From the NCBI GenBank assembly GCA_963971425.1, contig OZ020523.1, positions 9,544,867-9,608,866 of the forward strand: a stretch of 64,000 bases of DNA. Reading direction: 5' to 3'. The number at the start of each line of letters is the position of its first letter. Position 1 is the stretch's first letter. Made by a program: the position numbers and the translations under genes. This DNA comes from Bryoerythrophyllum caledonicum. Its lineage: Eukaryota; Streptophyta; Bryopsida; Pottiales; Pottiaceae. The notes beneath the pieces are model-generated. The model saw only the letters and a list, made by a program, of their open reading frames with translations, was not told where the DNA came from and searched no databases. Below, piece by piece: positions 1 through 64,000 of the stretch.

Positions 1-2
1 AG

Positions 3-656
3 GTGTTGGCGGCAATGCGTCGGCGCGGGTTCCGCGGCAACACAGTGGCGTACAGCACGCTGATCGACATGTACGGGAAGGTGGGGAAGTTGGGCGACGC
101 GGCGCGTCTGTTCTGCGCGATGAAGGAGCAGGGGTGCCGCGGGAACCTGATCGTGTACAACACGATGGTGGACATGTACGGGAAGGCGGGGCGGATCAAG
201 GAGGCGGAGCGTCTGGTGGCGGAGCTGCACGAGTCGCGGCTGTCGCCAGACACGGTGACGTACACGACGCTGATCAACGCGTACAACCGCCTGGGTCGGT
301 TCGAGGAGTGCATGCGCGTGTTCGAGGAGCACCGCGCGCAGGGTCTGAAGGTGGACCGGATCCTGGTGGCGATCATGATCAACGTGTATGGGCGGGCGCG
401 TCAGTACTCGAAGCTGGCGGAGCTGCTGGAGGAGATGGCGCGGTCGGGGATCCAGGCGGACGCGCGGATCCTGAAGACGGTGGTGGAGATCTACGAGGAC
501 GGGGGCCTGTGCGAGAACGCGGCGGAGCTGCTGCGGAAGATCGAGGAGCTGGGGCCGGTGGAGAGCGGCACGCTGCGCAAGCAGAGCCGGTGGGTAGCGC
601 CAGTGCCGGGCAGGCGCCACATGATGAGACCTGCATGTTCCGACATAAATGATTGA
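3..656 (+). CDS. P-type pentatricopeptide repeat (PPR) protein, 3' part only
   Basis: The frame is open to the left edge, so the true start lies outside the window; the GTG at position 3 is only an internal codon. The visible 217 residues hold five consecutive 35-residue P-type PPR motifs at about residues 13-47, 48-82, 83-117, 118-152 and 153-187, each of the form [D/N]xxxYxxLIxxYxxxGxxxxAxxLFxxM, with cores such as YSTLIDMYGK and YNTMVDMYGK. A short tail follows without E/E+ or DYW editing domains. P-class PPR proteins bind organellar RNA base by base and act in chloroplast or mitochondrial RNA stabilisation, splicing or translation. The target peptide is missing, so the organelle cannot be read. 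GC content and codon third positions are far higher than in the flanking DNA, supporting a real gene. The stop is TGA at 654-656. Family assignment is secure; the orthologue is not. Confidence 0.9.
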   Translation: MLAAMRRRGFRGNTVAYSTLIDMYGKVGKLGDAARLFCAMKEQGCRGNLIVYNTMVDMYGKAGRIKEAERLVAELHESRLSPDTVTYTTLINAYNRLGRFEECMRVFEEHRAQGLKVDRILVAIMINVYGRARQYSKLAELLEEMARSGIQADARILKTVVEIYEDGGLCENAAELLRKIEELGPVESGTLRKQSRWVAPVPGRRHMMRPACSDIND

Positions 657-1155
657 TCCGTTTTCCATGCTCTGTTTTGTGCGGTGCTTGCTTGTGCTGT
701 CTTGTTCTCATTTTGTGAGCGCTGTTTGGTGTGGTCTTTCTTCCTGGAATGTTATTGCCGATGGTGTGACAGCGCATGCCTCCTGTCGAATGTTATCTGA
801 TGATTTGGAACTGTTTCTTTGCTGATTTTGTTGAGCATGTGTCGTGGATTGTTTAGCAGTGTTCATTGTACTACCGTTGGTGAGACCTGTATGTTCTGAT
901 ATACAAATGATTGAGGATATATTCACTTCATGGAGTGTTCGTTCGTCAGTTTGTCTGGGTTTCTTGCTTGGGATGCCTATTGTTCGCGTCGTTTGTGTTA
1001 TGTCATTTTATGTCGTGCGTGCGTTTTTCGGAGTTTTCCTCGGGTTTTGGTCTTTTATGTGGATACTAGCAATTGGCGCTTGCTTTGCAACGCATTAGTC
1101 CAACCATTTTAATGTAGTTTTTATATTACAAACTATTAAAAATAAAAATAAAAGG
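657..1155. other. 3' flank of the PPR gene, no gene seen
   Basis: GT-rich sequence with short open frames that resemble no protein I know. It probably contains the 3' UTR and polyadenylation region of the PPR gene. Confidence 0.4.
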
Positions 1156-1205
1156 TATCATGATTCACTACACGGTTGACTATGCAATTGACTGCGTGGT
1201 TGACT

Positions 1206-1360
1206 GCAGCATTTCTCTAGTTCATTACACGGTTGATTGTGTGGTTGATTGCTGCAGCATTTCTCTAGTTCATTACACAGTTGATTGTGTGGTTGATCGT
1301 TGCAGCATTTCTCTAGTTCATTACATGGTTGATTGTGTGGTTGATTGTTGTGTGGTTCAC
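1206..1360. repeat. 48-bp tandem minisatellite, about three copies
   Basis: The string GCAGCATTTCTCTAGTTCAT begins at 1206, 1254 and 1302, giving an exact 48-bp period. Each unit also carries GGTTGATTGTGTGGTTGAT. Since 48 is a multiple of three, the frame stays open (1160-1387), but the peptide is just the repeat translated, so I do not call a gene. Confidence 0.85.
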
Positions 1361-1389
1361 TGCATAGATTATGATTTAGCAGTATGATA

Positions 1390-2750
1390 CATCATATTCG
1401 TCTTGGAGTTGTCTTTAACTTTATAAGTGAGGTTTGATTGAATTCATATTTTGGCTATTGCATGTGCTCTTCCTCGGGCTGTTGATGATAGTGATATTTA
1501 TGGGTGATATTTATGGGTTCAATTGAGGATACATAAGGATGTATAACATTGTTGAAGTTATAGCATGCTTCTGTAAAATGTCACTCAGTAATGTACTTGT
1601 TTTGAATATTTCGATGATCTATATATATTACATTGTGAATGTTATCAAAAGTTTGAGTTCAATTGAAATCATTACTTATTGTATTTAATGCAAATTATAT
1701 TCTTTTGTCTACATAGTAGAAATTAGAGTATTATTCAGGCATTAAAATTGTTGATGATTCTACAACAATCTAATCAACACAAAAAATGAAATGCTACATA
1801 TAGCATTGTAAAATTTTAAATGATAGTAAAATCATTTAGCTTAGGAGAAATAGATAAATTATATATTCATTAGCTTTGTAGGCATCAAATAAATGTGGTA
1901 GCCATATAATTTGGTTTTTTGAAGTTCTTTAATATAATTTTTATTAACCCCTGAGAACCAAAAGAACTGAGGTGGGCTTTTGCAAATTTGTAGGCACGTT
2001 CCCATGATTGCAATTAATATTTCCAATCTTTGAAACTTTGTACATTGATGTAAGAAGACAAGAATTATGAACCTAGAACATGGAAATATGATTTCCTTTA
2101 CATTGGCTGAAAGAAAAGAATTATGCCATTTTATAGAAAAATCTAATTTTTTGCAGTATGTAGTCGTCACATTTCACATCTACCTTCCAAAGTATTTATT
2201 TTTCCAAATTGTAGTAATTTAGACACATTGCTGAGGTGTTATATGGGTATTGTCTGTGATACTTTGGACTTTCTCCATTGTGAGTTAATTATGTACAAAA
2301 GTGACCTTTGCGAAGGATATTTGAGATTGTCAAGAAAATAAAACCATCCATAGGGTAAAACTTCCACTCCAAGACAAGCCTAAGTTATTTCACCATTTTT
2401 AGGCAAGGTGCAGAAAACAAATGATATTTCCTTAGTAAAATTAGAGATCTTAATTTCTTATCATTTGAATGTTTTTTTTATTCAAGAAGAGGCATGAAAC
2501 TTTGTATTGACTATTTAGATTTTCAATTTACACAAGCAAGAATTATTTAAAATTCAAAATGTGGTTTGGTGATTTCTGAACCCCTCTCATCCTTGCTTCA
2601 TATTTCTGAAATTCTTCACTTTTTCCAACACCTCTAAATATTGGTGTACAAAGAACTGACATCACAAACATCATACTAGTATGAACTTTGAAACTTTTGT
2701 AATGAAAAGATGCAATTCCAAGTGAAGTCAAAGTCAAACATTGGATAAAT
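1390..2750. other. AT-rich intergenic DNA
   Basis: No convincing coding sequence. A TTAACCCCTGAGAACC string at 1944 resembles the end of the TTAA-flanked elements described below and may be a solitary terminus. Confidence 0.4.
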
Positions 2751-2946
2751 CCAAGTCAAACATTTTCACACATTGTCACACATTGTTGGGCCAGGTACCA
2801 AAAACTTCTTCTTTTCCACATAAAACTTAGAGATCTTCTTATTTCCACATAAAACTTAGAAGATCTCTAAGTTTTATGTGGAAAAGAAGAAGTTTTTGGT
2901 ACTTGGCCCGACAATGTGTGACAATGTGTGAAAATGTTTGACTTGG
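2751..2946. repeat. Near-perfect 87-bp inverted repeat with 22-nt loop
   Basis: Arm one (2751-2837) starts CCAAGTCAAACATTTTCACA; arm two (2860-2946) is its reverse complement apart from a few substitutions. Both arms are a segment of dispersed TTAA-element family A, also seen near 3660-3755, 7300-7390 and, reversed, 30480-30570. The arrangement looks like two family A copies joined head to head. A transcript would fold into a long hairpin. Confidence 0.85.
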
Positions 2947-3419
2947 ATTTTTCCATAGCATCATGTGGTGTGAACCTTTGCATTAACCGTTTGGATTCTT
3001 ATTCAAAAGCATATTAAGTTCACGAAAAAATATAACATGAATTGACATTTTTTGAACCTCCACTACGTGCACAATTTTTTTGAATATGCTACACCCCACC
3101 TCTACCTCTAAAAGTTGGTGTACAAGGAACTAGTATCATCCTTAACATGATGGAAATGAATTTAGACCTTGTGTAGTGCAAATATTTGACATCAAGTGAA
3201 GTCAAAGTCTGGTGATCCACTAAACCCAAGGAAGAAAATTGACCCTTTTTTCAACTTCAAACACTATAAATCATACAATCCGTGCAGTCAAAGTTTATGA
3301 AATTTTGTGAGTATTCAGTAAGTCTTTATTGAGATCCTATAGTCAAAATTAGAAACAAAAGTTTTATGCTTCTTCTTTACTCATTGCACTAAAAATAACT
3401 AAAACTAGCAATTTTGAAG

Positions 3420-4889
3420 TGTTTTTGGTGCGAAATTGTCAAAGAAATATAGGGGTTAAACATGGTATTAGTTCCTTGTACACCAATTTTTAAAGGTAGA
3501 GAAGGGGTATAGCATATTTAAAGCAAGGAGTAGAGGTTTAAAAATTGTCAATTCACGTGTTATTTTTTTGTGAACTTAATATATATTAATTGATGATATG
3601 AATACTTAGTAAGAAGGTTTGCACGACATATTGTTGTGGAAAAAATAAAACATAAAATTAATGAAGATCTCTAAGATTTATGTAGAAAATAAGAAGAAAA
3701 AATTGGTACCTTGCTTGACAATGTGTGACAATGTGTGAAAATGTTTGGCTTGGGTTAACCCCTAAACGATTGTGACAATTTAGCACCCAAACTTGGTATA
3801 AACTGCCAACTTCAATGCATTCAACACAAGATGTAAATAAAGACAATTTTTACATATCTAACCATAGAATCTTATACTAGGATTATACAAGTGTGTGCGG
3901 TAAGAGTTTTTTTTAGTTTGACCGCACGGATTGAAAGATAGTAGCCTTTGAAGTGAGACATAAACTCTTTTTGAGGTCATATTAAAGACCTTCATCAAAC
4001 TTTGACCCAACTTCTATGGAAATTTTTTGCACTACACGCCATGATTTTCTAATTTAAACTTAAAAAAGATCATGTTAGGCACACAAGTACCAAATTTTTA
4101 AGGAGAAGAGGGATAGAAAATGTCCTTAAAAATCCTACAATGCAAGTATGTGTCGAGAATTAATAATACAGTTCAAGTTTTGCATATATTATTCATTCTC
4201 ATATTTTCTAAATTCAAAATTATGTACAGTAGATGCAAAGATTTAAATTCCCTTTCCAACAGGAAAGTTTTCTTTTTAAAAATGGACATATATTCAAATT
4301 TCTATTGAATTTTAAATTGATTGAAGTTTTTGCTACACTATTTGCTATATGTCACACCAAACCACTGCAATATTTGTGTATGTTTCTGAAAAATGTTGTA
4401 ACTTTTAAACCGTATATCAGGGTTCTACAAAAATTATGTCAAAAAAAAGCTATTAAAAAGTTGCCCTTCGAATAAAAAATCTCAAAAATTCATGCCAAAA
4501 TTTGAGATTGAGGGAGTCAATTGAAACTTAAAATGTCCCCTGAAGGGACATTGGTCCTTTAGGGGTTAATATGCTATTTTTGACTAAAAATAAGATTTTT
4601 TAATAATATGAAAGAAAATTAATCGTACTTGCTATTATTGAAAACCACACCTTTATACCATGTCTAGCAAAAAAATTGGAGTTGCCTGACATGCCCGCTC
4701 CCCTTGTTTGAAATTTAAAAGCCTATCATCTTTTTATTACATGTGGATTTGGAAAAAAATTGTACTCTCACTAAGTAATGCCCATGTACAAGAAAATTCT
4801 TAAAGAGGAATGTTATAAACTGACACCATAAGAAGGCGAATAAACCTTCAAAAAACTCATTTTGGGACATTTGGTCCTTTAGAGGTTAA
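3420..4889. mobile_element. TTAA-type element (family A) split by a nested insertion
   Basis: The sequence 3420-3754 continues at 4570-4885 when compared with the family A copy at 6775-7719: both run from the TTTTTAGAGGTAGA-like segment through GGTACCTTGC and GACAATGTGTGACAATGTGT to TATGCTATTTTT and end in GGACATTTGGTCCTTTAGAGGTTAA. Between the two halves sits the 3759-4565 insertion. No coding capacity is seen, so this is a non-autonomous element. The left end is confused by the head-to-head structure before it. Confidence 0.55.
3759..4565. mobile_element. Nested non-autonomous DNA element with TTAA target duplication
   Basis: TTAA at 3755-3758 is followed by CCCCTAAACG, and the right end reads GGTCCTTTAGGGG followed by TTAA at 4566-4569. 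The 807 bp inside are absent from the related family A copy near 7378-7400, where the sequence passes directly from GACTTGGGC to TATGCTATTTTT. This suggests insertion at TTAA with duplication of those four bases. TTAA duplications and CCC-starting termini are the hallmark of piggyBac-type elements; assignment to that superfamily is inference, since no transposase is present. Confidence 0.6.
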
Positions 4890-4949
4890 GGTCTTACAGT
4901 TGGAGGTGGAAATAATGATTTTCTTTTTCATTTTCATTCTTTGCACTAT

Positions 4950-5835
4950 GATGAACAACTATGAAGCATTTTTTGTTAGGAATAGTCAAGGATTAATAGG
5001 GGTTGATTTGTATGTTGTATTAAATTTTACCAGCATGATACTTAATGGTTGAATATTTGAATAATATTACCTCCAATGGATAAATTCACCTTGTATTTTC
5101 ATTTCTTTCATGAAGTTCCACTAGTAAACTTTCTGGTAATGATAATTATTATTAATCTTGAAATCTATTCATTGTCCAAAATTATTAGACATTTAACTTT
5201 CTTATTGAGACATTTAAATTTTTAAGCATACAATTCAATTATTCTATATTATGTTTAGAAAAATTGTATTGTTTGTAATTTCATTGGAATGGCATCATTA
5301 ATAGTAAATTTCACATCCTCACCTTTACCCTTAAGGCCTCATGACCATTTATTGGACATTTGGGCAAGATAACCCCTATAGTAGGTGCTACAGGCCACCC
5401 ATGTGGAAAATTTGAATTGCTACTTAGCCATGAAGCATGATGAGCATCCACCCGGACCGGCGCCACTAAATTTGATGCAGGCATTGGCAAACTACAATGA
5501 TTTCCATGAACTGGATTGCGATGAAATGTATTCATTGTGTAGATGATGTTAACATAATCTATTTTTCTCGTAGATTCTCCCATCATCCAAAGTAAGCTTG
5601 TCCTAAGAGGATTAAAGCTAAAACAATTGAATTAAAATATTTGTCTCCAATTTGAAGAAAAAATAAGAGCAAGCAGCAGATAATTTTGTGCTTTCAAAAT
5701 AAAAGCTAATAAATAAGTTTCCTTCAAAGGAATATTGTATTAAGATACATTGCACTTTGTTCAATAACATTTTTATTATTTATAATGAAAACAATAGTAC
5801 TAAAAATAATTATTATAAGTTTTTACTCTTGATGA
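4950..5835. repeat. Dispersed repeat D, copy 1
   Basis: This stretch matches the reverse complement of 27715-28572 over most of its length, for example CACCTTGTATTTTCATTTCT here against AGAAATGAAAGTACAAGGTG there. Shorter related pieces lie near 8420-8510 and 20860-20930. A 91-codon minus-strand frame (5586-5311) is open but not recognisable. The class of element is unknown. Confidence 0.6.
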
Positions 5836-6033
5836 ATCTTTCACCAACTATGTCTACAATGATTGGCCTCCTTGAGTAGTATACTAGATAGTTATGCACT
5901 TCATAAAAAATCTAAAAAACTATGGTACTTCCGAATTAATGTCTATATAATAAATATCATTTTCAATGTAGTAACACAACATCAAGAAAAGGTAGATAAA
6001 TCCTCTGTTGTAGATTTATGATTACACTAGTAA

Positions 6034-6056
6034 CTGACCGTTGTCCCCAACGGATA
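6034..6056 (-). other. Possible Helitron-like 3' terminus (hairpin then CTAG)
   Basis: Read on the minus strand, the sequence has a hairpin of CCGTT and AACGG around GGGGAC, then about ten bases, then CTAG followed by T. Helitrons end in CTRR with such a hairpin just upstream and insert between A and T. Similar CTAG-plus-hairpin ends on the same strand lie near 27287-27310 and, less clearly, 59187-59215. The 5' ends were not found, so this is tentative. Confidence 0.3.
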
Positions 6057-6305
6057 ATGTAATTTTAGGTGAGGTAACCAAAATAGTAAAAGTAGAAGTA
6101 AAAGTAAATCCTTGTCCCAAGTTAAGTCCCCATCCTCCTCCTCAAAAATATCTCCCAGTTATCTCCTAGTTAAGTAGCGGGTATGACCATGATATCAATA
6201 ATATCCATTAGTGCACTTAAGAGGTTGCTTTTCTAAGTCCACTCCCGCAATAAAGGCTTCACTTCCGCAAAAGGAAAAGAAAAAAACAAGAATTGTCGAG
6301 GGAAT

Positions 6306-6509
6306 TACACTAAACACTGAATATAGTGTAGATTCATTATTGATGTAGATCACCCACACTAATTTTCATCAAAGCATGTGCATGCCAAGTTCTAATTGGG
6401 TATTTGTTCTCAAGCAAGTGTATGTCAGTCAACAATTACATGTAAATTTTCAATTAGCGTAGGAAATTTCAATTAGTCTAGTCTACACTATAATCAGGGA
6501 ACGGTGTAG
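6306..6509. mobile_element. MITE family G, copy 1 (about 205 bp)
   Basis: The left end TACACTAAACACTGAATATA and the right end, read in reverse as CTACACCGTTCCCTGATTAT, form imperfect terminal inverted repeats of about 28 bp, both running into AGTGTAGA. A second copy with about 90% identity lies at 19923-20127. There is no coding capacity and the superfamily is not clear. Confidence 0.7.
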
Positions 6510-6774
6510 CTAGCATCACTCTTGATTGTATTGGTGCCCAACTGCAAAATGTGCTGTAAGTATTTGTATTTGTATTGTCTCTGTCAACTTTGTTTTTGGA
6601 AGAGGTGCTTGCAAATCAAGTCTGGTTTACAAAAATTAGGATTTCAGGCTCTCTCACAGAAACAAACATAAATACAGTAATAAAAATTTGATTGTATCCT
6701 CAATTCAACACAAGCCTAAATAGCCTCGGCAGCTTTCTTGAGCATACTTACGATCCTGATTTGGGTTGAATTAA

Positions 6775-7719
6775 CCCCTAAGGTACCAAGGCAGTTTTAC
6801 ACCAAAAACACTTCAAAATTAATGGATTCTAGTGCAATGAATAAAGAAGGTAACAAAAACTTTTATATTTAGTTCTGACCGTAGGATCTCAATAAAGGCT
6901 TATTAAGTAATACATGTACAAAATTTCATAAACTTTGACCGCACGGATTGAAAGATTATAGTGTTTGAAGTCAAGCAAATGGTTCATTTTCTTCCCTGCG
7001 TTTAGTGGATCAGCAGACTTTGACTTCAATTGGTGTCAAAAATTTTCACTACACAAGGTCTAAATCTATTACCATCTTGTTAAGCATGATGTTAGCTCCT
7101 TACACACCAATTTTTAGAGGTAGAGACAGGGTGTAGCATATTCAAAACAAGTGTGCAAGGAGTGGAGGCTCGAAATTTGTTAATTCACACTTTCATTTTT
7201 TTTGAACTTAATATGTTTTTGATTGATAATCCGAATGGTTAATAAGAAGGTTTACATTACATATTGTTGTGAATAAAATAAAAAGTGAAAAATATGAAGA
7301 TCTCTAGGTTTTATGTGGAAAAGAAGAAGCTTTTTTGGTACCTTGCCCGACAATGAGTGACAATGTGTGAAAATGTTTGACTTGGGCTGGTATGCTATTT
7401 TTCACTAAAGACAAGAACTTTTTTTTGACAACATGAAAGGAAATATTTATACTTGCGAGTAGTGAAAATCTCACTTTCAATAGAGTGTCCTATCAAAAGT
7501 ATTTGGAGGTACCCGAGGTGCCCGCCCTCCCCATTTGAAATTAAAAACCCTATAACTTTTTCATCAAATGCCCAATTTAGGAAAAAATTGTTTTCCCACT
7601 AAGGTCTTGGTAATGCCCTTCTATGGTAAGAATTTCAAAGATGAATGTTGGAAATTGACAGCATAGGAACCTGACCGAATTTTCAAAAAGCCCGTTTTGG
7701 ACACTTGGTCCTTTAGGGG
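6775..7719. mobile_element. TTAA-flanked non-autonomous element, family A (complete copy)
   Basis: TTAA (6771-6774) CCCCTAAGGTACCAAGG begins the element, and GACACTTGGTCCTTTAGGGG TTAA (7720-7723) ends it; the ends are inverted repeats of about 18 bp. Inside are the motifs used to recognise other copies: GACCGCACGGATTGAAAGAT, a GGTACCTTGCCCGACAATG block and TTTTAGAGGTAGA. No ORF of note. Other copies or parts lie at 2751-4889, 30176-31075 and 32396-33306. Confidence 0.7.
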
Positions 7720-7723
7720 TTAA

Positions 7724-9083
7724 CGGAAACGGAATACAACAAGACAAAGAGCCCCAAAGAAACCATTATCAAGCCCTAGAGAAGAAAGCACCACAAGGCT
7801 AGTACTCGACACTTTTCTTGATTTTACTATAATTATGTTTCTTGAACTTCCAAATGTAGGCCCGGGCCCAGGACGTAGATAAAGAACTCATGGATATTGA
7901 CTCACCGTTGGGTGTTTGAGATGAGACCACCCAGAGATCCACGAAGTGTCTTTTGCATAAAGCTTATCTAAGTTTTGGAAGATTTCATACCTTTACTTTA
8001 ATACTTTTACTTTACATATCTAAGCAACTCGGGTATACAACATGTATATAAAGTAAATAATGGGCATACATTTACTTAACAGGGCGTTGTCCTTAGCCCG
8101 TCGGGGACATAAGATTTCTACACTGGTAGCGTAAAAATATGCAAACAAGCTGAATAGAAAGCTCTAATAAAACAATGTGCTAACCTCTAAGGGACCATTC
8201 ACCTTTAGAGGAACATTTACTATTCGGGCCGAGCTCCTAGAATCTCAAATTTGATCATGAATTTATGGATTTCTAATAAAAATACAGCATAGTAGGGGCA
8301 ACATATTTATTTTCACACTTACTCCGAGAGAAAACAATCATTCTATTATTCTATTACTCAACTTTGGATGCTCCCAATTTTTTTGCTACATGCTTCTGAA
8401 AACATTTACCGTTAAAGGATGAGCAAGCTTTGGATGATGGGAGAACCTACAAGAGTCATAGAGTATGCAAGACATCATGAAGGCAACGGATACATTTCAC
8501 GTTCCGCCTATGGTCACTAAAGAGTTATTAAAACCTTTTTATACATATTATATTACTATTTCTTTGTAATTATTCTATAAAATGATTCCATTTCAACTCA
8601 AAAATTGGAAAATATACGAAAAGAAATCTGATTCCACAATAAAGTTAGAGATTTTAATTTTTTAAATCTTCAAAAAATTACCGGATTCGTAGCGGTTTTG
8701 TGATTCTATAACGGTTTTTGGTATGCACCTCACAGTCGACGGATTTGTTATCGATACCCGGATTCATCTGCCACCTCAGCGGACTTGGGTGCCACGTAGG
8801 ACAGTTATTCGCAGACCGCGCCATGCATCGCCATGCAAATAAACATTCAAGCTTCACAGGCCACGGTTGCAGTCTGGCCTTGCTTCAAGCTTCACAGGCA
8901 TTCCAGTCTTTCTCTTATAAAAGGGTTGAATTTCTTATAGAAGCGAAGCTCACCCTTTTATAAGGCTACATTACAAGCTCTAAGAAAATCATGGAACGAG
9001 AAAGGGTTGAATTTGATTTCTCGCTTAGGTTAGAATACAGAACCTCCCAAAAAAAACACTCTGCACATGGTGTGAGAATTTGG
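7724..9083. other. Intergenic DNA with a small perfect hairpin
   Basis: No gene is recognisable. At 8914-8926 and 8952-8964 a 13-bp perfect stem (CTTATAAAAGGGT and its complement) encloses a 25-nt loop, 120 bp past the MPH2 stop codon. The fragment 8420-8510 resembles part of dispersed repeat D. Confidence 0.4.
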
Positions 9084-11199
9084 TTACAGTCCCACCACCT
9101 TCTCTGACAATCCGGTGAGTCTTGTCCACCTATCCAATGCCTCTGCTGAAGCGATGAAGGCAGTCCGCGATGAAATTAAATCACCTTTTTTCACTGATGA
9201 GTCAAAGACATCAAAGGCGTGAGAACTATAGTCAAAACTTACTCTACAATGTGTTGCATGTCACCACTCATCCATACAATTGTTTGTCAAGTCATCCAAA
9301 TTTTGAATAAGACACGTCTCTATTTTCTTTTAAATCATGGCTTCAAAACGCTATGGATATCTAAATTCATTTCACACAAGAGAAAAGTTGTTGGTGAATC
9401 TCATGTAAACTCCTTCACTCAAATACATCTAAAACTATTTTGATTTTGAGATGAAAGATGATACACCAAGCTGTTCTGTATCTAATGATTATTTAGAGCA
9501 GAAAATCTTGACAAATCTGAAGAGGGGGTGTAGTATTCAAAGTCTATGTGACTTAACAAATAACTCTATTAACATGTACCTGCTGCTTGGAGTGAAGACA
9601 AAGCAGTACGAAAGTTGTCAGCTGCGGCTCTCTCATCCGAATTTGAACTAACCTAAAAAGGACGACAAGCAATAGAGTTATTTTTTCAGGACATGAGAAA
9701 GAGGATTTGAGCACCCGTATTTGGTGAGCAAGCACTAGATAAAGAGATGAGCAGTAAGAATATGGAGGCAGACAAAGGGATGGACACTTAAAGGATAACT
9801 CTATTTCCTGTCAACCTAACATTGTACTGGTAAATCAGAAGAATGGGAAGTACCTTGTTGAGAGCAGCCTGAATGTCACGGATCCAATCGGCGTTTTGTT
9901 GTGCTAAAACTGTTGTCGCTTTGTTGTAATCACCTCCATCGATTGCTTGTCCGGCTTCACTCAGCTTGTACACCGCAACCTGCACATATTCTGGCACAAA
10001 ACGCAATTCTCCTCAATGCAGAACTCAAAAATCAAAAAGAATAAATTCATGTACTATCTGAGAGCATAAGCTGAGTTAGTAAATAAGTTAAATATATTTC
10101 GGATAGATCTAGTTTTTGAAGTAGCAAAAGAAATGTTCTACGACTAACTAGTTTCCTAAGCTGAAACTATAATCCATTGCCAAGTTTTTCGAGACTCAGA
10201 GTCACGTTGTTAAGGCACCCTTCCTTTCTTCTCTGTTCAATCCAACACGGCCTCCTTTTGCCATATTGCTTCCAACAACCGAAACACACGTAACCTATAG
10301 CACCATTTTCTGCTTGTTGTCAAGATTAGTGACAAAAGTGGTACCTCATTTCAAGGAACTGTGGTATGCCCTAACCTAATACTCTTCTTCCAATTATTCT
10401 TTCTCTTGTAGCTAAAAATTTCGCCAACGCATTGCTACAAAAGAGAAGGGCGAACAAGATGAAGTCCTATTTTCAGTATACGTTAAACCCTAACCTTCAT
10501 ACTCTCCTTCCATTATTAACTTTCCTGTAGCTAAAAATCATCAGCTCACTCATCATCGCAAAAGAGAAGAGTAAAATCCCTCTTGAAGCATTTTTCAAAA
10601 TGATTCAAGTTTGTCGAAGTATTATTTCTTTCATTGTTCAATGTATATCCATGCACTGAGATTCAGGTTGTGTACTTATTCCACAAATAACAGGAATTGG
10701 CTAATATAACCCAAAACGACTCCCACATTGGACTACTTCTTGGCCTCCACCAAACCCTCGCATGCACAAAGCGCTTCAACACAACGCTCCTCGAATACAA
10801 AAACCAGTCAGAAGAAAGAATCACAAGAAAGAGCACATCTCCAACACAAAACAATGGTGCGGGAGTTCAAGAATTACCGCTCTCCTTCACGAACTCGTTG
10901 ATCGCAGTGGACCGCTTCTGAATACGCTTCTTCTTGTCCTCCTTCACCTTCTCCAGCAGCGACTCGTCTTCGTCCGCCTCCAGCAACGCGCGAACGGGCA
11001 GCTGCACGAGCGCTCCCATCGCAACGACCGCGCACGCAGCCAGTCTCCTCGACACAACCTCCCCGCGGTCACTCCTCCTCCCATCGCACCTCACCACAAC
11101 AACACCGCGCGGCTGCTGCTGCTGCTGCTGCTGCTTCTGCACTAGCGCGTCGCATCTCTCGAGAAAGACAGAACGGGACGACGCCATCGCCGTCGCCAT
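9084..11199 (-). CDS. MPH2: Thylakoid lumen protein MPH2 / TL16-like, four coding exons, 213 aa
   Basis: Exons on the minus strand are 11199-10878, 9990-9854, 9652-9580 and 9193-9084, all with GT-AG borders and consistent phases; the stop is TAA. The product matches, by memory, Arabidopsis At4g02530 (thylakoid lumenal 16.5 kDa protein, MAINTENANCE OF PHOTOSYSTEM II UNDER HIGH LIGHT 2; about 216 aa) through LLEKVKEDKKKR, VYKLSEAGQAI, NFRTALSSLQ and ALDRWTRLTGL. The leader is bipartite: a stromal part with eight glutamines at about 22-29, then a twin-arginine signal (VSRRLAACAVVAMGALVQL) with a likely lumenal cleavage after VRA at residue 71, pointing to Tat-dependent import. The mature helical protein supports photosystem II repair under high or fluctuating light. 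I chose the ATG at 11199 because it directly precedes the transit peptide; an open frame runs further upstream in the likely 5' UTR. Intron 1 is 887 bp. Confidence 0.85.
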
Positions 11200-11990
11200 G
11201 TTTGGAGCTCTCCTGACCTCGAAATGGAACCGATCGATGCAGGATTTTTCTTGGCTTGTGTTCCCGCGGCAATGGCGATGGCGTGGAGGTAAGAATCGCA
11301 AGCTTTCGTGCGCGAATTGAAGGATTTTGCGTGAGAATTCTCGTCGTTGCATCGACAGCCATTCGCTTCAGGTTCGGTTTTTCGCGAGGACGACGACTCC
11401 TAAAGACGTTATGGAGTGGAAATCCGGTATGTGTGTATTTGGGTCCTGGAATTAAGGAGCATGGGCGGTGTTGGTTTATGGGTATGGGTTCCTTATCCAC
11501 ACTCCGCGATTTCTGCATGTTCACACGAGACGGGTTTTTTTGGTGCGAGGTATTTTTGTGTTTGGGTGTAGTTTTTCTTTTAGGATGAAGGGGCATGGGT
11601 ATTATTATTTTTGGGTAACACTAATTATTGAGTCATATTATTGAGCATCTTGTAGTGTTCATCTAAACTTGTTTTTTGCTCTTTATATTTTGTATGAGTG
11701 TAATTCAAAGAAGAAGTGGGGATGGGAGTAGAAGTGGAGGTGGAAGAATGAGACTAGGATGAGACTTTGCATAGGAAAGGGACTTAAAGCGTGAGTAGTA
11801 GGTAAAGTTGTTTGTTGCATGGGCCATGGTTTGTGCATAACTATCATGCGATACATATATTTGTATAATGGATTGATTATACATGTGTCATTGAATATAT
11901 CTATGGCGGTTGCTATGTGTTGCATCTTATACGATCTACTTTATGTGCACTAATCCTTGAAAAACTAAGACTATGTTTTACTAAAAACTA
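11200..11990. other. 5' flank of MPH2, no other gene seen
   Basis: GC-rich up to about 11600, consistent with the leader and promoter-proximal region of the minus-strand MPH2 gene, then AT-rich. Open frames here are shadows of the transit-peptide exon or of its leader. Confidence 0.4.
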
Positions 11991-12029
11991 CCCCAAAATT
12001 GATCCTCTAAGATGAGACATTGCAAGATT

Positions 12030-12360
12030 AATTAAAAAACAACTTTCTATTGATTTCAACCGTAGGATCTTTAAATCAAATACTATATGAAGATACTCAA
12101 AAATATTTCATAAACTTTTACCACACGGATTGTAAGATACATGTATTTGAAAGGGTGCAATATGCTTTTTAATGCCCCGCGCGGACAGGGTCAACTTGCT
12201 TTGACTCAAGATAATGGTATATTTTTCCACTACACATTGCATAGTTCTCATAGATCTATGTTTTACCTTGTGTGAGGTCGTTGCATGCCAAAAGTCACAA
12301 GTAACGGAGGTAATTAGGATAAGGGAAGAGACTTGCAATGACTAGGGGCATAGGAAGTAG
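12030..12360 (-). repeat. Fragment of dispersed repeat J, reversed
   Basis: Contains the reverse complement of the block seen near 15600-15760, 17130-17290 and 18240-18400, whose plus-strand form has a GCAATGTGTAGTGGAAAA-like string followed by TTTGACTC(A)AA and CTTCAAATGCA. Noncoding; copies are diverged and borders are uncertain. Confidence 0.4.
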
Positions 12361-12952
12361 TCATTCGCTTAGGAAAGCAATTCATTTTCTAGATAAAATT
12401 ATAATGTTGGATCTATACAATGATCAAAACAAACAGTGGATAGAATCATCATGCCTTATTGTATTAGAAGAAGGAAAAAATGGAGGGGGAAGTAAATTCT
12501 TAATTTGAACGCAATTTTAAGCTAAAAACAGTGAGGTTGCAAAGAACATTCTTTCATAGCTACTCGCCTCCAACAACTACAATATTCAATCCTGTAGTAG
12601 TACTATTCAAGTTCTACAATAGTACCATGTTTGTCCTCATGCTCTCCCCATTTGAAATTCAAACATTCATAGCTTTAGTTTTATGCATTTGTTGTCAAAT
12701 TTTTTTAAAAATTATGTAAGAAAAAGAATCAATTTCAATAATGGATTTGTAGTTAAATATAAATTTTACCTTGTCAACTATTCTTTTACTTATTAGCTAA
12801 AACTACATTTCAAACTTATTTAATTGCATGGTAAATAAATCAATGATCATTGTTTGTGATATATTAAATGCTATTCATATTTAATCAATTGACATTTCAT
12901 ATTAATTTCCTATTTTTGAGTTGTGCAATAATCAAGCCTAAAGGTTGGCATC

Positions 12953-13165
12953 TTTAATCCCTAAAAAACAAGTGTCCAATCAAAGGACAAAAAAATTCAC
13001 TTTGATTGCAATTAGCTTTCAATATGTATGGTAAAAAATTACATGATTTTTACCATGTCTCATATAAGTTTAGAGGAACATCATATGGTTACATTTGGCA
13101 GTTTTCAATCAATGGAGTAGAAATTCCTTTGAAATGCTTTGGTTTGTTAAAGGTAAGGAAATATT
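12953..13165. mobile_element. Short MITE family B copy
   Basis: Starts near TTTAATCCCTAAAAAACAAG and ends near TCAATGGAGTAGAAATTCCT followed by TTTGGTTTGTTAAAGG. Related copies are at 20667-21159 (interrupted), 25577-25830, 26205-26396 and 57692-57826, often with ends resembling TTAACCCCCAAAGGATCAAG. Noncoding, about 210 bp. Confidence 0.5.
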
Positions 13166-13372
13166 TTACAATAGTAAAAAATGGCCCAAATGGAACAAAT
13201 TGAATATTAGCATTAAAAATATAGAGTGATGCTATACTTGTAATTACATGGTGATGCTATGGGTACTAAGTAATAATTTAACCCAATTTGCATTGTAAAA
13301 AATATTTTGATCCACTATAGAACTAAGAATCTTTGAATTTGTAGACATTGGCATCCAAAATAGATTCAAATG

Positions 13373-13374
<2 letters not shown>

Positions 13375-13410
<36 letters not shown>
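13375..13410. repeat. (AT)18 microsatellite
   Basis: An uninterrupted AT dinucleotide run. Confidence 0.95.
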
Positions 13411-13413
<3 letters not shown>

Positions 13414-13427
13414 TTGCATAGAAAAAT

Positions 13428-13510
13428 ACATGCCTATACATACAGTTCCAGCTAACACTATCATCTAGTTAACCCGTAATTGTCAACTGGAACTGTATGT
13501 ATAGGCATGT
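13428..13510. repeat. 24-bp perfect inverted repeat
   Basis: ACATGCCTATACATACAGTT at 13428 onward is the exact complement of the arm ending at 13510, with a 35-nt loop containing TTAA. It lies at the left border of the family F copy and may be the junction of two reversed F ends. Confidence 0.75.
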
Positions 13511-14997
13511 ACTTTTCTTTGTAGAATACAAAAATTGTACTAAAGTTCAAAAAGACTTACACATTTGGATATTAGATTCTTCAACAAACATCTTTCATTT
13601 AGAGGTCATTTCAATGTCATGTTCAAATACAACATTGTACAGTACCCACCAATAAGTATACGTTCATGAACGTTTCCACACTACACTGCTGCCAACTTTG
13701 ACACCCTCCTGAGGGCTGGAAAAATGTCATTTTACCATGAAATTTTTGGCACAAGATCATTTCTATGTTGACAACATGTGTGCCAAATTTCAAGGCTAGA
13801 AGATGAATATAGAAAAAGATATTCCAAATTTACCAACAAGTGTAGTTGTAAGCCATTCACTATTGCCAATTTTGACACCCTCTTGAGGGCTGAAAATTTG
13901 ATATTTTACCATGAAAGTTTTATCACAAGATCATCTCTATGCTCATAACATGTGTGTTAAATTTCAAAGCCATGTGATGAATACAATAATAGATACACAA
14001 GATTGTTTCTCATAGTTTCACATGTTGGTAGATTTTGAATATGGGTTTTTTTATTCATCTCCTGGCCTTGAAATTTGGCACACATGTTATATTCATAGAG
14101 GTGATCATGTGTTAAAAAATTTATAGTAAAATAACAATTTTTCAAACCTAGGGAAGGTGCCAAAGTTGAAATGGTACCCTTGGTTGTTTGTCACAATTAG
14201 CACGTTGGTAGATTTTGAATTTTTTCTTTTCTATCGTGGATATTTTAGACTTGAAATTAAGCACACATATAATCAACATAGAGATGGTCTTATGTCCAAA
14301 ATCTCATGGGAAAAAATATAAAACTCAATCCATGGGAGGGTGTCAAATTTGGCAAGAGTGAAATGTTTCTCACAACTACACATGTTGGTAGATTTCAAAA
14401 ATCTTTTACTGTGTAGGTATTCTGGCCTTAAAACTTGGCACACATGTATTTGATATTGAAATGGTTTCATGCCGAAAATTTCATGCGCAAAAACAAAAGA
14501 TTTAATCCTTGGGAGTGTGTCAAAGTTGGCCAGGAGTGAAATGTTTCTTACAACTACACTCTCAACTACACATGTTGCTAGATTTTAAATATGTCTCTTT
14601 GTGTGGATGTTTTAGACTTTAAACATGTAATAAACATAGAGGCGGTCCCATGCCGAAAATTACATGGGCAAAAAGAAAAAATTCAATCCTTGGGAGGGTG
14701 TCAAAGTTCGTAGCTATGAAACTTTTCTTAGTGCTACCCATGTTGGTAGATCTTGAATATCTTTCTTTTAATTCGACTTCCGACCTTGAAATTTTACATA
14801 CATGTTGTCAACGTAGAAATGATCTTGTGCCAAAAAAATCATGGTGAATTGACAATTTTTCAGCCTTTAAAAGGGTGTCAAAGTTGGCAGCAGTGTAGAG
14901 TGGAAACGTACATATGCAAAATGAACGTATACTTATTGGTGGGTACTGTACATGTAGAATATTGTGGTCACATATGGCACCTTCACATATTTAAGGC
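13473..14997. mobile_element. MITE family F copy 1, split by a foldback element
   Basis: Left part 13473-13639 and right part 14949-14997 together give an F copy, reading in order TTTGTAGAATAC, ACTTACACATTTGGAT, TTCAAATACAACATTG, then TACATGTAGAATATTGTGG. It is flanked by TTAA at 13469 and 14998. Intact relatives are at 15919-16144, 21243-21468, 33713-33917 and 34433-34648. Confidence 0.6.
13640..14948. mobile_element. Foldback element E1, TA-flanked, built from ~178-bp units
   Basis: Ends are CAGTACCCACCAATAAGTAT and its complement, flanked by TA (13638-13639 and 14949-14950). The terminal inverted repeats are about 60-70 bp and nearly perfect over the first 28. Inside, a motif GCCAACTTTGACACCCTC occurs near 13691 and 13865, then reversed near 14151, 14334, 14511, 14692 and 14871, that is two units one way and five the other, spaced 174-183 bp. 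The TA duplication and CAGT terminus fit the Tc1/mariner superfamily (known rule); no transposase is encoded. The insertion is in a family F element whose relatives keep the uninterrupted site. Confidence 0.75.
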
Positions 14998-15001
14998 TTA
15001 A

Positions 15002-15915
15002 CCTCCAAATGACATTTGTCCCTTGAGGGACTTTGAAGAGTTTAAGCAGGTTACTAAAAATATTGTTTGAAAGTTAAATTTTGAAAATTAAAATTTGAAA
15101 GGTAAAATTCGAAATTTCAAATTTCAAAATGATTTTTTGAACTGTTTATTGAAAATAAGCATCTTGAAAAGCTTCGAGGATTCTTTTTGGAATCATTAAT
15201 TTGGAAAAAATGATGGTGCTTTAAAAACAAAGTTGGACTCTAGGCAATTTGGCATAGTTTTGTTCAACTATTATAGTTGAACAATATAATATAATATTGT
15301 ACATTTTTTGAGGCAAACAATAGTGAAGGAAAGTATAGAGATTAAATAAACGTTGATTCATGTAATGTTTTTGACTAAAATGCATATAAATGACATCGAA
15401 ATCATGGATTGCATTTTTTCCAAAAAAATCCCCTAGTAGATAAAGGCATGATAATTTTATTTATTGAATGGATTTAAGATCCAACTACTATTTATTTTAT
15501 CAAAAAATAAAGTTTCAATGCTAAGGAAATGGTCATGTTCTATGGCTCCCAAAAACATTGCACAGTTTTTTCCTTCCCCCAAAATCCTTTATTGTTTGAT
15601 GAGCAATCATCTAAAACAAGGTTATGCATATTTTTCATAAATTTTTATGAATTGTATAGTGGAAAATGATGTTTTTAGTTTGACTCAAATTAGGTTGACC
15701 CGCCCTCGGCAAGGCACATGCACTCTTCAATGCATGTATCTTGTAATCCACCTGGTTGAGGTATACCAAAATATTGACTATACTAAAAGTCACAATTAAC
15801 AATCGAAAATGGTAAAAATTATACAGTAAAAAAGTTATTTAACCTCTAAACTTGCAGGAAAATGCAATGCATACAAGAATGAAGAAGATACACTACCTTT
15901 GGCACCATAAGAGAC
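15002..15915. other. AT-rich DNA with repeat J fragment
   Basis: No gene. The stretch 15600-15760 resembles parts of repeat J (TTGTATAGTGGAAAATGATG, CACTCTTCAATGCATGTATC). Confidence 0.35.
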
Positions 15916-15918
15916 TAA

Positions 15919-16144
15919 TCCTTAAACGTTTAGAATGTGCCACTGGTAACCACAATATTCTACATGTACAATGTTGTATTTGAACATGATAAGGATTAAA
16001 TATTGAAATGACCTCCAAATAAAAGATGTTACTGAAGAATCTTCAATCCAAATGTGTAAGTCTTGCTAAACTTTACTACAATTTATGTATTCTAGAGAGC
16101 AAATTATGTGCTTGTATATATAGTTCTTGACTAACTTTTAAGGG
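15919..16144. mobile_element. MITE family F copy 2 (uninterrupted)
   Basis: Contains CACAATATTCTACATGTACA and ATGTTGTATTTGAACATG without any insertion, so it represents the empty site for foldback element E1. The right end reads ACTTTTAAGGG then TTAA. Confidence 0.6.
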
Positions 16145-16689
16145 TTAAAGTAGTCTCATAGTATCTCATCTTTGAGGGGCAATTTGGAGTGATTTTGATG
16201 AAACATAATCACAATATTTAAGAGATCAAAGTAAGCAAAGTGGATGCAAGTTACCTTAATTTTGGAAATTAATCACTTTCAAAGACAATTATGAGCCAAA
16301 ACATGGCGTTTCATTCTCTTAAGAATTAGATTTTATTAGATCCAACTTAAATATTTCTTATCAATTCTATATAACTTAAGTATTCCTTGTTTATTCCAGT
16401 TCATCATTAACATTAATTGTTGTAAAATAATATGATTTTCTTCTTGAGAGTGATATTTACCAAATTTCAATTTTGAAAAAGATTATTGTACTTTTCAAAA
16501 AAACATATTTCAATTACAATTGAATCAGCAAGATTCATTAAACTTCTAAAGGGAATTTTGTACTACAAACTACGTTTTGGCAAGTTTCTAAAACTCAAAT
16601 TAGAAGATCGATTTCTGAAATTTGAGATTATGGATTATCTTAGTGGGGATTATTTTTCAACTTTTAAGCTTATTAGGAAAATTATGGTG

Positions 16690-18680
16690 CATTGAGATCT
16701 AGGGCAGCTAGGCAGGGTTCTATAGAGCTAAAAAGTAGTACTCTAGAGCTGAATAGTACAATCTTTTGTTGCATCAAGCAAAGCAGGAAAGTTCTTGGAA
16801 GCCCTCATTGATTTTACATAACAAGCATAGAAATCAAGCATTTTGTTTCTTTTCAAGTTTTTTCCCCCTTAATAGAAGGAGACATGATGTTGTCATCTAT
16901 TGTTCAAATTTTATATCCAAAAATATTTTATTGAAATTTTAAAATAATCGTTTTGATGAGGAAATGGCCGCATTCTCTACCCCTTGTCATTGCAAGATCT
17001 TTCTCCTTATCCTAAACCCCTCCATTACTTGTGATTCTTGGTGTTCATTAACCTTACATAAGGTAGACAAACATACACTTTATTCACGGCAACCCCCTTT
17101 GAGGACGGGAGTTCTTCTTCTTCTTCTTACATAAGGTAGAACATAGTTCTACAAAATTCATGCAATGCGTGGTGGAAAATTATGCTATCATTTTGAGTCA
17201 AAGTACGTTGATCTTGTTTGCGCAAGGAAGATGAAAAAATTGTTGCACCCTTCAAATGCACGTATATTACAATTCACAAGGTCATTCTTTACATCATATT
17301 TTGAGTGCCTTCTAGTAAAATTTGAAATCCCACGGTTGAAAATAGTGAAAATGCTTTTAATTTATTCTCATAAAGTCTCTTTAAAAAGAGACAGGTTTCG
17401 AGTAGTTTTGGTGAAAGACAGTCATAGTTCTTGGGTTTTTAATTGTTTTTATTCATAAAATCATTTAATACATGAATACAATAGCATTAAGTTCTATTTC
17501 ATTCTCATGAGATGGAATTTACCACCTGATGTAGATATCTTGTATGTTGTAAGCATATGTAATGTTCATCATTTGTATACACAATGAAAAAAAATAAAAA
17601 TTCTATACATCTATGTTGTAAGCATTAAAATAAGAAAAAACATTAAAATAAGAAAAACAAGAAAAATAAATTATTTTAAGTCCTTCATGAATTATTTTCT
17701 TATTTTGACCTCTGAATTTCTCAAAGTCTTCTTTGGAAACTTTTGGAGGTTTGGGAAGGTTCTTGTGGTGTCAATTCACAACAATTCTCTTTGAAATTTT
17801 TATTGTAGATGGACATTACTAAAAGTTTTTTGGGTGTACATTTTTTTCTTTTGAAATTTGACATTAAATGAAAAGATTATGCTACCCGAAGGAGTTTCTT
17901 AGAAATGGCAGTCAAGCCGGGTAGGGTACTAAAAAGCTAAAAAGTAGTATTGTAGAGCTAGCATATCAGTGCAACTTCTTATTGGTGAGTAGGAGTGAAG
18001 AAAAGTTTTTGGCAACTCTCATTTAAAATTAAAAAAAACGTGTAAAGATCAAGGATTTTACCTTTACCAAAAAAAAATTCTTCACCTACTAGAAGAAGCA
18101 TAATGATTCTATCCACCGTTCATATCTTGGGTCCAACAATTTAATAAAATTGCTCTTCCAAGTGAATGGCTATTTTTAAATCCATAGGCATTGCAAGTTC
18201 AATCTTCTTATCCTAAGCACATGCATTACTTGTGATTTTTGGTGAGCGATGACCTAACACAAGGTAGGGGCAAATATATAGAATTTATGCAATGTGTAGT
18301 AGAAAAACATGTCAATTTCTTGAGTCAGAGTACACTAACCCTATTTTTGCAAGGAAGACAAGAACCATATTGCACTCTTCAAATGCACTTATCTTATACG
18401 CCATGCTGTCAAGGTTTACAAAAACTATTAAGTTTCCTCTTGTAGTAATCGACTTGAAATTACTATGGTTTCACTTATCTTATACTCCATGCTGTCAAGG
18501 TTTACACAAACTTTTAAGTTTCTTCTTGTAGTAATTGACTTGAAATTTTTATGGTTGAAAAAAGTAAAACACTGTTTAAATTAGTCTTTGAACATCTCAT
18601 TTTAGAGAGACAACTTTGGGGTGGTTTTGGTGTAACAAAGTCTTGAGAGTTTAGGGATTGAATGTTGTTTCTATTTTTTA
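16690..18680. repeat. Two tandemly placed copies of dispersed repeat J
   Basis: Copies at about 16690-17450 and 17905-18680 share AGCTAAAAAGTAGTA near the start and the GCAATG(C/T)GT(G/A)GT to CTTCAAATGCAC block near the end. A short retroelement tail lies inside the first copy (17070-17134). Open frames here (17165-17458, 18239-18531) are translations of the repeat and look noncoding. Confidence 0.45.
17070..17134 (+). mobile_element. Retroelement 3'-end fragment with (TTC)n tail
   Basis: ACACTTTATTCACGGCAACC followed by a short hairpin region and GTTCTTCTTCTTCTT. It matches in reverse the 3' termini at 31366 and 60290, so it is a severely 5'-truncated copy in the opposite orientation. Confidence 0.55.
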
Positions 18681-19235
18681 ATGAGATGTAAGTATGCTTT
18701 AGTACCTAGTTTCAAGTCGTTTGAACATGTTTTTGGTGTTTTGTGGCTTTAAAAATAGAATAAAATATCATTTTTTGTAAGGCACACCTTTTTTTCTCTA
18801 AAACAAACTTATAAGATACTTGCCTATACCCTAGTACAAGTTGTACGCTTGGTACAAAACTGGAAGTTTAACAAGACACATTGCCTTGCCCTCCGCCATT
18901 ATTCCACATCAAATGCTAGTCGGGCAACGAGCTGTTATATGAGAGAGGGCGATACATGAGACTCTTGAATTACTATGCCGATTTTAGTTGGGTTTGATTG
19001 TTGCCATGGCACCCTCCGTGGCTCCATCAGTAAGGCCGTAAAAAATCATTAAGTAAGGCCATAAAATATCATTAAGTTTCTAACAGTGAAGCATCCAAAG
19101 GCAAAGATCCTTAGAAAATAATGAAAAGACTTTCACATCCAAACTAGCTCTAAAATCACTCAAAAACCAAAGCATATCTGATGTCCAATCAAATTGTTCC
19201 ACTTTAGACCAAATTCAAAATTCAAAAGTAGCGAT

Positions 19236-19500
19236 AAGAACTTCGGCTTCCGGAGGAGGTCGACGTAAATAGAGTGTCTGTTCATTCCCGTCACTATTTC
19301 TTTGTCCATAGGACAAGGAAAAGCGGAGATGAACTACTGTCTTCTTTCAAGGGAAGATACTATGGGACAAGTAGCTAGTAACCAGTGAGTAGTAACCAAT
19401 AACCAGTGAGTAGTAACCAATAACCAGTGAGTAGTAACCAATAACCAGTGAGTAGTAACCAATAACCAGTGAGTAGTAACCAATAACCAGTGGTTGGAAA
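19236..19500 (-). mobile_element. 5'-truncated retroelement tail with 21-bp minisatellite
   Basis: The stretch 19236-19365 matches the 3' UTR of the retroelement at 60290-60430 (GAATAAAGTGTCTGTTC-like string, the paired GGACAAGG, the AACTAC block). At 19381-19491 the unit ACCAGTGAGTAGTAACCAAT is repeated about five times at a 21-bp period. The other copies have AACCA-rich sequence at the same place, so the minisatellite probably grew from it. A weaker related piece is at 19770-19840 and another, in plus orientation, at 20203-20240. Confidence 0.6.
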
Positions 19501-19922
19501 CTAAAAATTCATAACTATTAACTTTCTACTGAAGTATTATGATTTATCCTATCAAAGATGATATTTTAATAAGATTCTTTTGAATGAAATATCATTTAGG
19601 CTTATTTTTATTACTAATCTTTAAAAAAATGTTAACTCATACATGACCAAAATAAAAATAGAAACAATTCTTTAGATGTATAGCTGAATAAAACAACAAC
19701 TTCCTATTTATTATACAAGCAAACAATGTCTTTGTCTAAAAAAGGAAACAAATATTCTACAATAGTGACCACTGTGAATAAAATGTTTGTTTGTTCTATC
19801 CCTAAGTTTATGTCCATGGAACATAAGTTAGCACTATAGAATTATTTTGCTCCTTAACGTGTATATTCTATTGAACCAATTACTATTTTGAAAAAAAATG
19901 AATCAACAATAGTGACTAGTAA

Positions 19923-20127
19923 CTACACTAAACACTGAATATAGTGTAGAGGGATTATTGATGTAGGTCACTCACACTAATTTCCATCAAAGCATGTGCA
20001 TGCCAAGTTCTGGTTGGGTATTTGTTCTCAAGCAAGTGTGTGTGAGTCAACAATTGCATGTAAATTTTCAATTAGTGTAGGAAATTTCAAATATTCTAGT
20101 CTACACTATATTCACGGAACGGTGTAG
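19923..20127. mobile_element. MITE family G, copy 2
   Basis: CTACACTAAACACTGAATAT at the left; CTACACTATATTCACGGAAC then GGTGTAG at the right. Highly similar to 6306-6509. Confidence 0.7.
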
Positions 20128-20666
20128 TAGATAGTAACCATTTCCAAAGATATGATAGGTATTATGTTGTGTGGTTGTTTAAAGACATAGACTTTGTGGT
20201 GGAACAAACAAGCACTTTATTCACGCTGGACCAGAGTTTCTCTTCTATGGTCGTTTGCAAAGCCATGAGTTTTTGTTGGTTGGTGGAGCCTCTATTCCAT
20301 ATTATTGGCTGAGGATGAATAATTAATGGGCTCTTTCATTGTACCTGAAGTGCGTAGTGGTTTTGGGCTACATTATCAGAAACAACATGCAGAAAAGTTT
20401 GTACAAACCTTGAGATCTATCATGTGACAATGACAAGATGCTTAATTCCTAAAAGCATTAAATGTCAATTTCCAACACTTTGGATAATTTCTCCTTCATC
20501 CAAAGTTGACTTTTAATACAATCCACAAGGTTCAACTCCAATCTAAGTCTAGAATCTTCGCCCAACCGAAGATGTTAAGACACCACCAAGCTCTTCCATT
20601 GGTGGAGCCATCTAGAGTGAACAAAATAGTAATATTAAAATAAAAATAAAGAGGACATCTCGTTAA

Positions 20667-21159
20667 CCCCCAAAGGATCAAGTATCTCTTGAATGACAAA
20701 ACTTTCACTTTGACTGCAATCATCTTTCAATCCTTACTGTCCAAATTCACAAGAAATTCACCACATCATCTCATATAAGTTTACAAGAAAACCCTACAGT
20801 CATTTTGAAAAAGTTAATGTTGGCAATTATTAACTTTCTAGTGTCGAGCATGACCGGCGAGACCTAGGAGATACATGACAGAGTATGTAGAACATCATGT
20901 ACACATTGGATACATATCACCGCGACACTAGTTCATGCAAATCACTCTAGCTTGCTAAAGCCTACATCAATTCTTGAGGCAATGGTCTCATTAGAATCAT
21001 CGTAACCTACGTCCATTGTGAAGAATGTTTTGGCGCTAATTTCCTCCATTGACTGCAACACAACGTTTTCACCCCCCTCCAAGAGACCACATTTCGATCT
21101 CCCAAGCAGTGAAAGGGTCAATAAATGGAGTAGAGATTCCCCTAAAATACCTTGTTAGG
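20667..21159. mobile_element. MITE family B copy carrying a ~300-bp nested insertion
   Basis: TTAA (20663) CCCCCAAAGGATCAAGTATC opens a family B copy that breaks off near 20820 and resumes near 21117 with TCAATAAATGGAGTAGAGAT, ending at TTAA (21160). In the shorter copy at 12953 these parts are adjacent. The inserted piece shares GAGATACATGACAGAGTATG-like sequence with dispersed repeat D. Confidence 0.5.
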
Positions 21160-21206
21160 TTAAGACCCCACCAAGTTGTTCCATTAGTCCAATAGCCATC
21201 AAACGC

Positions 21207-21231
21207 AAAAAAAAAAAAAAAAAAAAAAAAA
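21207..21231. repeat. Poly(A) run of 25
   Basis: Homopolymer between the family B and family F elements; an old retroposition tail or slippage. Confidence 0.9.
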
Positions 21232-21242
21232 CACCTAGTTAA

Positions 21243-21468
21243 TCCTTCAACATCAAAAGGTGCCTCTGGTGGCCACAATATTCTACGTGTATAATGTCGT
21301 ATTTGAACATGATAAGGTGGAGATATTGAAATGACCTCCAACTGAAAGATGTTAGTTGAAGAATTTTCAATCCAAAGGCGTAAGTCTTGCTAGACTTCAG
21401 TACTTTCCGGGTATCCTTCAGAGTAAAATACGTCCATGTACATACGGTTTCCGACCGAAGTTTAAGGG
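21243..21468. mobile_element. MITE family F copy 3
   Basis: TTAA (21239) TCCTTCAACATC at the left, CCGAAGTTTAAGGG TTAA (21469) at the right; internal GGCCACAATATTCTACGTGT and CGTATTTGAACATGATAAGG match the other F copies. Confidence 0.6.
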
Positions 21469-21499
21469 TTAAACTCTCCAAAGACATCCCAAAAAAATT

Positions 21500-22716
21500 C
21501 AAAGGGGAGGAGAGAAAAGAGCGGCGAGGAGAGAGAGAAAAGTAGAGAGAGAAAAGAAGAGAGGCGAAAAAGACGAAAAACATCGTGTCACCGCCATGCA
21601 TCGCCACGTAGCCTCCGCGCAGGAATCAAAGAGCGCGAAACCCGGGCGCCCATCACCCGGCCCGCGCCCGCGCCCGGCCCCTTCCCCGGCCCGTCCCCGA
21701 ACTCCGCCTTGCTCCCCTCCCTCTCTCTCTCTCTCCCTCTCTCTCTCTCCGTCTCCGTCTCCTTTCGCTGCAACAAGTGTCGTCGAGCTCCCGAGACGCG
21801 CCTCACTTGCAGCAGCGCACACCTCCTCCCTCGCTCCACCTCCACCTCCACCTCTCCTCCTCCATACCCTGCGCCCGATCCGGTTACTACCTGCTACTCG
21901 GGCGATTGCGTGCTCGCCCCCTACTCACACGAGGAGGACAAGTCTCGTGTCTGCTCGGTGTCACCAGGTAAGCTGTAGCACTTCCTTTCTGTGACTTGTG
22001 TCGAGATACGGACCAACTAGACGAACACAGCCTTGTAGCGCGAGAGCGAGCGAGAGAAGAGAGAGAGCGAGAGAGAGATGGGGGTTCTTGGTAGAATTGG
22101 GTGCCCTAGGGAAGGGTTGCATGTTTGGGAGGTGGGGTAGGTTATGCGTCGCGGGGATCTTTTCCTGGAGGCGGTTGTGGTTCTCTGGATTGCGTGGTTC
22201 GTTGTTAGGATAACCTAGGGGGAGAATGGTGGGGTTAGCTGGGGGGTTGATGACTTCCACGGTCGTGTTGAGGAGATCTGAGAAGTGGGTTGTGGAGAAT
22301 GTGGAGAGAGGTGGACTGGTTCGTCTTCGGGATTTAGGTGTGTTGCATGTGTGTGTATGTGTGTGGAGGAGGGGGTTGGAATTTTGAGGGTTTGGGTGCC
22401 TGGAGAAGTGAGTCAGGAGAGACACTTTGGTTCCGGAGACTTACATTTCGAGGTTTGTGTGGACAGGGAGGAAGCTGGAGTTTTTGCGATGGAATACGGA
22501 TTGGGCGGGGGCTGAGGATGGTGTAGAGTGAGATTCCGGACGTGAAGGGTGTTGTGTGGCAGGTTTGAAAGGGATTTTTGGAGGGGTGGAAAGTCGGGAG
22601 CGCTGGCAGGTCCGGACGCCCGCAGTCGGGCCCGAGATCGCGCTGCCCGGCGGGTAGCGGCGTCGGAGAGCCAGCAGGCGCAGCCGGCGGCAGCGGCGGC
22701 TTGGCAGCAGGAGGAG
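21500..22716 (+). promoter_or_regulatory. Promoter-proximal region and 5' UTR of the bZIP gene, with a probable leader intron
   Basis: GA-rich (21500-21575) and CT-rich (21715-21755) microsatellites, common in plant core promoters and leaders, precede a GC-rich stretch. A good donor (CACCAG|GTAAGC, exon end 21967) and acceptor (TGTGTGGCAG|GTTTG, next exon from 22563) suggest a leader intron of about 595 bp. Leader introns are usual in ABF/AREB genes. The transcription start itself cannot be fixed by eye. Confidence 0.5.
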
Positions 22717-24655
22717 ATGGGGTCGCGTCCCCTGAGCCCGCAAGCAGCGCAGCAGGCGCGGCCTGCTGCGAATGGGGCGTCCTCGTCCAGCGTGAGCAAC
22801 GGGCTGGCGAGCGCCACGCTCCCGGGGGGTGGCAGCCGGTTCAACTCGCTGGCGCGCCAGTCCTCCATCTACTCGCTCACGCTGGATGAGTTTCAGAACG
22901 CGCTCACGGAGCCGGGCAAGAACTTCGGGTCCATGAACATGGACGAGTTCCTCAAGAACATCTGGACGGCGGAGGAGAGCCAGGCTATTGCGGCCGCCAT
23001 GGGCTCCGTGGCGGGCGAGGCCGCGCAGGGGGGCAGCGGGGGCTTGCTCTCGCGCCAGCCCAGCTTGCAGCGCCAGAGCTCCATCACGCTCCCACGCACT
23101 CTCAGCAGGAAAACCGTGGACGAGGTCTGGAAGGATATCCATCGCGGGTCCTCGGGGAACTCTGAGAGTGGGGGCGAGCCGCCTGTCGCACAGGACCGAA
23201 CGCAGACGTTCGGGGAGATGACTCTGGAGGATTTTCTGGTGAAAGCGGGCGTCATGAGAGAGGACTCCGAGGTTGCCACGCAGGGATTCAGCGCGTTTGA
23301 CAAATCCAGAACCGAACACAGACCGGAAATCGTCCCCACTCTCTCCCTTTCCCCTGCCAATGCCATGACCAGCCAGGCCACCATCGAAGCAATGCAGATC
23401 GACGAGTATAATAAGAACCAAGCTGTTGCCGTGTCGCAACAGCAACACCAGCAGGTACTGCATTTGAAAACACTCTGAAGGCGCATTCTTCACTTCGGAA
23501 TACAGGCGTGAGAGATTCTCTAACATAATTGGTTGTGTTGGTTTGACAGCAAGCGGATTGGCTGCGGAATATAGCACAGCAGCAGCTGCACCAGCAGCAA
23601 CACATGCTGCAGCAGCAGCAAGCAGCTGCGGAGGCGGCGTATGTGAATGTGGCGGCAAAGCGGATGGGGAATGGAGCGGGTCCTATGGTGGGAATGGCGG
23701 CAATGGGGATGCCGGGGGGCGTCATGGGGGGGAACATGGGCCCGGGGATGGCAGGCGGGTTGGCTATGGGGCTGGGCGGCGCACTTGGTGGTGGCATGAC
23801 CGTCAACATGGGCCTCGCCCCGAATTCACCTCCGAGCCCGGACTCAGACGGTGGCCGGAGCGGCTTGTCTCTGTCGCCCATCCATTACGGTCTGGACGGG
23901 TCTGTACGTGGGCGGAAGCGAGGGCCGGATGGGCCTGTTGAGAAGGTCGTTGAGAGGCGGCAGCGGCGCATGATCAAGAACAGAGAGTCAGCGGCGCGCT
24001 CGAGAGCGCGGAAGCAGGTAAACTACTCTTCTAGACTCGCATAGCAGAAGATTGTCGCAGGGATTACGAGGTTTTAACACTCCTAATGCAATGCAGGCCT
24101 ATACTGTGGAGTTGGAGGCTGAAGTGAGCCAATTGAAGGAGGAGAACATGAGGTTGAGGAAGCAGCAGGTATCCACCAGAAAATCTGTACGTACCCCCTT
24201 TTTGCTAGCTCGCAATCCCTTGCATCCCTGCACTTGAAGCTTCATTACTAGTAGGAATTCATTGTAACCGTGTCAGTTTTCATTAGAGATAATCGCCACG
24301 AAGGAAACTATTTCCACTAGTATTAAAATGTACGCTTTGCACAGGTTGTTCTGACACCACAGGGAATGAAGTGTGGTAATCTGATCAATTGTTTCTCTGG
24401 TATGTGGTTTTGTTTTTGTAGGAGGAAGAGGCAGAACGTAGGAAAAAGCAGGTACACGCCTGACACCATGTTCCATTCCTTTTCTACTTGATGGCATTTG
24501 CAGATAATCTTCTCCTTCCGAGTGTGTGAGTGTTCAAAGACTTAGCTCTTTTTCGATAGTGTTTGCAGATACTGGATGTCTTGAAATCCGCCGCCAAGGT
24601 GGTGGAAGTGGAGAAGACGAGTAGTTTGCGGAGGACGAGAACGGCGACCTGGTAG
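22717..24655 (+). CDS. ABI5-like: Group-A bZIP transcription factor, ABF/AREB/ABI5-like, five coding exons, 464 aa
   Basis: Coding exons are 22717-23454, 23550-24017, 24097-24168, 24422-24451 and 24569-24655, all phase 0 with GT-AG borders. The start was chosen at MGSRPLS because the conserved regions follow; an in-frame ATG at 22549 lies before the likely leader-intron acceptor. Visible are C1 (LARQSSIYSLTLDEFQ, about 45-60), C2 (FGSMNMDEFLKNIWTAEE, 70-87), the C3-type blocks (LQRQSSITLPRTLS with TVDEVWKDIH, and FGEMTLEDFLVKAGV), a glutamine stretch, a Gly/Met-rich spacer (about 290-335), a basic region with RRMIKNRESAARSRARKQ (about 385-402), a short leucine zipper and a C4 end LRRTRTATW. 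RxxS/T sites in C1-C4 are known SnRK2 targets. Such factors bind ABRE (ACGTG) elements and drive ABA, drought and desiccation responses. The usual C4 ends TGPW, so TATW is a small deviation. Very secure at family level. Confidence 0.92.
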
Positions 24656-25570
24656 TCGATCCACGGTCGGAGTGTTGTCATTGCGCTGGCTGGATGGACT
24701 CTCTCTGCAAGGATCATCAGTGCTGCTGCTGCTGCTGTAAGTTAGGCCATCACCACCACCGCCATCACCATCACTGGAAACTCAGTCCCTGTGGCCCAGG
24801 GTTCGTCTCTGTCAGATCTTTCCAATGACTTCCTACTCCGGATCTGAAAAGTAACCTATTCCAAGAGAGAGAGAGAGGGAGAGGGTGATGCTCCAATCCC
24901 CTTCCGACGAGAGAAGAGCAATGAGTTTCCCGGGTCACCCTTTTGTACAGGGTGAGATTTTTCTTTTTTTTTCCAACCTTTTTTTTTTAATCGAGTCACT
25001 GTATAGCACATTGTCTGTTTTGTATACATATCAGTCTTTTTTTGTGTCCACATTTAGTAGAAGAGTTAGAGGTGGACAAGCTTCATTTTCTTCCTTTTTA
25101 AAAGAATCTCTTGTGCATGGAATCTAAAGAGAAGCACTTTTTAGCATGGATGGCGTTTCACGTGTCACTGTTGTAGCTTTGTTTGACTTTATGACTTGGA
25201 ACTGCAAGTGCCGTAGATGCGAGCATGTTGCATTTATACAATACGACAACAACAACAACAGATCTCGTTTGTTTCACTACTTGTAAATGTAGTGTAAATT
25301 AGTGGCTGTAATTAGTGTGAATGTGTAATTTCTAGGTTAGCCCTCACAGACATCATCAAAAACTAGGTGTGAAAACACAGGACCAATAGGCGTAGATTGA
25401 CCTTGAGTTGGACTAGAATGGGTAGGAGAGGACATCTTCTTGTATGAACTTCACTTGCAAATATATCATGGTTTTATGTCATTGAATTGAATAATATGCA
25501 CGTTTCTATGGGTATCACGTGAATAATAGAAGTCCTTTATTTAGGATTTGAGTAGTTGGTGCTTTTTAGC
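24656..25570. other. 3' UTR and downstream flank of the bZIP gene
   Basis: Contains short GCT and CAC/CAT triplet runs (24720-24775), a GA run (24864) and T-rich sequence with no further gene. AACAACAACAACA at 25248 is a short microsatellite. Confidence 0.45.
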
Positions 25571-25576
25571 CACAAT

Positions 25577-26396
25577 TATCCCCCAAAAGGCATTTAGAGG
25601 AATCTCTACTCCACCGATTACATTGATTAAAAACTGCCAAAGAATGTACTCCACTGACTACATTGATTAAAAACTGCCGAATGTAATCGTAGGATCTTCT
25701 TTTAAATTTTTAGGAGATGATGTGATAAGAAATTGTGGAATGTAATCGTAGGATCTTCTTTTAAATTTATAGGAGATGATGTGGTAAAAAATTGTGGATT
25801 TTGGTACACTTGGTTCGTTAGGGGATAAGTTGTGAAGTTCTCTTTGTTTAGTGACACGAAAAATCAACATCACAAATTGATTTACCTATTTTGAGAATAA
25901 GGGGGGAATTACTTTATCCAAGGGGAATCCGTGTCCAATCCCTGCCCCCAGCGTGGCATTTATCATGTCCACCAATCCCCACGCAAAAAAATATTTAAAA
26001 AGGTTGGGGGCATGGGAGCGAGGGGCCGCCACTTGGCGTTGGGAGGGGGCCCTGGGGTTGCTTTTTAAGGGTTGCATTGTGTGGAGAAGGGGCCACTTGT
26101 GCAGTCCTCGTTGGCTTCATGCGGAAGGATGCCGTCTTCTGAGGGCATGTTCCTCAAAGATTATTGGTCAATTATAAGGGGGAGTAGGAGACCTGATTTC
26201 AAACCCCCTCATGGACCAAAGGCACTTTAGAGGAATCTCTCCTCTATTGAAAAACTTTTTGAGAATGTAACCGTAGGATTTCCTTCTAAACATTTATAAG
26301 ATGACGTGGTGGAAATTTTGTGAATTTTGACCGTACGGATTGAAAGATAATTGAATTTTTTTTTCCTTCGAACGTGCACTTGATCCTTAAGGGGTT
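25577..26396. mobile_element. Two family B MITE copies around a GC-rich patch
   Basis: The first copy, about 25577-25830, starts ATCCCCCAAAAGGCATTTAG and ends near ACACTTGGTTCGTTAGGGG, with a duplicated internal TGTAATCGTAGGATCTTCTT block (25681 and 25741). The second, about 26205-26396, ends TGCACTTGATCCTTAAGGGG then TTA. Between them (25910-26200) is an unexplained GC-rich patch without a convincing gene. Confidence 0.5.
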
Positions 26397-27228
26397 ACAT
26401 AATTTAGCTTTTTCCATGATATTACTTTAGGGGAAATTGGAGCTACAGTGTTTGAAGTCAACGTTTATTGGTAGTAAAAATTGTAGATTTTGAAGGATAT
26501 ATCACTTTACCAATCAATATTATCTTGCGGGGATGTTTTGACTTTGGATGGAGGAGGTGAAGATGTATACTATGATGATAGCTTTGCATCCACATACGCG
26601 TGAAGTAGAGCGTTTATGCTTGATTTTTGATGAATTGTCATCTTTTTACTACTTGATTGGATATGAAAGTGTTTAAGAACTAATGTAAATCATAATAGAA
26701 GCTTTATATGTGTTTAGGAAGACGAACGTTCAGAAAACATTGGATGCGCCTAATATAAAGACAAATTCAATTGGTGTTTTAGACCAAAATCATTTACCAT
26801 GTATATGAAATACCATTCAATATGTGGTGTTGTAATTGTAGGTATTCATTGTATTAAGTGTAGTTGGTGCATTTGACAATGTATTCCTTGTATTCCAAGA
26901 ATTCTATAATTCCAAAGCATGATGCAATTTTTGAAAAGTGTGTGTACAATGTGTGTACAAACTTGAACTTCGATCCTCAATCTAGTTTCTTATGGATTTC
27001 ATGCAAATCAAGATTTAACACATCCAGAAACCAAAAAGTAACTGCATAGTCATTGAAGGATTTAAGCGTTGAAGCAGAGGAATATAATACTGAAATGAGC
27101 GAACCAAAACAAAATTTGCAAAGATAATAAAAATCCACATGTATATTGAAGTTACCCCATCTTGTGACTCAAATTTTCATTCTTTATTTATCCTCAAGTT
27201 CTTATATAATAGTTATTTATGAGGTCAT
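26397..27228. other. AT-rich intergenic DNA
   Basis: No gene or clear repeat recognised. Confidence 0.35.
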
Positions 27229-27711
27229 TCTTTTTACAACATCCTTTTGATAGGAAAGCGTTAATTAAAATTCCTTTTAAATTAACTAGAGTGTTACCTG
27301 TGTCCTCCGGACACAACATTTTTTTGTGTTGAGTCCCCACCTCCCCGTCCCCTAGCCCATTCCCTCCAATCCATCGTCCCCCCGTCTTTGTCCCCTTGAC
27401 CCCTGTCCCCCGTCCCCCGTCCCCGTCCCTGTCCCCGCCCCATCCTTTTATCCAAAACCCTAACTTTTAGCTTTTCAGTTTATCCAAAATCCTAACTTTT
27501 AGCTTTTCATTTTATCCAAAATCCTTACCGTTATCTTTTCATCCAAAAGCGTTTCTCATCGACGCGTTCATCCATTTGACGCGTTTTTCATCGATGCGTT
27601 CATCCATTTGACGCGTTTTCCATCGACGCGTTCATCCATTCGACGCGTCCTTCATCCTGTATTCTTTTATAGATAAAGATGCTTTCCTATCAAAAGGATG
27701 TTGTAAAAAGA
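27229..27711. mobile_element. Element bounded by 31-bp perfect inverted repeats, filled with minisatellites
   Basis: TCTTTTTACAACATCCTTTT (arm 27229-27259) is matched exactly by its complement at 27681-27711. Inside are: a CTAG plus TGTCCTCCGGACA hairpin (27287-27310); a CCCCGTCCC-rich stretch (27340-27440), G-rich on the other strand; TTTATCCAAAATCCTAACTT repeated about three times; and a GACGCGTTCATCCATTTGAC unit repeated about three times. No coding capacity and no obvious target duplication. Confidence 0.65.
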
Positions 27712-27714
27712 AAA

Positions 27715-28572
27715 CCAAAGTTTCTTTTACTATTGTTTTTATTATAAATAATAAAGTGTTATTAAAATAAGTGCAATGTATCTTCATAAAAAATGTCCTT
27801 TAAAGGAAGTTCATAATTTAGCATTTCATTTGAAAGCACAAGATTGACATTTGTTTGTTCTTATTTTCTCCAAATGGAAACAATTAGTGTATCTCAATTG
27901 TTTTAGCTTGAATCCTATAAGGACAAGCTCCCTTTGGACAATGGGAGAATCCACGAGGTAATAGACTAGGCAGAACACCATTTATACATTGGATATATTT
28001 TATTGCAACACCACTCCACGGAATTCATTGTAGTTCGCCAATGCCTGCAACAATTTTTGGCGCGCTCGTTTGCTGAATGCTCATCCCGCTATGCTGCTAA
28101 CTTGCAGTTCAAATTTTCCACATACGTGTTTTGTAGTGCATGCTACACGGATTAACGTGCCTAAACGACCAATATAGGGTTGTTAGGCCTCAATGATAAA
28201 GGTGGAAATGTAGATTTTACTAATACTGATGCCATTCCATTGTAATTACAAACATTATAATTTTCTACATAGAATTAGATTGAATAATATATATATTTTC
28301 TTAATATATTAAATGTCTCAATAAGGAAGTTGTATTGCTATTTTAATACAATGAATAAATTCAAAGATTAATAACAATCTTCATTCATTCAAAAGTTTAC
28401 TAGTGGAACTTCATTAAAGAAATGAAAGTACAAGGTGAATTTATCAATTGAAGGTAATATTATTCAAATACTAACCATCATATATCATGTTGGTAATATT
28501 GAATAAAAAATACAAACTAATATCTATTATTCATTGACTATTTATAACAAAAAGATGCTCCAAAGTTGTTTA
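27715..28572. repeat. Dispersed repeat D, copy 2 (inverted relative to copy 1)
   Basis: Reverse-complement match to 4950-5835, including the GTAGTTCGCCAATGCCTGCA block and the ATTGAATAAAAAATAC end. Foldback element E2 begins six bases further on. Confidence 0.6.
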
Positions 28573-28577
28573 TTGTA

Positions 28578-29906
28578 TAGTACCCTCACACAAGTATACG
28601 TACTTTTTTGATTTTGTACATTTCCACACTACACTGCTGCCAACTTTGGCACATTCCTAAGGGCTGAAAAATTGTCAATTTACCATGAAATTTTTGGCAC
28701 AAGATCACCTTTATGTTGACACCATGTGTGCCAGATTTCAAGGCCAAAAGATGAATACAAAAAAAGATATTCAAAATCTACCAAGATGTGTAGTTGTGAG
28801 CCATTCACAGCTAACCAACTTTGACACCCTCCCAAGGATTGAAAGAATTTTTTTTGCCCATGGAATTTTTAGCATGAGACCACCTCTATGTTTATAATAA
28901 GTGTGCCAAATTCCAAGGCCACATGATGAATAAAAAAAAGGATATTCAAAATTGTTTCTTGTAGCTACATATTTTGGTAGAATTTGAAGATGGTTTTTGT
29001 ATTCATCTTCTGGCCTTGAATTTTGGCACACATGTTATCAACATGAAGGTGATCTTGTGCCAAAAATTTCATGGTCAGTTAAGAATTTTTCCGACCTAGG
29101 GAGGGTGCCAAAGTTGACAATAGTGAAATGGTTTCGCTGATTGTTTCTCACAACTACACATGTTGGTAGATTTAGATTTGTTTCTTTTCCTTTGTGGGTC
29201 TTTTGGACTTGAAATTAAGCACATGTATAACCAACATAGATGTGGTCTTATGTATAGATTATGATGGAAAGAAATAAAAAATTGAATTCTTAGGACGGTG
29301 TCAAAGTTGGCAGCAGTGAAATGTTTCTCACAACTATACATGTTGGTAGATTTCAAAAATCTTTTGATATGTAGATATTTTGGCCTTCAAATTTGGCACG
29401 CATGTGATCAACATAGAGATAGTCTCATGTCAAAAGTTTCATGGGAAAATACCCAAAAATCCAATCCTTGGGAGTGTGTCAAAGTCGGCTAGGAGTGAAA
29501 TGTTTCTCACAACTACACATGTTGCTAGCTTTTGATGTATTTTTAATTGTGTGGATATTTTGGACTTGAAATTTTTCACACATATAATCAACATAGAGGT
29601 GGTCTCATGCTAAAAATAACATGGGAAAAAGAAATTCTTTCAATCCTTGGAAGGATGTCAAAGTTGGCAGCTGTGAAACTTTTCTTACAGCTACCCCATG
29701 TTGGTAAATCTTGGATATCATTTTTGTATAAATCTTCTGGCCTTGAAATTTGGCACACATGTTTTCAACATAGAAGCGATCTTGTGCCAAAAATTTCATG
29801 GTAAATTGACAATTTTTTTAGCCCTCAAGACGCTACCAAAGTTGGCAGCAGTGTAGTGTGGAAACGTACAAAAGCAAAAAGTACGTATACTTGTGTGAGG
29901 GTATTG
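28578..29906. mobile_element. Foldback element E2, TA-flanked
   Basis: Ends TAGTACCCTCACACAAGTAT and, reversed, CAATACCCTCACACAAGTAT are flanked by TA on both sides. The CCAACTTTGRCAC motif occurs near 28640 and 28818, then reversed near 29100, 29293, 29471, 29650 and 29825: the same two-plus-five layout as E1 with units of about 178 bp. Short open frames (28685-28897, 29547-29804 and others) are translations of the units. Confidence 0.75.
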
Positions 29907-30175
29907 TACAATCAGCTTCCTTTACAACAACCTATGTTGTTTTTCCTGCTATATATAGAGACTGTTAATTTGAGCGGTAGTTATAATGAAAAGGATGGGT
30001 TATGACATACAAGTTGTTACATGCTGTCATAGAGAGCAAATATTTGTTAGGAACCAAGCCGCATGTTGTAATGAAATTGTTGCACAAGATGCTTTTATAA
30101 AGGAAGGTGACTGTAGTGCAAATAATGAATTGATAAAGATTGTCATTATTTCTATCTCCAACTATAAAATCTTAA

Positions 30176-31075
30176 CCCCTAAAAACTAAATGTCCCAAAA
30201 TGGGCTTTTTAAATATTTGGTTAGGTTCCCATGATGTCAATTTATAACATTCCTCTCTGAAATTTTTACCATAGGTGGCATTACTAACACCATAGTGGGA
30301 TTACAATTTTTTACCAAATCCGACATTAAATGAGATTGTTACAAGGTTTTGGATTTAATAGAGGCAGAGCGGGCTTGTCAAGCAACTCCAATTTTTTTAC
30401 TAGGACACTTTCCTAAATATGAGATTTTCAATAATGATTTTCTTCCAATTTGTCCAATTTTTTTTTATCTATTGCATACTCATCCAAGTCAAACATCTTT
30501 ACACGTCATCACAAATAGTTGGGCAAGGCACCAAAAGAACTTCTTCTTTTCCACATAAAACTTAAAGATCTTTGTTATTATTATTATTAAAAAAAAATCC
30601 AAAAAAAAATGTGGTGCAAACCTTCTTATCGACTATTTAAATCATCAATCTAAAATATATTAAGTTCACAAAAACATAAAGCGTGAATTGACAATTTTTG
30701 AACCTCCTTTCCTTGCAAGGTTATTTTTTAATATGCTACACCCATTCTCTACCTCTAAAATTTGGTGTACAAGGAACTAATATCATGCTTTACACACCAG
30801 AAACACTTCAAAAATATTGATTCAGGTGCAATAAATAAGGAAGGAAATAAAAGCTTATTTTCAATTTTAACCATAGGATCTCAATTAAGACTCATTCAGT
30901 AACATGCTAACAAAATTTCATAAACTTTGACCACATGGATTGAAGGATTATAGTGTTTGAAGTAGAGAAAACAATTCATTTTTTTCCCATGCGTTGGGAG
31001 AATTAGTAGATTTTGACTTCAGTAGGTGTCAATTTTTTGCACTACAGAAGGTCTAAATTCATTACCATCAGCGTT
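30176..31075. mobile_element. Family A TTAA-type element, right end lost
   Basis: TTAA (30172) CCCCTAAAAACTAAATGTCC opens a copy oriented opposite to 6775-7719, containing ACTTCTTCTTTTCCACATAA, CACCCATTCTCTACCTCTAA and ACCACATGGATTGAAGGATT. The other terminus is not seen. Confidence 0.5.
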
Positions 31076-31365
31076 TTTTAAATTAAGATTTAAAATTAGA
31101 ATTGCGAATTTGATTGTGGAGTCAACTTTTCTTCCATATCTTGCGCATAGTGAAAAAGTTTGACTTGTGATAAAATGGAAATCATTCTATAAAATAATCA
31201 CAAAAAGTGAATGATTATTTGTTTGAAAATCTTAATGTTTATAGAAGGATGTAGTAAAAATGTTGGAAGCACTCAAAGTTGAGTAATTTGTACATGGAAT
31301 AGCACAAATGTTTTATCTAAAAGTAAGTCCAAAAAATAGTTATTCCCCCACAAAGCTAAGAAGAA

Positions 31366-32235
31366 AAAGAACGCCGGTCCCCGAAGGGAGCTAGTATGAA
31401 TAAAGTGTCCGTTCATTCCACCACTGAGTCCATGCCCACCGGGCATGGGTTAGTAGTATGGAACTACTTCCCCCTTTCGAGGGTAGACACTATGTACCCA
31501 GTAACAAGTAGCCAAGAACAAAGGACCATAGGTCCCAAAAGCCTCCAAAAGAGGGAGGGCGTGTACGGTGAAATACAAATGTTAGTCTATGGAGGGGAGT
31601 CCGAAGCGTCAGGAAGGGATTTAGTTGTTTTCAAGTTTTCATTTATGTAGGAGTATCGACATAGCATGTTGAATTGCAATAATGTTATTATTTGAAAAAG
31701 TAGTTTTGATTGAAGTGATGGGGATTTTAAATGTTTCTTCAAGGGTTGTCATTGAGGGAATGAAGGTGGTGGCTCTAGCACCCGCGGTGATGACAATGAG
31801 GGTGTCTACTTTCCATCCTAGTGCTTGAATATCGTCAAGTAGTAGTTGGTATTTATTTGTTTTGTTTGCAATAGTGTCCGAAGAGAATCTATCATTGCAA
31901 TATGTGAATTCAATAAACTGAATAGTGAGACTAGGGTCTATGTGGTTTGGTGGGGGGTCTTTGTATGATAGTCCTCTAACACATAGTAGGCCCGGTTTGA
32001 ATCTTGCATTACAGTGGCATCTTTGAGTGCAACATATGCATGGTAATAGCCAAGGTGGGACCGTATTTTCTTGTGGGTTGTCATTGAAGGTTTCGGTATT
32101 CATGAGAATGAAGCAACGGGATTTGGTTGATGATACAAGTAGTTTACGAATGGCCCATACGGCTTTGTTGTGTCTTTTGACAATTAGTGAGTGTATATGG
32201 GGGTTTTGGCACTTGAGTAAGACATGTAGCCCCAC
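31366..32235 (-). pseudogene. 5'-truncated retroelement copy: CCHC tail and restriction-like endonuclease region
   Basis: The minus-strand frame 32235-31639 (198 codons) is clearly homologous to the last third of the retroelement protein at 60564-61874: HVLLKCQN, KRHNKAVW, CCTQRCHCNAR, IQFIEFTYCNDRF and TAGARATTFIPSM occur in the same order. It begins inside the CCHC knuckle, with everything 5' missing, as expected from incomplete target-primed reverse transcription. The 3' UTR (31638-31366) matches 60290-60560 and ends in a hairpin and A/G-rich (TTC-type) tail. The motif KPD of the full copy reads KPG here, which would remove a catalytic aspartate if the nuclease assignment is right. Not functional. 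Confidence 0.75.
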
Positions 32236-32395
32236 AAAGCTACTATTATGTTGCAGTCTTATTAAAAATCCATAAATTCATGATAAAAATGAGATTATTG
32301 GATCTAATTTAAAATAACAAAGGTTCCTTAAAAGATAAATGATCACTAAGAGGTTAGCAAGTTTTATGGTTAGCAAATTTCTATTTATCCCTAAA

Positions 32396-33306
32396 TGACC
32401 AAGTGTCCTTTGGAGGACGAATTTGATTTTGGGCAGGTTCCTAAACTTCAAAAAAAAATCTTTTTATTTGAATTTTTAACTAGATTGTTCCTGAGAAGAG
32501 CTTCATAGAAATTTTTAATTTTTGTTTTTTGAATTCATAATTTGAAAGTTACTACCACTCAAAGTTAGAAATGGGGACTTTAAGCAACTCCAAAATTTTG
32601 CTAGAATTTTCTATTGACATTGAGATTTTCCATACATCTAGAGAATATTACCTTTTTTGAATATGTTAAAAAAAATCTTGTCTGTAGTGTAAAAAATCAT
32701 TAAAACTCAAGTCATTCATTTTTACACATTTCAGGCAAGCGAGGAAAAAAAAACTTCTTATTTTCTACATCAAACTTAGAGATCTTCATATTTTTCACCT
32801 TTTTATTTTTTTAACAAAAATATGTGGTAAACACCTTCTTATTGACCGTTTGGATTATCATTCTAGAACATAAGTTCACAAACAAAATAAAGCGTGAAAT
32901 GGCAGTTTTTGAACCTCCACTCCTTGCACACTTGTTTTGGATATGCTACACCTCTTCTCTACCTCTAAAAATTGGTGTATATGGAACTAACATCATGTTG
33001 AATACGATGGTAAAAGATTTAGACCATGTGTAGTGCCAAAATTTGATACTAGATGAAGTCAAAGTTTGCTAATCCACTCAACAGAGGAAAGAAATTGAAC
33101 CATTTCCTTGACTTCGAACACTGTAATTTTTCAATATGTGCAATCAAAGTGTATGAAATTTTGTGAGTTTTTACTTAGTAAATCTTAATTGAGATGCTAC
33201 GGTCAAACTATAAATTTAAGGTCTTGGTTCCTTCCTTACTCATTGCACTAGAATGAACAATTTTGAAGTGTTTCTGGTGTGAAATTCTCATGGCCCTTTA
33301 GGGGGT
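32396..33306. mobile_element. Family A element, reverse orientation
   Basis: Starts TCCCTAAATGACCAAGTGTC and ends ATGGCCCTTTAGGGGG; internal AAACTTAGAGATCTTCATAT and CTCTACCTCTAAAAATTGGT match other copies. The terminal TTAA signals are mutated (TTTA and GTTA). Confidence 0.55.
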
Positions 33307-33712
33307 TAGGTTATCTATATATTTAATACACTACTAGTGAATCTCATGGGCCATGGGCAATCTTCAATTTAGTAAACACATGCCCGTTACTTAATTTAGA
33401 TAATGTAATATATCCCAAGTTGCCTAGATATTTTTAGTAAAAATATGATTTATTCCACAAACATAGATAAGCTTCGCTAGCCAAACGGATGGACACATAC
33501 TAACCTTTTTATTATAAGAAAAGACACAAGAAATATTGTGGACGGCATTGATTGGAATACGGTAAATATTGTATTGAGAAAAGTAATCAAAGAGTGTATA
33601 GCAAAATGAAAAAGAAGATGAAAAAGTACTATTGAATGCTAGTATGCGTGGGTTTCAAATCTCCGTGGTAAATGAATGGGTGGGGTTTTACCCGGGGACC
33701 TCATAGTTTTAA

Positions 33713-33917
33713 TCCTTAAACATTAGTCGGGAACCGTATATACATGACCATATTTTACTTTGTAGAATACAAATAACGTAATAAAATTTAGCAAGACTTA
33801 CACCTTTGGATTGGAGAATCTTCAACTAACATCTTTTATTTGGTAGTCATTTCAATATCTCAACCTTATCATGTTAGAATACGGTGGCCACCAGTAGCAT
33901 CTTCTGGCGTTTAAGGG
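33713..33917. mobile_element. MITE family F copy 4
   Basis: TTAA (33709) TCCTTAAACATTAGTC at the left and TTCTGGCGTTTAAGGG TTAA (33918) at the right; about 205 bp, with TAGAATACGGTGGCCACCAG inside. Confidence 0.65.
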
Positions 33918-34152
33918 TTAATCTTAACACCCTTTAGGCCATCGATATCCATAAATTTTACATCTTAGGTCTGACCCCGGGCCTCTACTTGATATTTCAA
34001 GAAATATAACCATAGGATAAATCAAGAACAAACCACGGCCTCCAACTTCAGGTTTTTACTACTTTTTTTGTTTTTGTTTTTGTGAGAATGGCTGAAATCC
34101 TGATTTGTGTTTCTGTTTAGTAATCAAAAGTTGAGCTTCACCACTTCACTAA

Positions 34153-34367
34153 AGTTGATATTTAGTGTTAAGCACGGTGTATGACTTGTAAACGCTATAA
34201 CTTTTTACTCTCAATGAATATTTTTACCAACTATGTTTACAACGATTCTCCTCTTTAGATAGTATAAATAGTTATGCTCTCAGTAAAAATCCACATCAAA
34301 AGTAAAAAGTTATAGCATTTATAAGTCATTTACTATGCTTAACACTAGATATCAACTTTAATAGCAT
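34153..34367. mobile_element. Palindromic MITE with ~55-bp inverted ends (family H)
   Basis: AGTTGATATTTAGTGTTAAG and the reversed AGTTGATATCTAGTGTTAAG start arms that continue through CGCTATAACTTTTTAC. A related half lies at about 5810-5990 (CAACTATGTCTACAATGATT against CAACTATGTTTACAACGATT). Noncoding. Confidence 0.65.
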
Positions 34368-34432
34368 ACCATCTCCATCCGTATTCCTAATGAAGAAAAA
34401 GGAAACCGTGTTAAAAAATTAGGAACAATTAA

Positions 34433-34648
34433 CCTTTAAACATCAACGAGAACCATATATAAGGCACGTATATTACCCTATAGAATACCAAAAAAATGTA
34501 TTAAAATTTAGCAAGACTTACACCTCTGAATTGGACTAACATCTTTCATTTGGACATCATTTCATTATCTAAAGCTTATCATGTTGAAATACGACACCAT
34601 ACCTGTAGTATACTAAGGCCACTAGTGACACCTTTTGGCGTTCAAGGA
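34433..34648. mobile_element. MITE family F copy 5
   Basis: TTAA (34429) CCTTTAAACATCAACGAG at the left and CCTTTTGGCGTTCAAGGA TTAA at the right. Confidence 0.6.
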
Positions 34649-34780
34649 TTAAAATTCAATGGATGTCTAATTTAAATTACTAAAAATTCTATTGAATTTC
34701 AGTAATATCTTTATCCTTCATTGCTACCTTCTTCCATCAAGCTCTTTAGTGTCAAGTCTCATGTATAGATACAAGGTAGA

Positions 34781-35309
34781 GGCACCCAATTCCGATTACT
34801 TAAGCCAGTTCAGGACTCAAATGATATTGAATGCCAAACACATTTATGCCGAAAGATGCGGAATTAGGAATGAAACTCAACAAACTATTTTTCAAATTTA
34901 ATCACAAAGATTTGGAATTGATATAGAATTTAAAAGCCCAAAAACCACCGGAGCCCATAATCAAACTCTAGAGTAGGTGAGATTTGGTGCCCTCCTTCGC
35001 CCAATGCCAATAAGTGAGTGAGTAAAAAGAGAGAAGACATGCCATGGATAACCAACTCATGGAGGGTACCCAATGCCAATCAATGTGTTCGACTTTCGAG
35101 GTAATGCCACCAATGAGAGCTCAATTGAGGTGGAGCAACCCAAAATTGCACACTTCATGACCCAATGCCGATAATGACCAAAATTTTCAGATTTTGAGTT
35201 ATCGATGTTGGGTCACTTCATGCACCATTTCATGCATTTGCCTTTTTCATGCACCATGCCATGCATACTCTACTAATCGGAATTGGGCGGCCGATCGGAA
35301 TTGGGTGCC
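34781..35309. mobile_element. Element with 16-bp inverted termini GGCACCCAATTCCGAT
   Basis: GGCACCCAATTCCGAT at 34781-34796 and its complement ending at 35309. The interior has several CCCAATGCC(A/G)AT strings and no long ORF. It ends about 465 bp before the AUG3 start codon, so it may supply part of that promoter. Confidence 0.6.
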
Positions 35310-35425
35310 TCAACCTTAGATAGAAAAATCAATTCATCAGAAGTATAAACTTATAGCATTTATTCATAAATCAATTCCTGTGGATACACTAAAACATCAT
35401 TTTTCGAGTAGTGCACTGAGATCCA

Positions 35426-35581
35426 ACGAACGAAGAAACACCGACGAACGTAAAGTTCAAACGAACGAAGAAACACCGACGAACGACAAGTTCAAACGAA
35501 CGAAGGAACACCGACGAACGACAAGTTCAAATGAACGAAGAAACACCGACGAACGAATAGTTCAAACGAACGACAGATTCG
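35426..35581 (+). repeat. 35-bp minisatellite (four units) in the AUG3 upstream region
   Basis: Units start at 35426, 35461, 35496 and 35531, each close to ACGAACGAAGAAACACCGAC followed by GAACGACAAGTTCAA; a partial fifth follows. Further down are short runs of CGCTTCAA and CGCCAT. An open frame (35380-35739) that ends 34 bases before the AUG3 ATG would be an upstream ORF if this part is transcribed; its peptide is mostly repeat and I do not call it a gene. Confidence 0.85.
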
Positions 35582-35773
35582 AACCCGAACGAGCGAGAGA
35601 GCGAGGAAGAAAGGACAAGACTGACGCTTCAACGCTTCAACGCTTCAACGCCATCGCCATCGCCATCGCCATTTCTGATCGCACTTCGAAGCACTTGCTC
35701 GCACGTCCGATGCACACCGATCGAAGCTCATGGGCGTGATGCGGAATCGCTAGGGCATCACGTTTTAGTCACG

Positions 35774-38700
35774 ATGAGCGGGGCGAGGCTGTGCACGACG
35801 TTGGCGCATCTGGGGTTCGAGGGGTGGCAGCAGCTGGACCCCGACAGCTTCGAGTGGCCGTTCCAGTACGAGGAGACGCGCCCCCTGCTGGACTTTCTTT
35901 GCACCAATCTGCGGCCCTCGAATGTGCTCTCGCACCCGGAGCTTCTGCAGTAAGTGTGGGGTTTGTTTGTTTGGGATGGTGCTGGGTTTAGGGTTTAGGG
36001 TTTACTGATCCGGGGGTTTTTTGGGTGCAGGTATAACGAGCTTAAGGCGGAGGGCAAGCTTCTCGAGGTTCGACCTGATGCCCTAGCTTTTCATTGATAT
36101 GTTGCACTTCGGTATGTTTAGACTTTGATTTGTTGCACATCGATATTTTGTTACATTGCTGTGTTGCATTTTGGTATGCTGATACAGTGATTTTTTCACT
36201 TATCTAGTATGCTGTTACATTGATATGTTGCACTTCGGTTTGTTTAGATTTTGATATGTTGCAGATCGATATTTTGTTACATTGATATGTTGCATTCTGG
36301 TATGCTGTTACATTGATTTGTCACTTATCTTGTATGCGTTTACATGGATATGTTGCACCTTGGTATGTTGCACATTTGATAATTGATAAGGTGGAGATAG
36401 GTGCGGTTTGTGAAGGAGGATATGGTTATGTATCTGAGTTGATGATCATGATTTGTCACTTATCTTGATGCCCTAGCTTTTCATGTGTTTTCCATTGTTA
36501 TGTTGTTACATTGATATGTTGCACTTCGGTATGTTGGATTTTGATATGTTGCACATCGATATTTTTGTTACATTGATGTGTTGCATTTTGGTATGTTACA
36601 TTGATTTGACACTTATCTTGTATGCTGTTACATTGATATGTTGCACCTTGGTATGTTGCACATCTGATAGCTTATAAGGTGGAGCTAGGTGCAGTTTGTG
36701 AAGGAGGATATGGTTATGTATCTGAGTTGATAATCATGGCTAGTGCATGGCAATGGATGGAAGATTTTGACGCTGCTTATGTGACACGTATATAATCACA
36801 ACACATCACAGTATTCATTTAGGAAGTTTTCGTTTACAGTATCCGTCATGCTTGGAATGCATCAGCTTATGAGGTGGAAACAGGTGCATTTAGTGAAGGC
36901 GGATATGGTTGATGGCCATGGCTAGTATATGGTTTTGGTGACGTTTATGTAATGGATTGGACATCAGGGGGAGGATCTTGACTTTGCATATGGGAGCATT
37001 TCGGCTTTTGCAAGCCGGAGGACAAACCAGGAGGCGATACTGGGAGCTGAGGAGTCCATCAAAGAAATCAAGTAAGTGTTGTGGTATGAGGGTTCTTTGT
37101 GGGGGGTGTGAGTTTCGTATTTATTTGACTTCTGCGCGTTGTTTGATCAGGGAGGCCACAGCATCTTACAAAACCGAAGCTGTAGCGCTTCAGAAACGAC
37201 TGCAGAGACTACAGTCCCAGCTCGAGTTATTAGGAGGGCAGACCTCCTCTCTCATTCAGGGCCGGAGAGCACGAACCGCTGCAGCATCTGGAGCTGCTGG
37301 AAATCTCTCCTTGATTGAGGAGAAGTTAGTTGGTAGAAATCTAGAGGTAACCATATCTCATTCTTGTGTCGGTTTCGCCCATTTTCGTTTTTCTCCTCTG
37401 AATTACTCCTGTATTCAAGGTGAGTGTTTATGCTGAATCCGAATGTCACTTCAAATTGAGGTGTTTAAGTGAACGTCTCTGTCTCCAAATTCTCTCAATT
37501 TCTTTGAATACTACTGCACAGACCTTTTTGTTCATAAATTTCGAGAGTTCTTATTTGCAGTGCCTTTCTGGTTTGGTTGGTGTTTCATTGTTCTGGTGTA
37601 GATGAACACTGTTTTGGAGAAACTCTCATCATCGGCTCGTGAACTCTCGTATTATCATTCTGGAGAAGGTGTACTTTCACTTATTTTTTGCATGCAGTAT
37701 TCGTTGGCACGATGGTATTGAAGCGTTGTATTTTAAAAGTAGTTCTAGCTTTATCTAACCATGACTTTGCACTGTTGGATCAGAGGACGGGATATACATC
37801 TCATTTGCTGATCTGCGTCCCTACACCAGTCAAGACCAAGCATGTACAAAAGTCCTCAGCGAGTGGTTCTCCAAGCAGTTTGATGTGGTTGGTGCCATGC
37901 TCTACTTGCATAGAATAGATTACATATTTTTGCTGAAAAACTCATTTGGTTCTAGATCTGTTTTCGTCCTCGTCTTGATTGAATTTGTAGTTTCTACGAT
38001 GTGCGCTTTTTAGTGGAGCCAATACATTCAAGTTGTAACTTAGCAATCGATATGTTCCTGTTCTGACTTCTTCAAACTTTGGTTTGTAGGGTCCTTCCCG
38101 ACTTGTTGCTGAAGAAGGGAAATCAAAATGCGCTTGGGTCACTCTTGATGATGTGACCAATCGCTTCATAAGAGGTTTGTTGCTCGAGCTGATAGCTTTT
38201 AAGGGTGGCAGTAATTGAAAGGATTGCTTTCTTTTAGGGTGATCATTATGTGTTGTCTAGTTTCAAAGAAATTCACAAACTATAAACCTGCCATTGAGAT
38301 ACTGTCCAGTTTGCATGAAGTTCTACACTGGTATTTTTGTTGCTCACAGGAGACTCTGAGAGGACGTATCATCGGCGAGTGGTGGAGCTTCAGCGCCTCA
38401 GATCCATGTATGTTCTGCTTTTTTCTTAAACATATTTATCATCTTCCATTTTTTCTTCTCATATGCTCCTGAGGTGTCCATGGTTCGTATCCTACAATAA
38501 ACTCGTGACTTAGTGAATTATCCATATTGTACTTGGAAGATATGGCCCAATCAATTGAAGTGTGTGTCTATTCTTCTGAATTCTCTTTCAAGTTGGTAAT
38601 TTTTATATCGTAAGATTCCTCCCCTGAAAGAACTTAAGCCCTTGGACAAGCCAAAGCACTTGCGTAAGTTGTACAATGGTAGCATGATAATCCTTGTGAT

Positions 38701-41429
38701 TGTGAATTTTGTGCAGATTTGGTGTAAGCGAGAGGCAGTGGGTTGAAGCTCATGCAGAGAAGGCTAAACAACAAGCTTTGCTTCTTACGGCACAACTTCA
38801 GTCTTCTGCCGATCAAGCACATGTGCACTCCGATCTTCAAACTCTTAGGTGACCTCCACTTCCGTGTCCTTCGGATTTTGAATGTCCAATGAATAGAGGT
38901 GGGTTGTGTGGAAGCGAAAATATATGGAAACTGTTTGGATGTCTGAACTTGTGAATATTCGGGGAAGGGTGTTTGCAGGCGTAGGTACACAGATGTTGGA
39001 AGTGAGCTCTACACCCTCATTCAAAAGGAAGAGAAATTGCTGTCTGAGGTGATTTCAAAATTCTCTGAATATTACATTTTCCATTTGAATATCAAGTCGT
39101 GATTGAGGTTGACTGTTGAATATTCCATTGCAAGCGGCACTGTACACTTTTATGAGCTGGCACTCCTCACGTCTCGTATCCATCTAAGACTTTCAAGGGG
39201 AGATCAGGCCGTTTTAAACTTTTTTTTCTAATTTCCGTTTAGAAGGGTTTCGAGTGAGTATCTTGCTATCTGCTCATATGGTTTCATGAGAGGATCACAT
39301 TTCCATGAATCAATTCGAGTTCTTATGATGAAACTGCTGCGTTGATCGAACAGGTCGTTCCTAATCTTTGTTGGGAGCTTGCTCAACTCCAGGATACATA
39401 TATTCTTCAAGGTAAACGATCTCCTGCTGCTTAGTAGGATTTAATTTGTTAGTCGTTACCCCAGTGAGTTCTATATTTGATGACATGAGCAGTTCAGTAA
39501 TCACAACTTAACCTATGAAATTAGTAATAGGATACTCCAGTTCATTTCAAATAGACCACACTTGTTTATGTGTATGTAACAATCGTACATCAAGTTCAAG
39601 GTGGGGTCGTTAAAGCCTATGATGAAACGAGCATTGAGTGTTTGTTATTGTCCTGAAAATTCACACAGGTGATTATGATCTTAAGGTGATGCGGCAGGAG
39701 TATTACATTTCACAGCAGAAAAAGGTGACTTTTACTTATTGTTGAGAATGCTCTATGTTTTGTTGCTTTCCTTGTCCTCCCATCATTTTGTGACGAAAGA
39801 TGCCAATAGTTGCAGTTTTGGAATGTAATAATTGAAATCCAGACTACACTTATCTTCCTAAGGTGTAATTATTTCATGTTTGGCAGTTTATAGGCTTTCT
39901 GGTGGATCAATTGGCAAGGCATCGGTTTCTTCAAGTTGCTTGCCTACTGGAAAGAAAGACCACAAACGGTGCATATGAGCTGTTACGCCTCGTGGAGTCG
40001 GAGTTGCAGGCCTACACCTCCAACACTTTGGGGCGCATTGTATGTCTTCTAAACCTTTCAGTGGCAGTATGCTTCTTGTTTTGTAATATTTTCTCAATTT
40101 CTTTTTACTATGCTTGTTAAGACTTATAATAGCCCTTGTAATGGACCAGTTTTTTATGTATGTTAACCAACAATTTTGTAAGCAGGAGAGGTGTGTGGGG
40201 TTAACGATGGCAGCAACAGAGGCCCAAGAACATGGAGGTGTAGATGATCGGGATACATTCCTTCATCGTGTGAGGGATCTTCTCAATATTCACACAGGTA
40301 CTTTGTCCTCACATGTGTTGAGTCGGAGTGGAAGAATTTAGAGTTCATAGACTAATTCTCCACCTTAAATGTACTGCAGATGAGCAGGGAGGATTGCCAC
40401 AGTATGTCTCGGCTCCCGGTCTTGTGCAGCAGATAAATCAAGTGCAAGTGGAGCTGGAGACGTTACGAGACGAGATGCATCACTCTCTTCTTCATGACAA
40501 ACACAAATGCATCAACGACCTGTAAGTTTGCCTATTGTCCATTGCTATAGCTCATTATAATTCCAACTGATTCACTAGGAAGGGCTACCAATAGAAAGAA
40601 GAAAGTGTGCTCTACAATATGAGGTAATTTTCATACATGAAATAGAAGTTTTGGTTTCACCTGAAGAAGTTAGAAGGGCTATCTCTATTTTCAGGGGTTG
40701 ATTCTCTGTTTTCTAGACAAATGGGTTGAAAGTCCACTGGACCTTCTGAATTCACTTTTTAACACCTGTGTTCGTTTCATTAGAATATTCCTGATTATCA
40801 TCTTGATTTGGCAGGTGCCATGTTATTCATAAAATGCAGCAGCTTCTGTTCGCGTCGTCAACTACTGCTCAACCCATTCTGAGCCCTTGGGTACGATGTA
40901 GTTCAATTTATGCAATCAGAGGCTTTGCTGCAGATGCTGCAGTTCTTTCTTTGTTTCAATACTTCAACTCACACATCTTTTTTTTGCGATTACAGCCACT
41001 CATGAAGGAGCTCGGTGAAATGGAGAAAGTGAACTCTCAGCTTTCTTCTGCCATTGAAGAAGTCACTCGGGAGCACCGTGAAAAGGCAGAGGTAACACTC
41101 TACTTCCAAAACCAACCACATTATTTTTCCTCTTGAATGTGGAGCTACAGGCAGAATTATTCAAAGTGTTTTCTCGAGTAGCACTTGAAAAAGCATGATT
41201 TAGAACTGCTCATTAGCTTGACCGCTGTCATTGATCTAAGCTTGACCTATTTCCTGATCATTTACCTTTTTTCCTGATGATTCACTGTCCTTGTTCACAG
41301 ATTGTGAAGCACCATCCTCATGAAGTTGGGCGAGAAAGGCAAGTGTTTGTGGACTTTTTCTGTGCACCTGACCGCCTCCGAACTCAAGTGCGAGAGCTTT
41401 CCGCAAGAGTCATGGCCCTGCAAACTTAA
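35774..41429 (+). CDS. AUG3: AUGMIN subunit 3 (HAUS3 homologue), 18 exons, 615 aa
   Basis: Exons: 35774-35949, 36031-36067, 36968-37071, 37151-37346, 37602-37668, 37784-37884, 38090-38174, 38350-38407, 38717-38848, 38979-39048, 39354-39411, 39669-39724, 39887-40039, 40186-40297, 40380-40521, 40815-40890, 40996-41091, 41301-41429. All have GT-AG borders and the summed length is 1848 nt, one open frame. The product follows remembered Arabidopsis AUG3 (about 617 aa) end to end: [107 protein letters not shown] and [20 protein letters not shown]. It is largely coiled coil. Augmin is an eight-subunit complex that sits on existing microtubules and recruits gamma-tubulin for branching nucleation in spindle, phragmoplast and cortical arrays. 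Intron 1 holds three TTTAGGG units; intron 2 (900 bp) is internally duplicated. Intact and probably functional. Confidence 0.95.
36068..36967 (+). repeat. Internally duplicated intron 2 of AUG3
   Basis: The block from GATGCCCTAGCTTTTCAT (about 36076) recurs at about 36467, and both halves are made of TTGATATGTTGCACTTCGGT-like units repeated many times. Each half ends in GTGAAGGAGGATATGGTTAT. Noncoding. Confidence 0.7.
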
Positions 41430-41464
41430 ATGTACTCTTGTCACGTGTTCAGTTATATACTGTA

Positions 41465-42283
41465 CAGTCCCCTTGAGTAAAGATACGTACTTTTTGCATT
41501 CCTAGGGAAAGTAATTTTCAGTGCTACCAACTTTGACACCCTCTTGAGGGTGAGAAATTGTTATTTTACCATGAAATTTTTGGCACAAGATCATTTCTAT
41601 GTTGACAACACGTGTGGAAAATTTCAAGGTCGGAAGTCGAATAAAAAAAAAGATATTCAAGATCTACCAACATGGGTAGCACTAAGAAAAGTTTCATAGC
41701 TACGAACTTTGACACCCTCCCAAGGATTGAATTTTTTGTTTTTGCCCATGTAATTTTTGGCATGGGACGGCCTCTCTGTTTATTACATGTTTAAAGTCTA
41801 AAACATCCACACAAAGAGACATATTTAAAATCTAGCAACATGTATAGTTGTGAGTGTAGTTGTAAGAAACATTTCACTCCTGGCCAACTTTGACACACTC
41901 CCAAGGATTAACTCTTTTGTTTTTGCGCATGAAATTTTTGGCATGAAACCATGTCTGTATTGAATACATGTGTACCAAGTTTTAAGGCCAGAATACCTAC
42001 ATAGCAAAAGATTTTTGAAATCTACCAACATGTGTAGTTCTGAGAAACATTTCACTCTTGCCAAATTTGACACCCTCCAATGGATTAAATTTTATATTTT
42101 TTCCCATGAGATTTTGGACATGAGACCATCTCTATGTTGATTATATGTGTGCTTAATTTTGTGCCAAAAATTTCATGGTGAAATAACAATTTTCTAGACC
42201 TCAAGAGGGTGTCAAAGTTGGCAGCACTGAAAGTTACTATCCCTAGGAATGCAAAAAGTACGTAACCTTATCGAAGGGGACTG
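41465..42283. mobile_element. Foldback element E3, TA-flanked, in the AUG3 3' region
   Basis: Ends CAGTCCCCTTGAGTAAAGAT and, reversed, CAGTCCCCTTCGATAAGGTT, with nearly identical inner arms through TACGTACTTTTTGCATTCCT, flanked by TA on both sides. Units near 41525, 41704, 41882 and 42060 run one way and one near 42205 the other (four plus one), a shorter arrangement than E1 and E2. It starts 35 bp after the AUG3 stop codon. The region 41566-41763 translates like part of E1 (14650-14847), confirming homology. Confidence 0.8.
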
Positions 42284-43530
42284 TACAGCATTAATTTGAA
42301 GTCGCAAGAACAAAAACTCACGTTGCAATTTTCCTTCTCTTTTTGAGGTGCCATTAACCCCTCGGGGCACTTTTTCAATTTCAGATCGGTTTTCTCATGT
42401 TGATTAATTCTTGGAATCTTGATGAAGAGAAGTACACTAAAAATCTCATTTTGTGTAGTGGTATGAATAGTGTACTTACCTTGGTACACTTTTTGTGGAA
42501 AAGTTGACAATTAGTGTCAACCACCACGGTCCACTATCATTAATGATACCGCATAGTTTTTCCAATAACAAATACTTAACTTTTGATTTCTTATCATAAC
42601 CAATAACAAATAATTAATGTCTCCTCATTCGCAACTTTCAAATGGTCATAACTTACTCAAATTTTGTCCAAATCAAACAAATAAGGTGTTTTTTTGATGT
42701 CTATATTTTCTGTAGATCTCAAAAAAACCTCATATATCCTATTCGGAGAGTATATGAGTGAGTCATGGTCGTTAGAAGATTGCTGATAAGATACCTTGAC
42801 ACCTCTTTTGATACCGGCTTTTGGAACTTTTTTAAAATAAATTTCTTGTACTATTCCTACACTGAACGTGCACAAGTGAGAAAAAATATACTGCAATCTT
42901 TATTGGAATTCGACAAAAGTGTTTGTGGTAATTATTGAAAGTGGAAATTCACCATACTTCCTTTTACAAGAGAAGAGAAGAAAATTACACAATCATGGTC
43001 GTCACAAGAGCGCAATCCTAAATTGTGTGAGGAGCTTGAGGTACACATGCCTTTGATGAACTCTTACAAATCCTTCACTATTTCTCATATCTCTGGGACC
43101 TTCATCTCTTCGCGGCGGTTCAACGTAATATCGGTCCGAACATTCCTTAGGTCGGGACATGTTTTATAATGATCAGAAGACATGTCGTCAATTCACGACT
43201 ATCTGGGACGCAATCGAAGCCTCTAAGAATCTCGGTTGTTAATGCCGTTGGAAATGCTTAGATCTCTCTTATGGTCTAGGTTAGATAGAGCTAAACTGTA
43301 TCAGTTGAGTGTAGCTCAATTTTGTAATAACTGTTGTATCATTCTTTGTGTAGATAATTTTTTTGATAATACATGTCGAGATGTTTCACCACTTTGTTTT
43401 TCTTTTGCGGATTAGAATTCTATTGCTGATGGAATGTCCAACCGTTTTGAATGATTTGAATTATCATCTATTGTCAAAGGGTGTGTGGGCGTCACTTTTG
43501 TTCAAATACTAGAGGACTAGGATTGTTGGG
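42284..43530. other. Intergenic DNA, mostly AT-rich
   Basis: No gene. TTAACCCCTCGGGGCACTTT at 42355 looks like one end of a TTAA-type element. Around 43380-43500 a broken frame contains NSIADGMSNRF, faintly like the end of a retroelement RNase H region, but this is too short to call. Confidence 0.3.
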
Positions 43531-43532
43531 CA

Positions 43533-44410
43533 TTGGTGGATTCTTTGCTGGATTTGGAGGAGTACGCTTTTTCCCTTCGGAGTAAAGAGCTTCTATTGCA
43601 CTCTGCTGCAACAACTTGGTCTACCATGGATTACTCGATAATGGTAGTGGGCAAGGGAGTTGTTGAAAGCCCTATTGCTCGGGACCCAATTCCAGATAGG
43701 GTCAACTCCCCTTCGTCACTTTGGCCTTGTTCAGTTCCCGAGTCTCCACATTTGAATCCGGAGAATTGTACTATTGCAAAGCGCATTCTATATGACGGTT
43801 TGAGGAATGCTCCTTACTAATGCTCCTTGATGGTGCATTATATGCTCACCTCCTAATTATTGCACTGTTGAGTCGTTCTTTGCCTAGGCATTTTGATGGA
43901 TGTCGTGCGGCATTGCACTCATACAATTTAGCTTCTTTTCGAGCTAATATATATTTGGATGGATGGTAAATGTGCTTCATGGATGTACCATTGAGCATTT
44001 TAGCTCCATTCGACCTAAAGTGCACTTGGCTCGATCTTAATGTTATTGACTTTATGTGTGTCGTGTACTGCTATTCGACCTAAACAATGTATTTGTCTGA
44101 ATTGTATGTGACATCTATTGTGCAGGAACCCTCAATGAAACGTCTCCACCCTCGCATTCTCTTGGAGAATACTGTTGAAAACAAATTGTCCCCTTCAGAT
44201 CCTACCTGTAGCCACTCACTGTCCAAATCAAACGTTGATGAGGTGCATAGGCTTGGGTTGTTGCGTCCTCTAGACAATCCATTGATGCAAGATAGTGGAG
44301 CAATGTCGACTCGTCAACGCCAAAGGGTTGTTTTGAAGTTGCGTATAGAGGCTTGTGGGGAAATTCCTTGGACGATTTTATTAGCGATAGTAGAATTGTG
44401 TTTTGCCTAG
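43533..44410 (+). other. Two unrecognised open frames, possible remnant gene
   Basis: Frames 43533-43820 (95 codons) and 44087-44410 (107 codons; a good acceptor TGTGCAG lies at 44126) have a more gene-like residue mix than their surroundings, for example SPSSLWPCSVPESPHLNPEN and RLGLLRPLDNPLMQDSGAM. I recognise no family, and no joined exon structure is convincing. They may be a retroelement relic. Confidence 0.2.
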
Positions 44411-47400
44411 GTATAAATGAGTGCTGCGAGTGATTTTCTTTCATTATGTTTAAAATAAAGCTTGGATTTAAGGATTATGCTTTTATTCCCGGTACCAATT
44501 TTTGTGCTCTTCGGCTTATTTGGTCCCCCTTGCAATGAAATATAGCATTCTCGGTGCATTGTTTCTATGCTTTGCACCTACAAATGTCTATCAAAATGGA
44601 TATTTTGAAGAGTATATATCTTCAAAGTTATAGAAATCTCTCAATATAACAAATATGGTGTTTATTGATTGTCAAGCCAAAATTGTTTCAATGTTGTCTC
44701 TAATGAAAGCCACTATTCTTATTTCCTTTGGAACCGATTATTTCAAATTTTGCACTATGTCTTCCAAAACATACAACAATCCTTCATTCCAAAATTTAGC
44801 TTTATTGATCCATTATTACAAGCTATGTAGGAAAAAGCGTGACACCACTTGAAACATTGAAACCATTTTGACCGTCACAATAATTCCCCAAGATGTAGCT
44901 AATAAGTTACTAGAATATGTCAATGCCATATCATGCAATGCAATGTATACAAGTATGATATACAAATAAAAACAAATGAATATCATAGTACATCTTTTGA
45001 GTTATACTAGACCATGGTATGTTGGCTCAGAGGAATAAAATGAACATTTACTTTATTTCACCTTGGCTTCCTATGTTTTGGAAATGTTTTGTGACTAACT
45101 TCCCTACAATTCAGACTATTGTACTACAAATGAAGGATTTTATAAAAACCAAGAAAAAAAAAAGAAAAAAAAAAGAATTTTAATGGCTTCATAATGATAC
45201 TTTACAAAGTTAATAAACATTCAAGATTTCCCTCTTCTTTGAGGCAATAATAGAACTATCCATAAAGTAAGGAAAAGATACCAAGCTATTATTTTACCTC
45301 TTTTCTCATTTTTGATTGTTGAAATAAGCCATAAGTAGCTCAATCAATATTTATGCAATAGTTACAATAAATTTAATTTGTAATTCCAATATGCACTTTG
45401 ATTGCTACATATAAATATATTGTTGCTACAATTGCAAGATTTACATGTAAAGAGTTGGTGGCTATGCATGATGGTATGTATTTAAGAACATGCTATGACA
45501 CTTGGTATGGGGGTCTACAACTTGTAGAGTCCAGCGATGGAAATTGAATCTTCAAACTAAAAACTTGAACAACCTTGAATTTTGTATTTCTAAATTTGTA
45601 GTGCCACTTGGTCACAATGATTAGAAAAATATAAGAAGTAGAATGTAAGGTGATGGAGGCATTAAAATTAGTATTTTTTTCTATTGAGTCAAATGAGTTG
45701 GATGTATATGTCATTTAATATGCATGATTTTTGCTATATTTGATGTAAATCCACAATTGTCATCTTTAGCAAATTTTCCCAAGATTTATCTTTGCATGTT
45801 ATAAATGTTGACATTGCATGACCCACGATTGATATGTATTCAATAGATTTTGACTTGGAACTTCTAGTTCCTTCCCTCTTCATTGTCTTGCTTATATAAA
45901 TCTCAAATCGAATTAACTTTACATTCTAAAAATCCATTTGAACCAATAAACTACCAAATTTATTACATGATTATGATAAATTATTACAGTTTGCATGCTT
46001 TTATGAAGCAAAAAGGATGCATTATTTGCTCCATACAATATTGATTGTATTCCAAAACTTTGTAATGCTACAAAATCTATATGTCATCTCTTAAAGATAT
46101 AAAAGTACTTCAAAATTTGAAAATTGACCCATACAAACTATAAATTTCAAGTTTACTAGGAACATGTTTTACATGTATACATTAAAAATAAGTTAATAAT
46201 TCATTCAAATATTTGGTCAAATATCTAAAATGCACATCATTCATTTATCTAAGAAAATGGTTACTTGTGCATGCAAACCTGTTACTAATTTCTTAATAAC
46301 TAAAGTTACTTGACAGTTATTATCATAAACACTTTAAATTTCTCATTCTTGAGGAAAGAGGGAACACGCTATTTTTTTACTTATATGATGTTAGTTTCTT
46401 ATACACCAACTGTAAAAGATAGACAAGGAATATAACATTTTTAAAATGATTTTGAAAGAATAGAGGATTAAACATTTCCAATACTCATAGTTTTAGTGCA
46501 CTCTCTTACTTGCAAAACATAAATCCAAGTATTTTATAAAAATAATTTCTAGTATCTAATTTTAATGTAAAAAAGAATCCAAATGTAGTTTCCTTACAAT
46601 AGAATATGAAAACCATTAATTTGCCTTAGAAATAGATGTTTTTACAATGAATCAAAGCCTTTATTGACAGCTTCATATCAAATAATACTAATAATTAATA
46701 TATATGATTAATGTTAGTAGAAGCCTACTAGCTTTATTGAAGCTACCATTAATCTACTAATTTATTCTTAGAATACCGTAACCTTTCTCCGGAGTTGTAG
46801 TGGAAAAAATATTTATATCTATGAAGCTACTACTATGGTGCATCTTCATAAATTTCTATATCTAATTTTGATTAATGAGAACCAACATGATTTAACTTAG
46901 TAAAACTATAAAGATTTCTTGAGGTGTTTATTCTTTAGGAATTAAGATTCTTTATGTATATTAAATATATTTTGTAATGTGTTTAGATTTGGTTTGTAAC
47001 AATATTTCCTTGCTTAACTCTTTCCATAAGTGAAGCATGAAATCTTCATTCCTCCCATTTATTTTCATATGGTTTGTATTGATAACATGAAAAAAAAAGT
47101 GTAAAGGTGTAAAATCTAGAAGTGATTAAAGATTGAAGAAAATGTTAAAGGGCTAAACGAGATGTAATGTGATAATTCTTAGTCATTGTTTAGATACTCT
47201 TCAAACAATTTTAACCTCTCTATCATTTTTTCATCAAAATGGTAATCCACACCGATTAGAATAATAAAAGAAATGATTGTTGAATGCCCAATTAATTCCA
47301 AATTCAGATTGTTCTTTAAACCAAGGTCGTAACCTCAATCCCAAATTCTACAATAATTAGAGTTAATAAAGGCTGACATCACGATTCATTATGATCACAT

Positions 47401-47660
47401 TTTTACATATACACATGAAAAAATGAATGATGATGATTATTACAAATGATTCATTATCAAAATTTAATTCTAACCATATAAACAATTCTCCATAGTTTTA
47501 CACTTGTGTTATATATTATAAATGATATTTTTAGAAAACACTCAATACAATCTCATTCTATTCATCAAATAGAGAAATTATACAATAAACTCAAATAGTG
47601 TCCAAACCGATTTAGTTCTTAAATGCTCTTTAAATACCCAATCGAAGATGTACAATCGCT
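44411..47660. other. Long AT-rich gene-free stretch
   Basis: More than 3 kb of AT-rich sequence with only short frames and no repeat I can match inside the window. It lies downstream of the NLR pseudogene. Confidence 0.4.
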
Positions 47661-47665
47661 TGGAT

Positions 47666-50600
47666 TCAAGAAAGATACTTTAAGTCCAAGATGCTCTCCT
47701 CAAGCTCCTTCAAGGACAGACACCTCCTAGGATCCAAGTAAATAAGAGACTTCAACTCCTTGATGCTCTCTAAAAGGTCTTTCAAGAATCCACACCAATT
47801 AAAATCAAGTAGAATCTTTGACTCCTTGATGCCTTCTAGAAGCTCCTTCAAACGCTTACATCAACTTAGATTTCAGTGTTTAAAAGGCTTCAACTCCTTG
47901 ATGCTCCATGGAAGCTCCTTCAAGAAGTCACGCCGAATAAGCTTCTAGTGCACAAAAGACTTCAACTCCTTCATGTCCTTTGCAAGCTCCTTCAAGGACT
48001 CACAGTGCCCAAGATCCAAGTGCATAAGAGACTTCAATTCCTTGATGCCCTCTCGAAGCTCCTTTAAGGACTCACACCCACTAAGATCCAAGTGCGTAAG
48101 AGACTTCAACTCATTGATGCCCTCTGGAAGCTCCTTCAAGGAGCTACAGTCGTTAAGATCCAAGTGCATAAGAGACTTCAACTCCTTGATGCCCTCTCGA
48201 AGCTCCTTTAAGGACTCATACCCACTAAGATCCAAGTGCGTAAGAGACTTCAACTCCTTGATGCCCTCTCGAAGCTACTTCAAGGACTTACACCCACTAA
48301 GATCCAAGTGCATAAGAGACTTCAACTCCTTGATGCCCTCTGGAAGCTCCTTTAAGGACTCACACCCACTAAGATCCAAGTGCGTAAGAGACTTCAACTC
48401 CTTGATGCCCTCTGGAAGCTCTTTCAAGGAGCTACACTCGCTAAGATCCAAGTGGATAAGAGACTTCAACTCCTTGATGCCCTCTGGAAGCTCCTTCAAG
48501 GACTCACACCGGCTTAGATCCAAGTGCGTAAGAGACTTCAACTCCTTGATGCCCTCTGGAAGCTCCTTCAAGGAGTAACACCGGCTTAGATACAAGTGTG
48601 TAACAGATTTCAACTGCTTGATGCCCTCTGGAAGCTCCTTCAAGGAATTACACTCGCGAAGATCCAAGTGCGTAAGAGACTTCAACTCCTTGATACCCTC
48701 TGGAAGCTCCTTTAAGGAGTCACATCCGCTTAGATCCAAGCACGTAAGAGATTTCAACTCCTTGATGCCCTCTAGAAGCTCCTTCAAGGAGTAACACCTG
48801 CTTAGATACAAGTGTGTAAGAGAATTCAACTCCTTGATGCCCTCTGGAAGCTCCTTCAAGGACTTACACTCACGAAGATCCAAGTGCGTAAGAGACTTCA
48901 ACTCCTTGATGCCCTCTGGAAGCTCCTCTAAGGAGCTACACTCGCCAAGATCCAAGTGCGTAAGAGACTTCAACTTCTTGATGCCTTCTCGAAGCTCCTT
49001 CAAGGAGCTACACCCGCGAAGATCCAAGTGCATAAGAGCCTTCAATTCCTTGATGCCCTCTGGAAGCTCCTTCAAGAACTCACACCCGCTTAGATACAAG
49101 TGCGTAAGAGACTTCAACTCCTTGATGCCCTCTGGAAGCTCCTTCAACGACTCACACCCCAATAAATCCAATTGCGTAAGACACTTCAAGTCCTTGATGC
49201 CCTCTGGAAGCTCCTTTAATGACTCACACCGCCTTATATAGAAGTCCGTAAGAGACTTCAACTCCTTGAGGCCCTCTGGAAGCTCCTTCAAGGACTTACA
49301 CCCGCTTAGATCCAAGTGCGTAAGAGACTTCAATTCCTTGATGCCCTCTGGAAGCTCGTTCAAAGAATTACACGAGCTTAGGTTCAAGTGAGTAAGAGAC
49401 TGCAACTCCTTGATGTCCTCTGGAAGCTCCTTCAAGGACGAACACCACCATAGATACAAGTGCGTAAGAGACTTCAACCCCTTGATGCCCTCTGGAAGCT
49501 CCTTCAAGGACGAACAAAGACTAAGATCCAAGTGCATAAGAGACTTCAACTCCTTGATGCCCTCAGGAAGCTCCTTCAACGAGCTACACTTGCGAAGATC
49601 CAAGTGCGTAAGAGACTTCAACTCCTTGATGTCCTCTGGAAGCTCCTTCAAGGACTTACACTCGCAAAGATCCAAGTGCGTAAGAGACTTCAACTCCTTG
49701 ATGCCCTCTGGAAGCTCCTTCAAGGACTTACACCTCTGTAGATACAAGTGCGTAAGAGACTTCAACTCCTTGATGCTCTTTGGAAGCTCACCCATGAATG
49801 AAACATCTCTTAGACTAAGGTACAACAAACATGTCGTACCCGAGAAGAAATTTGGAGGAAGTGATGTAGGCAATCCTATCCCATCATCTATTGTGATAGA
49901 TGATAACAAGCATGTCCGAAGGTTGTGGCCTTTAACAATCATTTGTGGGGCTAAATTCTTAACATGACAACCCACAAACGACACCCTCTTTGTTGTATCT
50001 TTAATTTTGGGGAGTGTCTCCAATACTTTCCCTGGCTCAAACTGACATTCGTATGCCCATTCACCAAACTTAGCATTTCGTATGATGCGAATGGCAAGGT
50101 CTCGCATAACATCATGTACCTTGGCATATTTTCCATCATCACTAAGATCAATCAAAGATCGATCTGCAAGGTTAATCAAGGTCATCCTCCCTATACTCAT
50201 TTTATCTTCAGCAGCAAATGAATCCTCAGCATCATGTGATCCAAACAATCCCTCAGCCTGCCAAATGGAACACAATTCCTCCGTTTGATTCCAATAATCT
50301 TCAGGAAAACAAAATACAAGAAACACTTCTTTGCCTCCACACTTAGTACATCATAACTGAACTTCAAACAACCATAGAGGTTATCCTCCATTGCAGCCGA
50401 ATTTAACCAAGATTCAGATCTCCTCAACCGACTCAAAGCATATTCCCAACTCCTTTTAGCAATTTTGCCCCATAGTGCACCACCAATAACCTCCAAACCC
50501 AATGGAAGCCCCTTGCATTCATTACAAATTTCCATGGCAATATCTTTCACTTCACATGATGGAGGCATGTTAGGTTGGAATGCATGAAAAGAAAACAACT

Positions 50601-51603
50601 TCCAACTCTCCTCTTCTGATAGAGACTTCACTTCAATCCTTTCCATGGCTCTTGCACAATCTAGCACTTCACCATCTCGTGTGGTGATCAACGTAATCGA
50701 TCCAACTCCTTTGCAAATGTCCAACCAGTAGGTCAATGCATGGTTCTTCACGACAGTGTTTCCCCATATGTCATCCAAAATCACCAAAACTTTCTTTCCT
50801 TTAAACGCTTCCATCAAGTACGTACGTTGAGCTTCCAAATCTCTGTCACTGTAGTCTCTTTCAAAGACTCCACCGTTGTTCAAGAACTTTCCCATTTGTT
50901 TGTAGGCTGCAGACACCGACACATCTTTCCCAATAGTCATCCACAAGATAGAACCAACCCCATATTTCTTGTGAACATCCTCGTCATTGTTCACCATCTT
51001 TGCAAGCAATGTCTTTCCAACTCCACCTTTGCCTTTTACACCAATAGTATTGCAAGTAACTGATGGCATTGAGACAATCAACTCCTTCAACTTCTTGAAT
51101 GGATTATTATCAAATGCAGCAACATGGGCAGGAACTTGTTGCATGTCAAAGTGTAGCTATTGATCAATCATAACAGATGCTGCAATGCCACCATCCTTTT
51201 TGCGATTGATCTCTTGAACACCGTTGAGTATAGCCAAGACTCCTTCCGATGATATTTTCCGTACAATTTTGTCATGTATTCCTTGGATCTTTGAAGTCAA
51301 TAACCGCCTTTTCACATACTTGAAGCTCAACCACGATTTCTTCACAACACAATCTCCCACAATATCTTTCGCCTTCACCAAAAGATAACGTAAACCCATA
51401 AGCCAATCTTGCACTTCAACATTCTTTGAATCCGAGGATTCATCTACTTTGGTCAAAAGTGGCTTCATAGACTCCAAACTTTCCACAAGATCATCGCAAA
51501 CTTCCTTACAGCGATATACTCCTTTGATTAACACGATGAGCTCATCGACCACTGCACTCACAATTGCTCCTGTGAATGCCCCCAAAAATAGTTCCGCAGC
51601 CAT
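47666..51603 (-). pseudogene. RPW8-type NB-ARC/LRR resistance gene, disrupted
   Basis: Reading leftward: an RPW8-like N-terminus (51603-51160; MAAELFLGAFTGAIV, coiled and with a hydrophobic start); NB-ARC with P-loop GKGGVGKTLLAK, kinase-2 KKVLVILDDIW, RNBS-B TLITTRDG, GLPLGLEVIGGALWG, RNBS-D CFLYF, and an MHD-like motif reading VHD; then about 25 24-residue LRRs. The frame is broken by TAG at 51157-51159, in frame between RPW8 and NB-ARC; by a one-base loss in a T run (A run 50311-50314 on the plus strand) inside RNBS-D; by TAG at 48275-48277 where GAG is expected; and by TAG at 47945 and further stops. Helper-type NLRs of this kind act in immune signalling at membranes. A possible leader-intron acceptor (GTGCAG) directly precedes the start. 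Decay looks real, though single-base errors cannot be excluded. Confidence 0.85.
47950..49790 (-). repeat. 72-bp tandem array encoding 24-residue LRRs (about 25 units)
   Basis: Units follow KELPEGIKELKSLTHLDLSG plus four residues with a conserved Cys. I count 21 units before the TAG at 48275 and about four after it, followed by four weaker ones down to 47666. Nucleotide identity between units is very high. Because 72 is a multiple of three the complementary strand is also open over long stretches (47973-48578, 48834-49241, 49410-49967); those frames are shadows. Confidence 0.9.
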
Positions 51604-51615
51604 AATAATCTGCAC

Positions 51616-54600
51616 ATTTAAATGATATTATATTGATCACCAAACTTCAATGAAGAAAGAATACATCTCGAACTCTTATGGTGTTTCATTGAGAATAGCA
51701 ATGCATAATTCACGCTCAGGGAAGGAAAGACAAAAATGCAACGTACAATTAACATAGAACTTTGGGGAAAACACCCCGCCAATTAAATCTTTTCTATTCC
51801 ATATTGTACAACAACTATTGCTATTGCTAATGGTCAAGTACAAGACATTTCAAATATTTTAAAGTTGTAATCCTCAATAACCGAAGTGTACAATTCTTAA
51901 GCATAAAGCACAACCTACATCCTTTATAGAAGAGTATGAAATGAATTTAGATGAGCACAATGTCAAGTTGAGCACATTCAAGCAAGCCCCAATATTTCTA
52001 GAACATGAGACATAGTTTCTGTCCCGCCATTGATTGTAAATAATGATATTGCAACACTTGGAGAATCACAACAAGAAAACATTGATTGTTTTACTCAAAG
52101 AAAAGCAAGACACATGACATATATCAGAGTCCCAAATTCGATGAACTTGAAGCCATAGTCAATTATATCACCTTTTGTACAAAGACCACTATGTTGCAGT
52201 CAGAAATTGTAAGCCTCCCCACACCAACGTACTAGGTTCCCAAGAGTAAGTCACCTCATGCAAATCTTACACCATCTCCTTCGTCCAAATTGATCTCGAC
52301 TAATCTCTGATACAAACATCAAGTGTAGTATTACACATCAATCTTTGCTAGATAGCAAGCAAATGATGCTACACATTCCAATCATGATGTAATTAAGACA
52401 TGTGATATACACTACACTCCATAATTGGGTGAACATGTATTGATGGTCACAAGTATGATTCACACCTTCTACTAACCACTTCGTTGCACATGCAAGCCCA
52501 ACCTCACGTCCAAGAGAAAGTCACATACACCTTAACCACCATCCCACTTCAACTAGATCCCCCACATCTACATAATGCATCTCCAACATTTAAAAGCTCG
52601 AGGACCACCAAAGTCCTCGAGCTTGCATGTACAACGAAGTGGTTACATGCTCTATCTCCCACGAGTAAGGGAATAAGGACTCAAAAAATTCACGAGCAAG
52701 CATGTCGCTCGGTAACGACCCTTGAGCTACAAAACTTTAAAGGCACTTCCACAAAACATCCTAAACCTCAAAAGAAAGCCAACATGGGGGACTATCAAAA
52801 ATACCAACATGGAAAATATTAATTTAATTCATATCATTTACCATGTACACAAAATAGCTTACGCGAGGAGAAAGATTGCAAGTTAAAAGCTTTCTTGGAC
52901 AACATTGGCCAAATGGGCAATATTTGTTCACTCTTAGAACACAACGTTAACCCTCTACAAACCTAGCCCATGGTGAATATTTCGAATTATCCTGCAACAC
53001 AAATGCAGCAACTTGTACGATTGTTTGCTTTGAAGACATGGTTCTCTTACACAACACCAAAAGAATCTTACACTGAAACTAGTAGCTAGTGTCACACAAA
53101 CTAAGCATTTACTAAAGGCTATCATTTTTTTTACTCACGATTGATATTCTGACCAACTAAAAAAGATTATACTACTCATACAGGAGTATATCTGAAGAGA
53201 AATATCGTAAAAATGTTCATTGAGAGAAGGAAGTTGCGTAAGCGTCAACGTAATCTGGACTATACGACACCAAAATATAAATTCCACCACACTGACAAAA
53301 AACCTCCAAGAAACCATTCAAGTCGTTCTGGTAGGCAACAAAAAGTTGAAGCGCAATGTCTGGCCACACGATACGAACTTCCTTTTGCTAGCCGCAAATG
53401 CATGCATGAAAGGAGAAATAGAAAAATGAGAGTACCTCATCTAAAATCAATGTTGCTAAAACTCGATCCTAACAGATCCGCACAAGCTCCACTCAAGAAT
53501 GCTCAGCTTGAAGCTCCAACTTCCTGAGGAGTACCGGCAACGGCAGCAACATGCAGTATCAGAGGTCAGAGTTCCACCAAATAAATCAGCCCTCTGCAAA
53601 GGAGTATCCAACTCTCAGACTTGTATACATACTCAATTCGAAGGCGTTCTATGCATACATACTTCCGTACATGATGAACAATGAAGGTCAGACATCAATG
53701 TGGCTCACACATTGGAGATGTTTCTTCTCTAAGACCTCCAAAGAACTTGGTCGAGGGAAAGGCCGGTTGTGTACCTCAACTCTGAGAATCTAATTCCTCA
53801 CGTACGATGATGCTTCTCATCTGCCCAGATGTCAATCCTCTCAACCGTAACGTGAGCCGTACATTGTTGAAGAGAAACACATGAGCCTGCTCATCCACCG
53901 CCTTAACTGGATATATACGAGATATGATCTCCTTGCACAAAGCTCTCAGGGATACAGTGGTCCTCCTGAGGCATGAAGCAAAACATCAGTTGACCAAGTT
54001 ATCGAGTAAGGTAATGATTCGAGAGCGCCCTCCAAGTGTGAGCCCTAATTCACATTAACCCCCTGCTTTGATATTGCTAGTTAGACTTCACCTGATACAA
54101 GTCCGTTCCAACAATCCCACCACCGGGCTAATTGCATCCTAGAACCTACCATCGATGATACACCACCACTTGGTAAAGGGCCTGATCCTTAAGTCTTCAG
54201 CACACATAACTTGTCTACCGAAAGTAGTCCTTCAAACGTATCCTGGGAGTACTCAACTCTTGGCATGGTGAAAATAAACTCACAGAAATATGAACGATTC
54301 CGGTTGGAATGTAAAACCAATCCAGAGAGGAGAACACTTACTAGCACACGCAGGGACAAGGAATCTTCCACAAGTAGCACACAGACATGACTCCAACAAA
54401 GGAGATCTGCACGAGTATCAAGTGCACAAAACGTGTGATGTGTTGTGAGCCTGGAAGGCGGACGTTCTTAGTACATTAGAACGATCCAAAACACATTGTG
54501 TGTGACGAAAATCTAAGTCCTCAAAGAAGTTACCTGGCAAAGCTTGAAAGCTCCAACGGCAGCAACACGGAGGATGAGATCTCAGAGTTGAGAACACTTC

Positions 54601-55780
54601 AGACAAGTTTTCATTGCGCACTCAAAGGGTTTCTCCGTACGCTACAAAGACCTAAAACCGCCAAGAAATCACTCGCACGCCTCAGGCAGAGCACATGACT
54701 AACGACTCTCGATCTTCCGCAAGGTGGCAAACATGTCGCTCTGTAATAACGACCCCCACGTCGAGCACTGCAAAGCTTCCACAAACAAGTTAGAGCCCAA
54801 CTAGTCTGCTAAAGCTTCCCGGGCGTCTAAGATTTAGCCGCCTTCAGGACTCCGGTGAAACCTACACGGGTTTAGAGCGAGCATGCACGTCTGGTTGACA
54901 TTTATTCTAGCAACTCTGCGCATCTGGCATAGAGAGGGAAGGCGGGTGAAGGTGTACATTTAAGCGCTCAGGTATATGGGTTTACAATTGATTACGGATC
55001 GTGCTGCACAAGCAGCCGCGGACTGGAAAAAACAAACCTGCTCTTGCCTAGATTCCTGGGCCTTTCGTAACTAATTGGTATTCTAGCAAGTTTTGGAAAA
55101 ACAAGCATATTTAACCTAGATCTTACCAAGATTTCAGACTTGATCTCTGAAGTTCCGCGGATTCCGACACCTGCAGCCAGTGCTTTGGAGAGGACTTTCA
55201 GGCTTTGTGAATTGGAGAGGACGTATCTGACAAGTAAATCCTTGGCCACCGAAAACCTTCGAGAGGTCTCGGTGCTATCGTCTGCTGCGAAGGATTATAT
55301 ACTTGTTACAACTCGAACTCTAGCACCTGATCTGAATGCGACTGAGTACGAGTATGAGGGCTCTCCTCTGTCGTCTTAGATCTCCTTTTGCTTGCTACAA
55401 ACTGTTTCCACAAACACGCTAGTCTAACTGTGCATCTGGACTGTAAGCTGAAGCTTGCTGGCCGAAATACTCCTGACGAAATACTGTTTGTCGAGGACGA
55501 AGGACAGACAGTACGTGACTGGGCGACTGGGAAACCTACTCGTTTCGTAGATGGTGTTGTGCACAATCTACTCCTTAGTATTTCGCCATTTGGTCCAGGT
55601 GGTAGTCTGAAGTGGGTCCAGGCACTTGGGCGACTTGGCGACGTTACCATTTAGAGACCATGATTGTGAATAAAGTATTGTTGGGAATCGCACATTTAGG
55701 ATCCGGGAGCTGAAGTCGTCGTGGGACTTCATTTTCCTCGGAATCTGGCGTTGCTTGGGCCGCGTGGGAACAGTGACCAG
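51616..55780. other. Intergenic region upstream of the NLR; only weak frames
   Basis: No recognised gene. A nested hairpin lies at 52475-52645: outer arms AACCACTTCGTTGCACATGC and its near-complement, inner 11-bp perfect stem AGCTCGAGGAC (52595-52605 with 52613-52623). Frames at 55140-55379 and 55388-55654 are GC-richer and gene-like in composition (AGRNTPDEILFVEDEGQTV) but match no family I know, and could be exons of an unknown gene or an old retroposon. Confidence 0.3.
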
Positions 55781-55784
55781 GAAG

Positions 55785-56333
55785 TATTCGTCGTGATCGA
55801 GAACAGGGGGGTGGGTGAATTTTGTGGTAGATATGCGTCTGATTTTATTCCAATACGATAATTTTTTGTTGAAGTCAAGCACTGACTAAGCAAAGACATT
55901 GACCTTCTTTCTTATTTTCAGCTTGTGTGTGGGAATCATGGCTAGCTTTTTCGCTTCGCCCGAAACTATCAGCTCAACTTATGAAGGCCATTGTTTTTGT
56001 GGTAGGTTAGCCATGATCGGTTAGGTTGTGTATGAGTTATCCAAGTAGAGCTGGTTCTCGAAAGGGAAAGCCCCAAAGTGGCATGAAAGAAGGGAAAATA
56101 TCTCAGTGGTAGGATGCAAGCCATTGCACAAGAGAATAAAAATATTTTGAGTGCATGCAGGCCAACCCGAGACTTGGTCAACAACTAAGTTATTCGTCGT
56201 GATCGATAACTGGGGCTGGGTAAATTGTGTGGTAGATATGCGTCTGATTTTATTCCAATACGATAATTTTTTGTTGAAGTCAAGCACAGATACCAACACA
56301 TTGACCTCTTTTCTCATTTTCAACTACATGTGT
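55785..56333. repeat. Direct repeat of ~145 bp, 403 bp apart
   Basis: Copies at about 55785-55930 and 56188-56333 share ATTCGTCGTGATCGA, GTGGTAGATATGCGTCTGAT and GATAATTTTTTGTTGAAGTC. The intervening sequence is unrelated. It could be a small tandem duplication or the ends of a short element. Confidence 0.7.
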
Positions 56334-56365
56334 TATAATCAACCCTGAATTCTTCTTTACACCTC

Positions 56366-56984
56366 AGGGGCGGTTTACAATATAGACCAAGAGCCGTGAC
56401 CAAGGGAAATGGATTAATTCCATGGTCACACTTCCATGGTCACACTTCAAAAAAATGTAATTTTTAAAGCCCTTGGGACTCTCACTAAGTGTAAACCGAA
56501 CTTGGACCGGGAGGAATGACCATGTACTAAAAAGTGAGCGTGCTGATTTTTTTAATGAATGCCTAAAAAGGGCAGCATTGCCTAAAATAACAAAGAAAAT
56601 AAAACAAGCCAAAAAGACACATAGGATGGTCGCCATTGTATCTATAGTAACATAGGGCCCCTCCAAAAAACCAACCAAAAAATAAAAATAAAAAAAATAA
56701 AAAATTCAATTTAAAAATAATAAAACGGCATTTCAGGCTCATGGTCTCCTCTTTGCAGCAATGAGAGAACTCTTTCTGCCTCTCTCACCGCAAAATCCGG
56801 GGGACCCTTCAATATTATCCATTAGGCCTATTTCTAGGCCTTTTGAGGACCTAAAATCCTTTGGTCACTTTTCTTTTTCCCTCGTAGTGTAAACCCAAGT
56901 CATCCCGGGAAAAGTTGATGGAGCCAATCACAAATTTTAGAGGTGCATGGGACGAGTTCTTGGTCCGTAGTGAAAACCACTCCT
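56366..56984. mobile_element. Non-autonomous element with ~40-bp imperfect inverted ends
   Basis: AGGGGCGGTTTACAATATAG at the left and, reversed, AGGAGTGGTTTTCACTACGG at the right, both followed by ACCAAGA. CAGGGGCGG is a frequent hAT-type terminus, but the right end and target duplication do not confirm that class. Inside are an A-rich stretch (56665-56720) and no coding sequence. Confidence 0.5.
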
Positions 56985-56989
56985 AAAGG

Positions 56990-58340
56990 AAACAATTTGT
57001 GAAAATGTTTAACACTATATACAAGTTTTTTGGCAAAACTTCAAAATATAATACAATTTATTTTTGTGAAATATCTCTATGGCAATGAAATCTCATAGCA
57101 AGAATTTTAAAGCTATCCATAATCCCCAACTTTGTACTTAGAAAAGCATTATTTTTTTTCTAGGGTTGGCAAGAGATAGTATTTCATTCCTATCAAGCTG
57201 AAACTGTACTGCATCTTAATAAAGAGTTTCAAAAGTTCGTTATCAATATTTAAGACCAAATAGACTTGCCCTAAATGGAAAACGTCACCCTAGGAGGAAA
57301 AGGTTCCTTAGGATTAGAAATTTATGGATTTTTTATTTCGAACCACCGTATTTTAAACATTTTATTTCTCAAATTACAATGTATAGAAGAGATTGGTGGT
57401 CTCTAAACTCAAGTTTGAAGCTTAACTCATACAACCGTTGTTCACAATCACAACAAATATTTCATGGTCGTTGTTCCCAAAGCAACGCAAGATTCCATAG
57501 AAAATATGCCCCACCAAAAATTCAACTCCCGGAGCCTAGATCTGCAATTACAATCAACAATTCCATCACAACGAGTATACTAATCCGGTGTCCCCAACGA
57601 GGCAATGCAGTAACTTTCTTTCTTTCCCAGTCCTCAACACCTGGTCCTCGTCCCGTACCACCCACCCCCATCAACCATGTACTCATCTTTAACCTCTAAA
57701 GAATAAAGGCATTTTGGAAATTTGTACTCCATTGATTAAAAGCTACCTCGATGAACTTTTAGAGGATGTGAGATTGTAGGATCTTCTTTTGAACTTATAT
57801 GAGATGACGTGGTAATAAATTTGTAAGTGAAGCTTCATCTAACTGCGTGTTGGGTAGGAGTGAGATGGAATGTGGCATTTTGTTTTTTCGGTTTGATTTC
57901 TGTTGTGAGATTCGGTGTCAAAATGGCAAAATTGTAACTCACAGGTGCTCGCGAATTGGGGATGTGTAATCCACGTTTGAAGACTGGGAATTCACAACAT
58001 TTTGCAAAGTCAAGTCGATGTTGATGTTTCTGGAACCCATGTGAAGATTGTGGCAGAAAACATTACTTTTTGCGTCCATTGTCAGTAAGTCATGTGAGCA
58101 ATTCCAGGGTGAGTTTGAGTTGCATAATCCAGTTGTGAAGGAGGCTGAGAATGTAGAGTGCCCGCCCAGATCGTGAGTCCCGCCGATGGCAGACCACGCC
58201 GCAAGCCCTCCTATCAGATGCCCGCTTCCCGGATCAAGTGCGTAAGGTATCACCTACGCCACCCAAGGGTATCTCAACAATTAGAATATTAGATTCTCAT
58301 CCAAACAGAAGAGAGGAAGAGAAATTGATTGTCAACAATC
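56990..58340. other. Intergenic DNA with a family B fragment
   Basis: The stretch 57692-57826 (TTTAACCTCTAAAGAATAAAG to GATGACGTGGTAATAAATTT) is a partial family B element. No recognised gene in the remainder. Confidence 0.4.
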
Positions 58341-58341
58341 C

Positions 58342-58975
58342 GTGAAAATAGAGTTGAAACCCACACGTGCACAGAGCTCGCAAACTGCAAATCATTGTCG
58401 AAAATCTGTGCAACCCAATCACCGCAGACGATGTCGATCCCTCGAACTGGTTGATTCGATCAGGGATTCGGAGTACCGTCCTGAAATGTTTCTGGGTTAT
58501 TTCAATTTGCAGTTGTTTCCAGCGATGGAGAATGCGTTCGTGGAAGCGCTGCAAAGCTTCGATTTGGAGGAGGACCGGGCAGAGATTCTTGTGGGGGAGC
58601 GTTGTTCGGAATTGTCGAGGGGTGAGAGTAGCGCAGAACCTAGACGTGGATGATGAGTATACAGACTGGCATGAGGCGCTCCCATTGGCATACGCGGTCA
58701 TAGGGGCTGGTAGATGCGTTCTCGGCTGTCTTGTGGGTATGGGAATCGTCACATGGCTTCAGCTGCGGACTGCAGAATCCCGAGCAGCCTCTGCCACGGC
58801 TTTGGGATCCCCAACTACACCTTATAAGGGAAGCCCCCATAACCAACCAAAACCCATAGCCAGCGCCTATAAAATTGGGGTGTATCCAATCCTCTTCCAT
58901 CCCATTACCACCAACTCAACTCCAAATGGAGGTTTGCTATTAATCAAGACCCTCACTTTTGGTCGTTGGTTCTAG
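58342..58975 (+). other. Overlapping unrecognised frames, possible frameshifted gene
   Basis: Two frames share one stretch: 58342-58653, with YRPEMFLGYFNLQLFPAMEN and EALQSFDLEEDRAEILVG, and 58367-58975, with LQIIVENLCNPITADDVDPS and LDVDDEYTDWHEALPLAYAV. Each looks protein-like only in part, as if one coding sequence switched frame twice near 58440 and 58625. I do not recognise the product. The GC content is higher than around it. It could be a decayed gene or a single exon. Confidence 0.3.
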
Positions 58976-58979
58976 GGTA

Positions 58980-59860
58980 CCTATTGCTGGCCACCCACTA
59001 AACATGGCTGCACAGTTTGAAAATTCATAACTAATTCAATTTTCATTGGAAAAATATGAAATCACTTGGGTTGGATTATTCTATTGGCTATCACTGAAAA
59101 GTGATAGTATAATTATCTCCTCCCTCCATATATGCTCATTCCTTAACTTGTTGGTTTTAGGGGGGCTTAACTTTATAGAAGAAACTAGTACACTGACCAG
59201 TTGTCCCCCACAGGGCAAAGTAACAACCATATTTTTCCCCCATCCCCCAACCCCCATCCTTGTTCCTTCAAAACTGTCAATATGAACTTTTTTGAAAATG
59301 TAACCGTAGGGTCTTCTTCTACGGTAAACTTTATACGAGAGGATATGGTAAAACTTTTGTGAAGTTTGTCCATATGGAGTTTGAAAGATATTGCAGTCAT
59401 AATGAAAACATTTGAAGATTGATTACTAATGTGAAGTTGGATTTGCCACTACTTTTTGTGAGCCCGGGAGTGAATTCCATGATGGTGTGTCTTGACCCAT
59501 TGGGTTTGTGATTGGATTTGGGGCTGTCCATGTGTTTGGTTGGCAGAAACCACACCAAAACCCACACCATCAGCTCACCAACAAAACAAAAACCCTCATC
59601 ATCAGCTCACCAACGAAACAAATAAACAAAATTCACAAACCCTACTGCTCACGTTTTCACGTTCTTGTTTCTGATGCGAATATTGTTGGTGAGGTTTCAA
59701 CTGCCAACTTTGAATTTAGCTGCAAGAAATGGAGTTGTTCTGCATTCCATTGAGCTGTCATGATAATTTTTCAATTGTTCCAGCTCAACGTCAATACCCA
59801 GTCACTGCAATGAAGTAACCTCACAATTTTCATTCGTGAGTGATGTAACGACCTTTGCCA
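58980..59860. other. Intergenic DNA with family B and Helitron-like fragments
   Basis: The stretch 59283-59400 (AATGTAACCGTAGGGTCTTC) is a family B fragment; 59187-59215 has an ACTAGT plus hairpin-like end. No gene recognised. Confidence 0.35.
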
Positions 59861-59867
59861 ACCCCTC

Positions 59868-60036
59868 ATCCCCGTGCCCATCTCCATCTCCTTTCCCAAC
59901 CCCCCATCCCCGTCCACAACCACCGTCCCCAACCCCTCATCCATGTTCCCATCCTTGTCTCCGTCCCCAATCCCCATCTCCGTTTCCATCTCCGTTTCCA
60001 TCCCCGACCCCAGTCCCCGTCCCTATCCCCACTTAA
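59868..60036. repeat. Cytosine-rich minisatellite (CCCCRTCC-type)
   Basis: Degenerate repeats of CCCCATCTCC, CCCCGTCC and CCGTTTCCATCT. The complementary strand is G-rich with many GGGG tracts. A similar tract lies at 27340-27440. Confidence 0.8.
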
Positions 60037-60563
60037 AAGCATAATTATATACTTTGTGATTCCAATTCCATTTTTTTGGTAATGGTGCGTAATATTACAA
60101 AAGTAAGTATAACTACTATTATGGAAAAAGTAAGATTTTTGTTAGGGCTTACTTTCACAAATAATGGCTACAAACCCGACCTCAATTACAAATGTGTAGG
60201 TTCAAGGTTCATGTTCCATTGAACAACGAAATAATGCATCATATCCCACACCCAATAAGCTTCACCTCAAGGAGCATAATACTACCCCAAGAAGAAGAAG
60301 AACGGCGGTCTCCGAAGGAGGCCGGCGTGAATAAAGTGTCTGTTCGTTCCACTACTAAGACCATGCCCACAGGACAAGGAATTAGTGAGCTGGAACTACT
60401 TCCCTCTCTCGAGGGTAGACACTATGTAACAAGAAACCAAGGAACCACAAGTCAACCAACGAATCATAAACCAAGCAACTAGCCAACGAACTAACCACAA
60501 ACCAGGCAAGTAGTCAAAAACCTTAAAACCAACTAATCATGAAAATCAAGGCGGGGGGAGAAT

Positions 60564-61874
60564 TTAGAGGGGGTCATGTGTATCGGGGAGGGCTTGGTTG
60601 TTTTCGATTTTGCATTTATGTAGAAGAATGGACATGGCATGTTGGATAGCTATGGTGTTAATGTTTTTAAAGGATGTTTTAATTGTTTCAATGGGTATCT
60701 TGAAGGTGTCTTCTAGAGTTTTCATAGATGGGATAAAGGTGGTGGCCCGAGCGCCGGATGTGATTACCATAAGGGGGTCCACATTCCATCCGAGGGCCAT
60801 GATGTCGTCAATAAGAGGTTGGTATTTGTCAATTTTGTTTTGGAATGTTTCCGGGGAAAATCTATCGTTGCAATATGTGAATTCAATGAATTGAATGGTG
60901 TAGTCTTGGTTGACGTTATCGGGTGGTGGGTCATTGTATGGTAAACCTTTGACACAAAGGATGTCCGGTTTGAGCCTAGCGTTGCAATGACATCTTTGGG
61001 TCGTACATGAGCATGGGAGTAGCCAACGGGGGACCGTATTTTCTTGTGGATTGTTATTGAAAGTGCCGGCGTTCATTAGTGTAAAACATCTCGATTTATT
61101 GTAGGAGGTGATTAGTTTTCGGACTTCCCATACTGCTTTGTTATGTCTTTTAACAATTAGGGAGTGTATGTGGTGGTTTTGGCATTTGAGTAGAACATGT
61201 AGCCATGTGTCGGGGTCCGTTGAGGGGCATATGGGGCATGTTATGGATGGAAATCTTTCTATTCCAAAAAAGAGTTGTTTACGGGCGTTTCCCATGTATT
61301 GACCGGTACGGAATTTGATAAGGCATGTTATTTGTGAATCGGTGATGATGGGGTTTTTCCAAAAATTTGTAGAGAGTTCATTGTCTATGTCATTGTTGTT
61401 AGTCCACTTTTCTATGTTAGGAAAGTTGTCTGTGATTGTGTCAAAATTGTTTTGTAGGTCTTGTTTTTTGAGGTATTTGCTCAGGAATCTGACCGGGCCA
61501 TTATCGGGGGTGTCTTCTTTGGAGGGCCAATCTTCTTTTTGGAAATAGTAAGGGGTGGCATGGGCATGTTCATGTAGGTCTTTGGCATTTTTATGTGATC
61601 TTTCTCTTCCTTCTTTTGCAAGTTTATCCGCTTGTTCATTGCCATCAATATTAGCATGGGCTCGGACTTTATGGAGGGTTGTGATTTGTTCTCTTTTTAG
61701 TATCATTTGGACCATTGATTCTAGTATGATTCGGTCGGGGTGACTATTATGGAGGGTAGGATGTGTTATTTGGGTGTTTAATAAATATAGTGCGTTAATG
61801 CAATCTGTAAATATGTGCACCGGTTCATTGTTGTATTTTGTTGAGACGATTTCTAGTGTTTTGTGGATGGCCAT
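60564..61874 (-). pseudogene. Retroelement C-terminal block: RNase H, CCHC knuckle, PD-(D/E)XK-like domain
   Basis: A 436-codon open frame that continues in frame from the preceding block across the TAA at 61995. RNase H acids are visible: the YTDGS aspartate upstream (about 62016), E in RAELMAIH (about 61878), D24 in IFTDC, and the HANIDGNEQAD end with His and Asp. A knuckle C213-x2-C216-x9-H226-x4-C231 follows, then a cysteine cluster CSCTTQRCHC (288-297) and RLKPDIL (D304), FIEFTYCNDRF (E331) and KIDKYQPL (K347/K350), ending in VITSGARATTF. CCHC followed by R-x-x-PD ... (D/E) ... K..KY is the layout of R2-type restriction-like endonucleases, which nick the target for target-primed reverse transcription. 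The nuclease call is inference from motif order. Confidence 0.7.
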
Positions 61875-61994
61875 TAGTTCTGCTCTGAGGATATTTTGCA
61901 GTCCATGTAGTCTTTTGGCTAGTTTGATTTCTTTCGTAGCGTTGTATATTCCATAACCGGCTTTTTCTCTGCGCCAAGATCCCGGGCTAATTTG

Positions 61995-63425
61995 TTATGG
62001 CGATTTAAAGGAGCCATCAGTATAGTAGCTATATTCGGGGTTAAATTTAGGTGGGGTGTTAGTTTGATACTCCGGGAGGGGTGGGGGTGTTAAGGTGTAA
62101 TTTAGTGTATTGTTATTGTAGTGTAGTTTTGACCATTTTTTGCTTCTGTTGACGGGTGTTTGCATTGGCGTTGGTGGGGCCAATTTTGTGAGTATCCGGT
62201 GTACGTTTAGAGTCTTTGTTATGGAGGAGAGTTCTTCTAGTTGTTCTTGTGTGCCTAGAGTATGATTTTGGTGGTGGATGCATATTATTTGTAGAGTGGA
62301 TGATTCAATTCTGGGTTTTTTTAGATCTAGTGGGATGGTGGGTTCTTCATATGTTATTGAATCGGCTTCGAATATTGTGATGATGTGTGTATCGGGAAAG
62401 GGGCCCGAGTGTGGATTATGATTTTGGTACCAATTTTTGTCTGGGGTTATGATTAGGGTGGAGGTGTGGTTTGGGTCATGTTTGGCCGCGAGGCGGGCCC
62501 AATGTAGTGCTTGTTGTGTTTCTTCTTCATTGTGTGGGTGGGCCATACCATTACCTATCCATTTGTGGTCAAAGGCTTTGCCTAGTGATCCGAATATTTT
62601 ATCTCTTTCAAAGGGGGAGTAAAATTTGTTGAGTTTGGTGGGGCATGTGACGGGGGAGGAGAAATATGAGTGTTGGATGTTGAATGTGGAGATTAGTGAA
62701 TTAAGTATAGGTATGGGTAGTGTATATTGTGTAAGTTTAAGGGGGTTATTTTTTGGTAATCTATATTTGTATCTTTGGTATAGCCAAATGACTTTGGTTT
62801 CGAATAGTTGGGTTGTTGGTTCAATGTTTGTAGGGGTTTGTAGTTTAGTATTGTATTGGTTCCACAACCATGTGAGCCTAGTGATTGGGATGGTAAAAAG
62901 ATGCCTTCCATCTTCTTCGTATAAGTGTGCTTGGTCTTTGTCAATTTTTATTGTGTTAGATGAGGTAAGAGTGTCTTTTTCGGGGTTGCATTCCGTTGTG
63001 TAGATGTTTAGTAGGGGGATTATTGTGGGTGGGGTGATGGACCTTGTGTCTTGGGGTTGGTTTTGTGGGTGGTGAACTTGGATAATTTTGGTGTAGAATT
63101 TGTGTTGAGTTCTTTGATAATATTGTGTCAATTTATTTGTGTTATGTGAAATGGTGTTCTGGTTGTGTCTTGGGAAGAGGTTTCTTTGGGGGAGCCATTT
63201 GTTGTAAGTGTGGTTATTGTGAGTCCATTGGCATAGATATCTAGTGTAATTGTTTTCTATTTGGTTTTTATCTATTTTCTTCTTGTATTCGTGGTGTATG
63301 ATGTTGTTAATGGGATAGGTGGTGGGGTTTTTGAGGATGTGGTTTGGGGGGTGGGGGTGGTGTGGGTGGGTGGGAGTGGGGAGGGTGGATCGATTGTGTG
63401 GTGATATTTCTTGGGGTGATGTCAT
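61995..63425 (-). pseudogene. Retroelement middle block with methyltransferase-like region before RNase H
   Basis: A 476-codon frame. Residues 1-240 are His/Asn/Thr/Pro-rich and unrecognised. Residues 245-392 (about 62693-62250) contain RDKIFGSLGKAFDHKWIGNG, then AHPHNEEETQQALHWARLAA, LIITPDKNWY and a strand-rich end. FG.xGxAF...W.GN, a P-containing turn, a helix with paired alanines and a hydrophobic strand ending in PD is the pattern I associate with PCIF1-like adenine N6-methyltransferase folds. The catalytic NPPF/Y is not present (AHPH occupies that place), so any activity is doubtful. The block ends in YYTDGSF, the first RNase H motif, followed by TAA. Confidence 0.5.
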
Positions 63426-64000
63426 TGTTTATAGTGATGAATGGGTCTCTAATTGTATGAGAGTATGTATGTGTATTGGTATGTGTATTGGGTGGGGGGG
63501 GATATATTGGGTGACAAAAGAGTTGTCGTGCAATTTTTAGGGCACTTTTAATAAGTTTTGATGGGGTGAAGTGGTAGGTTTTAAATTCTTCATTGTTCAT
63601 GATGTGTGTTCCGTTGGGTAGGAAGATTTGTTTTAGTTCGTAGATATTTTTTGATAGGAGTTTTTGTAATAACTTTTGAGATAATTGTGTGTTGAGTGTA
63701 TTATGGTTTTGTGTTTCAAGAGTCCAGGCTTTTTCTAGTGTTGTTGGTTCTGTAAGAAAGTTGGCGAGAGTGCTTTTTAGGTGGACTTTTGCTACGTGTT
63801 TTAGTAAGAAGAAGGTACGTGTTATCGGTGATCTTGTACAATTTGTCTTTTTTATTCTAGGTATGTTTTCAGCCCCCCCCCATATTGTGCGAGGATGTGA
63901 TGTGTTAGGCCTTTGTATATTTTCCCAAGTCTGCCACTGTCATTTAGAGCGTTCTGGAGTTGTTCTCCTATGCATCTAAGGTATGCGTTTTTTAGTGAGA
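63426..64000 (-). pseudogene. Retroelement upstream coding block, frameshifted
   Basis: On the minus strand a frame runs from the edge (SLKNAYLRCIGEQLQNALND) to the C9 run at 63873-63881, where continuation requires a shift of one base to reach FFLLKHVAKVHLKSTLANFL and LSKNIYELKQIFLPNGTHIM. A further shift joins it to the 63425 block, possibly at the G8 run near 63493-63501. I cannot assign a domain. The breaks at homopolymers may be sequencing errors or true decay. Confidence 0.45.

Follow-up and report, generated by a model that had tools for sequence, protein, structure and literature searches.

The right end of the window, the 64,000-nucleotide stretch of DNA analyzed here, very probably carries the 3′ portion of a dead LINE copy in a moss. 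Its family is very abundant and has been recently active, and we read it, with the same confidence, as autonomous, armed with two endonucleases and belonging to the Dualen/RandI type; the window holds the tail. What is new here is that the element contains a PCIF1 (PF12237) domain.

A broken copy at the right end of the window

Translation of the minus strand from 63428 to 60564 gave an RNase H, a CX2CX9HX4C knuckle and the series RHN..RLKPD..E..KxxKY. The features assigned to this copy are as follows.

60289..64000, minus strand: window portion of a probable dual-endonuclease non-LTR retrotransposon, one broken member of a high-copy family, running on past 64000
63171..63305, minus strand: chromodomain-like segment (PF00385, E 0.008, under the cut-off)
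62439..62840, minus strand: PCIF1-like domain (PF12237, E 1.4e-11, 44.7 bits, cut-off 31.1), catalytic NPPF replaced by HPHN
61605..62021, minus strand: RNase H, stop-interrupted (PF00075, E 9.1e-13; residues D-E-D-H-D from translation)
61995..61997, minus strand: in-frame TAA within the RNase H, from translation
61182..61238, minus strand: zinc knuckle CX2CX9HX4C, CPICPSTDPDTWLHVLLKC, from translation
60720..61151 (limits approximate), minus strand: putative restriction-like endonuclease (RLE) by motif, with RHN, a CxC..CxC insert, RLKPD, IEF and KxxKY (motifs as described in the available part of PMC5678591)
60564..60566, minus strand: stop codon of the polyprotein, from translation
60289..60563, minus strand: 3′ UTR with terminal hairpin and (TTC)n tail, from comparison of the 3′ ends of copies

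The preliminary description had read the order RNase H, knuckle, RLKPD, IEF and KxxKY from this strand, and the motifs lie where it placed them (RLKPD at 60977-60963, then IQFIEF, and KIDKY at 60836-60822). The RNase H motifs that it listed, TDGS...HxNxDxNxxAD, were likewise all found, but TDGSF, near 62021 in the frame 63428-61995, is cut off by the in-frame TAA from the remaining RNase H, which lies in the frame 61994-60567. The copy is frameshifted further upstream, in one case near the C-run at 63873-63881 (plus strand). Given the stop codon in the RNase H and these upstream frameshifts, the window copy is broken. It shares 96.6% nucleotide identity with another copy (G000:C7) across 6.7 kb, partly outside the window. 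The reverse transcriptase (RT), which had been expected beyond the window, was found just past 64000 in the surrounding genome.

The window holds further traces of the family.

31359..32230, minus strand: second copy, 5′-truncated, of an older subfamily (75% amino acid identity over the tail)
32230..32242, minus strand: target-site duplication of the second copy, 5′ side, TAGCTTTGTGGGG
31346..31358, minus strand: target-site duplication of the second copy, 3′ side
17054..17140, plus strand: third insertion, a tiny 3′ end (about 59 bp) with a TTC tail, and 14-bp duplications TTACATAAGGTAGA at 17054-17067 and 17127-17140
19236..19371, minus strand: diverged fragment of the same 3′ UTR (73.7% over 137 columns)

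The marks of non-LTR insertion are thus present: 5′ truncation, a simple 3′ tail and, in three insertions, target duplications of 12, 13 and 14 bp. In one test, duplications were clear in two of eight copies, and in four of the other six the 5′ end perhaps falls beyond the sequence that was read. The 3′ end is common to 49 of the 50 copies examined. Tails could be parsed in 40 of the 50, with 38 distinct 3′ flanks, and no insertion-site specificity was seen among the 40.

Intact relatives with an AP endonuclease and a putative second endonuclease

We searched for relatives in the window's own genome (437 Mb). The 47-nt 3′ end of the element gave 973 matches with three or fewer mismatches, and its reversed control none. 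Matches to the element are spread over 13 contigs of 20-65 Mb (C1-C4, C6-C12, C14 and C15). Among the copies in this genome, many have a polyprotein frame free of stops, with lengths of 3087 and 3386 amino acids recovered. At 41 of the 150 places scored, the RNase H block was 100% identical to the query, and 32 of these 41 lie in the stop-free 3087-aa frame. Intact relatives combine RT, RNase H, knuckle and RLE motifs, and the order of modules is 2A-like peptide, AP endonuclease, RT, chromodomain-like segment, PCIF1-like domain, RNase H, knuckle, RLE motifs, 3′ hairpin and (TTC)n tail.

In copy L070, Pfam identified the RT (RVT_1, E 6.9e-27), the RNase H (RNase_H, E 4.2e-14; the element RNase H scores 53.4 bits with PF00075) and, upstream of the RT, an AP endonuclease (Exo_endo_phos, 29.6 bits, E 7.3e-7, cut-off 24.5). 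The same profile gave 26.1 bits in L012, above the cut-off, and 23.8 bits, slightly under it, on the whole L009 frame; the residues ETK, GDFNRD, LIDGFY and NSDHSP were read in copies. AP endonuclease and RLE had at first been treated as alternatives, a choice that does not hold, as the AP endonuclease occurs together with the RLE motifs. The 2A-like peptide, which the earlier account does not mention, reads exactly GDIETNPGP in four of the nine copies that cover the site, L009 and L012 among them, and is altered in the other five; it is exact in L070 as well. This sequence fits the published StopGo/2A pattern (D/G/C/N)(V/I)ExNPGP, as given in the portion of PMC12846837 available.

Selection was estimated from dN/dS, and because many dS values exceed 1, all the ratios are rough: 0.06-0.19 for the RT (9 usable of 10 pairs), 0.08-0.24 for the PCIF1-like domain (10 pairs), 0.08-0.14 for the knuckle and RLE tail between subfamilies (5 pairs sharing sequences), and 0.24-0.83 for the linker (7 usable of 10 pairs). 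The domains tested, the tail included, are thus under purifying selection.

By its ordered motifs, the C-terminal tail appears to be a putative RLE. The motifs go beyond chance: when the 268-aa tail of the intact copy L070 was shuffled 200,000 times, the ordered pattern [RK]H[DN]..[RK]PD..KxxKY, with loose spacing limits, came up 6 times, and a knuckle of the CX2CX9HX4C type came up in 44 of 20,000 shuffles. Alternatively, the block might be what is left of an RLE and bind DNA, or it might be a domain of unrelated kind, and the AP endonuclease would in either case do all the cutting. AlphaFold models of the tail were of low quality, with pLDDT 38 and 36. The tail had no significant sequence match in Pfam or the PDB and fold searches were insignificant; PD is changed to PE or PG in an older subfamily, and the flanks show no site specificity, all of which would suit such a reading. 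We nevertheless consider this unlikely, given that the landmarks are in order and at the expected position after the CCHC knuckle, that the tail dN/dS is low, and that PE or PG was seen in two copies, one interrupted and one truncated.

The RT scores, which are mixed, bear on a second alternative, namely an ordinary plant L1 with an archaeal-type RNase H, as found in plant L1. The element does have an AP endonuclease, an RT and an RNase H, and in phmmer searches of the PDB the RT scored 74-76 bits with L1 chains, above the 56-61 bits obtained with 8gh6 and 8ibw, chains that we take to be of Bombyx R2. However, R2 proteins take the top three places among the RT matches (105-108 bits), the PCIF1-like and RLE-like parts are additional to an L1, and the tail is (TTC)n, not poly(A). 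Also, the fourth position of the RNase H is H and not R, the latter being the archaeal-like mark according to the part of PMC4640811 available. An L1 identity is therefore highly improbable.

The element resembles R2-type RLE LINEs in these best RT matches and in having a CCHC knuckle followed by RH..PD..D/E..KxxKY (PMC5678591, available part). It differs from them in possessing an AP endonuclease and RNase H, in the lack of site specificity among its flanks, in its knuckle spacing (X9 against X7-8), in a GW near the end where they have GXW, and in the modest RT score with Bombyx R2. The joint presence of AP endonuclease and RLE is named as the distinguishing mark of Dualen in the consulted portions of PMC3636483 and PMC4640811, and the plan of AP endonuclease, RLE and RNase H is that of Dualen/RandI, reported, in the sources as available, from green algae and cryptophytes. 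The moss element shares this combination, the RLE by motif, as well as a 3′ end of short repeats, which in RandI are (ATT)n and (CTATTT)n (PMC3747384, available part). Compared with the descriptions of Dualen/RandI, it would be set apart by its moss host, its PCIF1-like and chromo-like segments, its 2A-like peptide and its (TTC)n tail.

A single long ORF encodes a leader and the 2A-like peptide, followed by AP endonuclease, RT, chromodomain-like segment, PCIF1-like domain, RNase H, CCHC knuckle and the putative RLE. We propose that the 2A-like site would free the polyprotein from the leader, and the element mRNA would be copied by target-primed reverse transcription, the RT recognizing the 3′ hairpin and slipping on UUC repeats. 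First-strand nicking may fall to one endonuclease and second-strand nicking to the other, and RNase H would remove the template. In the least certain step, a non-catalytic PCIF1-like module might bind the cap or 5′ end of its own mRNA or, with the chromo-like segment, bring the complex to transcribed chromatin.

The PCIF1-like and chromodomain-like segments

The PCIF1-like and chromodomain-like segments are absent from the preliminary description. PF12237 scored 48.3 bits in L070 (PCIF1_WW, E 1.1e-12), 44.7 in the window, 43.2 in L012 and 41.7 in L009, all over the cut-off of 31.1. It was matched at E≤0.1 in all 12 copies scanned and exceeded its cut-off at all 150 genome places scored. As in PCIF1, a cap-specific m6Am methyltransferase, the core is retained, its FxSPxxC and FGSxG stretches aligning to 6irx/6irv; the moss domain differs in lying inside a retrotransposon polyprotein and in having HPH[N/S/T] for NPPF. 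NPPF was found in none of 25 distinct copies, which have AHPH (22), AHAH, ADPH or APPH (one each); this count, from 29 rows of which four repeat one copy, catches only copies with the FGS[L/R]G.AF stretch. Since the domain keeps the core and lacks NPPF, we infer from its sequence a non-catalytic module, perhaps cap- or RNA-binding.

The domain could still methylate element RNA or cDNA, using a modified active site in which HPH stands for NPP. It is under purifying selection, and AHPH itself is kept down to about 50% identity among copies. Retrotransposons with captured cytosine methyltransferases are known: SymbioLINE-Dnmt and KnitGypsy-Dnmt3 carry a methyltransferase domain under purifying selection, although their enzymes, element classes and hosts are different, and key residues are conserved in KnitGypsy-Dnmt3, unlike in the moss domain (PMC5890265, available part). 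Against catalysis stands the NPPF motif that PCIF1 carries (PMC8868631, available part), absent from every copy examined, and we regard continued methyltransferase activity as decidedly unlikely.

The evidence for the chromodomain is weaker. PF00385 reached E 0.0049 at best and E≤0.1 in 5 of 12 copies, stayed under its cut-off of 25.1 in the copies with a score (16.5, 13.1 and 15.9 bits), and the segment had weak CBX4/Polycomb matches. Chromodomain-like segments in the polyprotein are also known from gypsy elements such as chromoviruses and oomycete Chronos (PMC5348765, available part), but these are LTR elements, whereas the weak moss match lies between the RT and RNase H of a LINE. Tentatively, moss dual-endonuclease LINEs may have acquired, between their RT and RNase H, a domain of PCIF1 origin that now serves as a non-catalytic reader of capped RNA, by which the element would choose its own full-length mRNA as template, while the chromo-like segment would steer insertion. 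If so, seven functional modules would be united in one LINE polyprotein and, within the literature searched, this would be the first cap-recognition module described in a retrotransposon; in that literature, as available, we found no report of PCIF1 joined to such an element.

Host and distribution

The host of the element is a land plant, and plastid genes point to a moss. NB-ARC/LRR and PPR genes share the window with the element, and plastid psaB is closest to PDB chains that we take to be of Physcomitrium patens. The assembly contains two different plastid genomes, as might be expected if the element came from an algal or microbial contaminant. Both plastids, however, are closest to the same presumed moss chains, and the element matches lie on 13 long contigs and, in the window, beside those plant genes; contamination is thus exceedingly improbable. 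The earlier proposal, a Dualen/RandI-like element that has RNase H, ends in an RLE and lies among land-plant genes, is supported, the RLE by motif.

One table of element distribution gives Dualen/RandI for green algae only (PMC4438587), another L1 and RTE only for flowering plants (PMC3747384), and no report of Dualen/RandI in land plants was found in the literature searched, as far as these sources were available. A match to RandI in a Douglas-fir paper was a person's name. Dualen has served as the link in arguing for an origin of AP-endonuclease LINEs from RLE LINEs (PMC4640811, available part). A rich, young moss family would extend the range of Dualen/RandI into land plants, and its numerous intact copies, almost identical to one another, lend themselves to study. 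Selection has maintained the PCIF1-like domain although the catalytic motif is gone, which raises a testable question: can a retrotransposon use the fold of a cap enzyme to find its own mRNA?

The window copy and its genomic setting

The window lies at G000:C11:9544867-9608866, that is, on contig C11 of the 437-Mb assembly. On its minus strand, 63428-60567, two adjoining open frames of 477 and 476 aa jointly encode RNase H (PF00075, E 9.1e-13), a CX2CX9HX4C knuckle and a tail with RHN, RLKPD, IEF and KxxKY in that order. The preliminary description had proposed all three parts on this strand, and all three were found. Two further matches were absent from it and are listed here with the stop codon between the frames.

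61995-61997, minus strand: in-frame TAA splitting the two frames, read from the sequence
62840-62439, minus strand: PF12237 (PCIF1_WW) match, 44.7 bits against a cut-off of 31.1 bits
63305-63171, minus strand: weak chromodomain match

The land-plant-type genes said to lie near the element are indeed present, as PPR, NB-ARC and plant LRR genes occur in the same window. In an NLR gene at 47672-49789 (minus strand), leucine-rich repeats of 24 aa (72-bp period) are strung together in a long tandem array, and the following frame lies in the region of this gene.

48275-50350: frame open for 691 aa, adjoining an NB-ARC frame

Other dispersed repeats of 0.7-1.3 kb and 77-91% identity, with inverted and tandem similarity inside, occupy 13634-14952, 28572-29910, 41461-42159 and 4951-5799. 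The assembly also contains two distinct plastid genomes, on contigs C894 and C821 (loci L072-L075), with 97.6% amino acid identity in psaB and ~89% nucleotide identity across 4.4 kb. The psaB of C894 had its top score, 1666 bits, against 7ksq, 6l35 and 8htu, which we take to be Physcomitrium patens photosystem I chains, followed by others at 1633 and then 1599 bits; the best five PDB matches of C821 came in the same order. The presence of two plastid genomes suggests either another moss among the sampled material or contamination. A moss is the most likely host.

Plan of the whole element

When the 476-aa frame was used as a genome query, 89/89 scored matches were 92-100% identical over nearly full length. 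Stop-free frames of 3386 aa, with a long poly-Q run close to the start, and of 3087 aa were read from contigs C9 (L009+L010) and C8 (L070), respectively, and are 83% identical over 2704 columns. In the C9 copy, poly-Q and QP repeats have expanded the ORF2 leader by several hundred residues; L070 lacks this expansion. Longer open frames, of 3566-3606 aa, occur in additional copies at G000:C6:22402071, C4:6095670 and C2:24058651.

From N- to C-terminus, the polyprotein comprises a leader, a 2A-like GGDIETNPGP, an AP endonuclease, a reverse transcriptase (RT), a chromo-like part, a PCIF1-like domain, RNase H, the knuckle and a tail resembling a restriction-like endonuclease (RLE). Segments of L070 matched Exo_endo_phos (7.3e-7), RVT_1 (6.9e-27), RNase_H (4.2e-14) and PCIF1_WW (1.1e-12). 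When long frames were scanned whole by hmmscan, RNase_H was absent from the listing for L009, in which Exo_endo_phos reached 23.8 bits, slightly under the cut-off, and Exo_endo_phos was absent from that for L012; the isolated L012 segment scored 26.1 bits (cut-off 24.5). A separate ORF1-like frame upstream of the polyprotein shows 64-66% nucleotide identity in four copies (C9 versus C12, C1a and C2b) and had no Pfam match.

The best scores of the RT against PDB sequences, 105-108 bits, were with three R2 sequences; L1 ORF2 chains reached 74-76 bits and Bombyx R2 chains 56-61 bits. These scores, which are mixed and do not amount to a tree, are compatible with a place close to both R2 and L1.

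The PCIF1-like domain

PF12237, which we take to be the catalytic core of PCIF1 and, despite its name, not its WW domain, was matched at E<=0.1 in 12/12 members of an alignment of element copies (A3), the four with bits shown all exceeding the cut-off. In the genome, 150/150 scored places were over the cut-off, out of 2614 loose first-look candidates; the same search of 14 control genomes yielded none. Against solved PCIF1, the LPxPxLxxLxxxFxI..FxSPxxC..FGSxG stretch aligned over ~100 residues (E 0.03 and 0.0064), matching residues 287-392 of a 496-residue chain, in agreement with PF12237 as the catalytic core.

NPPF was found in 0/25 distinct copies, its position being taken by AHPH in 22/25 and by AHAH, ADPH and APPH once each, in a census of 29 rows (four being repeats of the same copy) that caught only copies with the FGS[L/R]G.AF stretch. 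L062, L065 and L066, from subfamilies at only ~50-56% identity to the C9 copy here, share the replacement; the loss is therefore old. Between subfamilies, the PCIF1-like domain had a dN/dS of 0.08-0.24 (10 pairs); the AP endonuclease had 0.05-0.14 (5 pairs), the RT 0.06-0.19 and the chromo-like part 0.07-0.31 (9/10 pairs usable each), and a linker 0.24-0.83 (7/10 usable). The ratios are rough, as pairs share sequences and many dS exceed 1. The PCIF1-like domain is retained for a role other than NPPF-type methylation; that role may be cap or RNA binding. No published report of PCIF1 capture by a retrotransposon was found in the literature searched; retrotransposons with captured cytosine methyltransferases are already known (PMC5890265).

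Tail, insertion and likeness to Dualen/RandI

In RLE LINEs, PD and D/E are among the motifs between RH and KX2KY. Such elements are described as having a CX2-3CX7-8HX4C knuckle, then an endonuclease whose first helix bears RH and whose catalytic K lies in KX2KY (PMC5678591). The tail carries the RLE motif set in the expected order; the core triple of this set arose in 6/200,000 shuffles. It differs from that description in its X9 knuckle spacing, in GW instead of GXW and in an inserted CxC..CxC cluster; PD is replaced by PE or PG in one older subfamily. Since neither sequence nor fold searches confirmed an RLE fold, the putative RLE assignment stays motif-based. The cysteine cluster, between RHN and RLKPD (L070:8957-8986), is a possible extra metal site; in an 11-row alignment of copies (A2), three of its four Cys are invariant and the second is Tyr in 2/11 rows.

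A common 3′ end was present in 49/50 copies and consists of the hairpin GCCGG..CTCC-TTCG-GGAG..CCGGC with a tail of (TTC)n or of a T-rich variant; a hairpin pattern search caught 41/50 ends, in 30 variants. A 47-nt 3′ end had 541+432 genome matches with <=3 mismatches, and its reversed control had 0. Among the 40/50 copies with parsable 3′ flanks, 38/40 flanks were distinct. The three copies L018, L023 and L052 have the same 3′ flank, which suggests either that they inserted into one repeat or that a segmental duplication followed. Target duplications were clear in 2/8 copies of one test set, and the following were read.

TGTTAAATATGC: around the C9 copy, itself nested in an older relative
TAGCTTTGTGGGG: flanking the window's second copy, which is truncated
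TTACATAAGGTAGA: around a ~59-bp stub at 17068-17126

The hairpin/(TTC)n end, diverse flanks and target duplications are marks of target-primed reverse transcription. Recent activity shows in the RNase H blocks: of 150 scored, out of 5685 loose first-look candidates, 41 were 100% protein-identical to the query, 32 of these in a 3087-aa open frame. In C7 and C12, nucleotide identity rises from 65-82% over most of ORF2 to 93-100% from codon ~2950, a jump between subfamilies indicating that their 3′ thirds were exchanged.

Dualen/RandI is described as encoding AP endonuclease and RLE together (PMC3636483, PMC4640811), with RNase H as well (PMC4640811), and RandI tails as short repeats (PMC3747384). 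The group is recorded from core-Reinhardtinia algae (PMC8226300) and cryptophytes (PMC12747079), and one distribution table places it in green algae only (PMC4438587). Judged by its plan and insertion marks, with the RLE judged by motif, the element works like Dualen.
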